The notes under the pieces are model-generated. The model saw nothing but the letters and a program-made list of their open reading frames with translations, was not told the DNA's origin and made no database searches. Shown piece after piece: positions 1 to 64,000 of a stretch of 64,000 bases of DNA; the first letter of the stretch is position 1, and every line of letters begins with the position of its first letter. The stretch is from contig WELB01000285.1 of assembly GCA_009602725.1 (NCBI GenBank), forward strand, positions 39,176 to 103,175. The letters run 5' to 3'. This DNA comes from Spirogloea muscicola (Eukaryota > Streptophyta > Zygnematophyceae > Spirogloeales > Spirogloeaceae). A program made the translations under genes and the position numbers.

Positions 1-96
1 CTGCTGGACATGCTGGTCTACAGTAGCTCTTGAGAGGTCTGACACTAAAGCATACCAGAGTCAAAGCCGCCGAGGTAGAGCTGCCTTCCGTTTTCC

Positions 97-468
97 CTAC
101 ACATGGAGGTACTGATTGAGCGCATATTGACTACTGTACTGACTGTGCGTGCCCCTCATCAGCATCCATAACGACCTCGTCACAAAGCAGTCAAGTTCTT
201 CGAGACGGGCTGTGACGACTTTGCATTGAGCAGTTCCGGCCAACTTCAGCTGATGCGGAGAAGAGTAGACTTGAAGTGGCTCACCATATATGACTCTCCC
301 ACCTCCCGGTGCGGCAGTGGTGCGTGACGCCCCTGAAGCAGCTCGTGCTGTTCGCTGGCCGCTTCCTCTCGGACACCCGGCGGCGGGCCAGCCTTGGCCG
401 ATCAAGGCCTGAGTCTGCGGCACCACCTCCATTGGAATATATGTCAATCTTGTTGTGATCAGACGCAT
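97..468 (-). other. Weak coding candidate, possibly a downstream exon of the preceding gene
   Basis: An open minus-strand frame of about 120 codons with reasonably balanced composition (segments such as RVIYGEPLQVYSSPHQLKLAG). It could be a 3' exon of the gene whose start is at 1365. No domain is recognisable and overlapping frames are also open, so this is only a candidate. Nothing else is seen in 1-688. Confidence 0.15.
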
Positions 469-688
469 GCTTGGGAACTGGGCATCTAAAGCAGGCAGGA
501 GCCTGGTATAATTGACCGCAGTCGGGGAGGAGCCATAGTGATTGTCGGCCTAGACACATTCTGGTAACGTTACCTCGCTGGCGCTCCTCAGTTTGTACTC
601 GCGAAGATGTATTACAGAGTACTCATGAATCTGATTAGATGATATGTTTCATATTCAATATCAGATTATAGTCCTATTAAAGAGTACT

Positions 689-1365
689 TTATTTTCCGAC
701 TCCTCCCCTCTGTCCTCCGTGTGTCCTCCCCGAGCACGCGCCTGGCGCTCTCATCTTTTCACACGCAATTAGCCGACCTGCGGGGTCTGTGGCTGCCGAA
801 GCCGAGGTGGTGCTGACGCGGCTGTTGCCCTCAGACTGGCCGGGGTCGGCCACGTAGAACGCCTCGAGGATGGACGCCATGTCTTCCTGGTCCGAGTCTA
901 TGGCAGCGCCGCCCAAGGCAAGGCCATGCAGCTGGTCGTCGTGGTACGAGAGCTCGTCGCTGGCCCCGCCATGCGAGGTGCTGGCCGCCTGAAGCAGCAG
1001 CTCCTGTGGTGGCGGCAGTGGCTGGCCGTCCTGCTGCATCTGCGCGTCGAGGTGCACGCGGAAGTGACGGTGCTGCTCCGCGCAGCTCAGGATGCTGAGC
1101 AGGCTGCTGGTGGCGACGTCCATGCCGCCGTCGCAGCTGCCATTGCCGCGGCGCAGCGCAGCGGCGGCAGCGTCCATGTACAGGCACTCCTGCTCATCGA
1201 GCTCCTGCAGCGCACGGCCGTCGCGGTCCGAGCCGCCGCCGCCACCGGTGGCCGGTGGCGCCGCTAGGCCGGGGTCCGACGACGCGCCGGCGGGCCAGGC
1301 NCCGCAACGAAGCCGAGAGCGAGCACCACGAGCGGCGGCAACAAGGCCCGCGGCGCGGCCGCCAT
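689..1365 (-). CDS. Unidentified protein, possibly secreted (N-terminal exon, frame broken at an N)
   Basis: I do not recognise the family. A start codon at 1365 opens a stretch beginning MAAAPRALLPPLVVLALG, which looks like a signal peptide: a basic residue, a run of Leu/Val, then small residues. The single unknown base at 1301 falls just after it. Beyond the N, the open frame that carries on (WPAGASSDPG, then an acidic segment with DEQECLYMDAAAA and CAEQHRHFRVHLDAQ) lies one base out of register, so the N probably hides an indel. The frame stays open to a stop at 689, though a splice donor may end the exon earlier, near the segment EAFYVADPG. Any downstream exons would lie to the left, in 1-600. 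Confidence 0.35.
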
Positions 1366-1649
1366 CGATGGCGCCGTCGAAGGGGGCGAGGGCCTCTGGC
1401 GGCGGCCATGGCTGGTCGTGGCGCCCGAGGGGGGCCCCCGCGGCCTGCAGCTCGCCTTTTGCCGATCGCTATTGTGACGGAAGATCGGACCGAAAGCCAC
1501 CCCCGCCGCGTGGGCGCCCCAGACGGCGGGGAAGCTGGAAGTCTACGCACCGTCGAAAAGAGGATCCGCGAGGTGCGCTTACATAAAAGTAAGACGAAGC
1601 CAAATACACTGTACATGCAAAACGCCACGGGCTTGCAATAATGAGACTA

Positions 1650-3430
1650 CACAATGCGAAAGCCCGAAGTCAAGAGGGCATGGAGCACGAATAAGCTGGC
1701 TACTGCACCCGTCAGAAAGAGAAGCCTAATCAAAAGCCGCAAACCTGGCAAAGGAGCAGTCTGAGAGTAACTGCTTCCCAAATGAGGTGGCGGCTGTGCA
1801 CTGGCCAGCTCATGAAGGCGGAAAAAGTGAGAAGTAAGCCGAAGAGGAGTCGCCCCGCCTGGGCGGTCGCCAAGGTCACAACCAGCAAGCAGGTACAAGG
1901 CATTTGCCAGAGTCCGCTGCAGGAAAAGAAAGAAGGCACGCGGTGCAGGTGATATGAAAAGGTGGCCAATTTAAGCCAATACACTGTTCAAGCGAAAGCT
2001 AAGGCAAAGAGTGGGGCTATCTATATAACAAAGCCCTATGCTAAGGTGGCTAAGATAACAGTGTGACTTCAGTACAAGTAAGCACACACGAAAGCGACAG
2101 GCTAACGTGGGGAGCCGGAGCACGGCCACGGAAGTCAGTGGCCTGACTTAGAGCGCGGCCAGCATGCTGATGAATAGCCAGATCTTGGGAGCGCTGCAAA
2201 ATTAAGCAGGAGTCGCATTGTACAGGGAAAGAGCAAGCCGCATGCTATACACCCGGACCTGGGTGTTGAAGTCTGCTCGCTGTGAGAGTAAGTTCATCCG
2301 GAAGGGGGGAAGGCTGTGAAGGCCAGCCCGAAAAGAGTGGATAAGATCCATAAAGGCCGGACAGCGGAAGGCCAGCTCGAAATATATGGACAAGGTCAGA
2401 GAAGAACCAGCTCTTTAGAAGGCAGTGGCTGGGAAACGCCAGCCCAAAAAGAATGGACAAGGTCCAAAGAGCCGAAGGGCGCCTAAGTAACACAGCTATA
2501 CACGAGGTTACAGCGGGCGGGAGCTTGGTAACCCGGGTTTAGCAGCAGCAAGTCGGAGTAACTTGCAGCTGGAAAGGAGGCACCCCGACGAGACCCGAAG
2601 GCAGCAGCTATAGCGCGGCCTGCTCGCAATTTGCACGGCGTGAGCCAGGGAGCGTTGGAAGGAGACAGGCAGCCGCATTCGGAATAGGCAAGCGACCCGG
2701 CAGCGTTGAAGCCGGGCAGCTCCTAACACTCAGTAACCCCTACTAAGCAGCCGCAGGTCGGAGAAACTAGCTCCCCCTTGCTGGGCCCAGGTATACCGCA
2801 TGCGATCGTCAGTCTCCCTTCAGCGGTCCATGGCCCACGTCTTGCATCTGCGTGCTGGCCGTGCTCTCGCTGCGGCCTCCGGCTTTCGGCAGGGGAATAG
2901 TTTTCCGGCAGCTAGTCCGTCGGATTTGAGGCTCCTCACTCGTATTGACTGAGTGGTCCCATCCTCCCCCGTTCGTAGCTGCTTAGCGCTTTTTAGGCCC
3001 CTCCGTCATTTGGCCCCTTCGAATGTCATTTCTTTCCAGGCTGGCTTTTCACAGCCCTTGCCCCCAGTGGGGGTTGCCACTTCCCTTGCAGACCCTGCCG
3101 ACGACGATGGCCAGATGGCCAGAGAGCGTCGGGGAGATCCCGTCGGCCGGCCGGCCGGCTGGCCGCTCGGACAGTGGGGCTTTCCCGGCTCGCCGACGTG
3201 GAGCGCGACAAGTGGCTCGCGCGAGGCCCACGTGGGCGAGGCGAAGCGGCTGGCCCGAGACGGCGCAGCGGCCGCTCCCACGTCGGGGCCGCCGCTGTGG
3301 AGCCGTGGTGGGGCCGTGGTCGGCCTCGTCGTGGACAAGGTCCAAGGGGCCGAAACATTAGAAAGTGAGCTCTTTCGAAGGCTGTGTATGGCCCAGCCCA
3401 GAAAGATGAACAAGGAAAGGCGCTGAAAAG
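1650..3430. repeat. Cluster of dispersed repeat and retroelement fragments
   Basis: No host gene is seen. The stretch holds hairpin-core repeats (GGCTGGGAAACGCCAGCCC near 2427, a GAAGGCCAGCCCG copy near 2320, a reverse copy at about 3000-3075) and two copies of a retroelement C-terminal tail. One tail copy is on the minus strand at about 2510-2720 and is frame-damaged. The other is on the plus strand at about 2785-2951, with the segments YRMR, LQRSMAHVLHLRAGRALAAA and LLTR before a stop. The same sequences recur at 31-36 kb, 45 kb and 55-63 kb. Confidence 0.7.
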
Positions 3431-3475
3431 ACACAGCTAACGTCGCCGGCTGCTTGACTGGCCGTGGTGGCAGCA

Positions 3476-4660
3476 TCAGGCACAACCACGATCTTCTTGT
3501 ACTGGCTGGAGCTGGCAGCTTCCAGCTGTGATGACGGCTAGACTGACCATGGCTGGAGACCGAATGCGCGTGGAACCAGCCGAGCTCCCTTTAGGAACTT
3601 TGGTGGCAGCTCCTTGGTAGATAAGTGCCAACCAACCTTCCAACTTAACTTCCACTTCTGTGAAACGCTTGCAAGCCTGATCCAAACGTTCAGCACTTTG
3701 CTAATCCTCTTCCACTGAGATGCATACTTTGAGAAAAGCGACCTTCATGCAGACTGCTGTGAAGCTGGCCCACCTAAGCGTCATCCCAGCCTCAGGCCTC
3801 AGGCCTCAAGAAGCTCCAACAGGATCGTCATCCCCTTTCTACAAACTACGTGGCAGGTTTCAGTTACGGTTCTGCTGATTATCGCTTAATTTTGTCCTCC
3901 TGCTGCTGGCTTTGCAGTTGTAACAGTCTCTTCCGTCTTCTATACACAGTAAGCGGCGCTAGGCTTGCGGGACGGGGTACCATCGACGTTCTCAGCCCCC
4001 TCAGTGTCCCGGCGATGACATGCAGCCTTACATTGATATGCAGGAGCCTTCTTTTTTAGGCATGCACACTTCCCATGTTCCAAGTAGATCTGCTCTGAGC
4101 ACCTGCATAGCGTCGTCGAATGACCATGTCGTGAGATGATTCTTCTGGAGATGCGTCCTCCTGTCAAAGTTTGAGTATGACCAAGTACAGCAGTGCAGTG
4201 TCAACACATGCTTGATTCCGATGTGGTCGTTGCATGTACCCATTTGATGGCGACCTCCCACATGCACAGGGGAAGCACAAAAGCTCCTCAAGTGATTCAG
4301 CTGCCCGTCAAGCTGCTTCATGCCTTGTGCCTCATTCCTGGCCGAGGTACGGCTTACCAATATCGGTACCGCCAGGGAGGCATACTTACAAAGTATCCTG
4401 AGAGCTTCGGAATCATCTCGTCCTTTCAGCAATATTTGACCTGCCATCGCTTTGACCGCTTGCAGCCATTTACTGACATCCTGATTTAGTACATGTCCTG
4501 CTCCAGTCTTGCCTGGTAGCCTGCTTGGTGCCTGCCTTGGCCTCAGTGGCATTCTCTGCAGCCTCCCTCTCGACCTACCACACCTTTCATGGCAAGCGCT
4601 TTCAGTTGTCCACTTTTGCAATAGATCAACTCAGGGATGGCAAGTAATCAACCTGGCTTC
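3476..4660 (-). other. Possible unidentified minus-strand gene, low confidence
   Basis: Two stretches look more like coding sequence than like the flanking DNA. One is at about 3476-3685 (segments KRFTEVEVKLEGWLALIYQG and VPKGSSAGSTR). The other is at about 4395-4500 (segments DVSKWLQAVKAMAGQ and GRDDSEALRIL) and runs straight into a good splice donor, GTAAGTATG on the minus strand near 4390. They could be exons of one gene whose 3' end faces the repeat cluster. I recognise no family and could not join the pieces in phase. Confidence 0.22.
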
Positions 4661-5339
4661 ACCTGCACTTACATGTTGTTTCAGAAGTGGCTAGTGTACC
4701 AAGTGGCGCAAGTGACTACTTAGAAGGCAACACCTTATAAATCTAGGTCCGAAGGCAGTCAAGTGGAGGACGGCATGCGGCCTACTCCAGGGCATGCCTT
4801 TCCTCGGGTTTAGGCAAACCTTGGGGTTTAGACAAAAGAAAGGCATAGCAAACCTAGAAACCTGCACATGCCTGCCCACATCGTGCAGGCCCAGAAATTT
4901 ATAGGGTAGTCCACGCAATTGTCCCTACCCTTGTCTTAGTCTTGAGAAGTATGACAGGGCTGTAACATCCATTTCATTTGCCAAATCATGTAGCAGGTTT
5001 GCAGCAGCCCACGTCAATGTCATACGCCCTGCTGCGCTGCAGTATGTAGATTAGATGCAGTGTTGACAGGAGACAGGAATATGAGCTGACATTGAGATTG
5101 GCCAAATTGGCCCTGACCAAGAAAATGGAGATGCAAGTGAGAACATGTACAGATGCCAACTATACACATCCTTGGCCGCTGGCGCTGCACACATGTGCAG
5201 GCAGTGGCTGCAGATTGGACAAGCACAGATGTGGACTTTTAGATCGGCCTGCTGCAGGCCAATGCATCGACTGCGCTTATCATAAGGCCTCTGAGGTCCT
5301 AAGACGTGGTGTGAACCTCTGGGGCCACTCGCAAATCGT

Positions 5340-8072
5340 TTAGCCACTCAGCTCGACGATCTTAATGACCTGGTGGCCTCCAAGCCGTTGGCAGACAACC
5401 ACCCGGTCATTGGGCTGCACAATACCCACGGAGCGGCAGTGCATAATTGCTCCCTTCAGAATGGACTCGTTGGAGTGCGTGGACCCCGGCGCCTGCACCT
5501 TGGGGTCTGCAAGAAGTGGGAATAGGCCCCTATTTGCATTGACCTGCCTGGCCTGCAGCCCCATCTCAAGGAAGAAGAAGTCAGATAAGCAAGTCAGAGA
5601 AGCCATGGTCTCCTTTTGCTACATTCAGCGTTGCGTTTCTTTGTGTGTGATCTCCTTAGAAGATGTGCTGTCATTGACTGCATACATATCTGTCTAGAAG
5701 CAATCTGACTGCAGTTGCTACTGTATCAAGCAGTCTGTGGCTTGTCAGAGCTTACTGTACAGGAAACGATATTACCTGAGCCTGTCCAAGCAGAGTCCAG
5801 GAAAGCTGGTTGGTGACCAGCCGAGGAATCACAACGACTATGACCGGCATGGAGGGCCGGTACTTGGCGATGAGGCGCGCTGTTCGAGTGGAGTACGAAA
5901 AGACGATGATTACTGATGCCAGCACCTTGGCAGCCGCCCTCACCTGGTCGTGGCAGGTCCAGGGGCTCAAGCTGAGTCGGCGCTGCCTATCATATTGGCA
6001 GAAGTAGCAGCAATGACAGAGCCTGCAGACTTGCTAAAAGCAAAGACTGCACAGGAAGTCGACCAAGGCACGACAACACAGACTCTGATGGAGGGGGCAA
6101 CCTACAACATCGTATTGTCAAACTTACCGCTGACGATGCAATAGACTCCAGGTGAGTCATGGGCTCGCCCACAAATTTGAGGACCTTCTTAAAGTGCTGC
6201 CCATGATTGTAAACTTTCTCTGCTTCAGAACAGATGCGCACAACTGTGGCAACTGCTTCGACTGGATACAAGCCCCGCAAGGTCTCTGCCCCAAGCATTA
6301 TGCCATCGGCTCCTGCAATTGGCAAATAGGTAGGAAGGTATAAATAAGTTGGGCAAAAGTCAGAGTTTAGCTGTACAAGTCAGAGAGCAATCAAGCCATT
6401 GTGAGAAGTAGATTTCATCTGTTTTTCTCATCTTGTCCTTTCCTTGGCAAGCGCCACAAGATCAGAATGACTACAGCAGCAGAGAAGAGAGACTCCTGAG
6501 AGATTACCATCTAGAACAGCATTTGCAACGTCAGTTGCCTCTGCCCGTGTAGGACGGGGAGTGTCAGTCATTGTGTCAACAACTCGGGTAATGATCCCTG
6601 GCTTGCCCACCATACAGCACTTCGTGAGAGCCATCTTCTGGAGGGAGACCACCTGCAGAAACAGTGGAAGAAGAGTGGCATTGAAGGATAGACATTTGTG
6701 GGTTGCACAGGTTCGAATAAATCTCCCTGCTGGTGTCAAGCCTGTCCGTAACATCTGTACATTGTTGATGTAAGAAGTGAAGCAGTAGATGCACACTAGT
6801 CATGAGATGGCAAGATTATACCTTCTCTGGTGGAACATCAATGCCAAGATTGCCACGTCCAAGAATGATGCCGTCGGCCTCCTCAAGGATTTCGTCGAAT
6901 TTTGTAAGGCCCTCCGCACTCTCAATCTTGGCGAAGATGAGGGTGCTCGCTAGCAGAGGATTATCTTTCAGGGCGTTCCGTGCTATCTTCACGTCCTCCG
7001 CATTCCGTGTGAAGGAGAGTGACAGGAAGTCGATGCAGTTCTGTGCGCCCCAGGAGAATATGAAATCCTTGTCTTGCTCACTCAGGGTCGGGAGGTCCAT
7101 GTGCACTCCAGCAGCAAAGACAGTGATGAGTGCACCGGCCAGTGTTGTGCTGTTCTTTGCCCGACATACAACGTCGTCGCCTTGTATCTCCAGCACCTAT
7201 AGATTCCAACAGTGCACAATTAGTCTGGTAGAACAAACTAATTAAAAACGAAGAACCGCCTCTTGCTACTTACTGCTGTGACTTGACTTCCACGTCAATC
7301 GCTAACAAAGAACAACAGGCTGAACGATGGATGACAAAGGCAACTGAGCAACATTCCAAACAAGGAGTGCCAGCACACTGTCAACGTCAATGTACCTCAA
7401 ACCAGACTGAGCTCTTCTCGCTGCCGGTAAAGAGATACTGGCCGACGAAGATGGTGGTGCCAATTTTGGCCGACTGCGCCAACCCCGTGGCATTGACCGG
7501 CAGCACCTCCGCAGAGGCAGCCTGCGAGAGGTCGGGAGTGAAGCGGACCACCGCTCCTGCTGCCAAGTCGATAGGCTTGTCTGCCGCCTTGTTCATCACG
7601 AGCAACTCTGGACCAATTGTGTCCAACATCACCTGCGACAAATTTATGAAGTAGTGATGCAGGTAGGTAATCAAGTACTTGCAGGTAATTCAGGCACAAT
7701 ACAGTTGAGTACACCCAGACTGTGACAACGCATTTATTTGCATCTGAAGCCACTGCATGAAGCCAAGGTACAAGAGCCGAGTTATGATTGGGTTAGTACC
7801 CCGCAAATCTTGCCAGTGTTCCGGACAGCTTGGCGCAGATTGTCGATTGTCTCTTGATGATATGCTGCATCGCCCTGGGAGAAGTCGAAGCGGGCGACTG
7901 ACATGCCGGCCTTGAGCATGTCTTCAATGACCTCGACGGACCGGGACTGCTGGCCGAGCGTGCACATGACCTTGGTGAGCGACGTGAAGTGCGTGGGCGG
8001 GGACGGCTGCAGGATGGAGCCCAGCTTGATGGGCTCCTGCAGCAGGATGTGGCCCGCCTGCGTGATCGACAT
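5340..8072 (-). CDS. PK: Pyruvate kinase, plant cytosolic type
   Basis: Pyruvate kinase transfers phosphate from phosphoenolpyruvate to ADP in the last step of glycolysis. Seven exons join in phase: 7800-8072, 7396-7632, 6822-7196, 6508-6652, 6128-6312, 5776-5943 and 5340-5564, giving about 535 residues, slightly above the usual plant cytosolic length. Diagnostic segments in order are [13 protein letters not shown] with [11 protein letters not shown] in exon 1; IGPELLV and [10 protein letters not shown] in exon 2; the active-site IFAKIES followed by [19 protein letters not shown] in exon 3; [17 protein letters not shown] in exon 4; and CQRLGG with IKIVEL at the C terminus. The start [20 protein letters not shown] matches the plant cytosolic form, with no transit peptide, so the enzyme should be cytosolic. 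The start of the last exon is the least certain junction. COA5 ends 111 bp upstream on the same strand. Confidence 0.95.
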
Positions 8073-8183
8073 CTTGGCCCTCACAAGTGGCCCCGCCCCT
8101 CGGACGTGGCTGTCTGCCTGTGCTTTGCTTGTACCAAGGGGCGCCGGCCACTGCGACGCAGCTGCGAGCCGGCTACTGTGAGC

Positions 8184-8868
8184 TCAGTAGCCCTTGTTCC
8201 CTTTGATACGCGTGCGCATGTCCACCTGCAACCACCAGTGCAGGGACGGTAATTACTGATGGAAAACTCAAGAGGAGCACACTCCTGTGATGTACAGCGT
8301 GCAGCCCCTCTGTAAGGTGAGGCTGCCTGGATGTTGAGCCAAGACTAAGCTCGTTGCAGCATTGCATGCTGATCTGATGTCCATGCAGCGGCAGGACGAC
8401 ACAGCTGCCGCTTGCAAGGTTGCTCTCAGGCGGGCCCCCGATCGATGGCGATCATTTGCAGCCACCCTTGCGCTGCAGGCAGTCGTTGGCGGCAGGGCAG
8501 GGCCGGCGGGCGGCCTCGCCGGGGGGGCAACCTGGCCACGCTTGCAGTTGAAGTAGGTCTCGCGGAGGCCAACGCAGCGCGCGGGCACGGCCGGCGGAGC
8601 CTCCCCGGCGCACTCCTTGTAGCTCCGCTTCTCTACCTGGCGATGGCCGCAGCATGTGGCAGGAGCCGCCGCCGGATCAGCTCACGGCAGGGCGGCCGCG
8701 GAGCCTGGATGCCGGCGACGTGGCCGTCGGCGGCATAGGCCTCGCCGACAGCGGAGCAGCCGCGCCGCGGCGTCGCGGGCGAGGGAGCCGGAGCCTCGCC
8801 TTGACGCAGTCGCTGTCGGCGAGGCACTTGACGAGCTCCAGCGCCAGGCCCTTGCAGGACGAAGGCAT
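8184..8868 (-). CDS. COA5: Cytochrome c oxidase assembly factor COA5 / PET191
   Basis: This small twin-CX9C protein of the mitochondrial intermembrane space is needed for assembly of respiratory complex IV. Three exons give about 71 residues, the normal size. Exon 1 (8800-8868) reads MPSSCKGLALELVKCLADSD and ends at CVK. Exon 2 (8532-8636) has KRSYKECAGE and CVGLRETYFNCKRGQ. Exon 3 (8184-8225) reads VDMRTRIKGNKGY before TGA. Both CX9C pairs are present (C-KGLALELVK-C and C-VGLRETYFN-C). Intron 1 appears to use a GC donor (AAG then GCGAGG); a GT three codons earlier is the alternative and would drop two residues. A (GCC)n run lies immediately upstream of the ATG. The gene is divergent from KBL. 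Confidence 0.92.
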
Positions 8869-8900
<32 letters not shown>

Positions 8901-9266
8901 GACCATCCTCCCTCTCCGCAGGAAGGCCTGTCGCGCGGCGGGCGCGGCGCAGCCGGCGGGGACCGCGGCGCGGATGGTGGCGTGAGGAGCGGGCGGCGGG
9001 GGGGAGAAGAGTTGTGGCATTTTTACCTCGAGCTGCGGGCCGGCAGCCGGCCGCCGTCAACGCAACGGCATCGAAACGGCAGCTCTCTATACGAGGATAA
9101 CGGCGGCGGTAAGGAAATCCTCAAGTTGCCTGGCGCCCGGTTGAGGGGGCACCGTTGAGCGGCCCGAGGGGAGGAGTTTGAGGAACCGGTTAGGAAATGG
9201 GTTAGTGAGCGATGCATGAGTCGGCGTGAAGGCCACTCTCCACACACTCTCTGTCCAGAGCAGCCC

Positions 9267-9298
<32 letters not shown>

Positions 9299-9300
9299 GA
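8869..9300. promoter_or_regulatory. Bidirectional intergenic region between COA5 and KBL, with GC-rich triplet repeats
   Basis: About 350-430 bp separate the COA5 start (8868, minus) from the possible KBL starts (9216 or 9300, plus). The stretch is very GC-rich, with a (GCC)n run at about 8869-8899 and a (GCG)n run at about 9268-9298. I see no obvious TATA box. It probably holds both promoters; this is inferred from arrangement only. Confidence 0.45.
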
Positions 9301-12141
9301 TGCCGCTGCGCGCGAGCCGCGTGCGTGCGGCGNNNNNNNNNNNNNNNNNNNNNNNNNNNNNNNNNNNNNNNNNNNNNNNNNNNNNNNNNNNNNNNNNNNN
9401 NNNNNNNNNNNNNNGCGGAGCTGCCGGTGGCGGCTGCGCTGACCCGGCGGCCGGCGCCGCCGCCTCCGCCGCGCAGGTGGTGCGGCGGCAGCTGGAGGAG
9501 GTGCGCAGCGCGGGGACGTGGAAGGCGGAGCGCGTCATCACGTCGCCGCAGGGCTCGTCCGTCGCCGTCGCGCAGAGGCATGTGCGTTCACGCCAGCGCT
9601 CTGAGCTGAGCTGAGCTGAGCTGAGCTGAGCTACAATCATAAAAACACATCCGACTTTGTATTTGCTATACGCCTCATGCAAGCTCAGCCGACTTCAGCT
9701 AGCTCATGGCCAACGAGCTGTGCGGAGGCAGCGGCGCTGGCCCTCGGAGGCCAGCCTCATGTGGCCCCTTGCCTGCGTCATGCTCGCCACCATGCAGTGA
9801 AGGCGAGGTGCTCAATCTGTGCGCCAACAACTATCTCGGGCTGAGCAACCACCCGCGGCTGGTGGCCGCCGCCCGAGAAGCGCTCGATGCCCGCGGCTTC
9901 GGCCTCTCCTCCGTCCGCTTCATCTGCGGCACACAGGTATGAGCGTGCTGGACCCTGACCCTCAGATGACCAGCCGAGCCGCCACCACAATGAGTATAGG
10001 ACTGTCTTCAGAGAAAGCTGTGGCAGCTTTGCTGCTGATGCACGTCTGGCTCCCTCTCTCTACGAGCAGGACCTGCACAAGCAGCTGGAGAGGAAGCTGT
10101 CCGAGTTCCACGGCACCGAGGACACCATTCTCTTCCCCAGGCAAGCCCAAGACTTGGTCTGCAAATGCTGAGCCCCAACAACAACACCTGGTACTTGTCC
10201 ACAAACTCAAGCTGCTCTGCTGAAGCTCTTGTGGGGCTAAAAGCTAATGGTTCTCTGATTGGTTGCCTGGATATCATCCATGCAGCTGCTTCGATGCAAA
10301 TGGCGGCCTCTTTGAGGCGCTCCTTACTGCCGAGGACGCAGTGATCAGCGACGAGCTCAATCACGCATCAATAATCGACGGCATCCGCCTCTGCAAGGCA
10401 AAGCGGCTGCGTTATAAGCACCTGGACATGATGGACCTTGAGCGCTGCCTAGCCGAGACCCAAGGAGAGCGATTGCGGCTGGTGAACCTGCACTCCCTGT
10501 TGGCAGAAGCATCAATCTGTACTTGCAATGGCTTGACAAGCTGCTAAATTCACGAAACTTATGTGCCTATGCGCACTCTGGCTGATTGAGAAGCTGTAAT
10601 TAGTGAAATACATGTTATCCTCCGGAAGGCAAACAAGTGTGCACGCCGCACTCTACAATGCATACTTTGCAATCATGCACCATCTTGACCACACTTTCCC
10701 TGAGCTGCAGCTGCTATTACAGCAGCAGGTCTATGGCCCTGAAACATACAGCCAAGCTGGAGCTGATTCCTGGTCATGTTGCTCTTGCAGATAGCCACTG
10801 ATGGCGTCTTCTCCATGGATGGCCACGTGGCACCGCTGGCCAGGATCCGGGAGCTGGCGGATGCATACAATGCCGCGGTCTTCGTAGACGACTGCCACGC
10901 GACAGGCTTCCTAGGGAGGACCGGCAGGGGTACGGACGAGTACTGCGGCGTATTTGGCCAGATGGACATCATCAACTCGACCTTGGGCAAGGTTGCAATT
11001 CACATCCCTACCTCCCTTGATGCTCCATAAACGACACAAATTTGTATGGGAGCCTCACTTTGAGCCTGTCCGTAAGGTCCAGTACGGTGACTGGCAAGCC
11101 TGTATTCAACAGGTCACCCCGGTTGGGTATGAGATTGAACTATCTCCATTGTTGCATCACAATATTCCCAGCAATGGGCGTGAGCTCCATTGCGTGTTCT
11201 TTCAAGCAGACAAGTCTGGTTGCATGCAGGACTTGGGCTAGGATGCTTAGCGTTGCTGTCAGGACTATGACAACTATTGCTTGTCTCTGGCTGCAACCGC
11301 TCACTGGTGGGCTGGTCGAGTCAGTTGAGTGCAGGCGCTGGGGGGCGCGACAGGCGGGTACACGACGGGGAAAGTGGAGGTGGTGGAACTGCTCCGGCAG
11401 AAGGCCCGGCCCTATCTTTTCTCCAACACGCTTGCACCGCCAGTTGCAGCCGCAAGCATTGCCGCCCTTGAGCTCCTCATGGAGAGGTTAGTGGACGATC
11501 CTCGCTGTACAGGATCATCTGTATAAGGTTGTGCACCCGAAGTAGGGTCAGACAGTTTCTCATCAGTGTATATTTTAATCTCTCCCATACAGCACGGAGC
11601 TGCGTGACAGACTGGCAGCCAACACGGCCTACTTCAGGCAAGAGATGACGAGGGCAGGATTTCAGATCAAGGAGGGTGATCACCCAATTGTGCCAATCAT
11701 GCTTGGGGACGCTAGGCTGGCCCATGAGGTTGCTGATAAAATGCTCCAGAGGGGCGTCTATGTGGTTGGCTTCTCTTATCCGGTAACGGGTACCCCTACC
11801 CCACCCCCATCTCCAGCTTTGCTTATACATCATGAAATGCAAGGTCACTAGTCTGCACTAGGAGTGTCTGCTGTACGTTTCGAGAAACTCAGAGGCCTGC
11901 AGTACAGTTTGTTGCGCTTGACTACTGAAAGTCGAGTGGGCTGAGCAAAGAACATTCTTCTGATTCTATGCAAGTGAGTATTCAAGCTGAGACTTATGCA
12001 GCACGGCAAGTCATTCCGCAGGTTGTGCCCAAGGGGGCTGCACGAATACGCGTGCAGCTCTCTGCGGAACACACAGAGCCACAGCTGGAGAAGGCTGTGG
12101 AGGCGTTCACGTACACAGGCAAAGAGCTTGGCATTATCTGA
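9216..12141 (+). CDS. KBL: 2-amino-3-ketobutyrate CoA ligase (glycine C-acetyltransferase)
   Basis: This PLP enzyme of the alpha-oxoamine synthase family cleaves 2-amino-3-ketobutyrate with CoA to glycine and acetyl-CoA, completing threonine breakdown via threonine dehydrogenase; it is usually mitochondrial. Exons are about 9216-9577 (contains an 82-base gap), 9798-9936, 10070-10140, 10286-10481, 10791-10991, 11335-11486, 11593-11782 and 12022-12141. All junctions agree in phase. Key segments are [89 protein letters not shown] and STLGK joined to [10 protein letters not shown]. That last lysine (codon 10989-10991) is the PLP-binding position. Introns 1 and 2 use GC donors (after 9577 and 10140). 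The start is uncertain: ATGs at 9216 and 9300 lie in the right frame before the gap, and the N terminus is Arg/Ala-rich, as for an organelle presequence. Confidence 0.93.
9333..9414. other. 82-base assembly gap inside KBL exon 1
   Basis: A run of 82 N flanked by GCG/GCC triplet runs. It lies in the first exon of KBL, so the N-terminal length and presequence cannot be read. Confidence 0.95.
9601..9632 (+). repeat. (CTGAG)6 pentanucleotide microsatellite in KBL intron 1
   Basis: Six perfect tandem CTGAG units followed by CT, in the first intron of KBL just after the GC donor. It is a simple repeat with no evident function. Confidence 0.95.
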
Positions 12142-12371
12142 TGATTACGTCCATTCAGGCGCTTATCAACATGCCACAGTGTGCATATGATTCAGCAATG
12201 ACCGACACAATGATAAATACTATTTGGGCCGAGCTCAATGGCATGACGGCTCTGTACGATAATAATGATGTGAATAATTGTTTCACCAAACCGGCATAGT
12301 TGCCTGGATAGACAGGCGTGCCAGCAATGTGCTGGCGAAATGGGCTGCAAGATGATGACATATTGTACAAT
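12142..12371. other. Convergent 3' intergenic region
   Basis: Only 230 bp separate the stop codons of KBL (plus) and the NYN-LOTUS gene (minus). The stretch is AT-richer than its flanks. It must hold both 3' UTRs, so the transcripts may overlap. No other feature is seen. Confidence 0.6.
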
Positions 12372-15133
12372 TTAACAATAGTCTCTCAACACTACACACT
12401 GGCAGCCGTCCACTGTCTCCAACCGGACCACATTGCTGTACATGTTAAACAAGCTGACTAATTCGCGAGCACCAAGCGACACCAGACTGGCGGGCCGGGA
12501 GTATCTCTGCAGGTAGAGGTCCTCAAAAGCATGCATGGGTAGGAGACCTCCGAAGCTCACAAGCAGCTCAATAAGGTCCCAAGCAAAGGCATCCGACTCA
12601 CGTCCGCTAGGCATGAGGCCTCTACTATCCGCCACATTGCCTCCCCCCTGTGCCTGTTCCAGCTGCTCCCGCTTGATCACGCTGCCGTCATCTTCAACGG
12701 AATCGCCTTCATCGACCAGCTTTGCCGCTGGCAGTTCAGAAGGAACGCTGGGGGTTTGTGAGTGCACAGGTGCACAGGTGGGAGGCATCTCACTCACGCC
12801 TTCCCTGCCGCTCTGTAGCTCCCCAAGCTTCAACGAAGCTGAGCTCTTTGCCTCCTCAACCTCGTAGCTCAAGCTGGCTGCCTCCTCCAATCCACTTCCA
12901 GCTTGTAGCAGCTTCTGCTCAGATGTTGCTGCCAAGGACGCCTTGGTTGCTGCAAACGCGTCCGGGTCCTCTACCTCGCTCTCCTCTGTCTCCTCTGGGT
13001 CCGAGGTCGTATCCTGCAGCGCCGTGTTGACGAGGACAACCTGGGACGGATCACTGATCCTGCCCAACTTCACGTCAACTTCTTCTGCGCTTTCGGGTGC
13101 TGCCACTTCTCTCTCCTCCTCAGTTCCGCTCGTCTGTGCCTCCACATCGGCTCTCTCCTCGACCACCCTCTGGTCGCCATCGTTTGCCGCCCCGTGCCTT
13201 TGCAACTTCAGCAACTGCTGTCTCGCGGCTGGGTTTCTGAGAACCAACAACTTCCGGACGCCAATCCCCTGCACGTCCAGCACGTCCCTCATCCGCTCCA
13301 GCAGGTACTTGAGCTTAGGGACGCCATACTCAGTGAGGTACAGAGGTCGCTGATAGTGCCGCCGATACTCGGTCGGCACCCGCACAAGTGCCAGCCGGCC
13401 GCCATGGAGCCGCAGGAGCTCGACCAACTGGCGCTTCAGGCCCTGCAGGTCCCCAGGCTGGACGAAGGTGCTGCCGACGCTGCGCTGTCTGTCAGTAGGG
13501 TCTCCCTCGAGCCCGATGCCACCAGCGGCAGGAGGAGTTGCTGCAGCGGCACCTCCAGCGCCAGTGGTGGTCAGGGGATGGTACTTGGGGTGCATCTCCC
13601 AGGCCTGACACAACCGCTGCACAGACTGCTGGCTGTACCTTACGCAAGATGCTGGGACAGCCTCGTGGCCAGCGCCCCTTCCATCATCGCAGACTGCACC
13701 TGGTGCTGACGTGCCCACTGATGTGCCAGTGCTTGCACTGCGTGCGATGTCCTGTGCGCCGGCAAGGCCTGTCAGGGGGGCTCCTGCGAGATAGGATGCC
13801 AGGCTCTTCGGGCTGACGTCTTGAAACGCTCCACCCTCTACGGCAGGAGGAGACCACCCGTGACCAGCTCTGTGGACCGAAGAATGGCCATCATTGGGTG
13901 GCTGGCGCCGTTCGCTTTGGCCTGACTCCAAGCTGTAGTCTGCCGCGACCAGATTGCTGCGTGCTGAGGCATAGACACACAACCTCTCTTGACCAACTTG
14001 GCCATTGAAGCAGACTGGATGGCCCCCTTCACTGCGCTGTGACAGGTGCGGCGGCGGCTGGTGTGGTGGCGGCGTGCCGTGAACTGGCCCATCTGTTGAG
14101 GCCGTTCTGACACGGTACGGAATTGCGCACTTGGCCGGGACTAAGCCGTCCCCCCTTGCCAGGCATGGCCAGTCCCACACGTAGCTGCCAGCTCTGCGAC
14201 CAGGAAGGATAACCACAACGCAGGCTTTGTGAGCTTGAGTAGTGTAGCAGCTGCCTACGAAGTGATACTTAGCTGCAGGTGCCTGTGGAAGATCGGCCGC
14301 ACTGCTTGACACTGCATCTGGTTACAAGGCCCTGAGGACGATTTGTACGCCATTCGAGATATGGGTTCCTTGCATGAGGCTGTGACGTCAACTGGAGGTG
14401 GTCATGCCTGACGAGCGCGGGCGAGACGCCAACGCCTGCAGGTACCGCCAGCAGCACCGCATAGCCCCGCTGCGCGAGCTTGTGCAGCGCGGGTGAGAAG
14501 TCGCCGTCGCCGGAGATGAGGAGGATGGTGGACGGCGGCGGGTTGTCGAGCGCAAAGAGGAACATGTCCACGAGGATGGCCTTGTCTACACTCGCGGCAA
14601 TGGAGGACGGTGTCACGACAGCAATTAAAGTGGCAAAGTGCTGCTGGCTGCCACAACGGAGGTCGTTAATTATCAGAGGTGACATCTATCAGACACTGGC
14701 GGTTCCAGCTGACCTGCGGCGTCCTTCTTGCCGTTGGGGACGTCGATGAGGCTGACGCCGGTGTGCTGGCAGCCCTCCCGGAGCTTCTTGGGGAACATGT
14801 TGAAGTCGCCGTAGGCGGCGAAGGACGTGACGGCGGCGGCGCGCACCGCGGGGTGGCCGCGCAGCGCGCCGCGGATGTTGCCGGCCACGTCCTCGGGCGG
14901 CACCTGCCCTGCCGTGCTCCACCGGCAGACCAGCCGCACCCATCAGCCACGAGCATGGCTTCCTCGCCACCAAAAGGACCTCTAACGGCGAGTCCGGACG
15001 AGTGGCGAGACGGTTCCCAGCGTTCGGGCTCACCAGGCACGCCGCAATTCTCGATGTCCCAGAGGATCGCCATGGGCCCGGCGGCGGCGGCGGCAAGCGG
15101 AGCAGCCGCCGCGGAGCCTCCGGCGAGAGCCAT
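12372..15133 (-). CDS. NYN-domain nuclease with LOTUS (OST-HTH) domains, MARF1-like
   Basis: Exon 1 (15034-15133) begins MALAGGSAAAA and contains the NYN start AILWDIENCGVP. Exon 2 (14714-14908) has EDVAGNIRGAL, SFAAYGDFN and DVPNGKKDA. Exon 3 (from 14585 to about 14370) has ILVDMFLFALDNP and LLISGDGDFSPALHKL. These are the conserved Asp-containing strands of the PIN-like NYN fold (WDIEN, DM, SGDGDF). Exon 4 (12372 to about 14200) opens with YVWDWPCLARG and then encodes a roughly 600-residue region with two LOTUS-like helical modules. One begins LKRQLVELLRLHGGRL; the other begins LIELLVSFGGLLPMHAFEDL, at the very C terminus. A Ser/Glu-rich acidic linker lies between them. NYN-LOTUS proteins are RNA-binding and likely RNases; the cellular role here is unknown. 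The exon 3/4 junction is the uncertain one. Confidence 0.85.
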
Positions 15134-15797
15134 CTTCGTCGCTGCTACGCCGGAGAGGGAGAGCGCCTCGCCGACGCCGACGATGGCCTGGCCGCGCCGC
15201 GGCGCCGCGAGCGGCNGAGAAGGCCAGCGGCCGAGCGCCCCGCCCCGCTCGCCGCCAATCGGGGAGGCACCGCCACATGTGGCGGCTGCTGGCCGCGCGG
15301 CGACCCGGGCCGCGCGCCACCGTGGCTGCCAAGTCGGCGGCCTTGTGTGCCCAGGAAGCGCGCCTAACGGACCCCGTTACAGCCCTGCTAAAAATTAAGT
15401 TAAATAGTCATGAACACCCTCTGTGTAAGCACCTGGCTGGCCTTTCCAGCCGCGGCAGCCGCATTCTTTTATCACGTGCCCTCCCGGCTGCATGCCAGCG
15501 GCCGCAGTTAAGGGCCTGCCGGCTGTTTCGCTCCCCTGCCGTGTACTTGGCCTCCCAAGCCCTCCATTAGTCATCAATACACGCTACGTTTGCCCCAAGG
15601 CGCCGCTGCCGCAGCCCCAGCCGGCGCGCCGCGACGGGGCAGCGCTCGCGGAGACGCGCCAGGATGCTGGCCCGCGCTCAGCTGGTGCACGAGCAGCCGT
15701 GCCGTCCCGTCCGTCTCGCGGCGATGCCAGCCGCCGTTGTCCCAGACGATAGCAGAGGCCGACGGCTGAGCTAAGCCCGCGAGCTCGCGGCGACGTC
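15134..15797. promoter_or_regulatory. Divergent promoter region between the NYN-LOTUS gene and DnaE
   Basis: About 660 bp of GC-rich sequence with one N at 15216 lies between two divergent start codons. Open frames here (for example one starting MWRLLAARRPG at 15277 plus) look like chance GC-rich ORFs or 5' UTR. Promoter function is inferred from arrangement only. Confidence 0.4.
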
Positions 15798-18700
15798 ATG
15801 GCCCTCGGCGGCCCGCCCGGCGCCTCCGTCGCAGCTGGCGCGGGGTGCCGCGCCATGTGGCGCGGAGGCCTTCACGCTCTCGGGGCGAGGGTCGCGGTTG
15901 TGCTCCACGTGACCGTCCGCAAGAGCGTCCCGCCGGCCAGCCGCTGCCTCGCCGGCGCCAGCGCTTTCCCGAGGCCTTACCTGCCTCGAGGATACGCCTT
16001 CGTATCTGCAGCGCTACCTGGCACTCCGGCTCTGCTCAGCAGGCCTCTTTCGTCAGCTGCCATACTATCAAGCAGCTCAAGGCCATACACGACTTTGACA
16101 ACGGCAGCAGCAAGTGAGGTTGCTGCAGAGGGCACCTCATCAGAGGTGGCAACATCGGTGGATTTTGTCCCTCTCCATGTGCACAGCGATTTCAGCCTGC
16201 TTGACGGTGCGAGCCAGGTGTGCTGCCTGAGTGTATTGCTCGGTCACTATCAGGACAACAGTGTGAAGTAAGAAGCGCCCGGCATGCAGATATAAGGACA
16301 ACCACTGAACACTGATATAGAAGATAGCTGCTGACCTTCTGCACTCCTTTTGTTAATTGTCAGCATCATCAGTCTGCTCTTTGTGAAGGTGATGGATAGT
16401 TCCTGGCTCCTGATTGACCTGCTAAGTGTGTTTGTTGCCTTAACATTCTGGCAGTTGCCTGCTCTAGTGGAGAGGGCCAAGGAGCTGGGGATGAAAGCTC
16501 TGGCCCTTACAGACCATGGAGGTGGGTCTGGAGTGTTCCTTACCCCTACTTGGTGGTGCAGGCCCCTCTGATGATGCAGTCAGCTGCACCAAGATACTGC
16601 TGTATCAGGCCACATTCTTGTATTATTGGGCAGGCTCTTGTCACTCTGCTGTTTATCACGTGTTCCTGGTACTTCGACTGTACATCATTCTTCGACTGTA
16701 CATCATTGCCATACTGCAGATTCATGATGGGCATGTCACCACTGTTGCCCATGTTCGCAGTTATGTATGGAGCAATAGAGCTTGTGAAGCTTTGCAAAGC
16801 AGCTGGCATTAAGCCTATAATTGGAAATGAGATGTACATAGCACATGGAAACAACGGGCCGCAGCAGGAAGAACGTAGAAGGTCAGAGAAAGTGTACTGG
16901 CTGCTGTGCATTCTCTACGGCCGTCATAAGAACCCCCCCCCCCCCCCCCCCNCCCCCCCCCCCCCCCCCCCAACACAGTGTTGCATGCAGATCCTAAAGA
17001 CGTTTTCTGGATCGGCAGAACTAACAAAATCCATGCATCTGCTTGTAGATACCATTTGACAGTTCTTGCAAAGGACGATAACGGGTACAAGAATCTTGTG
17101 AGGCTAACCAGTGAGTCCCACTTGCACGGCATGGAGGTAGGTGTCAGCTTTTCACCGCTTCATTAGAGTAAATGCTTGCTTTCGAGTTGTGAGACATGCA
17201 CAGATCATGGCACCTCATGTCGACCTTGTCCGTTGAAGTTTGAATGCTTGCATTCTCAAGGTCAAGTCTCACAACCAATCTTGTCAAGATTAAGGTCAGA
17301 TTGCACCAAGTGAAACTGTGGTCCTCATTTGAGTTTTCTTCTGCAGGGGCATGGCATTAGATCTCGGCCTTGCATCAGCAGGCAACTTCCGCTCCACTCA
17401 TGTAGCTACTATAGTTGGTCACAATGGGCACATTTAGCAGATACATTATCCTCCTAAGCAGGCTTTCAGATTGCTCTTGTTCTCAAATAGTGACGCGAAG
17501 AAAAGTGGTGGCCGTGCTTTTGCAGAAAAGTGTAGATACTCTGTCCACATACTGTCCACCCTGATGCCATGAACAATTTCCTTATAGCTTTATCTTGTCA
17601 AAGTCTAGTCTTTGATCACTATGTGCCGTGATTTTGACTAATGTGGATGATTGCAGAGAGCTACTTCAGAGTCACAGCGAGGGCCTTATTGTTTGTTCTG
17701 GTTGTCAGTCTGGAGAGGTGATTACTAGTCACTCCTTCCCTGCAGCATGTCTCATATGAGAGCAGTTATTGAATATTGCAGAGCCAAGTCACTTAATCTC
17801 GATCTGGAAAGTGATCTTGTCGTGATTCTCTGGAGCTCCATTCATGGAGCATTTGAAGCACTTACTGAAAGTTACACTTACTGAAAGTTGCACCTGCCAT
17901 GTACACGTAACATGCTGGTGATATCAGTTGGCTCAAGCGCTACTGGAGCAAGACATGGTTAGGGCTGAGGCGATTGCAAGCTGGTGCGTTTTAGCACATG
18001 TCCTTGCCAGTATCTTCCCCCACCTGAAGATTCTCTCTTCTGTACAATGGTGAAGCACTACTTAATGCAGAATGCTGCATTATATTGGTGACTGTAGGCA
18101 CAAGAAAGTGTTTGGGGAAGACTATTACTTAGAAATCATGGACCACAGCAGGGATGAGAATGAAATCATCAACAAAGGCATTCTCAAGTTGTCCCAACAA
18201 CTGGTACGTTGCGTTAAAGTCAAAGAGCACACTGAAACTTTGTTACTGCAAGATAGGTCAACAACAGGTTGAAGAAGTTGTTCAGCAATCTGCACAATCT
18301 CTCTGCTCATTATCTTTCCAGATTTATGCCAATAAATGACTACTCTTGTCTTTGTGGTCCTCACAGGATATAGATGTTGTTGCTACCAATGACTCTCACT
18401 TCACACATTGCAGTGATTTTGATTCTCACAAGGCCCTCATTTGCATAAAGGTGCATCTTCAGTGCTCGTCGGGCTTATGTAATGATGTGTTGCTAACCTC
18501 ATATTGAGCAGCTACTTTTGTGAAGCCCACCAGTTCTGATCTTTGTGAACAGCATGCTGAAGGAATGTTCCCTTTCAAGACTCATGATCTTCGTATGACC
18601 CTCCAACAAGCTGACCTTCTTGACAGATTGTGGTGTCCTCAATGGCAGACAGGCTCAAAATTGACTGAGAAGCCAAGATTATCGTACAGGTCTGTGACAC

Positions 18701-21700
18701 TATAAGCAGGTGCAATCAGCTTGTATGCATCAGTTTACGTTTGGAAAGTATGCTCATGCAATCTGAGATATGGGGATCATGTTTGTGGCAGTGGGCAAGA
18801 GTACCTGAAGTCAAGTGACGAGATGTTAGCATCATTCAGGACATTGCCTCAAGAAGTTGTTCAATCTGCAATTGCCAACACCGCCGTTATTGCCTCCAAG
18901 GTGTTTGACATGCACCTTGTGTTGCTTCAGAGGTCTTGTACTTGTAGAGCATTGCATGGTTGTATTAATAGGGATGTAAAATATTTGAATGCCTTTGAAG
19001 TGGTGTTTCTGAGAGGTGCACTTTGTGACACTGACATTACTACTTTGAGCATTATATTTAAATATGCCTCTGCAATGTCTTCAGGTGTCAGATTACAAAC
19101 TATTCAAAGCACCTCAACTGCCTAATTTTGATGTACCACCTGGCCATGACGAAAGCTCTTATCTAGAAGTAAGTTGAGTGGGATGGGTTCACAGCATCTA
19201 GCAGCACAACACTGGAGTAAAGTAGGAATTGGAGCATTGAAGCCAACATCTGATAGACAACAATCTGCATGAATGACAAGACTGGTAGCATAAAGCATCT
19301 GTGACCTTTATGGTGTTCTGTTACTTGGCCAGCTTGTTGCTCAGGAGGGGCTATGCAAGAAATTAGAGGTGGAATCTATGGTAGATGTACCTGCAGCGTA
19401 CTTGGACCGCTTGAGAACAGAGTTGGCAGTCATCGCTTCTCAAGGCTTCTCAGCGTATTTCCTTGTATAGTTGCCTACCACATCAACTTGGCTCTTGTTG
19501 TAGTGATGGCTGTCATGACGCAAGCCGCTCTCTCATTAGGGGCTCGTCTGTTCCTCTTTGGTGTCAAAGTTGCATTGTCGCTTATCACCTGACAATTCTG
19601 GTACTGTGACATAGTTGCTCAGCTTGCAGTCTTTCAGTCTCTTGCACAGTGCATCGACAAGAGACTGGAGGAGCTGCAGCTGAGAAGCAAGCCCCTTGCT
19701 CTCCCCAGGTGGTGTGGGACATAATAAAGTTTGCTCGTGACTGCAACATTCCGGTTGGACCTGGCAGGTGCAGTAATTGCATCCAATGTCATGTTGATAT
19801 TTGGGAGGTAAATGTTGAGCTTGCCAGATGTTGTGACTCTCAACTTGACGGGCCACTTCTCTTCAGGGGTTCAGCTGCTGGATCCTTGGTCGCCTATGCC
19901 TTATCCATCATCAACATCGACCCTGTGAAGCACGGTATGTCAGACCTTGGGGACTCGTTGACATACTACAAGGACCTTATGCTGTCAATCTCTGCGCAGA
20001 TGTCCTGCTGGCCTTTCTGCAGGTGTGGGCTCTTAATGCCTGTCTGATTACACACTGGACATTCTTTATGCTAGGGCTCCTTTTTGAACGTTTTCTGAAT
20101 GAGGAGAGGAGTTCATTGCCAGATATCGATACCGACTTCTGCCCAGAACAACGAGACAAGGTATCAATGAACTCGCTTAAGTGCCAGTATGACATAATAA
20201 TCAAACGGGCTGGGCGTGGAATATCATGGCAGACTATTTGTTCTTAGTAGGACTACTTATGATAGTCTTGAATTGGTCAAAGAGGCATGCATCGAAGCGG
20301 AAAGGGCATTGTGTTAGTAGCTCTGGGCCCTAATGCCATAAGGGCATGCTTTACGGAGCCCAGTGGCCTTGATACCAAGGTACTGCCAGATGGTCATGGT
20401 AATCAATGAGGATGATGGTGCAGGTTATTGAGTATGTGACCACAAAGTATGGAAGAGAGAGAGTCGCTCAAATTGCAACTTTCAATAGGCTCACTTCAAA
20501 AGCGGTGCTGAAGGATGTTGGCAGAGTGATGGGCCTGTCCTATGCTGAGACCAACTCAATTGCCAAGATGGTGAGCATCTATTCTTATAATATATTACAC
20601 ACATTTAAGAGATACTTTCGTGCCCTGAATATTGTTTGTAGAGGTGTGTGGTTGTAAGTGATGCTTTCATGGCGGAATCTAGTAGACTACGTCACATATG
20701 TCAGGGTATGTACTACCTAAGACCTCGGATCAGCAAGTGGCCATCTCTCACAATTTGCAAGAGGCACACGTCGTTGCTCCCTGGTGTTAGGTGCCAACTG
20801 TGAGGGGCAAGGCAACCAGATTAGAGGCTATGGTGTCGGACAATTCACCCTCCAAGGACTTTCTTCACAAATACAAAGACCCAGAGGTAGGCAAATGCTT
20901 TACATCTGATCAGAACGTTCTCATAGTTGCACTGGAGAAATAACATCCACCATTTGCCTGTGAGAAGGACACAAGCTGACAAACTTGAAATTGCTCACCT
21001 GCAGCAACTAGCAAATGCAACCACGACTGACATACCCCTCTATTCATGCAACACAGACCAAGAAATGGGTCGACATGGCCATATGCTTGGAAGGAACCCA
21101 CAAATCCTTTGGGGTCCATGCTGCCGGTGTCGTGATCTCAAATGCTGCGCGTCCGCTTAATGAGGTACTCAGTCATGCACACACTTGCTTTTATTGATAG
21201 ACAATCAAAGCGATGTCTTTGCAGCTGTAGGCCGCAATGACAAGCTTTAGGGTCACCATAGGTAGGTCACACTGTCCAAATTTACAATTGTAATATTCCG
21301 AGTTCACAAAAGACAGGTACAATTTTGGCGAATGCATGACTCGCAACTTCTTCGTTTATCAATGCAGGCAGTTCCGCTGCAGCGAGCTCTAGGCAACCAG
21401 GGGGCAGTTGTGACCCAATATGCTATGGATGACATTGAGTCCCTGGGCCTTCTGAAGATGGACCTGTTGGGTTTAAAGAACCTCACAGTAATCAGGAAGG
21501 CTTATGAGCTTGTTAAAGAGTCCTCTGGGGACGATTTGCCCCCTATGGAAAAGCTTCCCACTGATGATAAGAAGACCTTCGAGCTCCTTGCTTCAGGCAA
21601 TCTTGACGGTATCTTTCAGGTCTGTTGAATTGCTCTGCTATCCTGGAAGCATAAGTTTCTGAGTGCCACCCCCTCACGGTATTTGAGGCCCAGGGTATTG

Positions 21701-24700
21701 CCATACCTCATGCCCTCCTGGTCACAAGTACGTTTTGCGTCTGACCTATGATCACTTATCTGATACTATAGATTTATACCTGCTTCTCAATGGGCGCTGA
21801 TATTGCAGCTGGAGACATCTGGTGGCATGCGGCACGTTGTCAGAGACCTGAAGCCATCGCGCATCCAGGACATCTTTGCCATTCTGGCCCTTTACCGTCC
21901 TGGGTATGGCATCTCATTCACTCACTTCAGCAGCTGTTCTCTGATGAAGTGCTCCCTTTACAAAGCTGTAGCTTAGCTTGATAGTGGCCATGTCTGATGC
22001 CCTACAAACAGACCGTTGGATGCTGGTCTGGTGCAGGAGTACATTGATCGCAAGCACGGTGTGAAGCAGGCATGCCACGACCCTGACCTTTTGAGTATCA
22101 ACAAACTTTGTCTAGATCTATTAGCATAAGCTACCTGCCATCATTATGTGACATCTCCATGTTCTGCCCAACAAAGCATTGCATTGCTTTAGAGTTGTCT
22201 TTGTCAAGTGCCGCTAACTGTGGTGCTGATCCTTGTCCTGATAGGTTGAATATGCCACTCCAGAGCTTGAGCCCATCCTGAAGGAGACCTATGGCGTGCT
22301 CCTTTATCAAGAGCAGATTATGCGCATGGCCAGGGACTTGGCAGGCTACAGCCTTGGCCAGGCAGATCTACTGCGGCGAGCTATGGGTAAAAAGAAGCGA
22401 GAAGATATGGAGAGGGAGCGCAAGAGGTTTGTGGGGGGTGCCCTTGACAAGGGTGTCGAGGCCAAGGTTGCTGAGGAGCTTTTCGAAACTATGGTGAGCG
22501 CCTGAGCTAGAGCATCGCATATATGCTAGGTGTGCCTACATCGACCCTCGACACATGGTGGTGATGAATTGTCCATAGTGACACAATGGTGGCTGCTTTG
22601 CATACATATTGATCAGCAGGAGCGAGACAACTTGCTTGTCTTCCTTCCAGAGGAGCCATGTACTTGATTCTGCTGAATGATTCTTGGATTTTTTGGGTAA
22701 ACAGGTAAAATTTTCAGAGTACTGCTTCAACAAGAGCCACAGTGCTGCGTACGGGTACATCACTTACATGACAGCGTACTTGAAAGCAAACTATCCAGTT
22801 GCCTACATGGCTGCCCTCATGAGCTGTGCCGCCAGTGACACGGACAAGATAAGGCGCTACATTGCAGCGTGTCAAGCCATGGGGATTGAGCTCCTCCTTC
22901 CTTGCCTGAATGAATCAAGAGAGGACTTCACTATCGCACGAGTTGGACTAGCAGCTGGACATCTGGAGGGGCTTCACGATGACCGAGGAAGCTCTGCGAA
23001 TGGTGCATTGTCTGCTGCCTTTGAGATCACAGACGTAGGGCACGGAGCAGGGAAGGAGGACAACTCATTGTCAGCTGAAAATTTGAGCAAATATCCAACT
23101 GGGGCTATATGGCATGGCCTTACAGCAGTGAGGCACATTGGCGAGGGACCCGTGGTAGCACTCCTCAAAATTCGAGATGAAGGTGGCCCATTCAAGTCAG
23201 TGTTGGACTTGTGCGAGCGAGTGGATGTGAAGGTCGTGCCAAAGCGGGCTCTCAAAGCCCTCTCTGGCAGCGGCGCACTGGACTGCTTGGGCGCTGATTA
23301 CCCCGACGATGACGAGGAGGGAGATGGAGGAAGGAGGGGGGTGAATCGGGCCTGGATGTGGAAAGTACTTGAGGAAGAACTTGACCGACGCTCAAAGGAG
23401 GCAATGAAGGAACGACGGCGAGCGGCAAAGGAAGAGAAGAAGCAGAAGCAGGACATGGACAGCCTGCCAAGTGGAACAGCAGCAAGCAGCAACGATAGCT
23501 TGTCCAGTGCATGCGCCAGGCAAGACGACGGAGGCGATGAGAAGGTGGATGGTGCAGTGATGCTCGAGGGAGAAGCTTCACAAACGGCCGAGATCGCCAT
23601 GAGCCTGTCAGCGGTGAAGGCCAATACAGGGGAAGATGGTGGGGGCTTCGCTTTGAAGAAGGGCGCAAACAGAAAAGGGAGGCCTCGGAAAGCAAGTGTC
23701 ATTGCAGATGCGGAGGCAAGCACCGCGGAAGCAGTGGAAAGCTTGGAGGAGGAGGAGGAGGAGGAGAGGAGGCAGGCAGCGCGGGTGCAGCAGAGCCGCG
23801 AGGAGCGGTGCAAGGAGCAGAAGGACCTGCTGGGGTACTGGCCAGATCACCCAATCGGCCCTCTGCTGGAGCGCCTGCCCGAGTGGTCGGTGCCTCTGAG
23901 GCTTTGCGATGCGGGTGAGCCGGAGAACGAAGGGAAGCTTGTGACTACGGCGGTGCTTGTCGGGGACACCACCGAGAAGGTGACCAAGGCTGGGCGCCAC
24001 TATGCCACAGTGCAGCTGGATGACTGCACGGGACAGCTGGAGGGCGTCGTATTTGACCCCGCATACACCAGCGTCAAGGAGCTCTTCAGGGAGGACGCGC
24101 TGCTGCTGGTGTATGGCGAGCTGGAGCGGCGGGGGGACCGCAAGAGTGCCGGGAGGAACGAGGAGGCCGGTAGTGCCGAGCTGGGGCTTGGCTTGGCTTT
24201 GGCAGCTGCGAGCCCGGCCGACATGCAGATCAAGGTGCGCGGCGCGGTGGAGATTGACAAGGCGCGCATCGTGTGCGTGCAGCTGACGCCCACCGAGGCC
24301 ACTGATACGAGCAAGCAGAACATCCTGGAGCGGGTTTTGGCTGGGAGGGCCTTGCAGCAGCGAGGCAGGCGGCGGAAGAACCAGGTCATCAATACCGTCC
24401 CTGTTGTCATCACGATCATCCCTGAGGGTGAGGGCGACAATGCCTTGGGGCTGGCAGATACGACAGCCTTCCACTCGGAAATCCGGGAGGGTGATGGTGC
24501 TACCACCGCACAGCAGCTCGGGGACGAGGGCGAGAGGGCACTCGACCTAACCAGGTTAGGGGAGGCCGGCTGTTTGGAGTACGTCTATTTCGGCCCCACC
24601 TCAAACACAGTAAGCAAATCCACAACCGCAGTAGCAATAATGGTTACCTGGCTATATGACAGAAATTTTCCATGGCTCTGTATTTTCATGCTCCACATTT

Positions 24701-24989
24701 GCATTGTTGTCTGCAGTCTGCATGTCGATTTTGCTGACAATGGACGCAGCCTGTTTTCTATCCCCAGGACGATGCAGACGCCACGGCACGCAAACTCAGA
24801 GCTGCAGGTTTCCAGGTTGACGTCAGGCCCTTGCTCTTGGACAAGCAGCTCGCATCAGCCACACGTGCCCATAAGCTGCAGAAGCCACCCATCCACAGCA
24901 ACTGCAAGAGCCAGTCACTTGCAGCTGACGCTGCTCCAGGCACCCCACACATTGCAGGCCAGACTCTCTCAGACTCTTTGGTAGTCTAG
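15798..24989 (+). CDS. dnaE: DNA polymerase III alpha subunit (DnaE), bacterial/cyanobacterial type, nuclear gene with 24 introns
   Basis: This is a family C replicative polymerase. Exons: 15798-16217, 16455-16521, 16761-16881, 17049-17136, 17347-17381, 17657-17717, 17928-17983, 18098-18203, 18367-18450, 18649-18689, 18792-18900, 19085-19168, 19333-19464, 19709-19767, 19867-19934, 20075-20160, 20424-20570, 20791-20886, 21057-21164, 21368-21619, 21809-21903, 22012-22069, 22245-22493, 22705-24609 and 24768-24989. All junctions agree in phase; the total is 4749 nt, about 1582 residues. The first ~115 residues are Ala/Arg/Ser-rich and look like an organelle presequence. The PHP domain starts [18 protein letters not shown] and includes ALTDHG and ATNDSHF. 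The polymerase core has [36 protein letters not shown] and [12 protein letters not shown], with the three expected acidic positions, plus the fingers segment [13 protein letters not shown]. An OB fold ([14 protein letters not shown] to VYGELERRG) lies near the C terminus. Wording of most blocks is closest, from memory, to cyanobacterial DnaE. Confidence 0.95.
16672..16707 (+). repeat. 18-bp direct tandem duplication in DnaE intron 2
   Basis: Two perfect adjacent copies of CTTCGACTGTACATCATT, at 16672-16689 and 16690-16707, inside the second intron of the DnaE gene. Confidence 0.9.
16933..16971 (+). repeat. Poly-C run with an embedded N in DnaE intron 3
   Basis: A homopolymer of C about 39 bases long, interrupted by one N at 16952. 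It lies between DnaE exons 3 and 4. Its true length is uncertain, but it does not touch coding sequence. Confidence 0.9.
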
Positions 24990-25766
24990 ATGCTTCTGTA
25001 GATTCTCAGAGTTGTGCCACTTCAGCTTAGGAGAGGCGACCTGGCGATCATCTAAGTTGACTAGTGCAATTAAATGTGCCGGTCGACTTCCCGTGTTTAT
25101 GCACTTGACCCTGTCCAATTATTTCGAGATCTGTCAGCAAGAGCATCTTAAATCCTGCTGGAAAGCCAACTATACATGTTGACGAAGTGGAGCGGTCTCT
25201 GGACACGCATGGCTCGCGAAAGCGATAAGATGTGCGTCATTGCTGGCACTGGTGAAGGAGCTCGTCCGATATGATATCTCCTTCTCATTGACAGCAATAG
25301 GCAATTGTGCGCGCATCACAGATTTACCTGGCCTGAAGGATCTGCAAAGGGAAAAGCTCCAGATTGGGGGGGGGGGGAGCGTGAAACAGATCAATGAATG
25401 AATGAGCCTTCTATCCTGCTGGGAGGAGGGGAAGGTGCGGCAGGACAAAGCAAAGGCAAGAAATTCGTCCGAAGGCTGACAAGGGGGGCTCGCTAGGGAC
25501 CTGTAAAAGGCAAGTGAGCCGGCACATGACTGTGTGGCATGCTTTATAGTGAAAGTGGCAGACTGAGGATTTGGAACAGGCTCTGTGCAGATGCTTCTGG
25601 TGCACACACTCCCGAATTGAGAAGACAAGCAGCATACTCGACTGCTTGTACTCTGCGCAGCAGTCACATGTGGCCCCCACTATTGCGTATGTATGTACCT
25701 GGGGGCTGCGAAGCTTCCGGCGCCTAGTCCGGACACGGTCCAAGCGTTGACTCTGTCCCGCCTGCG
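24990..25766. other. Convergent intergenic region between DnaE and KEA
   Basis: About 780 bp hold the 3' ends of DnaE (plus) and KEA (minus). A run of ten G lies near 25367. No other gene or repeat copy is recognised. Confidence 0.5.
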
Positions 25767-28700
25767 TCACCTGTGATGGTGCTCGCTCTCAGAGCCGCCC
25801 CGCCAGCTCTTGCCGCCGCTGCCACCGCTACCGCCCATGCCCAGCATCGCCGACAGGGGCCGCCGCATCATCGCCCGGCTGGGTGTGGTCGGCGACAGGA
25901 GCGCGGCCTTCCCGACTCCCCCGCCGCCACCTCCCGCCTCCTCGCCCACCTCCTCCGCCTCCTCCTCCCGGCCCTCGTCGGCCCTCCCCGAGTCCCTCCT
26001 CGTGAGTGACGAAGCATAGTCGCTGCAACGACGCGCGTCAACATCCGTAAATACGTGCGTGCGGCACTGCATCCACTAACTACTCTAGACCAAATGACCA
26101 AGCTCAACCTCAGGATCTAAGTCATCTCCAACCCCTGATTCAAATACTAGAATATCACTCATCTGCAATCTGTGAAGCATGCTGCCAACTTTCCAGCAAA
26201 GTGGAGAGACAGTGAAGCTGAGGCTCACCTTGGAGAGTAGTCGGCGGCAACCTGGGACTGCATGAGGGGGGTCTGCGGGGATGCCGCAACGTCCAGGCCG
26301 TCCAGTGCCGCAGCGGCCTTGGCGCCGCCACGTGGCCGCTTGGTCATCGAGTCTGCCTCCTCCCGGTGGTTCGTGATGACCAGTGGAAGCATCTGGTGGT
26401 CCTTGTCGTTACCGCTGTAGCGCACTTTCTTGCCGCCTCCAAGGCTCTGCTCCCAATGCAGAACAAGGCAAGCGGAGGACCTCAACCCCAGCTCTGACAT
26501 GACACACCTCTGCAGCACCAGCTAAGCCCAATTCTGGCGAGAAACAATCAAGAGTAACAACGGTAGCTGCTCCCAACAGCTCCCATTAGATCTGCCAAAT
26601 TGGCCTATGAAGGTCAAAATTTTGCTACAGCAACTTCATCAGTATTGAGCAATGAAGGCATACAGGTGGCAACTGGCAGTCAAGCTAGATCATGCCCGTG
26701 GGGCGAAATGGCATCAGGAGGCAGCTGAATAAGTAGTGGTATTCTTCCATACCTGGGTCGCAAGGATGTACGGCACGAGCTTGAAAGCGAAGGGCGTGAG
26801 CACCAGCGAAAGTGCAGTGGTGCCCATGAGGAGGAGGTACACCTGGCGTGACACAAGGTTGAGTGCCTGGGCACGGCTTAGGAGCACGAACGAAAACTCC
26901 CCAATCTGCGCGAGCGCAATGCCCACGCTTACCGCCGTGCTCGCCGTGTACCCGAAGACCTTCACCTGCGGCCTCGAAAAGGCATAAGAGCATGAGGCAT
27001 GAGGCAGCAGCCAGTTCATGGACATGTGTGAGGACGTCGGTGTCAGTGCAAAGCCATTCTTAAGAATGATATGCAAGCAGCAATGAAGAGCTGCTATCCC
27101 AGAAGGCAATAAGATGGTATTGATATCGATCCATCCATTGCTCACCTAGTCATTTCTTACAAAGACTTATGCATTTGCTATACATTCTGTCTTCATATAG
27201 AAGAGGCATGAGATTGTGCAATTGAATATGATTGTATCATGAGTCAGGACAACGTTCTTACCACAACAGCAATGAGGAGCGCCTTGCCAAAGAAGACCAC
27301 GGCGAGGGCGGTGAGAAGTATGTCCTTGTGCTGCCACAGGAACACGGGGTGCATGACCATGCCAATGCTCGCCAGGAAGAGCGCTGCGAAGATGTTGCGA
27401 ATTGGCTCGACCTGGTGCAGAGTCCGCTCGCTGTAAGCATTCCCTGCTTGCACCCCAGCCATAAGATAGTCTGACTTTAGACTTTGAAGGTCAAGATTAA
27501 GAGAATGGTCTTCAGGCTTAGCATCCAGAATTTAGAACTGTAAGGTGATCAGCTAGATGCCAAGCTCTACATGATCTGCTGCTCTTATATCAAATAGTGC
27601 CATAAGCCCCAACTTCAGTTGCATCAATCTGTGTGCAATGGCCTCAGCTGCAATAAGAGAAGGTGCACAATGCCAGGCACTAAGAACGTAACAGGGGTAT
27701 GCCGTACACAGAGCAGCAACGCAAGTGCGTACCTGACAGCATGAGGCCACCAACAAATGCCCCAACTTCCAGGCTGAGGCCGGTCCACTCGCTGAGGAGC
27801 GCAACTGAGAGGCATACAGCAACGACGGCCATCTGGTAGAGCTCTGAGTTGCACTTGACGAGCCGCATGAGAGTGCGCAGGAAACGGGGGATGAGGAGCT
27901 TTGCCGCGGCCCAGGCCAGGAGGCAGAAGGCAACAAGAAGCACAAGCTCCCGGCCCAGGGCGTACAGGATGGCAACAACGCCGCCCGTCTTGGATGCGAG
28001 CGCCGGCATGACCGCCAGGAGGATGCCAAGCGCGCAATCCTGCAGGATGAGGGTCCCCAGCATAATCTGCAGATGGAAGCCGAGCAGGAAATAGTGGTGA
28101 AGGAGTGGCCTGGTTAGTAAGTCCTGTTACACTGCCACAATGCATGAAGTCAAGCTGTTGTGAGGGATGACGATGAAGGTATGAGGACAATGCAGAACAT
28201 GTCAGCCAAGCTGCCATAGCTGGCAGGTATACCTTACATGACTTCACATGAAGACTGACATGCCAATACTAGGGTCGCTTGTGGTCATGTACTTGTTGAG
28301 TCCTCACCTGGCCATGCTCTGTGTTGCTCATGTTGGAATCCATCAGGCACTTGAGCACAACAGCAGTTGATGACATTGACAGAAAGGCACCTGCTTGTAA
28401 CGAGCACTGTGCTTCAGAGGTGTAGCTTATAAACTTCAATGCTTCATGTCAGGCGAGTAACAAGGCAATTGACATCTGCAAGTTGTCCTTGACTTGATGT
28501 AATGTACCAGTCATGTATGACTGAGGAGTACATGACAAAAGCATGAGGCCTGATGTTACCAATTCGAAAGCCTGAGCCATACCTACAAAGATGCCCTGAG
28601 GAGCAGAGGACCCCAGCAGACCGCCCAGGAGTATGGCAAAGCCAATCTGCAGCGCTCCTCCGCCCAGCGCGACGCTGTGCACGCCCTGCATCTTGGAGAT

Positions 28701-31158
28701 GTTGAACTCCACCCCCAGCGCAAAGAGGAGGAAAACGACTCCGAACTGCGCCAGCGTCTCCACCTGCATAACAATTCAATTCAGATGGGGATCAAAGGCC
28801 AAGAGTCAGTGTGCAAACAAGCCATCTTCAGAGGGTTTAAGCGCATGGCAGCAGAGTCGCACACTCCAGGTAAGCCCTCGGGTGAAGAAGCTACAAGCTG
28901 CTGGCATCTTGCACTCGGAGCATGACTGCACTCGCACCTGAACGAGCTCATGGATCAGCTTGAGCCCACCGGGCCCAACGACCATGCCGGCGGCGAGGTA
29001 CCCCAGGATCAGTGGCTGCCCAAGCATGCCGCAGATCAAGCCGCCGACAGCTGCCGCAACAATGATCTGCACCTCCAGAGGAGCTGAGGAAACTAAGGCC
29101 CTGAGCAAGCAGCAGGTGCTGGCACAGTGCTCTATCTGCATCAGTAAGCTCCTGCACCATGCATGCCTGCCAAACCCATCGGCGCAGTATGTCATCGCAT
29201 CTTGAACTCTAGGATGAACCCCAGCCCTCTGACATGCTGGACAAGCTTGAATCAAATCCTTTCTTACCTTGACTATGTCTGAGATGAGAGTCAGATCCTC
29301 CTGCAGCTGCATCTGGGAGCCCTTGCCGGGGTTGCTGATGACGTACTCATTGTCCTGCGACAATAAACGCACGCTTGCGCGTAAGCTTGCAAGCAGGACT
29401 GGGCCTCCACGAGCATGCACGGGCATGGGATGCTCAGCATGTCTTCTGGATGGAGGGGGGAGCTGCTGCTTGAGTGCACCTTGGAGTCAATGAGGCGGGG
29501 GAGGTCGTCCACGGCCTCGTTCTCCTCCTTCTCGCTCTGCTTCTGCTTGGCCGCCTCGTCCATGTCCTTCGCCTTGGCCTGGTCCTTGCCCAATTCCTCG
29601 GCAGACTTGCCGCCCATTGCCACAGCAACCTCAGAAGCATTGACAGCAGTTTCATTCTGGCGGCACACAAGAGAGTAACAGCCAATGTGTCATGGTCACA
29701 TTTGTCATGAAGGACCAATTTAGGGTAAGACCCAAAGCAAACTCAGTAACATCATCAATTTGCACTCTTTACATTAGTAGCGGATGCTGACCTTGGGCCG
29801 CAGCTGCTCCTTGGAGGCCCCCCCGAAGAACGTCTCCAGCCACGGCTTGTGGTCCCCGGTCCCTGCTTGACCACCATCACGCTCCTTGTCCTCCTCCTTC
29901 TCCACGAGAGCCCCCTGAGCTCCCGCGCCACCGCCATCAGCCGCCCTGGCCTGGCCGTCGTCCTCCCTCCCGGCCTCGTCGTCTGCTGGCGGGGGCATAG
30001 CCGGCACTCTGCAATCACAGCAAGAAACTCAGCCAAGACCAGTTTTGCCTGGCCACTCATCTGACAACACTCGTGTGACAAACCAGGTCGTCAAAGCCCT
30101 TACTTCCTGCCGGACACTACAGCACTACAACGAACACTGAACGAGCACCGAGGGCGACATGCGACTGCGGTCGCCCCAGGAAGGCATCAGAGCACACCGC
30201 CAACGTCACTCCCTGATGACGGCAGCTGACCTGTGGTGGTGCTTCCCGACGCGCGCCACGGTCTCCAGCACCGCCTCCTGCTTCTCCAGGGTCTCGTTGA
30301 AGCGGCCAGCTCCCTGGCCGCTCCCCAACGGGCAGCGCTGCCGTCAGATGCGGCGCAGCCGCGACCGGCAGATGGACGAGCTGCCCCTGGCCATGCCCTG
30401 GATCGAGTGCAGCGAGGTCGACCGGGACTGCCTCCGCAGACGTGAGCGGGAGACGATGCCGACGCAGGCAGCTGACACTCTCCCACTCGACCGCAAGTCA
30501 CAAGCCCTGCCCCTTCTCGCCAGCAGTTCGCCGGCGCATCCAGACGGTGACCTCAGCCGCGACGCAGTGGCACAGGTGGAGGACGACGGCCTAAAGTGAC
30601 GACGCGCTGCTCGACGTTCCCGGGCCGAGGCGAAGGCCGTCGGGGCTTCCGATTCCAACGCGCGCGAAGCCAGTGCCACGGCGGCATAGGAGTGATCACC
30701 TGCTCCTCCACGTCCTCCAGGCTGTCCAGCATCTTGTTGAACGTGGCCTGCATGTCCTCGCCGCCCTTGGCCGCCGCGTCCTTGCCCTCGATGTCCTCGT
30801 CGTAGTGCTCCGGATTCTCGTCCACAGCAGCGGCCCCGTCGTGGCGGTCGTCGACGAGCCTGCGCCGGGGCATGGCCGGCGGGTCGTCGAAGGGGCGCGC
30901 ATCTAGCTGGCCCGCCGCAGCATCGCCGCCGCCGCGGACGGCGGCGCCGAGCGGGTCCTGCCGCAGCGCCGACGCCGGCGGCAGCCGGCACAGCGCCGCG
31001 CAGGCGCTTAACGAGTGAGTGGCTGAGGCTCTGAGAAGTGGCAGCCATCTCTGCGTCTCCTGCAGGTGGTGCAGCTCCGCNGGGAGGGGCCACACGGTGG
31101 CTGTGGGGGGAGGCCGGGGAGAGGGAGAGAGGAGGGGGGGGTGGTAACGGATGGCCAT
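25767..31158 (-). CDS. KEA: K+/H+ antiporter of the KEA4/5/6 (CPA2) type
   Basis: This is a membrane antiporter exchanging potassium for protons; plant KEA4-6 sit in endomembranes. Exons seen, 5' to 3': about 30702-31158, 30231-30300 (ETLEKQEAVLETVARV), 29792-30009, 29480-29655, 29272-29356 (EYVISN...LTLISDIVK), 28939-29067 (LGQPLILGYLAAGMVVGPGG), 28588-28766 (TLAQFGVVFLLFALGVEFN), 28309-28390 (AFLSMSSTAVVLK), 27733-28056 (GTLILQDCALGILLA; GLSLEVGAFVGGLMLS), 27262-27430 (QVEPIRNIFAALFLASIGM), 26753-26965 (FGYTAST...ALAQIGEFSFVLLSRA), 26229-26446 and 25767-26022. The last two exons form a cytosolic tail of about 155 residues rich in Gly, Ser and Glu, ending SEHHHR; they join in phase. No TrkA-N (KTN) domain is present, as in KEA4-6. 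The 5' end is uncertain: the first exon contains an N at 31081. A small exon may be missing between 27733 and 27430. Confidence 0.9.
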
Positions 31159-32460
31159 CCCCCGGTCGGCGAGACGCGCTCTCTAAGGCGGGACCGTTGC
31201 CCGTGGGGTTGCGAAATCGTTTCTGTGAGCGAATGCCCCCAGATCGAGCCGATCGGACGGCGTTGGTGGCTCGGAGCTCCGACTGCTGCCCCCCGGCGTC
31301 TGTAAGGCACACCAAATGTCGTCAAAATTGGATCCGTGGTGTATTCAATGCCCGGCCATCGCCGATCGGACGGTGCACCGTGAATCTTGCCGCGCACGGA
31401 GGAGGACGGGTCCTCTGCGGGCAGAGAGCCTAACCAGTGTGTGGCAGCCGGCAGGGCCTTCCGGGCCTGCCGAGGCTGGGCGGTGCACGTGCCGGGCGGG
31501 GGCAGGTTACTCGATAATCGCCGGGCCCCCGCCTCCGAGAAAGAGAAAGACGCTTCCAAGAGAGGGCGGTGGCTGGGAGAGGCCAGCCCAGGAAAAAGAT
31601 ATAAGCAGGTCCGAAGGGGCCAGGGAAAGCGCAAAAGCATATACAGAGGCAAGTAGCTACCAAACACTCAGTGACTCTTCTCGAAGGGCGCGCCATTCTT
31701 CTTCTTCTTGAGATAATGCTCGCCCATAGAGAAGAAGGGCTGGCAAAGCCAGCCCAAAAAGAATGGACAATGTCCGAAGCCAAAGACAGCAAGCGCGGCC
31801 AGATTAACTGGTGGCTGGCCCAAAAGAATGGACAAGGTCTGAAGGAGTCGGAGTGCTTGTTGTGCTTCGTACTTCCCCTGGCCCCTTCTCGTCCTTTGTT
31901 CATTCTTTTCTGGGCTGGCTTTTTCCCGTTCCGTGGCCCCAGTGGCCCCCCCGTTCTGCCATAGCCTCTTCAGGCCCCGCAGTCGCTGCTTAGCTCGAGT
32001 TTGGCCCCTTCGAACCTTGTCAATTCTTTTCGGGCTGGCTTCTCACAGCCCTTGCCCCCATTGGGAGAGCCACTTCTTCTGCCAATGGGCTGGCTGTTCT
32101 CAAGGTTTTTCCAGCCCCTATCCTCAATGGGCGAGCCCTTCTCTCGAGTGCTAAGGACTGAGACAGCAGTAAGCGAACTCTCAGTAACCTCTCGTCAGTA
32201 GATGCAAAACTGAATAGCTAGCAGGCGGAAAGACATCGCCCTGACGGAAGGCGGAGGCCGCCGCCAGAGCGCGGCCTGCGCACAAGTGGACCGCAAATGA
32301 AAAAGGAGCCGGAAAAGGACTACACTACAAAACACAAGACGATGCAGCGGGCTCACTACAGAGAAAAGCGCGGCCAGATTGACTGGTGGCTGGGAGAGGC
32401 CAGCCCAAAGAAATGGACAACATCTGCTGGAGCCGGAGTGCTAAGTACTAAGACAGCAGC
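31159..32460. repeat. Dispersed hairpin-core repeats upstream of KEA
   Basis: No host gene is seen. Repeat copies include a GGCTGGGAGAGGCCAGCCC core near 31570, a GGGCTGGCAAAGCCAGCCC core near 31738, the GCGCGGCCAGATTAACTGGT block near 31795 (a variant near 32375), and a reverse copy of the CCAATGGGGGCAAGGGC block at about 32005-32080. Confidence 0.7.
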
Positions 32461-32469
32461 AAAGAAGAC

Positions 32470-33712
32470 TCAGTAACTAGTCAGTAGATGCAAGTCGGAA
32501 TGAGTAGCCTTAAGGCGGATAGCAGGCGGATCCCCTGGCCCCCTTCTCGTACTTTGTTCCTTCTTAGGGCTGGCTTTTCCAGCCCCTATCCTCAATGGGC
32601 GAATCCTTTCTCCTTGATAGACGTACCCGCAAGTGAGCAACATCAAGCCTGAGTAGCTCGCTGCAGGGAAAGAGGCGCTCCGCCGAGACCCAGAGGCGGC
32701 GGCACGGCCTGCTCGCTTGTGGACGGCGTAGGCAAGGGATCGTTGAAACGATACCGCCAGGCGCATTCGGAATACTTGGGCGAGCGAAACGGCGGCGTTG
32801 AAGCCGGGCATCGGGCATCGCCCCTGGCAGACCCGGCCGCCGGGCAATGGCCTGACGGGCAAGCCGCTGGAGGAGATCCAGCCAGCGGCTGCCAAAAGCC
32901 CCGTGAACATCTATCGCCAGGGCCGCGAATTCATCACCAACCGGGTGATCGGCGTATTTTCGCTCTTTGCCCCGGGTCGCCAGGCCAACTAGGTGCCCTG
33001 CAATCGACGCCGATCTGGTGGGATTGGCGGAGTCGATGCAATCAGTTGTCACCACATCGGCGATGATGCGAGGACCGCCGCCGGGCGGAATGGCGACGTC
33101 GGCGCGTCGAGTATGGGGCTGGCCGTTCGCGCCCGGCTGGATGGGCATTATTGAGGTGTTTTCCACAGCCACCTTGAAGCATGAACACCCCCTGCATGCC
33201 ATCTCGCATGAGGTCGTGGGAACCGGTCTGCTCGCTCCCGTGCGCGCAACGGAGGATATGCGCAGCCAGCTCCGCAGGGGCGGCGTGACGGGCACCGCAC
33301 TCGCACTAAAGCAGCAGCAGGTCGGAGAAACTAGTGTCCTGGTAGCGGGTCCCCTGGCTAGGGCCAGTGGCGGCAGCAAGGGCACGACCGGCGCGGAGAT
33401 GCAGCGCGCAAGCCATGGACCGCTGCAGCGAGACGGCCAAGCGCATGCGATACACCTGCGCCGGGAGCCTGCTGCATGGAAGTCCACCGGCTCCCCAAGG
33501 CTGCGGCGGGCGAAAGCGTGGCGGGAGAGTTTGTTGAGTAGCTCGAGCCACCTAGCGCCAGGTGCACCGTGGGTGTCGATGGCGAAGCGGGAAGAACTCG
33601 TAATCCTGCGGATGAGGTCAGCGTGTTTGAGCTCCTGGCCCGGGCGGCGCAGGCCACCCGAAGAACAAGCTGCTCTTAAAGCAAACAAGGGGGGCGACAC
33701 AACAGCTCTCAA
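32470..33712 (-). mobile_element. Degenerate non-LTR retroelement C-terminal fragments (two adjacent copies)
   Basis: A long open minus-strand frame (about 380 codons) joins pieces of the same retroelement protein end that recurs through the window. The right piece (33712 to about 33310) has FAIDTHGAPGARWLELLNKL and then the tail YRMRLAVSLQRSMACALHLR in a shifted frame. The left piece (about 33240 to 32600) has QPHTRRADVAIPPGGGPRII, then TTDCIDSANP, VGDEFAALAIDVHGAFGSRW and LLQRLARQAIAR. The arrangement (R-A-D, then a D about a dozen residues later, then a helical segment with DVHGAFGS) resembles the restriction-like endonuclease region of R2-like elements. That assignment is inference. Confidence 0.6.
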
Positions 33713-33776
33713 TATAAGGCAGGGGCTGCAGATAGAAGAGAGAGAGAAGGACGCTTCCAGGAGAGGGCAAGGGCTG

Positions 33777-33845
33777 TGAGAAGTGGCTCTCCTGATGGAG
33801 GCAAGGGCTGTTAACAGCCAGCCCCAAATAATTTGACAAGGTTCA
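33777..33845 (+). repeat. Dispersed repeat copy with a perfect GGCTGTTAACAGCC palindrome
   Basis: A diverged copy of the block seen at 55351 and 59385 (GAAGTGGCTCTCC...GGCAAGGGCTGT...GACAAGGTTC). In this copy the hairpin core is the perfect 14-bp palindrome GGCTGTTAACAGCC. Confidence 0.75.
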
Positions 33846-33904
33846 AAGGGGCCAATCTACGAAGGGCCAAAAGCGCTGTCTTAGAATTGGGAAGGATGAC
33901 CCAC

Positions 33905-34640
33905 TCAATACGCACGCGTGAGGAGCGGCAGATCCGAAAGACTAGCTGTTGGCAAGCAAACCCCCTGACGAAAGTCAGAGGCTGCAGCAAGAGCACGGCC
34001 AGCTCGCAGGTGCAAGGCGTGGGCCATGGACCACTGAAGGGAAGTGGATAGTCGCATGCGGTAGACTTGGGCAGACGAGCCAGCGGCGTTGAAGTCAGCC
34101 TGCTCCCCTTGCCTGCGGGACACAGCGCGCCACGCAAGCCTGGCAAGCAGGTCGAGCCACATCAAGAGCCCCGTGCACAGCCACGGCCAGGGGTACAAAC
34201 TCGTCTGCAGCCGGGTGGTCTGCCATATTTTGCTGCCTTGCCGCGAGCGGCATTCGCCCCTGCATGGCCGGCTCCCGAGGCAGAACATCCCAGACTGGAG
34301 CGATCCACCAAATCGGTGCTGACCCATCTGCCCATCTGCAATGATGCGCGGGCAGCCGCCCGGCGTGGAGGCCACCAAATTGACACGGCGAGTGTGCAGT
34401 CCATCCGCCTTCAGTAGGATGGGCATAATGAAAAGTGATCTCGACAGTGTTTCCGCCCCAGGAAAATGCCGAACATGGCATCGCTGAGGAGGTCGTGGGC
34501 CGCAGTGCGTTCACCTCCACTAACGCAGCGGAGGACATGCGCCGCCGACTCCGCCGGGTCCGCTAACCCGGCCGCAGTGCGCCCAGCAGACCCTGCGGGG
34601 GGAGACCCAGCAGGCGATGGATTGCCGTGCGGAAAGAAAT
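33905..34640 (-). mobile_element. Degenerate retroelement C-terminal fragment
   Basis: The minus strand carries, in changing frames, a Cys/His segment (AAHVLRCVSGGERTAAHDLL, about 34500-34560), an endonuclease-like segment, the stretch FVPLAVAVHGALD near 34180 and the tail YRMRLSTSLQWSMAHALHLR near 34000. Frame changes show that it is decayed. Confidence 0.6.
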
Positions 34641-34696
34641 TGCTCGTCCGGCATCCTGAGTGCGTCGTAGAAAGTGCTCGCCCTGAGAGAAGAGAA

Positions 34697-35575
34697 AAGT
34701 GCTCGCCCATAGAGAGGAGGGGCTGGCAAAGCCAGATCGAAAAGAATGGACCGTGTCCAAAGCCAAAGAAAGAGGTGCCGAAAAACGACTACACCTCAAA
34801 ACTATCCCAGCCACCAGTTAATCTGGCCGCGCTTGCTTTCAAAACCCTACAAAACACAAGACGATGCAAAGGGAAGCTCAGTACCCGCAAGTGAGCAACA
34901 TCAGGTCGGAGTAGCTCGCTGCAGGGAAAGAGGCACTCCGCCGAGAAGGGGAGCTAGCAAAGCCAGCCCAAAAAAGAATGGACAATGTCCAAAGTCAAAG
35001 AAAGAGGTGCCGAGAGCGGAAGCGCGGAGAGCCAGGCTGCCGCGCCAGAAGAGGATACCGATTGCAGCCGGGCCTGCCCGCGCACGTCTGTCGGAGAGAG
35101 GAGCTGCAAGCTGTGATAAGCCAGCCCAAAAAGATGAAGGCAGTTATAGACTGCCCTAGTTAGACTCACGGAAGCCAGGAAAAGTGCTCGCCCTTATAAG
35201 AAGAAAGAAAAATGTGGTCGCCCATAGAAAGTGGGGCTAGCACAAATATAGGATGGGGCTGGGAAAGGCCAGCCCAAGAAGAATGAACAAAGTTCGAAGG
35301 GGCCAGGGGAAGCGCTAAAGTGCCAGCACAAGAGGAATCAAGCAGCTACGAACACTCAGTAACCCCTGCTTAGCAGCCGCACGTCAGAGAAACTGGGCTC
35401 CTGGTAGCGGGTCCCCTGGCGAGGGCCAGAGGCAGCAGCGAGGACGAAATGGCCCGCCCATAGAGAGAGGGGCTCGCAAAGCCAGCCCAGGAAAGAATGG
35501 ACAATATCCGCAGGCCATAAAGGCCACAAAGCGGTGCTGAAAAAGAAAAACTACAGACCAGGACACGTAATGATG
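34697..35575. repeat. Repeat-dense stretch with several GGCTGGCAAAGCCAGCC-core copies
   Basis: Copies of the block GCTCGCCCATAGAGA...GGGGCTGGCAAAGCCAG... followed by GAATGGACAATGTCC lie at about 34700-34785, 34942-35010 and 35452-35530, with a GGCTGGGAAAGGCCAGCCC core near 35251. A reverse copy of the GCGCGGCCAGATTAACTGGT block is near 34805-34835. No host gene is seen. Confidence 0.75.
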
Positions 35576-35886
35576 CAGATGGATGCTCAGGCGAGGGCAC
35601 GACCGGTCACGCAGATGCAGCGCGCGCGAGCCATGGTGGACCTCTGACGAAGGACGGCCCCGCTCTCCCGTCAAGCCTGTGACGGCGGGCCGCTGGAGAC
35701 GGCACGCCCCGGCCGTTACGGCGCGCGCGGGGGTCGCCGTTGGAGTCTCTCGGCGCACGTGCGCGCCCGTTCCCCCCCGCCGGCGTCGGACACGCCGCCC
35801 CGCCCTCCCTCCACTCTCCCCCACTCCCTCCCTCCGCGCCAGCTGCGACCAGGCCGCCGCGCCCGCGCCCGCCGCCTCCGCCGTCG

Positions 35887-35967
35887 NNNNNNNNNNNNNN
35901 NNNNNNNNNNNNNNNNNNNNNNNNNNNNNNNNNNNNNNNNNNNNNNNNNNNNNNNNNNNNNNNNNNN
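35887..35967. other. 81-base assembly gap next to PMT exon 1
   Basis: A run of 81 N flanked by a (CCG)n run on the right. The first exon of the downstream methyltransferase gene probably lies in or just before it. Confidence 0.95.
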
Positions 35968-35969
35968 CG

Positions 35970-36001
<32 letters not shown>

Positions 36002-36056
36002 TGCCGCCGCCGGGCTCGCTGCCTGACTCTCTCTCGTCGCCTCCTCCCGCTGCAGC

Positions 36057-39000
36057 AGGCGCATCTTCCTCATGGTCTGCTCCGCCGTGCTGATGCTGTC
36101 GGCGCTGTCGGTGTTCTACGGGACCGTCTTCTCCGGCAAGCTCCGCGCCAAGCCCCCGCCGCCGGAGACGCGCGGCGCCTGGGAGGTTGCCGCCGGAGGC
36201 GCTGCCGGTGAGCACCGCGCAGCGTCAGCGGCGCCTGCAGCGCGCTTCTCCAGCCCTGTCATGTCCACGACTGCCGGCGGGCCTGGCCGGCCGCTACGTG
36301 GGCGAAAAATGGCGGCGGCACTGAGGTCGCGAGACCTCGCAGCTGCAGTAGGAGCCGAGCGCCATTGCTGTGGCGGCAGTCGCCACTGCCGTGGCGGCGG
36401 TTGGCTGCGGGCTGACCAAGTCCACATGGGCACACGCAGGCGGCGGCCGCAGCGGCTCGGCAGCGCGGCAGCTCGAGGCCTCCCCGCTCCTCTCCTTCCT
36501 CAAGTCTGCGCACCGCCAGGAGCAGGCCTCCTTCCTTCGAGGTGCCTGCCGCTCTCCACCTTTCCTCCTCCATTCTCCACCTTCCCTCCTCCACCGCAAG
36601 AGAGGCAGGGCCTGACTCGGCTCGTGGCTTTGGCCGTCTCCGCCAGACGCCGAAGACGGCGGCCAGGAGATTCCTTCAGCGGCAGCGGCGGACCAGGACG
36701 GGGGCTCCAGCGACGACGCCGCCGACGGCGACGGCGGCGGCGAAGGGGAGGCTGGCGGCGTCGACGCCGACCCCGAGTCCGCGCTGCGCGAGGAGGATGC
36801 CGCCAAGGACGGCGCTCTGGAGGAGGGCAATGAGGAGGGCGGCGGCAACGATGGCAGCAGCACGCCGCCTCCCGCTGCGCTTGAGGATGTCGGCGAGAGC
36901 CCCAACAGAGAGGGCAGGAGTGCTGCTGCGGATGTGGCAGGAGAAGCTGCCTCGCCGCGGCAGGAGGACCGCGACGGAGCTGAGGCGGTTGAAGCTGAGA
37001 GCCAGCAGGACGACAGCGTCGGCGCCTCGGGTGCCATTCCCGCTGCAGTGGCTGACGCCAATGCCGAGGCAGACGCCGATCCTGCAGCTGAGGTGGAGCG
37101 CAAGCCAGCGCCTGTGGCCCATGCCCGGCATCTTGGCAGAGATGCTGCCGCTGCCACTTCCGGAGGGGAGGGCAGGCGGCCTGCGCTGGCCAAGAGGAGG
37201 AAGCGCAGCTGGAGGAGGAGGAGCTCGAGCCTCCCGCTGGCGAAAGCGTTTCCGGTATGCTGCTCTCCCCCTCTTCTCCTCCCTCCTCTTGAGCTCCTTC
37301 CAGTTGTAACAGGAAGGAATGGAGGCGGCATGGGTTTGTTGACGATGTCCTTCCCTCCTTGCCCCCCCTCTCTCTCTTCCGCCCGGGAACGCAAGGTGTG
37401 CGAGTCGCAGTACGAGGAGATCACGCCGTGCAACGACCGCAGCCTGCAGCAGGAGCTGAAGCTCAAGATCAACGTGCGCCTGGGCGAGCACTACGAGCGC
37501 CACTGCCCGCCGCCCGATCGACGCCTCAAGTGCCTCATCCCGCCGCCCAAGAACTACAAGGTCTGGCCACTGCACCGCCACCGCTGCTGGCCCCACAGTC
37601 TTGCCCTGCAGCCTCGCTGGCCTGTCACGGCATTCACCGCTCGTCCTTTCTCCTCACCGTCCTCGTTCGTGACTCGCAAAGAGTGAAGCTCAGCAGCCTG
37701 ACAGTGCCCCTCCGTCCTCCTCCCTCCTCCTTGCAGCTGCCGATCCGTTGGCCCGCGAGTCGCGATCACGTGTGGAAGGCGAACGTGCCGCACGTGCACC
37801 TGGCGTTCGAGAAGTCGGACCAGCGGTGGATGGTCGTCGAGGGCGACCGCATCTCCTTCCCTGGGGGCGGCACCCACTTCCACGACGGCGCCGACAAGTA
37901 CATCTCGCATCTTGGCCGGGTGAGCGAGCACCCCTCCTGCCTCGTGCAGCGGCCGCTGCCGCTGCCTGCTGGTACTTTCCACTTTGTCACCCCCCCTCCT
38001 CGACCACAAAGAGAAGCAGGCCGTTCGTGTACATCTCTATCTCCTTCTCTCTCCTCCCTCTTACTTCCAAGTAAACTCTAAATCTCTGAGCTGACGGCAA
38101 CACGGCTCGCTCTCTCCATCCTCCCCCCTCCTTAATCTGGTACCGGGGGTTGCGCAGTTGCTGGGCGACCGCAAGGGCAGCCTGGCGCTGGGCGGGCGCC
38201 TGCGCCAGGTGCTGGACATCGGGTGTGGCGTCGCATCGTTCGGCGCCTTCCTGCTGCCGCACGACATCCTCGCCATGTCGCTGGCGCCCAATGACGGGCA
38301 CGAGAACCAGATTCAATTTGCGCTCGAGCGCGGCATACCTGCCACGCTGGGCGTGCTCGGCACGCGCCGCCTGCTCTACCCGTCCCGCTCCTTCGAGCTC
38401 GCGCACTGCTCGCGCTGTCGCATCGACTGGGCGCAGCGAGGTCAGCCACTTCCTCGACCGGTTCCCCTCCTAACAGCCCCTGGCCTTCCTCCTCTCCACC
38501 TTCCACCATGGGCTTGTCCTTGAGGACATAAGCTCCTGCTTTGCCAGCTATGCCTGTTCAAGAGAGAGGCTGCAAGCTCACATGTGTTGGTGCCGCTGCC
38601 GCTGCCGCTACCATCTCCATGGTCGCCACCACCGCCGCTCTCAGACGGGATCCTGCTGCTGGAGGTCGACCGAGTGCTGCGGCCTGGCGGCTACTTTGCA
38701 TGGTCGGCGCCGCCGGCGTACAGCGACGACGAGGCCGAGAAGGCCATATGGGCGGAGGTCAGCGACCTTGCAAGGTGCGCCGACGCTCCACAACCCCCAC
38801 TCGTTCTGCTGCTCATGTCACTTCCTCTTGGCCCCCCCTCCTCACCCCCCTCCTCCTACCTGCCTCCTCCCTTACCTCCCCCCAATCAAGTCCTCCCTCC
38901 CTCCTTCTGTACTGTGCCGCAGCTTATACACCCAAGCTAATCCCTATCTTCTCACCTTCCTTTCATCCTCCTCCACTCGTCTTTCTTGCTTTCCATCGGC

Positions 39001-40735
39001 CAGCCGCATGTGCTGGACGGTGGCAGCACGCGGTGGCCAGACGGTCATCTTCCGGAAGCCACGCAGCGGCGACTGCCATGCGGCGCGCCGCGGCGCTGGC
39101 GCGCTGCCGCCGCTGTGCCCAGCTGCCGACGATGCCGACGCGGCATGGCAGGTGCCTATGAAGGCCTGCATCACGCCCATCCCTGCGAGTGAGCCTCCAA
39201 TCTCCTTTCCCCCTTGCCGAATCGCTGCATGCTTGAGGCCACCCCGGCCATCGTCCTCGCCCCTGTCACGGCGTCACTTCGGAAGCTCAGCGTATGGCGC
39301 TAGGCAATGCTGCTGTGCTGTATCAGAGAAGGTGGCGCTCGCCCGGTGGCCAATGCGGCTGTCTGCAGCACCGCCGCGCCTCGCCGACCTCGGCCTCTCC
39401 CGCAAGGACTACCGTGATGACACTGTGAGCTCTGCCACTCTTGAGACTCGTCACTGTTGCTTGCCCGACATGAGATGTGGAACCCTTTGTGGGTCAATGC
39501 TCTTACTTCAATCCTCACCATGAGATCCCTCGTGAGGCTACGTAACAACCTAGTGAATGAACTTCACCCCTTGGGAGCGTACTGTAGTCAAGTCCGAGTC
39601 TTGTTCATTGTGCTGTGCTGATTTCTGCTTCCTGATTCTCTTCTGTTTAAGATATTTTCCACGAGACCGACAGGATCCACCCTATTGCCTGTCACATCAA
39701 AGTCAGTGATGGCGGCTACCGCTGCAGCGAGTCGCTGGGCACTCATGCGGCCGCTGCACTGCTATGTGTGCCTGCTACAGGCGGCATGGAAGGCGCGCAC
39801 CGACGCGTACATGGCGGCAGTGGATGCGCGCGCGGCGCGCGACGCAGTGCGCAATGTCATGGACATGCGTGCAGGCCTAGGAGGCTTTGCCGCAGCGCTT
39901 GCCGCTGCGGGCCGCCCGCTGTGGGTCATGAATGTTGCGCCGCCGTCTGACACTGCCGGCCTCGCTGTCGTCTATGATCGTGGTCTTCTTGGCATGTTCC
40001 ACGACTGGTGACAACTACCTCCTGTCCTTCTCCTTATCTTCCATTCATACAGCAGCATGTTCCTTCATTCACACTGTGGTTAAGAAAACTCATAGTGCAG
40101 CTTAGGTAAGCTCCTGAGATGTCATCATAGGCCTGGAAGAGCTGCGAGCTGACAACTCCGTGCTGCGGTGCTGCACGTCCTTTGGTGTTAATTATAGGTG
40201 CGAGGCCTTCTCGACATACCCGCGCACATATGATCTGCTGCATGCATGGCACGTCGCGTCGGACGTCGTCTCGCGCGGTTGCGGCCTTGACGACCTCCTC
40301 CTTGAGATGGACCGCATCCTGCGCCCCGCTGGAGTCGCCATCTTCCGAGATACCCCTAGGTATGCTCCCTGCTGCTTACCCGCTCTTCGGCTCAGCTTGA
40401 GGGCCGCCTGAACTCTAATTGCTGTGGGTAAGCAGGCCTGCACTGTGAAGTCCTTGTGCTGCCCATTATCAATGCTTAATAACAATCGAAGTTTCAACTT
40501 AGAGAAGTCTATGATCGAAATCCCTAAGCCCAACTGGCTTACCTTCAGGGCAATCTCCGAGGTTGAGCGACGGCTGGATGCAATGCGGTGGGCAGCCTGG
40601 GCACCGGCAGCAGCGGTGCCGCGCGACAGCCTCTCTGAGGGCGACGAGTCGGTGCTATACGTGCAAAAGCGATTATGGCATGCTGGGGACAGTGTGGAGC
40701 CCTCAGGCCATCAAGCAGCGGCCCAGGCCAAGTGA
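36057..40735 (+). CDS. DUF248 / Methyltransf_29 putative methyltransferase (QUASIMODO type), Golgi type II membrane protein
   Basis: Family members are SAM-dependent, Golgi-anchored proteins linked to methylation of the pectin homogalacturonan. Exons in phase: about 36057-36207, 36647-37254, 37396-37560, 37737-37919, 38158-38440, 38645-38774, 39004-39188, 39327-39424, 39781-40007, 40198-40359 and 40549-40735. Exon 1 here holds the signal anchor [20 protein letters not shown]; a further 5' exon may sit in the gap. Then come about 200 residues of Asp/Glu/Ala/Gly-rich stem, and the catalytic region: [57 protein letters not shown], the SAM motif [97 protein letters not shown] and the C-terminal VLYVQKRLW. 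The stem is longer and more acidic than in the Arabidopsis proteins I remember. Confidence 0.93.
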
Positions 40736-41467
40736 CAGATCCGCGATGCCTTGCTGCCTGAGTCTGCCTGACACCTCCGAGCAGTCGAGAGCAGCCGTCA
40801 GTATTAGAGCAATTGCCTTTGCCGCCGCCACTGGTGCCGCTACTGGCGCCACTCCTGCCGCGGCACTAGTAGTAGGACCTAGGACCAGCCCACTTGCCCA
40901 TCTAACAGGCAGCTGCTGCAACTGCCGCTGCTCTTCTATTGCTGCAAAGGCCAAAGGGCTGTGCGCACAACGATTATGCAGCTGCGTCCAGTAGGTTGAT
41001 AGCGATTCAGACGCAGCCTCAAGAATCACGGGCGAGCTCCACAGGCCGACGATGCTGGCCTGCATTGGTCCAGGTTTAGTGCCAGGTCGCTAGTGAATGT
41101 AGACAGGGTTGGCAAAGCCAGTCCGCCCCACCCCCCCCTTCCTTCTCCCCCACTATCTCCGTGCGAATTGTTCCATTGAGGCTTCAATCAAATCCTACTT
41201 TCTTTTCTCCATGCTAATAGTTCCGTCCAAGCTTCAATCAAATACCTGTTGACTGTTGTTGTGAATTTCTTAAAGTCAGGCGTGACGCAAGGAAGGGCAG
41301 TGCATGGCAGTGGCATGTCAACCACATGCTTTCTTCTGGGAGGGTAGTATTGCATCTATTTCTTGCAGCCGTGGTCGTGGTCGTGGCCGTAAGGTGGCAA
41401 TTTGCAGAGAATTCAATTTTCCGTTTGAAGACAGCAAGGTGCTCTTCTTGATCAGTCATGTCCTCAA
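40736..41467. other. Convergent intergenic region between PMT and RPI4
   Basis: About 730 bp of 3' flanking sequence for two convergent genes. A near-duplicated TTCAATCAAAT motif occurs at about 41187 and 41232. No gene is seen. Confidence 0.5.
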
Positions 41468-44400
41468 TTAGCTTGATGTGAATGCCTGCTTGAAAAGTGA
41501 CGTCCGGATCTTGACGCCATCTGCGCTGCCCACGGCCGCACCATACCTGCAGCACAAGCTGGTGACTTAGAGGGGGCAGAGGTTGCATTGCTTTTCTACT
41601 AGTGGCTACATATGCATGAAGTGTGTACGTTACGTGCTGCGACCTTGCAGACAAAGCCACTGATTGGCAAGTGCTCGCATTCATCAAGAATAGTCCTTCT
41701 GAAGATCGAAACAGCTATGTATATGTACACAGCTCTTTTTCTAGAGTGGGCATCAGCAATCCTTTGATAAAAGGTGGCCCGATGAAGGAACTTGAAAAGA
41801 GCACTCAAATACAGGCGGGTAGCCTTCAGAACGTTGAGCTGACGGCAACTCACGCAATGTCAAGGTAGAGGCCGTGCCCAACAATGCCAGGAATGTTCTC
41901 CAATGTGCTTGCAACATCGGCTGCAAGTTCAAGACACACGCACACGCAAGTCAAGATGCCGCAGATATGTGCTCTGGAGCAGCAACCATCCCATGTGCTA
42001 CAGCAGTATTCTGCGACAAGTCATAAGCCCAGCGTTCCCATGCTTCTTTATGAAGATTGCTTAGCTTATAGAGACTACACATTATCAGCCCAAGCCAAGC
42101 CAAGGTTGAGCTGTGCAATGGCTGCAAGTCCAGACAATTGGAGCTTGCACTTGCTGCAACCTTGAGTTTAAGAGAGAGACTGAAGATGGATCTCAATGGA
42201 AGGGCCATCCAGTGAGAGCAGCTGCTTGTGCCAATGTTTACTGACGCTGAGAAAGACTGCTGCACGACTACCCGTGCCAAGAGGCTTGTACATCTGCTCG
42301 TGCACGACCATATTCCCCCCAGCACGACCATATTCCCCCCAGCACATGAGCAACTTGCAGATATGCGGGAGCTACAACACAACTTGGTCGGAGTAAGCCG
42401 CAGGGGCGCCTTTGCTCAATCTACGCATCAGTGAGGTGCACTTCACTGTCAACGACTTATATATTATGAGACAGTCTATGCAGTCTGCTTTAAGCAATCT
42501 CGCACCCAGCAGACCTCCACACAACTGCCAGAGTTGCGAGCAGCCGTGAGCACAGCACAGGTAGGAAGTGGAGGGAGGCTGCTGCTGCTGCATGATGCTC
42601 GACAACCTTGCAGCCTCTTAGGGTCCAGGGACCTGAGGCTACTCTTAAGACCACTCCCCTGTGATTAGCTACAAGCAGTGGGCCTGGCAAACAAGGGCTT
42701 GCCTGGCCTTTCGATGACGCCGGGGAAGATGAGGTCAAGGACGTAGTGCCCCTGCTCTGTGACGAGCGGATTGTCGCCGCCCATGGGACCTGCTTCGCCT
42801 TGCGATGGCCTGCGCCACACCTGCGCCAATCGAGATGTAGCGGGACAAGCTGGCAGTGTGAGCAATGCAGCCATTAATGTTTACTATGCGAGAACGAAGT
42901 TACGAGAACCCCGTCCTATGTGCAGTTTCGGCAGCCGGCGTCACACCTCGGCATCTCCAAGAAAGCAGTCGTCCACTTCCTCCGCCGTGTCAAGCCAGTC
43001 ATCCTGCAGTAATCTTTGGGATGCCTCAGATTGAGCAACTGTCGACTCCGCAGACACGCTCTGGGTGGCACTGATTGCCCTTCCGACGAGTTGCTAGACA
43101 GGTATGTACATTTGGGCTTCGACTTAATGATAGGCTTAGGCGTTCTACGCTGGTGTGGGGCGCGGGCAACTGGTGGAGCATTCAGCAGCTTATCCTTGGC
43201 CTAATTGTCCTTTTGTAGGTACTGTGGTTTAGTCACCTGCTTAATCAGCACAGGAACGCTACCACTCAACCTCTCCACAAACTTGCCCTCGTCTATGATC
43301 AGCACCAGCTGCACGGCAGCCCTTGCAATGGCCTGGAGACTCCCGTACAACACCACAGCTTGTCAATAATGCCTGTTGCTGGCAGCTTGGCTTAGAGCCT
43401 TGGTAAGAAGAGACGAAGTCCTCATAAGAGAGTAAATAGCTGTTAAGGATATTCACACGTTGCTCTGGAACTGTAAGATTCATCTGACACATCTGATGAC
43501 ATGTCACCAACAATTGTGTCGGAGTGCCCAACAAGGCAAATAGATGGCGAAGAAGAGAGCTGCGCAGGACTCTTGCAGAGATGCAACAATGTGGCCAATA
43601 TCACAGCTGTGCAGCAATGCGACGGGGTTCTCCAGGCTACACCAGCCGTCTAGAGCAAGACGATGAGCCCGCTGTCAACTACCACATCTTCGGCCAAAGA
43701 CTGCAACCAGCATCGGCTTGGCGCCACACCTTGCGGGCGGCCATGGGCTCTCCGCCTGGCACGCCCTTGCTGCCGATGACGGCGTACAGGGTGCCTTCCT
43801 GCACCAAGTCTGCGTCGTCGAAAGCAAAGGCCAGCTGTCAAGCAGGCAGAGAGAGGAGGGCGGAGCCAGGGACTTCATTACAACTGGGAGGTATCACAAA
43901 GGCGCCTGCCATTGCTGGTGGCGCACTGCAAGTCTCAAACTTCGATCGTGGATTATAATCATACAGGCAGCGAGTGGCTATGCCAATGTGCAGATGTCGG
44001 CGGGACAAGGAGCGAGAGACCTGGGGGCAGGCTTCCAGGCTGGTCAACGGCACGCCCGACTTGGCAGCCTCGGCAGCACCCAAGCTCGACCTGGCGCAGC
44101 CGCATCACCCACAGAGAAGACGCAGCGAACGAGACTCATATAGATGACGCATTCAAGGGCAGCAGAGTCTTGTCAAGCACTAGATGAGTTCGAGGAACAA
44201 AACCCAAATGCACAGAAGCGCAGGCATGCCCCTCCAAGTGCAGACTAGGACGCAGCCGTGGCTGCAGCCTCTCTTGACACCTCCACATGCAAGCAAGCTC
44301 ACGACATGTCCTGATCTCCAGCTCTTGTAGTGTCATGGGCGAGGCTGCATATGAGTGTAGCGGCTACAGCGCCTCGGTGCCGCTGGGTGTGAGAGTGCAC

Positions 44401-44846
44401 ACATGGGGACGCCCTTGACGCCCCGCAGCTCGCCGGCCCTCAGCTTCTGGCCCAGGTACTCGATGGCCATGCACGACGCGCGCCCGCTGCCGAGGCCCAC
44501 CGCCGTCCCGCTCTTCACAAACAGGTCAACCTGCGCGCCGCCCCGCCTGCCAGCGCTTCAGCGGCGGCGTCGCCGACGACGACGACGACGGCCCAAGTGG
44601 GCGCCATGGCTATCTGTCGCCGGCCATTCTGATCAACGTTTCGCCCACGTCCAGCACTTCACCTACGCCCACCGTCTGCCGGGCAGCCTCGCGCAGCTGC
44701 GCGTCGCCGTCGAGCGCCATGGCCGCCGACCGCGCGCGCCGGCTGTGGGCAGCAGCTCGTTCTCCGCGCTGTCGCCGCAGCAAGCCTCGCTGCAGGCGGA
44801 GGCCGAGGGCCGGCACGCCCGCCGCCGAGGCGGCTGCGGTGGCCAT
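41468..44846 (-). CDS. RPI4: Ribose-5-phosphate isomerase family protein, plant RPI4-like, probably plastid-targeted
   Basis: The family interconverts ribose-5-phosphate and ribulose-5-phosphate in the pentose phosphate and Calvin cycles. Nine exons join in phase to 297 residues: 44673-44846, 44403-44530, 44021-44090, 43730-43834, 43237-43332, 42947-43003, 42703-42820, 41854-41920 and 41468-41546. Exon 1 is an Ala/Arg-rich likely transit peptide ending LREAARQT. Then come [19 protein letters not shown] (the substrate-binding start of the fold), [80 protein letters not shown] and [11 protein letters not shown]. This follows Arabidopsis RPI4 block by block. The classical DGADE active-site motif is replaced by DDADL, and the KGRGGA-type loop is not recognisable, so catalytic activity is uncertain. 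Intron 7 uses a GC donor (CAG then GCAAGC after 42703). Confidence 0.92.
42302..42341 (+). repeat. 20-bp direct tandem duplication in RPI4 intron 7
   Basis: Two perfect adjacent 20-bp units beginning GCACGACCATATTCC, at 42302-42321 and 42322-42341, within the seventh intron of RPI4. Confidence 0.9.
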
Positions 44847-44989
44847 GGCTGGCGCCCAACAGGGCGTCTGCCGTCGTCCCAGCTCACTGTGCAGCGACTG
44901 CGGCTAAATAGTGAGCAGCAAGCTTGCGGCGCTCGCGGCAGCGTGGTCGGGGAACGACAGCGCTGGGACTTCAGACAAACAACTCGAGT

Positions 44990-45680
44990 CTCAGAAAGTG
45001 AGCTCTTGAGGCTGTGAATGGCCAGCCCAGAAACCAAATGGCCGCGAAGCACCCAAACCACTACAGCTATGCAAGAGACTACAGGCAATGGTAGCTTGGT
45101 AACCCCGAGTTAGCAGCCCCAAGTCGGAGTAGCTCGCAGCTGGAAAAGAGACGCCCCGACGAGACTCAGAAGCAGCAGCCATAGCGCGGCCTGCCCGCAA
45201 GTGCACGGCGTGAGCCAGGGAACGTTGGAAGAAGATGGTAGCCGCATGCGGAACACCTGGGCAAGCGACCCGCCGGCGTTGAAAGCCGGGCACCTCGCCT
45301 TGCTGTCCCTGCAGTTGAAGCGTGTATATCAGGTCCTCTGTGCCAAAGTACAAGTACAAGGAGAACCCGGCGGGGTGCAGCACTCTCTGGAGGCTCGGTG
45401 CCTTGGGGTCTTGTGTCCTGCTACCGCATGCGGTTGTCTATGTCCCACCAGCGCTCCCAAGCGCTTGCTTTGCACCGCCGCACCGGTCGCGCCCTTGCAG
45501 CAGCCTCTGGCTTGCGCAGCGGGGTTGCTCTTCCTCCCCTCATCTGACTTCCTACTGCTGACCCGGGGGTACTAAGAGCGCCCTGTCTGCCGAGCCTGTG
45601 GCTCCGTCAAGAACACCTGTATGCATCTGGCTGGCTTTCACAGCCGCTCTTTCAATATCAGCAGCTGCATTTCGCCAAAG
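44990..45680. mobile_element. Retroelement tail fragments on both strands, plus hairpin-core repeats
   Basis: A minus-strand tail copy lies at about 45080-45270 (FQRSLAHAVHLRAGRAMAAA, SFPAASYSDLGLLTRGY). A plus-strand copy ends at about 45575 (FLLLTRGY before TAA) and is frame-damaged upstream. A GGCTGTGAATGGCCAGCCC core is near 45012. Right of these, at about 45620-45673, is a short repeat shared with 56141-56193. From 45680 to 46385 I see no gene beyond the presumed 3' flank of ABCI11. Confidence 0.6.
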
Positions 45681-46385
45681 GTAGATTGCAGTTGTGATCT
45701 GGGTCACTTTGAGCTGCATTCGGGCTATGAGTGATAAGCTTTGCTTCTCTGATTCTTTTGTCCACCTTGGCTGTCATCAATGCCGCCAACCTGCACTAGG
45801 CACAAAGGGAGTCAGCGCCTCACGCACGCCGAGCAGTTGCACAATGTTGTCCTTGGTCGCAGCTGCAGGTGGCCTGAATATTCGTGCCATTTGTGCTGCA
45901 CGGTGCAGGTAAGAGAGAGATGGGCTAGCCACTACGTCAGAACTTTAGCAGCTGCACTCAGCGGGTTGTTGTTCTAAGCAGGCTTGCGTAGTTGCATCTT
46001 CGTCTTCAACACCTTGAAACAACAAGCGCAAGAAGCATCTGATGACTGCAAGTCAGATGCAGCAGTTAAGCATTCATGCAACTGCCTGCTCAGGCTTGCA
46101 GGCTTAGAATTAACACTGCTTAAACCATTGCCCCACCCCCCCCTTTCCTATTTAAATTGCAATTTTCCAGAAGTGTGCAAACAGGAAGGCACATGGTATG
46201 CTAACAGGCCTTGAGAGATGAGCGAAGGGGACATCGGAAGATGATGCAAGCATAAAACTGAGTGCAAGCAGCACCACAACATTCTCCAGTTCCTTCAAGG
46301 GCGCCAAAGAGCAGCCAGGCGTGCCCATGGTTGTGCAGGAGGCTCAAGCTTCCAAGCGCTCAGACACAGCGCCAGCCTGCTACTG

Positions 46386-48736
46386 TCAACTGGATGCAGA
46401 TGCGGGCTCCAACTTCTTTCCCAGATCCGGCGGCGGCCACAAAGATTCGACGAGGCGCCCGCCCATACGCATGTTCCACGCTTTATCGACAAGGGGAGCC
46501 AACTCCCTGCATTGCAGGAGGAGCGCATCAGCTAAGTATAGAACATGTGGGATGTCAGCACAATTGTGACACCACAGACAGGTGTGCTCAATGGGTGTCT
46601 CTTACTTCAAATCGTGGCTGACGACGACAATTGTGTGCTGAGTTTTGAGGCGGGCCAGCAGGCGCACGACATCTAGTCGAGCGCGCCAGTCTGTAAGTCA
46701 AGTGTTCACTGCACCTCGTCAGCATGACAATAACACTTGCAAGGATCTTCTTCAATGTCCAGTGCTTCCAAGCGTCAGCAGCTTGGGACATTGAGAATCT
46801 TCAATGCCCTCAAGAAAGGCAAAGACTTCACAGGCTTCAGCCTTCAAAGGTAGTAGTAAAGCAACAATCGCCAGTAATCATGTGGGCCAACAAAATGGCT
46901 GTAGCAGCATACCCAAGCCGGCCAACGGCTCGTCGAGGAGGAGGATGTCAGGCCTACGGACCTGCGGGATGAGGCCGCCTGCTTTTAGCTCCTCACTTAG
47001 TACATCAACAGCCTACAGGCAATAGATCTTCAAAGGGCAATGCGCATTGGTTGCTAATCTTAGACTGCAGAAGCAACAGTGCAACTCACTACAGGCTGCA
47101 CGCAGATACCAGCTGCACGGCCAGGGCCAGCCGCCGCTTGTAGCCATCGCTCAGATCGCGGGGCCGCGTGTCGAGCTGCACGCCACTCAAGCCGACCTGC
47201 TTCCCCGAGGTGCTCCCAGAGGATTAGTCAACGACCTCTGCACCAAGCCTCAGCTCCAGCAGCGCCTTCGCATCTTCGACTTGTCCGAGTGTAAGCTGGG
47301 TTTACTGAGACCACAGGAGTAGTGGGGGCACAGCCTCTACTGCTGCTGACAGTGCAGGTTCCTTGTGCCTCACAGCGGAAGCGGCACTCTGGAGGCGAGA
47401 GGCGAGCTCTTGGCGCAACGGAAAGTCCTCCTTCCCGCGAGGCCACCCAAATGTGAGCTCCTCAATCACTGAATCGGCAAGAAAGTACCTGCGCAATGGC
47501 AGTCCCGCACTAAGCCATTGCCGCCTGCCGGCTAAGCCCAGTTGAGCAAGCCATATGCCATTGATGAGGCCTTCGATGTACGGTAACATGTAATGGCAGC
47601 TATGTTTGACAAATAGAGTCAAAGTAGGAGAGGACAGGTACAGGCATTCTCAAGCTCATAACACTTTTGCCAGTTTGCTGGTGAGGGGTTTTGGCCCTAA
47701 GACCCTGCACCTCGGGTCCTCAGCGCATCCTCCAGCGCGCACCTCTCTGGGAACTGGAAGACTATCCCGGCGTGCTCCGCAAGCTCTGCCCGCGTGCAGG
47801 GCCGCCGGACGGGGCTCTCAGCACCGCGGTTCAGTATCACGGCGCCCGTCGTCGGCGTTGCTAAGCCGGCCAAGACCTTCTCACTCCAAGCCGCACCCCA
47901 CAATGATCATCAATGTAAGTGAGGCACCCACAACCGCACTCGGCCGCCAGGAAGCAAGACCACTATCGCCACTTACCAGATTCTCACAGTGACTCTGCAC
48001 AAACCAGCAAGCGAGGACTGCTTTGGCCACTGAGCTTGCGACACGCGATGTGGTGGGGAGCTCACTTGGAGGAGAGTGGTCTTACCGCTGCCGCTGGCGC
48101 CAAAGACCAGCCCAAGGCTGCGTCCCGCTCGCCCAGACAAAGCAGGGACAAGTCAGTGCCAAGTGCGCCTTGGAATACAGACTCTGGCACCGTCTAGAGT
48201 CAAGATGCCTCCCTGAGCAGCACCACGACTTGACAAAGGTGACACCATCCACATGTAAACTGGTTGCAAAGGACCTGGGCCGTGGCAAGGACATGGTCAC
48301 GCTGTCCAGCAGCGCCGCCTTCACGCCGGGCGGCTTGTAGCTCACGCCCTCCACCTGCCGCGCACAGAGCCCGACCAATAGATACAAATTCTATCTATAA
48401 GCTGTCAGCATGTAGACTGGGGGTAGACTGGGACTCCTGATAAGCCTCGAGACCTTAGAATCTGCACAGTCACAGATTTGGCTATGCCAGCAGGCAAGTC
48501 AGGCTTGCTGGCCGTCGTTGAGACGGCGCCATGTCAACGATGCCCGAGGCTGGGACCCCTCGCGGCTGACCTGCAGGAAGTGGTCGACGACGCCATGGCC
48601 GCCGTCGCCTGCGGGCCCTCTGACGGCGCCCGGGCCGCCGCGCGGGTCGTCGGCGAGGGCTACTGGCGCTCGGGCCGCCGCGGCGGAGCTTCGCCGTCGT
48701 CGGCGGCGAAGGCNCGAGCCGGCGCAGCGCCGCCAT
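46386..48736 (-). CDS. ABCI11: ABC transporter ATPase, ABCI11 (NAP14) type, probably plastid
   Basis: This is a soluble CbiO/ECF-like ATPase, plastid-localised in Arabidopsis and linked to metal homeostasis. Exons: about 48541-48736, 48275-48354, 48066-48117, 47743-47876, 47374-47488, 47110-47196, 46913-46961, 46606-46690 and 46386-46506; all junctions from exon 2 on agree in phase. Landmarks: VEGVSYKPPG, Walker A GASGSGKTTLLQ, Q-loop region HAGIVFQFPER, DSVIEELTFGWPR, signature LSDGYKRRLALAVQL, Walker B DILLLDEPLAGLD, H-loop VVVSHDL and C-terminal LVDKAWNMRMGGRLVE. The signature reads LSDGY where the usual form is LSGGQ (LSGGY in the plant protein as I recall it). Exon 1 starts MAALRRL and is Arg-rich, like a transit peptide. 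An N at 48714 breaks the frame there; a one-base change at the N restores the frame needed to join exon 2. Confidence 0.93.
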
Positions 48737-50764
48737 GCGCGCGCGCCTGCACTGCAGGCTGAACTGTGGCCTGGCAAGCTGGCCCAGCCTGCCACTGGAC
48801 CCGGCGGGCAGTGCACAAACGAGAAGACTGCGGCTGCTGATGAGAAATTAAGCGGCTGTTAACGAACGATAGTGGCTCTCCCAGAGGGGGCAAGGGCTCT
48901 GGTGCATACAGACTGGTGCACACAGAGGGTGTTCATGACTACGTTTGCGGTACACGACGGGGATGCGGGAGCTGGCCGGCTGCTTAGCAGGGGATACTGA
49001 GCACAAGTGGCCGCTTGGGTGGATGCCATAGCGCTTTCGTGGCCCCTTCGTTCATGTATTGTCCTGGGCTGGCCAGACATTGCCATCGCCCACTACTGGA
49101 AGAGTCTTACTTCTTGGCTGGAGCATCTTGGCTGGCTGGCTGCAATTAGTGCACTCTAGCCCCCACCGCGGGACTGGCGCCGCACGCATGGAGGACCTCC
49201 GAGGGGAGTCTCCAGCTCGCATAACCTGCTGTGCGAGTTCACTGACTTAGGTCCAATTATACGGTGCACTGGCGCATTGCAATGCCACTGCTGGTTAGCC
49301 AGTAGCGTTACTTACTGTGCTAATTGGTCCTGCCATGGGAGCGCGACATTGCGCCGACAGTTGCAGCCACTGGCCCATCGCTTTGGATGCGTTTTGCCTT
49401 ATCACGCGCCTGAACGCCCATCGCACTAATCCCTGCCTTACCTGGGTATGCACAGGGCGCGCTGCACTCCATTGTTACGGCATAAACACACTAAGTTTGC
49501 AGGCTGTCCTGTCAGCCAGACATGAGGCGCAACACCACCGCTTCAGCTAGCCTTAGCTCCTGCAGGTCCTCAGCTCCAGTACATAGAGGTCTCCAATGAG
49601 GACATAGGACTGCATCTGCAGCCAATCAGCCTTGCAGCATCTCCGTCCTTACTCGGCACTCTGCAAAGCTATACGGACAAGCAGCGATGCAGCCCCATTG
49701 AACCTCATCAAAGCATGGCATGGACAACATTAATTCTTTGTGCTACTTTCATGCATGGAGCACTGCACAGGTTGGCTACAGCATCGCGTGTTGATTAGAC
49801 AAAGTTTTGGAAAGATATTCCTGTACCAGTAGATGCAGACCTTGTTAAAAGGTCACTAGTGGTGAGCAACATAATGAAGAAACCATACCAATAGCAACAA
49901 TATAAAACTGACGTTACTGAGACAGACTAAGAGATCATTGCAAAGCATTAACTCTAAAGATGCGCGTGAAGAAAGCATCGGATGCCAGGCAGAAGCAAGA
50001 CAGAGCAATTCAATTATTGTAAATAGCAAGCAGAAGTCGCTGGTGCTGAATCTACATTTAGTGTTGATCAAGTTGTCATAGTCCCATCGAGATTGCTCCA
50101 CACCTAACGTGATTACCCTACTCAACAGACCCAGTATTAAGGTGGTCTTCACAGGCAACAATGATTGATGAGGCTCTTTCAATTTAGAGCTCAAGACTTA
50201 GCCGCAACCTGCCAAGAAGCAGAAGCTCAAGCACAAAATGCAAGAGGCAGCAACGTCACTTACTGAACCGACTGCAAAGTTGTCCATCACAAGCAGATTG
50301 TTGAAGCGGTGATACGTCCAGCTTTCTCAGCTGCCAAAGAGGAGTACGTGATGGCATTGCTGTCAGATATGTCCGTTCTACATGATATTTGCAAAAGTTG
50401 GTTCAGTGCTAGCTAGACTCTCCCTCTTCAGCCAGTGAATGGCAAGCTGAAGTATCTCCTTGAAAGAATTATCAGCATTCGGTAAAGGTCTTACACAACA
50501 CGGCTTCCCGTGAGTAAGACTCACGAAGCTCGTGGAACCAACAAGCCACGCCATCACTGCTAGAAGCAGTTGTGTTGAAGTGTTCCAGAGGTTGTTCGCC
50601 CTCATGCCCTTGAATAGCAGCCCAGGACAGCATCATGAGTTTCTACTGACCTCCATGACAAGCATCTCACTGAGCCAGAGTAAGGCTATCAAGATCCCGG
50701 AGGCTTAACTGAGAATATCAACCAGACAAAACGAACGCGTTTTAACCCTAGCATGACAAAAATA
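48737..50764. other. Intergenic stretch with a repeat remnant and no recognisable gene
   Basis: A partial copy of the GTGGCTCTCCCAGAGGGGGC block lies at about 48871-48900. The rest, up to the PRP4 kinase stop at 50765, contains only short open frames with no recognisable domain; 50200-50764 is probably PRP4 3' flank. Confidence 0.5.
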
Positions 50765-54380
<3,616 letters not shown>

Positions 54381-55052
54381 GGCCACGGCGATCGGGGCTG
54401 CCTCCGCAACGTCACCCCCGCTCCACAGCCATCAACGTGGCAGGCACTTTGCAGAACGGCAACGGAGGCCGCAAGGTCTGAGCCGCAGCCGCAGGGCCCC
54501 CCTCGCGGCTCACCTCCGCGTCAAGCGGCGCGGCATGGCGGCCCGGTCCATGGTCGTCGTTGCAAGCGGACCCCTCCCTGCCACTGGCGAGAACTGGAGG
54601 GCAGCCTCGGTGCCGCGGCCCCCAGCCCGAGCCTTAGCAAAGACTGCACCTCGTGATCCGCCCACGGCGGCGGCGGCGGCGGCGGCGACGGCGGCGGCCC
54701 GATGTCAGGGCCGGCTAGGGCAAATCTATGGTGGCGGCCGGTCAACGAGACGGGGCCTCTTCGGAGCCGCTTCGTCGCGAGAATCGACGACAGAACGTCG
54801 CTTTGACGATAAGCCCACGACGAGAAGCAGCCGCCGTCACGTCACGGCGTTAATCCGACGGGAGGGGAAGGACAAGTTGGCGCGCCAACGTCACCGGCCA
54901 CCTGACTGACGCCAGCTCAATCAACCTATCGGCATGCTGGCCCCCGCCCACTGGCCGCCATCATCGTTACAGCTCGGTTGTTGTTGGTGCTATTATTGGG
55001 GAAAACGACAAACAAAATTTAAATTATCGAGAGAAAGACGCTTCCAGGAGAG
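54381..55052. promoter_or_regulatory. GC-rich 5' flank of PRP4K
   Basis: A GC-rich stretch with a GGC/GCG triplet run at about 54665-54700 lies upstream of the PRP4K start. Plus-strand open frames here are low-complexity and unsupported. It probably holds the PRP4K promoter; there is no specific motif evidence. Confidence 0.35.
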
Positions 55053-55149
55053 GGCAAGCGCGGCCAGATTAACTGGTGGCTGGGAGAGGCCATGCCCATT
55101 CCTTTGGGCTGGCCTCTTCCAGCTACCAATTAATCTGGCCGCGCTTGCC
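55053..55149. repeat. Inverted pair of the dispersed repeat (about 46-bp arms)
   Basis: A left arm (from GGCAAGCGCGGCCAGATTAA) and a right arm (ending TTAATCTGGCCGCGCTTGCC) are near-perfect reverse complements, about 46 bp each with a few mismatches and a spacer of about 6 bases. Single copies of the same arm occur near 55281, 55672 and 62518 (plus) and near 34805 (minus). Confidence 0.85.
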
Positions 55150-55194
55150 CAAAAGGACTGAGACAGTAGAGGGGGGTGGCTGGGAGAGGCCAGC

Positions 55195-56010
55195 CCAGAA
55201 AAAAGAATGAACAAAGTTCTCGAAGGGGCCAGGGAAAACGCTAAAACACACAGGGAATCAAGTAGCTACAAAGAAGCAAGCGCGGCCAGATTAACTGGTG
55301 GCTGGGAGAGGCCAGCCCGGTTGTTGTTGGTCCTATTGTCCGATGCTGCTGAAGAAGTGGCTCCCAATGGGGGCAAGGGCTGTGAGAAGCCAGCCCAAAA
55401 AGAATTGACAAGGTTCGAAGGGGCCAAAGTACGAGCTAAGCAGCGACTGCGGGGCCTGAAGAGGCTATGGCAGAACGGGGGAGGATGGACCACTCAGTAG
55501 TTACGAGTGAGGAGCCTCACATCCGACAGACTAGCTGCCGGAAAACTATCCCCCTGCTGCTGGTACTGCTGCTGCCTCCAAGAATATTGTTGTCGATCGA
55601 ACCGACTCACGTGGCTAATCTAAAATGATAGATGGGTGGTCTTACTGCTGATCGGAAAGCAAGCGAAAGCAAGCGCGGCCAGATTGACTGGTGGCTGGGA
55701 GAAGAAGAAGTGGCTCTCCCAATGGGGGCAAGGGCCGTGAGAAGCAGAAGAAGTGGCTCTCCCAATGGGGGCAAGGGCTGTGAGAAGCCAGCCCGAAAAG
55801 AATTGACAAGGTTCGAAGGAGAGGCCAGCCCAAAGAAAGTGCTCGCCCGTAGAGAAGAGGAGCTGGCAAAGCCAGCCTAAAAAAGATTGGACAATGTCCA
55901 AAGCCAAAGAAAGAGGAGCCGGAAAAAGGCAAAGGCAGCCCAAAAAGGAATGGACAGCCCAAAGGAATGATCGGAAGTGTTTGATGAGCGGTCACGAGCC
56001 TGCCCGTCTT
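55195..56010 (+). repeat. Array of dispersed hairpin-core repeats
   Basis: Several copies lie in the plus orientation: the GCGCGGCCAGATTAACTGGT block near 55281 and 55672; the GTGGCTCCCAATGGGGGCAA block at 55351-55428; a direct duplication of the GAAGAAGTGGCTCTCCCAAT block at 55704-55744 and 55745-55786; and the GCTCGCCC...GGCAAAGCCAGCC block at about 55838-55920. No host gene is seen here. Confidence 0.8.
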
Positions 56011-56524
56011 GTAGCGCAGTGCTGTGATCGAAGCAAGTGCTCGCCCATGGAGTATCCCCCCTCCCCTGCAGCTCTACGTCGTCAGCCGGGGCGCTGACGT
56101 TGTCTCGCAGCCCCCAGGGCGTGGCGCCTCCCCTCCTCCGTATGCACCTGGCCGGCTTTCGCAGCCGCTCGTTTGTTATCAGCAGCCGCATTCCTCGTCA
56201 CGCTTTGCATCTGTGCTCGCTCTTGTACTTGGCCGCTCCAGCATTCTAGAGCCCAACCAAATCAGATTACAGTCTAATGGCACGCTTCTCCGGTCTTCCA
56301 GCGATCCAGCCACGGAGCTGGCCACCCTCCTCGACTTGCCCGGCCCATTGCCGCGAGCACTCTCACCTGCGAGCTCCTCCTCACTTCACTGCCACGCTGC
56401 TGTGCTGCTTGTGCTTCCTCGACGAGCAGCTGCGCCCGCTTCGCTCACCGCGCAGCCCAGCTGCTGCAACGAGGACGCTGCCTCCGTTGCTCGGGCCACA
56501 GGCTCGTCGGGGCTCGCCACTAAC

Positions 56525-58695
56525 ATGGCGGGGAAGAAGTCTGTCCTCGTGACTGGCGCGAGCGGCGGCGTGGGCAAGGCCAGCATCCAGGTCGGCCAGC
56601 CCCTTCAGCCCGTGGCCTGCTGCCGTGCCGGCTGGATCAGTGCCCATGCCGATTGCACAACGACCAGGTGCCTGCTTATCGCATACGGCCAGCTGAGTGG
56701 CTGGGAGATCGTTGCGGGTCTGCTTTGCAGGCGCTGGCTGGCTATGCGGACGCCCTCGACGTCAAGGCGGGCGTCCGGTCGCCCTCCAAGCCCGAGGCGG
56801 CAGAGCTTGCCAAGCTGGGGCCCAACATCACTGTGGTAGCTGCAGATCCCTTCACAGGCGACCTTAAGACAGGTCAGCTGTTGCTTCCAGACCAGCCATG
56901 TCATGGCTGGAGCAGAAGCTACTGATCGCCTTGAGTGCATGTTCAAATGTAGGCACTAAGCCATAATTGCTGCCAAGTGTCAGAAATGTGGTTCTGAGTG
57001 CCGGGCAGCTCAGCAGGATCTTTTGCGTATTGCAGCTATTGAGGGCGTGGACTACCTCTACATCGTGACTCCTGGGCACGTTGACCGCACCAAGATTGTG
57101 CAGGCCAACGTGGACGCCGCTAAGGCTGCTGGCATCAAGTTCATTCTCCTGACGTCCGTGCTATCAGGTGTGGCCTAAAGGCTATCCTGCATAGAAGCAG
57201 CAGGCGTGCTTTGTCATCTTGATAATATGACAGTTGACATACATCAGTGAGGCCTCAATGCTTGAGGCCTCAGGGATGCTTAGAATTTAGCTAGCTTTTC
57301 TGTCAGAGGCAGCCTGCAAGTCCTTGAATAGTATTCCAGGAGTACTATTACTCATGCAAGTGCACCATTTTGCACGTACAAGGTAGCCGACTGGACCGGT
57401 ACTGTCTTTGGTGACCATTTCTCGCCAGCTGAGGCACACCTTAAAGCTTCGGGCATCCCTTATGCCATTCTACGCCTACCCATTTTCTTAGACAACAATT
57501 ATGGCAACATTGGGAGCATCAAGGGGCAAGGGTGAGCAAACAAGCGCTCAAAAGCACCTCATCAGAGCTTCCAAAGAAGTCCGTGAGCGAAGCTATAATT
57601 GTAGATCAGCACATTATAATTTTGATCCTGCTCATTTCACTTGCAGAACATTTTACGGTGCAGTCGGAGCAGATAAGCCAGCCATCTACGTTGCCACCAG
57701 AGGTTTGTGGTCCACATCACGACAGCAATGTCTTCATTCTTCAAAAGTCTCGTAGCAGTCTGTCCTTGAAATGTGTGCAGAAGTACATGTATGAGCGGCA
57801 ACTTCTGCTCACAGGAAATGGTCACAAGTGCCACAATCGATGGCACGCCAAGTGTACACCCTTCTTGACCCCCTCTATGCCCTGATCTTACTATACATGA
57901 CTCAGACATTGGTGAAGTTGCTGCTAAGATTCTATCAGACCCAGTCCCCCACAGCAACAAGACCTACCCCATTGGCAGCAAGCCCTCCACTCCCAATGAT
58001 GCTGCCAAGGCCTTCTCCGACGTTCTTGGCAAGCCGATCACATATACAGAGGTGCTGGCAAGGAGTCATTTTTTGACAGAAACCGCAACATGAAAACCTT
58101 TCAAAATCCGCAAGCATGGGAACTGTCTGCTGCCATGTGTCAATCTGAGGCTTCAATGATTGAGGCTGTCCATTATGTGCGCTTGTTGAACCAGAAGCCA
58201 TCTGTTTGATGCATCGCTCTTTGTGTTGGATGACTGAGGCTTGCAGGTGCCGTATGAAGCAGTGGAGGACTCTCTTAAGAGCTTCATGCTTGATTGGCAG
58301 ATAACCGGCCTTGTTGAACTATTCAAGGGCATCAACGATAGCAACCCAGTCTTTGTCGAACCCAAGGTGCGTGTGATTCACAAAATTTCCATACTGAGTA
58401 TGACAGCGAGTTTGAAGAGTGTGAAACGCATGGCTGCCTCTCTGCCCTTCCAATGAACGGATACGGTCAAGTCTTTGACATCTCTGTGAGACGAGTTCCA
58501 AGCTGTCAAGTCTAAGTTTCTCTCAAATACGTCAACTCAATCAGAGAGTGCAACAATACTTCTGAAATGTGGTGGTGGGTATTAGTCTGACATGATGGCA
58601 TGCAACAGGGGGCTGACAATGTGGAGGCCATTCTGGGGCGGCCACCAATTGGCATCAAGGAGTGGGTTACAGATGCAGCGCCTGCGTTCCAGTAG
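56525..58695 (+). CDS. NmrA-like NAD(P)-binding Rossmann protein (atypical short-chain dehydrogenase)
   Basis: Eight exons join in phase to 297 residues: 56525-56590, 56731-56872, 57036-57167, 57387-57531, 57647-57702, 57906-58051, 58247-58366 and 58609-58695. The N terminus MAGKKSVLVTGASGGVGKAS is the dinucleotide-binding glycine motif (GxxGxxG). It is followed by VKAGVRSP, a segment VVAADPFTGD, the strand DYLYIVTPG, FILLTSVLS, then SGIPYAILRLPIFLDNNYG. The order fits atypical SDRs of the NmrA/YtfG group, which act as NAD(P)H-dependent oxidoreductases or redox sensors. The classical YxxxK pair is not evident, as usual for this group. An open frame extends upstream to 56024 without a stop, so an N-terminal organelle extension is possible. 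The substrate is unknown. Confidence 0.85.
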
Positions 58696-59380
58696 GCTGT
58701 TGGCATCGGCTAAGCCATCATCCCGTGGTTGGTTCCTGAATGGCAGCTCCTTGGCTGGAAGGTCCGAGAATTGTATCCTACCAGGAGGGGAGATCATCTG
58801 AGCTTAAATAAGTGATCAAGGGATTGAAGATATGGCTCTGACAAATCGGTCAAGGATACATGAACAGGAGTGGCCTAGTGATTGCTCAGTTATATGATGA
58901 GCGCAAGCGCTGTGCCCATTTTCAGCAAAGACATTCCACTGTACCTTGGGAACAGTCACTAGCAGGAAATAGCATTGGCTTAATTGCGAATCACACTATG
59001 CATTACTGGCTGTGTTTGTCCATTGCAAGCAAGTAAGAGAGTGCTGCCAGTCAAACATTGGGAAGCCAATCTGTGGAACACAGCTGCCAGGAGTCAGGGC
59101 GGCGTCTGAGCGGGAGGCTTCCGGGAACCGCTGCGCATGGGAAGGAGGCGAGCTTGAACGCCTGGGGCCAGGCGGACTCGTCAGGCTGCTGGCCAGCCGT
59201 GTAGGAACGCGCGCAGGCGGATGCGAATGACAGGCAGGGCGTTCATTTGCTAGTGGGGATAGGTTTCCGGCAGCCTGTCTGTCGGATTTGAGGCTCCTCA
59301 CTCGTACTACCGAGTGGTCCATCTTCCCCCGTTCTGACGTAGCATCTTCAGGCCCCTTCGTAGCTGCTAAGCGCTTGTTA
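58696..59380. other. 3' flank of the NmrA-like gene and left edge of a repeat block
   Basis: No gene is seen. From about 59250 the sequence matches repeat material (GGCAGCCTGTCTGTCGGATTTG, compare 2900-2940). Confidence 0.4.
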
Positions 59381-59384
59381 GAAG

Positions 59385-60050
59385 AAGTGGCTCTCCCAAT
59401 GGGGGCAAGGGCTGTGAGAAGCCAGCCCGAAAAGAATTGACAAGGTTCGAAGGGGCCAAATTACGAGCTAAGCAGCGACTGTGGGGCCTGAAGAGGCTAT
59501 GGCAGAAGGGGGGAGGATGGACCACTCAGCAGTTACGAGTAAGGAGCCTCACATCCGACAGACTAGCTGCCGGAAAACTATCCCCCTGACGAAAGCCGGA
59601 GGCCGCAGCGAGAGCACGGCCAGCACGCAGATGCAATACGTGGGCCATGGACCGCTGGAGGGAGACGGACAAGCGCATACGATACACCTGAGCCCACGAG
59701 CCAGCGGCGTTGAAGTCAGCCGGCTCACCACGCCTGCGGGACACAGCGCGCCGTGCAAGCCTGGCCAACAGGTCGAGCCAGGTCGAGCCTTGTTAGGCCC
59801 CTCACGTCATTTGGCCCCTTCGAACCTTCGTCAATGTTTTTCAAGCTGGCTTTTCACAGGCCCTGCAGTCGCTGCTTAGCTCGTAATTTGGCCCCTTCGA
59901 AGCTTGTCAATTCTTTTTCGGGCTGGCTTGTCACAGCCCTTGCCCCCATTGGGAGAGCCACTTCTTCTTCTTTCACAGGCCTTGCCCCCATTGGGAGTGC
60001 CACTTCTTCTCTTTGCTAGTCTTTCTGATTTGCGGCTCTTCACTGGAGGT
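59385..60050. repeat. Hairpin-core repeats and a minus-strand retroelement tail
   Basis: A plus copy of the GTGGCTCTCCCAATGGGGGC block lies at 59385-59460 and reverse copies at about 59811-59860 and 59886-59965. Between them, at about 59540-59720 on the minus strand, is a tail copy (YRMRLSVSLQRSMAHVLHLR, ALAAASGFRQG). Confidence 0.75.
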
Positions 60051-60056
60051 TACTGA

Positions 60057-61800
60057 GTGAGCGAGTCATCATACCGGGCAAGCCTTGAGAAACCGCTTAT
60101 GGCCCCTTCGGACCTCATCAACTCCTTTAAGCGCTTAAGCGCTTTAGATCTAGGTCGCGGGCGCCGCCGCCGTCGCCGCCGCCCCTCCCAAAGCCCGGCC
60201 GGGCCGCCGACGACGCCGTCGCTGGCGGCGCCCGCCATGGGGTCCGCGGCGNCGTCGCCGCCGCGCCGCCCGCCGCCGCCGGCACCCGCGCGTTCTCGGC
60301 GCAGCCTTCGGATAGCCGGAGTGCTGGACTTCCCCCGGCCAAGTTCGCCTTGGCGCAGCGTTTGCTCGTCCTCCCTGCCCTCGATGCCGTCAACAGGCCA
60401 CCTTCACCGACCCCAGCGCCATCTCTTCCGCCGCCGTCACCCCCGCCTGCGAAGCCCGCGCGCGGGCAGTGCCCAACCTGTCCGCGGGATATCGCAACTC
60501 CCCGCGGTGTCTCCTCGTCGCCACCGTCCTGGCAGCCTCACCTCAGGAGCTGATCACGGAGGAGCATATATCGCCTCCCGCCCGTGAGACGCGACGGGCA
60601 CCTGCTTTATCGACTCAGCCCTCGAGATGTGACGGGCCCCCCGAGGTGAACCCGGTCTCTCCGCAGGGTGCCTTGCCCCCCCTGGGCGTGATGCTGCCCT
60701 TGATATCCCTGTGAGTGCGCCTACCGTGGCAGCAGGGCTGCCGTCCCCACCGCCGTCGCCGCCGCGGGCTCCTGGTGATTTACCCCAACATGTCGGAGCA
60801 GATCGTCCCTTTCACCCACCTCGCCCACACCCCTGACCTGCGTGCCCAGGCACGCTTCACGGCGCTGGTTGGAAAAGCGGCCTCTGACCAGGTGGTGGAG
60901 CTTCTCCCTCCGTCTGACCTTCGTGGCCGCGCCCAGCTCCTCTAAGCCTCTTCCCCAGGGGCGGCGGCGTGGTTATCAGCGCTCTCTGTCCACGCGGCGC
61001 TCACCATGCCCGATGGGGTCTTCAGGACAGCGGTCCACCGGCTCTTGGGCCTCCTCCCTCCCCGCCTCGTGGGCGTCACTCAGTGCAAGGGCGGTGCCTG
61101 TCACGCTGACCCTGCAGAGCTGGCTGCACGTATGCTCCATTGCGCGCACCGGGGCGAGCGGACCGCTTCCCACGATCTCCTGCGAGATGATATGCAGGGG
61201 GTGTTTACGGAGGCTGGCTTCAAGGTGGCCGTGGAGAATTTCTCGATAATGCCCATCCAGCTGGGCGCGGACGGCCAGCCCCATACACGACGCGCCGACC
61301 TGGTCGCCATCCCGCCCGGCGGCGGTCCCGCATCATCGCCGATGCGGTGACAACTGACTGCCTCAACTCCGCCAATCCCACCAGATCGGTATCGTTTGCA
61401 GGGCACGCGGTCGGCCTGGCGGCCCGGGGCAAGGAGCGATAATACGCTGATCACCCGGTTGGTGATGAAATCGCGGCCCTGGCGACGGATGTACACGGGG
61501 CTTTCGGCAGCCGCTGGCTGGATCTCCTTCAGCGGCTTGCCCGCCAGGCCATTGACCGGCGGGGGTCTGCCAGGGGCGATGCCCGGCTTCAACGCCGCCG
61601 GTTCGCTCGCCCAAGTCTTCCGCATGCGCCTGGCTGTATCGTTTCAACGCTCCCTTTGCCCACGTCGTCCACACGCGAGCAGGCCGTGCTATGGCCGCCA
61701 CCTCTGGGTCTCGGCGGAGTGCCTCTTTCCCTGCAGCGCGCTACTCAGACCTGATGTTCCTCACGCGTGGGTACTGAGCTTCCCTCTGCATCGTCTACGT
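60057..61800 (+). mobile_element. Non-LTR retroelement, best-preserved C-terminal region
   Basis: The plus strand carries, in adjacent frames, a proline/arginine-rich segment of unknown origin (60230-60720, with an N at 60252), then QARFTALVGKAASDQVVELL (about 60850), FRTAVHRLLGLLPP, a Cys/His segment (CHADPAELAARMLHCAHRGE, about 61098-61160), the endonuclease-like QPHTRRADLVAIPPGGGP (about 61280-61330) with a shifted continuation, VGDEIAALATDVHGAFGSRW (about 61460) and the tail FRMRLAVSFQRS ... FLTRGY (61617-61778). The order Cys/His knuckle, R-x-D...D motif, helical tail resembles R2-like elements with a restriction-like endonuclease. At least two frame changes show that it is inactive. The reverse transcriptase part is missing upstream. 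Confidence 0.6.
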
Positions 61801-61849
61801 GGTTTGTAGTGTTTTGTGGTGTAGTTCGTTTTCCGGCTCCTCTTTCTTT

Positions 61850-62300
61850 GGCTTTGGACATTGTCCATTCTTTTTAGGGCTGGCTTTGCCAGCCCCTCTT
61901 CTCTATGGGCGAGCACTTCTTCTATTGGGGCTAGCTGTTCACAGCTCTTGCCCCCTTTGGGAGAGCCACTTTCGTTCTGCTGTGAAGGGTGAGGATGCGG
62001 AGAAGCGCCGAGGTTCAAAGTTTGTTCTCTCTTTGGGTGGGCTGGCCAATCACAGCCATCGCCCTCTGCTGGAAATGTCTTTCTTTCAATTGGACTTGTT
62101 GACTAGAGGTCATTGAGCACCCATTTGCTGACGTCTTGAGTCTACAGGTTATCATTGAGTCTACAGCGCTCCCAGGCACTTGCGATACACCAGCGTGCTG
62201 GGCGTGCATTAGGCCACGCTAATGGCTTCCATGGTGGTGGTCACGCTGCTCAGCTTAGCTTGTCAGATATGTATGTGCTCACTCGAGGATGTTAGCGCCC
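61850..62300. repeat. Reverse hairpin-core repeat and another retroelement tail
   Basis: A reverse copy of the GGCAAAGCCAGCC block lies at about 61850-61925, followed by a diverged copy of the CCCAAT...GGGGGCAAG block. A diverged plus-strand tail (SLQRSQALAIHQRAGRALGH, then SDMYVLTRGC before TAG) lies at about 62155-62297. Confidence 0.6.
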
Positions 62301-63415
62301 CCCTTAGCCAACTCATTACCCCGTTACCAGGACATTCGTAAGGCTAGGGTTGGCCTCCCTTACAATTTCGTGCGCACCGCGCGCCTTCTCTCTTGAAGAC
62401 TAGTATCCTGCTTTTTGCGCCATTCCGGCCCTTTCAGACCTTATACACACCTTTGGGGGGGCCTTTCACAGACTGCCTCAGATTGGAAGAGCTCTTGTTC
62501 TTCTTTCACAAGAAGCAAGCGCGGCCAGATTAACTGGTGGCTGGGAGAGGCCAGCCCAAAGGAATGGACAAGGTCTGAAGGAGCTGGAGTGCTGAGGACT
62601 GCGATAGCAGCAAGCGGACTCTCCGTAACCTCTAGTTCAGTAGATGCAAATCTGAATCGCTAACAGGCGGAAAGACGTCGCCCTGACGGAAGCCGGAGGC
62701 CGCCGCCAGTCACAAAGCGCCGAGGTGGCTGGTCCGAGCCGAGCGGGGCCGAGAGGTGACTTCAAGCTTTTGGACTTGGGCATTGTCAGGTTGACATCGT
62801 TGTGGGTAGAAGAGCAGGGGCTTCGCGCCAAAACAAAGCGTTCAAGCGGGCTTGGCGGGAAACCGGTAGCCCCGCTGCGGAGGGGGGAGTCCGTCCAGGG
62901 CAGTGTGGGCTTGAAACTATCTCACCCTGGACCCTATTCTTCTCCGCAAACGGGCCTATGGAACCGGCAGTTTGCTAGATTCTTCCTCCAGGACCTCGGC
63001 TGTGTCAGAACAATCTGCACGCGCGCAGTACCTAGGGCCGGCCCTGTCCCCCGCACCCAGCGGCGGCCGCGGCGGCCGCGGCGGCGGCGGCGGCGGCGGT
63101 CGTGCGGTAGGCCCCCGGTACGTGGCGTGGCGATGAGATGAAGAGAGGGGGGCTACAAAAGCCCTAGGCCCCAAGCCCTCCGTCCGGGGGCCGTCGGGCA
63201 CCGTCCGATGCAGTGGGATCGACGGGCCGGGCCGAGCAGCGGCGGAGAGCGGCATCACGGCGGGCCCCGCCAGCCCAGTCCGTGTCCGGAGGATGTTCGC
63301 GGGATGCATTGGGCGACGGAACTGGGGCACCCCCCAGAGCGCTCCTGCTCTGGCTTTAGCTGGTGGGCACAAAAAGGGCTTGTCAGTGGCCGTCCGGTGG
63401 TCTGGGCATCAGTCA
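62300..63415. other. Intergenic stretch with one repeat copy and GC-rich triplet runs
   Basis: One GCGCGGCCAGATTAACTGGT copy lies near 62518. A CGG/GCG run is at about 63060-63105. Open frames here lack recognisable domains. Confidence 0.45.
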
Positions 63416-64000
63416 GCAACCTCCACGTGCTGTCTCGCGGTTACCGAGCCACTGGGGTCAGCTTACTTAGCAGCAGCTCTGACTTGCGGCTACTGACCAG
63501 GTTACGAGTCCTTGCTTAGTACTACTGCTTTTCAGCCCTTTGGGCGGGACCCTCTTTGCACTGGCACACCTACGGGCGCTGCGTAGTACGGCGGAGGCCC
63601 ACCCTGCTGTGCTAATCCCAAGCTACGCCGACGACACCACCATAGTGGGACCCCAACTGAAGTCACCAGCGCTTACAGCACGTTGGAGCGCGAGCTTCAC
63701 AGCCTTGGCCTCAACATCCGGCCCGAGAAGTGTTCAGCCTGGTCTCCAGCCGGCATCCCTCCCTTCATCAAGCTGCCGGCTGGCTGCCAGACCCCACCAC
63801 TCGGCATGGTGGTGCTTGGAGCCCCGTTGGGGGCTGCTGCGCATGTGGAGCAAGTTGTGGAATCCACCCTTGAGAACCATCTCCAGACCCTCCCGGCCCT
63901 CTCCTCCTTACAGGACGCGCAGCTTGCGGTGGCCATCCTCACCCGCTGTGTGGCCCAGCGTCCCACTTACCTGTTGCGGACTGTACCCCCCACCTCTGCA
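63416..64000 (+). mobile_element. Reverse transcriptase fragment of a non-LTR retroelement, truncated at the window edge
   Basis: A tail remnant (SDLRLLTR, about 63478-63503) is followed directly by a reverse transcriptase piece: PLGGTLFALAHLRAL (motif B region, about 63539-63585), then SYADDTTIVG, the catalytic YADD box (about 63627-63655). A one-base frame change follows, then YSTLERELHSLGLNIRPEKC and GMVVLGAPLG (about 63665-63830), running open to the end of the window. The joined order (tail first, then mid-domain) shows a rearranged or nested insertion. The frameshift shows that it is not intact. Confidence 0.8.

Follow-up and report, generated by a model that had tools for sequence, protein, structure and literature searches.

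A three-copy, intron-rich nuclear gene for a cyanobacterial-type DnaE polymerase in Spirogloea muscicola, predicted to act in an organelle

The window analysed in this work (64,000 nt of Spirogloea muscicola contig WELB01000285.1) carries on the forward strand a dnaE gene (15798..24989, +), which in the spliced model consists of 25 exons with a total of 4767 nt and encodes 1588 amino acids. The exon model was built by protein-to-genome spliced alignment with E. coli DnaE as the guide and corrected against two homeologous loci and bacterial alignments; the three homeologs agree over the whole gene. The original prediction, made from the sequence alone, had proposed a phase-consistent gene of 25 exons with 4749 nt and 1582 residues, and it differs from the present model only in minor shifts of exon boundaries. 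Upstream, outside the polymerase gene, lie divergent frames with NYN and OST-HTH/LOTUS matches (12375..15376, -).

Exon 1 (15798..16217) encodes the presequence-like N-terminus and the start of the PHP domain. It is followed by exons 2 (16455..16521), 3 (16761..16881), 4 (17049..17136), 5 (17347..17381), 6 (17657..17717), 7 (17928..17983), 8 (18098..18203), 9 (18367..18450), 10 (18649..18689), 11 (18792..18918), 12 (19085..19168), 13 (19333..19464), 14 (19709..19767) and 15 (19867..19934), all on the forward strand like the rest of the gene. Exon 16 (20075..20160) encodes the catalytic residues Asp533 (20122-20124) and Asp535 (20128-20130), and exon 20 (21368..21619) the catalytic Asp694 (21461-21463), with exons 17 (20424..20570), 18 (20791..20886) and 19 (21057..21164) between them. 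Exons 21 (21809..21903), 22 (22012..22069) and 23 (22245..22493) close the intron-dense part, which ends after residue 880, and are followed by the intron-free exon 24 of 1905 nt (22705..24609, residues 881-1515) and exon 25 with the stop codon (24768..24989). All 24 introns, 99-275 nt long, join in phase (sixteen in phase 0, two in phase 1 and six in phase 2). The splice dinucleotides are GT-AG in 22 introns and GC-AG in introns 5 and 22, which follow exons 5 and 22; the GC donors were chosen because with them the alignment to bacterial DnaE has no gaps and because all three copies conserve them.

The 153 Mb genome contains three diverged copies of dnaE, designated C285 (the copy in the window), C33 and C17, a threefold presence in keeping with S. 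muscicola. The 25-exon frame is open in each of them and encodes 1588, 1587 and 1579 amino acids, respectively. Exon lengths differ among the copies exclusively by multiples of three and the splice dinucleotides are preserved at every one of the 24 introns in all three, so the gene model stands far beyond chance. The copies are under purifying selection, with dN/dS of 0.19-0.20 overall and 0.10-0.13 in the core (residues 120-1075). The dnaE-bearing contigs are 141 kb, 936 kb and 1.2 Mb long and collinear across the stretch of about 11 kb that was compared. The neighbours of dnaE are eukaryotic and in part plant-type, with matches to the plant-typical snoZ43 and Methyltransf_29; the host is likely to belong to the green lineage. 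The nuclear location proposed originally is corroborated by splicing, selection and the three copies with conserved splice sites.

Along the spliced product the Pfam matches follow the order PHP, DNA_pol3_alpha, DNA_pol3_finger, HHH_6 and OB, in agreement with the PHP, family C core, fingers and OB regions recognized originally. The PHP region corresponds to residues 122-402 (16161..18918, +; Pfam match to residues 126-299), and the family C polymerase core with the fingers to residues 428-866 (19160..22451, +; PF07733, 302.9 bits; PF17657, 203.6 bits). Further downstream on the same strand, the helix-hairpin-helix (HhH) region with an algal insertion (residues 940-1077, 22882..23295) was delimited by Pfam and alignment, and is followed by the OB region (residues 1247-1359, 23803..24141; Pfam match to residues 1308-1359) and a C-terminal domain alignable to the cyanobacterial C-terminus (residues 1360-1545, 24142..24857). 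The palm aspartates Asp533, Asp535 and Asp694 are intact and align with D401, D403 and D555 of E. coli DnaE. All nine PHP metal ligands are retained (H127, H129, D136, H161, E186, H205, C260, D327 and H329), and five of the nine differ in E. coli DnaE. Since the whole set is present, the product is predicted to be a full replicative-type DnaE with PHP proofreading. The structures 5lew and 7pu7, presumably of Mycobacterium tuberculosis DnaE1, align over the algal core with E 5e-190. Mycobacterium tuberculosis DnaE1 proofreads by its PHP domain and is a member of a bacterial holoenzyme; it is not the closest relative of the algal protein by sequence.

The best NCBIfam match was NF005617 (PRK07374, presumably the model of cyanobacterial unsplit DnaE) with 1382.5 bits, below its equivalog cut-off of 1653, and the matches to TIGR00594 and NF004226 exceeded their cut-offs. 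Assignment to the error-prone DnaE2/ImuC type (NF004225, 605.8 bits against a cut-off of 939) or to PolC (NF001688, 173.1 bits against 873) was rejected.

Between the HhH and OB regions extends a low-complexity linker (residues 1078-1246, 23296..23802, +) at the site where bacterial enzymes carry the clamp-binding motif QxxLF. By alignment and motif scan, this motif is absent from all three algal copies and present in all 13 aligned bacterial rows; a cruder motif scan detected it in 77 of 94 bacterial rows and missed it in 17. The window protein has a relaxed clamp-like string, QKDLL, at residue 1252, and the other two copies have it as well. The original prediction had named tau, beta-clamp and delta subunits to be sought in the genome. 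An exon-by-exon genome search with PF02767, TIGR00663 and a cyanobacterial DnaN query, which a poorly conserved protein could escape in an intron-rich genome, found no beta clamp. Of other replication proteins, DnaX-like exons gave weak matches, and DnaB_C gave two weak matches under the cut-off. The product is therefore best described simply as a DnaE homologue. The lack of the canonical motif, together with the failure to find a clamp, suggests that the enzyme probably works without a bacterial sliding clamp. The clamp results, the three copies, the two GC-AG introns and the uneven distribution of introns described below go beyond what had been noticed originally.

The core of the protein is about 60% (up to 61%) identical to cyanobacterial DnaE. 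Like the unsplit cyanobacterial enzyme, it has the order PHP, polymerase, fingers, HhH, OB and C-terminal domain and the motif YCFNKSH; it differs in being encoded by a nuclear gene with 24 introns, in its 119-residue N-terminal extension, in long insertions and in the missing clamp motif. In the trees the alga joins photosynthetic cyanobacteria with support of 100/99 and 100/100, and again 100/100 when four viral rows were added, and its placement outside these cyanobacteria and their sister rows (L025 and L134-136) was rejected (p-AU 0.001), which confirms the cyanobacterial character ascribed to the gene originally. The C-terminal part alone groups with unsplit cyanobacterial rows (100/99). 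Identity to cyanobacteria falls to 30% in OB and 28% in the C-terminal domain. The idea that this divergence reflects release from the holoenzyme was dropped, as the bacterial row L025, with similar core identity, has the same core-to-OB identity ratio (59% core, 28% OB and 21% C-terminal identity). DnaE relatives are also encoded by 67 viral contigs; a viral route was rejected, with four of these relatives in the tree, where the best viral row (L165, 50%) nests inside cyanobacteria, apart from the alga.

Introns are distributed unevenly, 23 lying before residue 881 and one after it. Cys887 (22723..22725, +), within YCFNKSH, corresponds to the residue after the break in split cyanobacterial DnaE. 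It was considered as the scar of a lost split intein and rejected as such: the same Cys is carried by 13 of 13 unsplit cyanobacterial loci and by the 8 of 10 named cyanobacterial rows in which the motif was readable, so the residue is a cyanobacterial signature. In 70 other rows the position is occupied by G (35), A (16) or C (4), and is unreadable in 15.

Several histories may be considered for such a gene. Apart from this case, bacteria and their phages are the known carriers of family C polymerases, and a bacterial contaminant or a recent insertion without expression would fit that distribution; the introns and the copies already refute contamination by bacteria, and with three collinear loci on large contigs, eukaryotic neighbours and purifying selection we regard this explanation as extremely improbable. 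Reassembly of the gene out of two halves of a split-intein donor DnaE, each transferred on its own, would fit the intron pattern: a 635-residue stretch without introns has a chance of 1e-4 under uniform placement, and the change in density lies six residues from Y886/C887, where the break is found in 17 of the 30 cyanobacterial loci fetched. We consider it very improbable: GC3 changes without a step across the boundary (from 0.62 to 0.58), each part yields a cyanobacterial tree, the other 13 fetched loci are unsplit with the same Cys, and an intron-poor 3′ half is explicable by cDNA-mediated intron loss. A much stronger competitor, to which we give somewhat less than even odds, is later horizontal transfer, in which dnaE reached an ancestor of the alga from a cyanobacterium, free-living or symbiotic, once the plastid was in place, and the enzyme was recruited to an organelle. 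AU tests do not reject the alga together with Synechococcus/Prochlorococcus rows (p 0.14), with a 7-row split-intein clade (p 0.10) and with a 24-row clade (p 0.28), and PMC7902510 cites gene transfer from soil bacteria for these algae. Against it, free trees attach the alga to the stem of the photosynthetic cyanobacteria sampled, inside no group, with weak support for the exact place; its branch is long, the gene has 24 introns and its presence predates the divergence of the three copies. Of the two routes proposed originally, inheritance from the plastid ancestor or gain from a cyanobacterium, the cyanobacterial type is upheld, and the AU tests, being compatible with several places within cyanobacteria, do not choose between them.

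The N-terminal extension of 119 amino acids (15798..16154, +), rich in arginine and alanine, looks like an organelle presequence in its composition, as had been proposed. The alignment of bacterial rows starts only shortly before the FVPLH block, save for the overhang of stop-to-stop frames. There is no Asp or Glu in the first 106 residues and the first acidic residue stands at position 107 in all three copies; such a run has a chance of about 2e-7 at the acid content of the core. Import of the product into an organelle is probable, with the plastid as the likeliest destination.

The standard account, as set out in PMC3914683 and PMC6523293 and in line with the original prediction, is that the family A polymerase POP took over from Pol III in plastids. 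POP is a nucleus-encoded enzyme of family A that synthesises organelle DNA, the role proposed here for DnaE. In the red lineage, according to PMC4166229 and PMC3914683, cyanobacterial replication proteins (helicase and primase) are retained for the plastid; they share a cyanobacterial origin with the present gene, yet there is no polymerase among them. Among the literature matches listed, in which subscription papers and preprints are thinly covered, no eukaryotic dnaE of this kind was found.

The destination of the enzyme can be read differently. DnaE could act on nuclear or mitochondrial DNA instead of the plastid, for example with the PCNA clamp, as the PIP-box-like string QKDLLGYW lies at residue 1252 in the window protein and recurs in the other two copies, and an acid-free Arg/Ala-rich N-terminus would suit mitochondria too. 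This we regard as unlikely: the string sits within the conserved bacterial block EKELLGFY, chance alone would produce an estimated 0.2 or so of these strings in a protein of this length, and the acid-free extension points to an organelle. A more far-reaching version, in which a clamp-free, PHP-proofreading DnaE derived from the plastid ancestor would do most of the copying of plastid DNA, POP having been lost or confined to mitochondria, appears less likely still. It keeps some room because a single family A gene triplet was found (C326, C203 and C25), for which POP and Pol theta are both candidates, the exonuclease-domain exons found sit on contigs other than those of the triplet, and a POP motif A pattern is nowhere matched exactly in the genome.

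We favour, with a probability of about 0.52 for the reading as a whole, a nuclear gene that is functional in a streptophyte alga and encodes a cyanobacterial-type Pol III alpha that would be organelle-imported, proofreading and clamp-free. The plastid ancestor or another photosynthetic cyanobacterium would have supplied dnaE, which would then have been naturalised by acquiring introns and the presequence-like extension and been triplicated along with the genome. After import, most likely into the plastid, the family C active site would extend primers and the enzyme's own PHP nuclease would proofread. A clamp-free enzyme would be suited to making short tracts, to filling gaps, or to recombination-dependent synthesis or repair of the DNA of the organelle; alternatively, processivity may be given by some other partner.

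The rule that POP replaced Pol III would be broken by a selected, intron-rich nuclear dnaE in an alga whose lineage is probably sister to land plants. Such a gene would also open to study the domestication of a bacterial replicase that would have kept catalysis and proofreading and shed the clamp contact. If orthologues occur in other algae, the loss of Pol III in the green line would become datable; if there are none elsewhere, it would be an informational gene acquired by transfer, and genes of that class are considered difficult to transfer.

The nuclear dnaE gene, encoding the alpha subunit of DNA polymerase III (family C), occupies positions 15798-24989 on the forward strand of the window. 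Spliced alignment and comparison of three genomic copies resolved it into 25 exons of 4767 nt in total, encoding 1588 residues; E. coli DnaE served as the guide for the alignment to the window and recovered consecutive exons from 16164 onward. The original prediction had given the correct exon number, with a coding length (4749 nt) that fell 18 nt short. The other two loci (C33 and C17), found in the same 153 Mb genome, share approximately 85-89% DNA identity with the window copy across exons, introns and near flanks. The frame is open from ATG to stop in all three copies (1588, 1587 and 1579 residues), exon lengths differ only by multiples of three, and splice sites are intact throughout. Introns 5 and 22 of the present model have GC donors; the GC-AG introns, at 17382-17656 (donor GCAACT) and 22070-22244 (donor GCATGC), are common to the three homeologs. 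Pairwise comparison of the copies gives a dN/dS of 0.19-0.20 over the full length and 0.10-0.13 across residues 120-1075, with values above the full-length one in the N-terminal extension (0.25-0.46) and in the linker described below (0.40-0.48). Intron divergence (0.14-0.18) is slightly under the overall dS of 0.17-0.21. The gene is under selection.

The three copies sit on contigs of 141, 936 and 1215 kb. In the window dnaE lies head to head with frames on the reverse strand that match NYN and OST-HTH/LOTUS domains (12375-15376), about 420 bp separating the frame end at 15376 from the dnaE ATG; the stretch by these frames can be aligned in all three copies and is less conserved than the dnaE exons. 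Further along are a match to Methyltransf_29, a putative SAM-dependent methyltransferase family (36616-37683, forward strand, 40.3 bits), and the small nucleolar RNA snoZ43 (53346-53449, reverse strand, 71 bits), both plant-typical, as well as a sodium/proton exchanger match under its cut-off. Other genes of this genome also occur in threes, namely a family A polymerase and two DnaX-like sets. A recent whole genome triplication in the zygnematophyte Spirogloea muscicola is cited in a passage of PMC9065682, and part of PMC11096116 describes one gene region in three copies in this species. The genome is probably that of S. muscicola or a close relative.

The predicted protein has the Pfam order PHP, DNA_pol3_alpha, DNA_pol3_finger, HHH_6 and OB. 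Among NCBIfam models the top match was NF005617 (1382.5 bits, under its equivalog cut-off of 1653); TIGR00594 and NF004226 exceeded their own cut-offs, and the PolC and error-prone DnaE models scored far under theirs. Asp533, Asp535 and Asp694 align with the E. coli catalytic triad and all nine PHP metal ligands are retained, five of which differ in E. coli. Since both sets are present, the protein is predicted to be an active polymerase with its own proofreading function.

The GTDB genome scan gave 80 DnaE loci among the matches listed, of which ten named cyanobacterial ones were 51-55% identical to the algal DnaE and the other 70 were 38-46% identical. An 82-row tree (78 of these loci, L064 and L074 being omitted as short, with E. 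coli and the three algal copies) placed the alga with the ten named cyanobacterial loci (SH-aLRT 100). All 146 genomes searched within the cyanobacterial phylum gave a match with an E value no worse than 0.001, although only a weak one in two of the genomes, and top identities were 60-61%; the 30 best loci fetched comprised 13 unsplit genes and 17 N-terminal halves that carry intein-like tails. In mixture-model trees with 49, 50 and 54 rows, the last two omitting 10 of the 45 unnamed loci, the alga grouped with photosynthetic cyanobacteria (100/99, 100/100 and 100/100, respectively), and the C-terminal part alone gave the same grouping (100/99) among the rows holding it. The bacterial row L025 and a Melainabacteria row fell outside this group, as did L134-136 and L137-143 in the 50- and 54-row trees. 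Placement of the alga outside the set formed by photosynthetic rows, L025 and L134-136 was rejected by the AU test (p 0.001). The trees and AU tests thus make the cyanobacterial origin of the algal dnaE firm.

Inheritance from the plastid ancestor would be a plausible reading. The position of the alga as sister to all photosynthetic cyanobacteria was weakly supported (bootstrap 92-94, SH-aLRT 62-82), and the AU test did not reject its placement with the Synechococcus/Prochlorococcus rows (p 0.14), a seven-row split-intein clade (p 0.10), a 24-row clade (p 0.28) or the L025 group (p 0.10); Gloeobacter and Gloeomargarita were not identified among the unnamed rows. Two observations concern other rows. 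A 103 kb IMG/VR contig (L165) carries an unsplit DnaE frame of 1174 residues that nests in cyanobacteria on a long branch, with 62% identity to one row over the tree columns. The Cys before FNKSH occurs outside cyanobacteria in L049, L053 and L088 (Saccharibacteria rows and one bacterium grouping with them).

The introns are unevenly distributed: 23 of the 24 precede residue 881, and the 635 residues from there on are intron-free (chance 1e-4 under uniform placement). The fall in density, at residue 880/881, corresponds to the intron at 22494-22704 and the exon at 22705-24609. The boundary lies six residues ahead of Y886/C887, the break site of the split cyanobacterial DnaE, and dnaE could possibly have been fused from two separately transferred halves. 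Loss of introns through reverse transcription would explain the intron-poor 3' part more simply, and GC3 has no step at the boundary.

Bacterial DnaE contacts the beta clamp through a QxxLF-type motif located between HhH and OB. This motif was present in all 13 aligned bacterial rows and is missing from the algal protein, whose HhH-OB linker is a low-complexity stretch of about 170 residues. When the 94 bacterial rows with 1100 aa or more were scanned more crudely, such a motif was detected in 77, which shows that the pattern overlooks some. A relaxed form, QKDLL, occurs at residue 1252 of the window protein and also in the other two copies. The PIP-box-like QKDLLGYW there (23818-23841, residues 1252-1259 of the window protein; present in all three copies) falls in the conserved bacterial EKELLGFY block and is probably due to chance. 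Exon-by-exon searches with PF02767, TIGR00663 and cyanobacterial DnaN revealed no beta clamp, the empty DnaN result proving nothing; PF12169 (tau domain III) had no match in the algal genome and likewise missed the control cyanobacterium. Region by region, alga and cyanobacteria share 56% (PHP), 60% (core), 30% (OB) and 28% (C-terminal domain) identity, and the values among cyanobacteria are 71%, 71%, 53% and 37%, respectively. We considered the C-terminal divergence as a possible mark of release from the holoenzyme and rejected it, because L025, whose core identity (59%) is close to that of the alga, diverges similarly in OB (28%) and the C-terminal domain (21%). Such divergence being ordinary at that distance, a clamp-free reading is left to the motif and clamp searches only.

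The algal protein begins about 119 residues ahead of the bacterial start. This extension contains 25 Ala, 15 Ser and 9 Arg, and residues 1-106 lack Asp and Glu in all three copies (probability about 2e-7 at the acid content of the core). Its composition fits an organelle presequence and would suit plastid and mitochondrion alike. As for POP, the family A organelle DNA polymerase of plants, one family A triplet was found in the genome (C326, C203 and C25), exonuclease-domain matches lay on other contigs, and a POP motif A pattern had no exact match in the genome.

Passages of PMC4166229 mention polymerase III once, for bacteria, and the literature surveyed yielded no green alga with a nuclear, spliced DnaE that lacks the clamp motif. 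The family C enzyme itself is known, and the same gene may be present, unremarked, in other annotated algal genomes.
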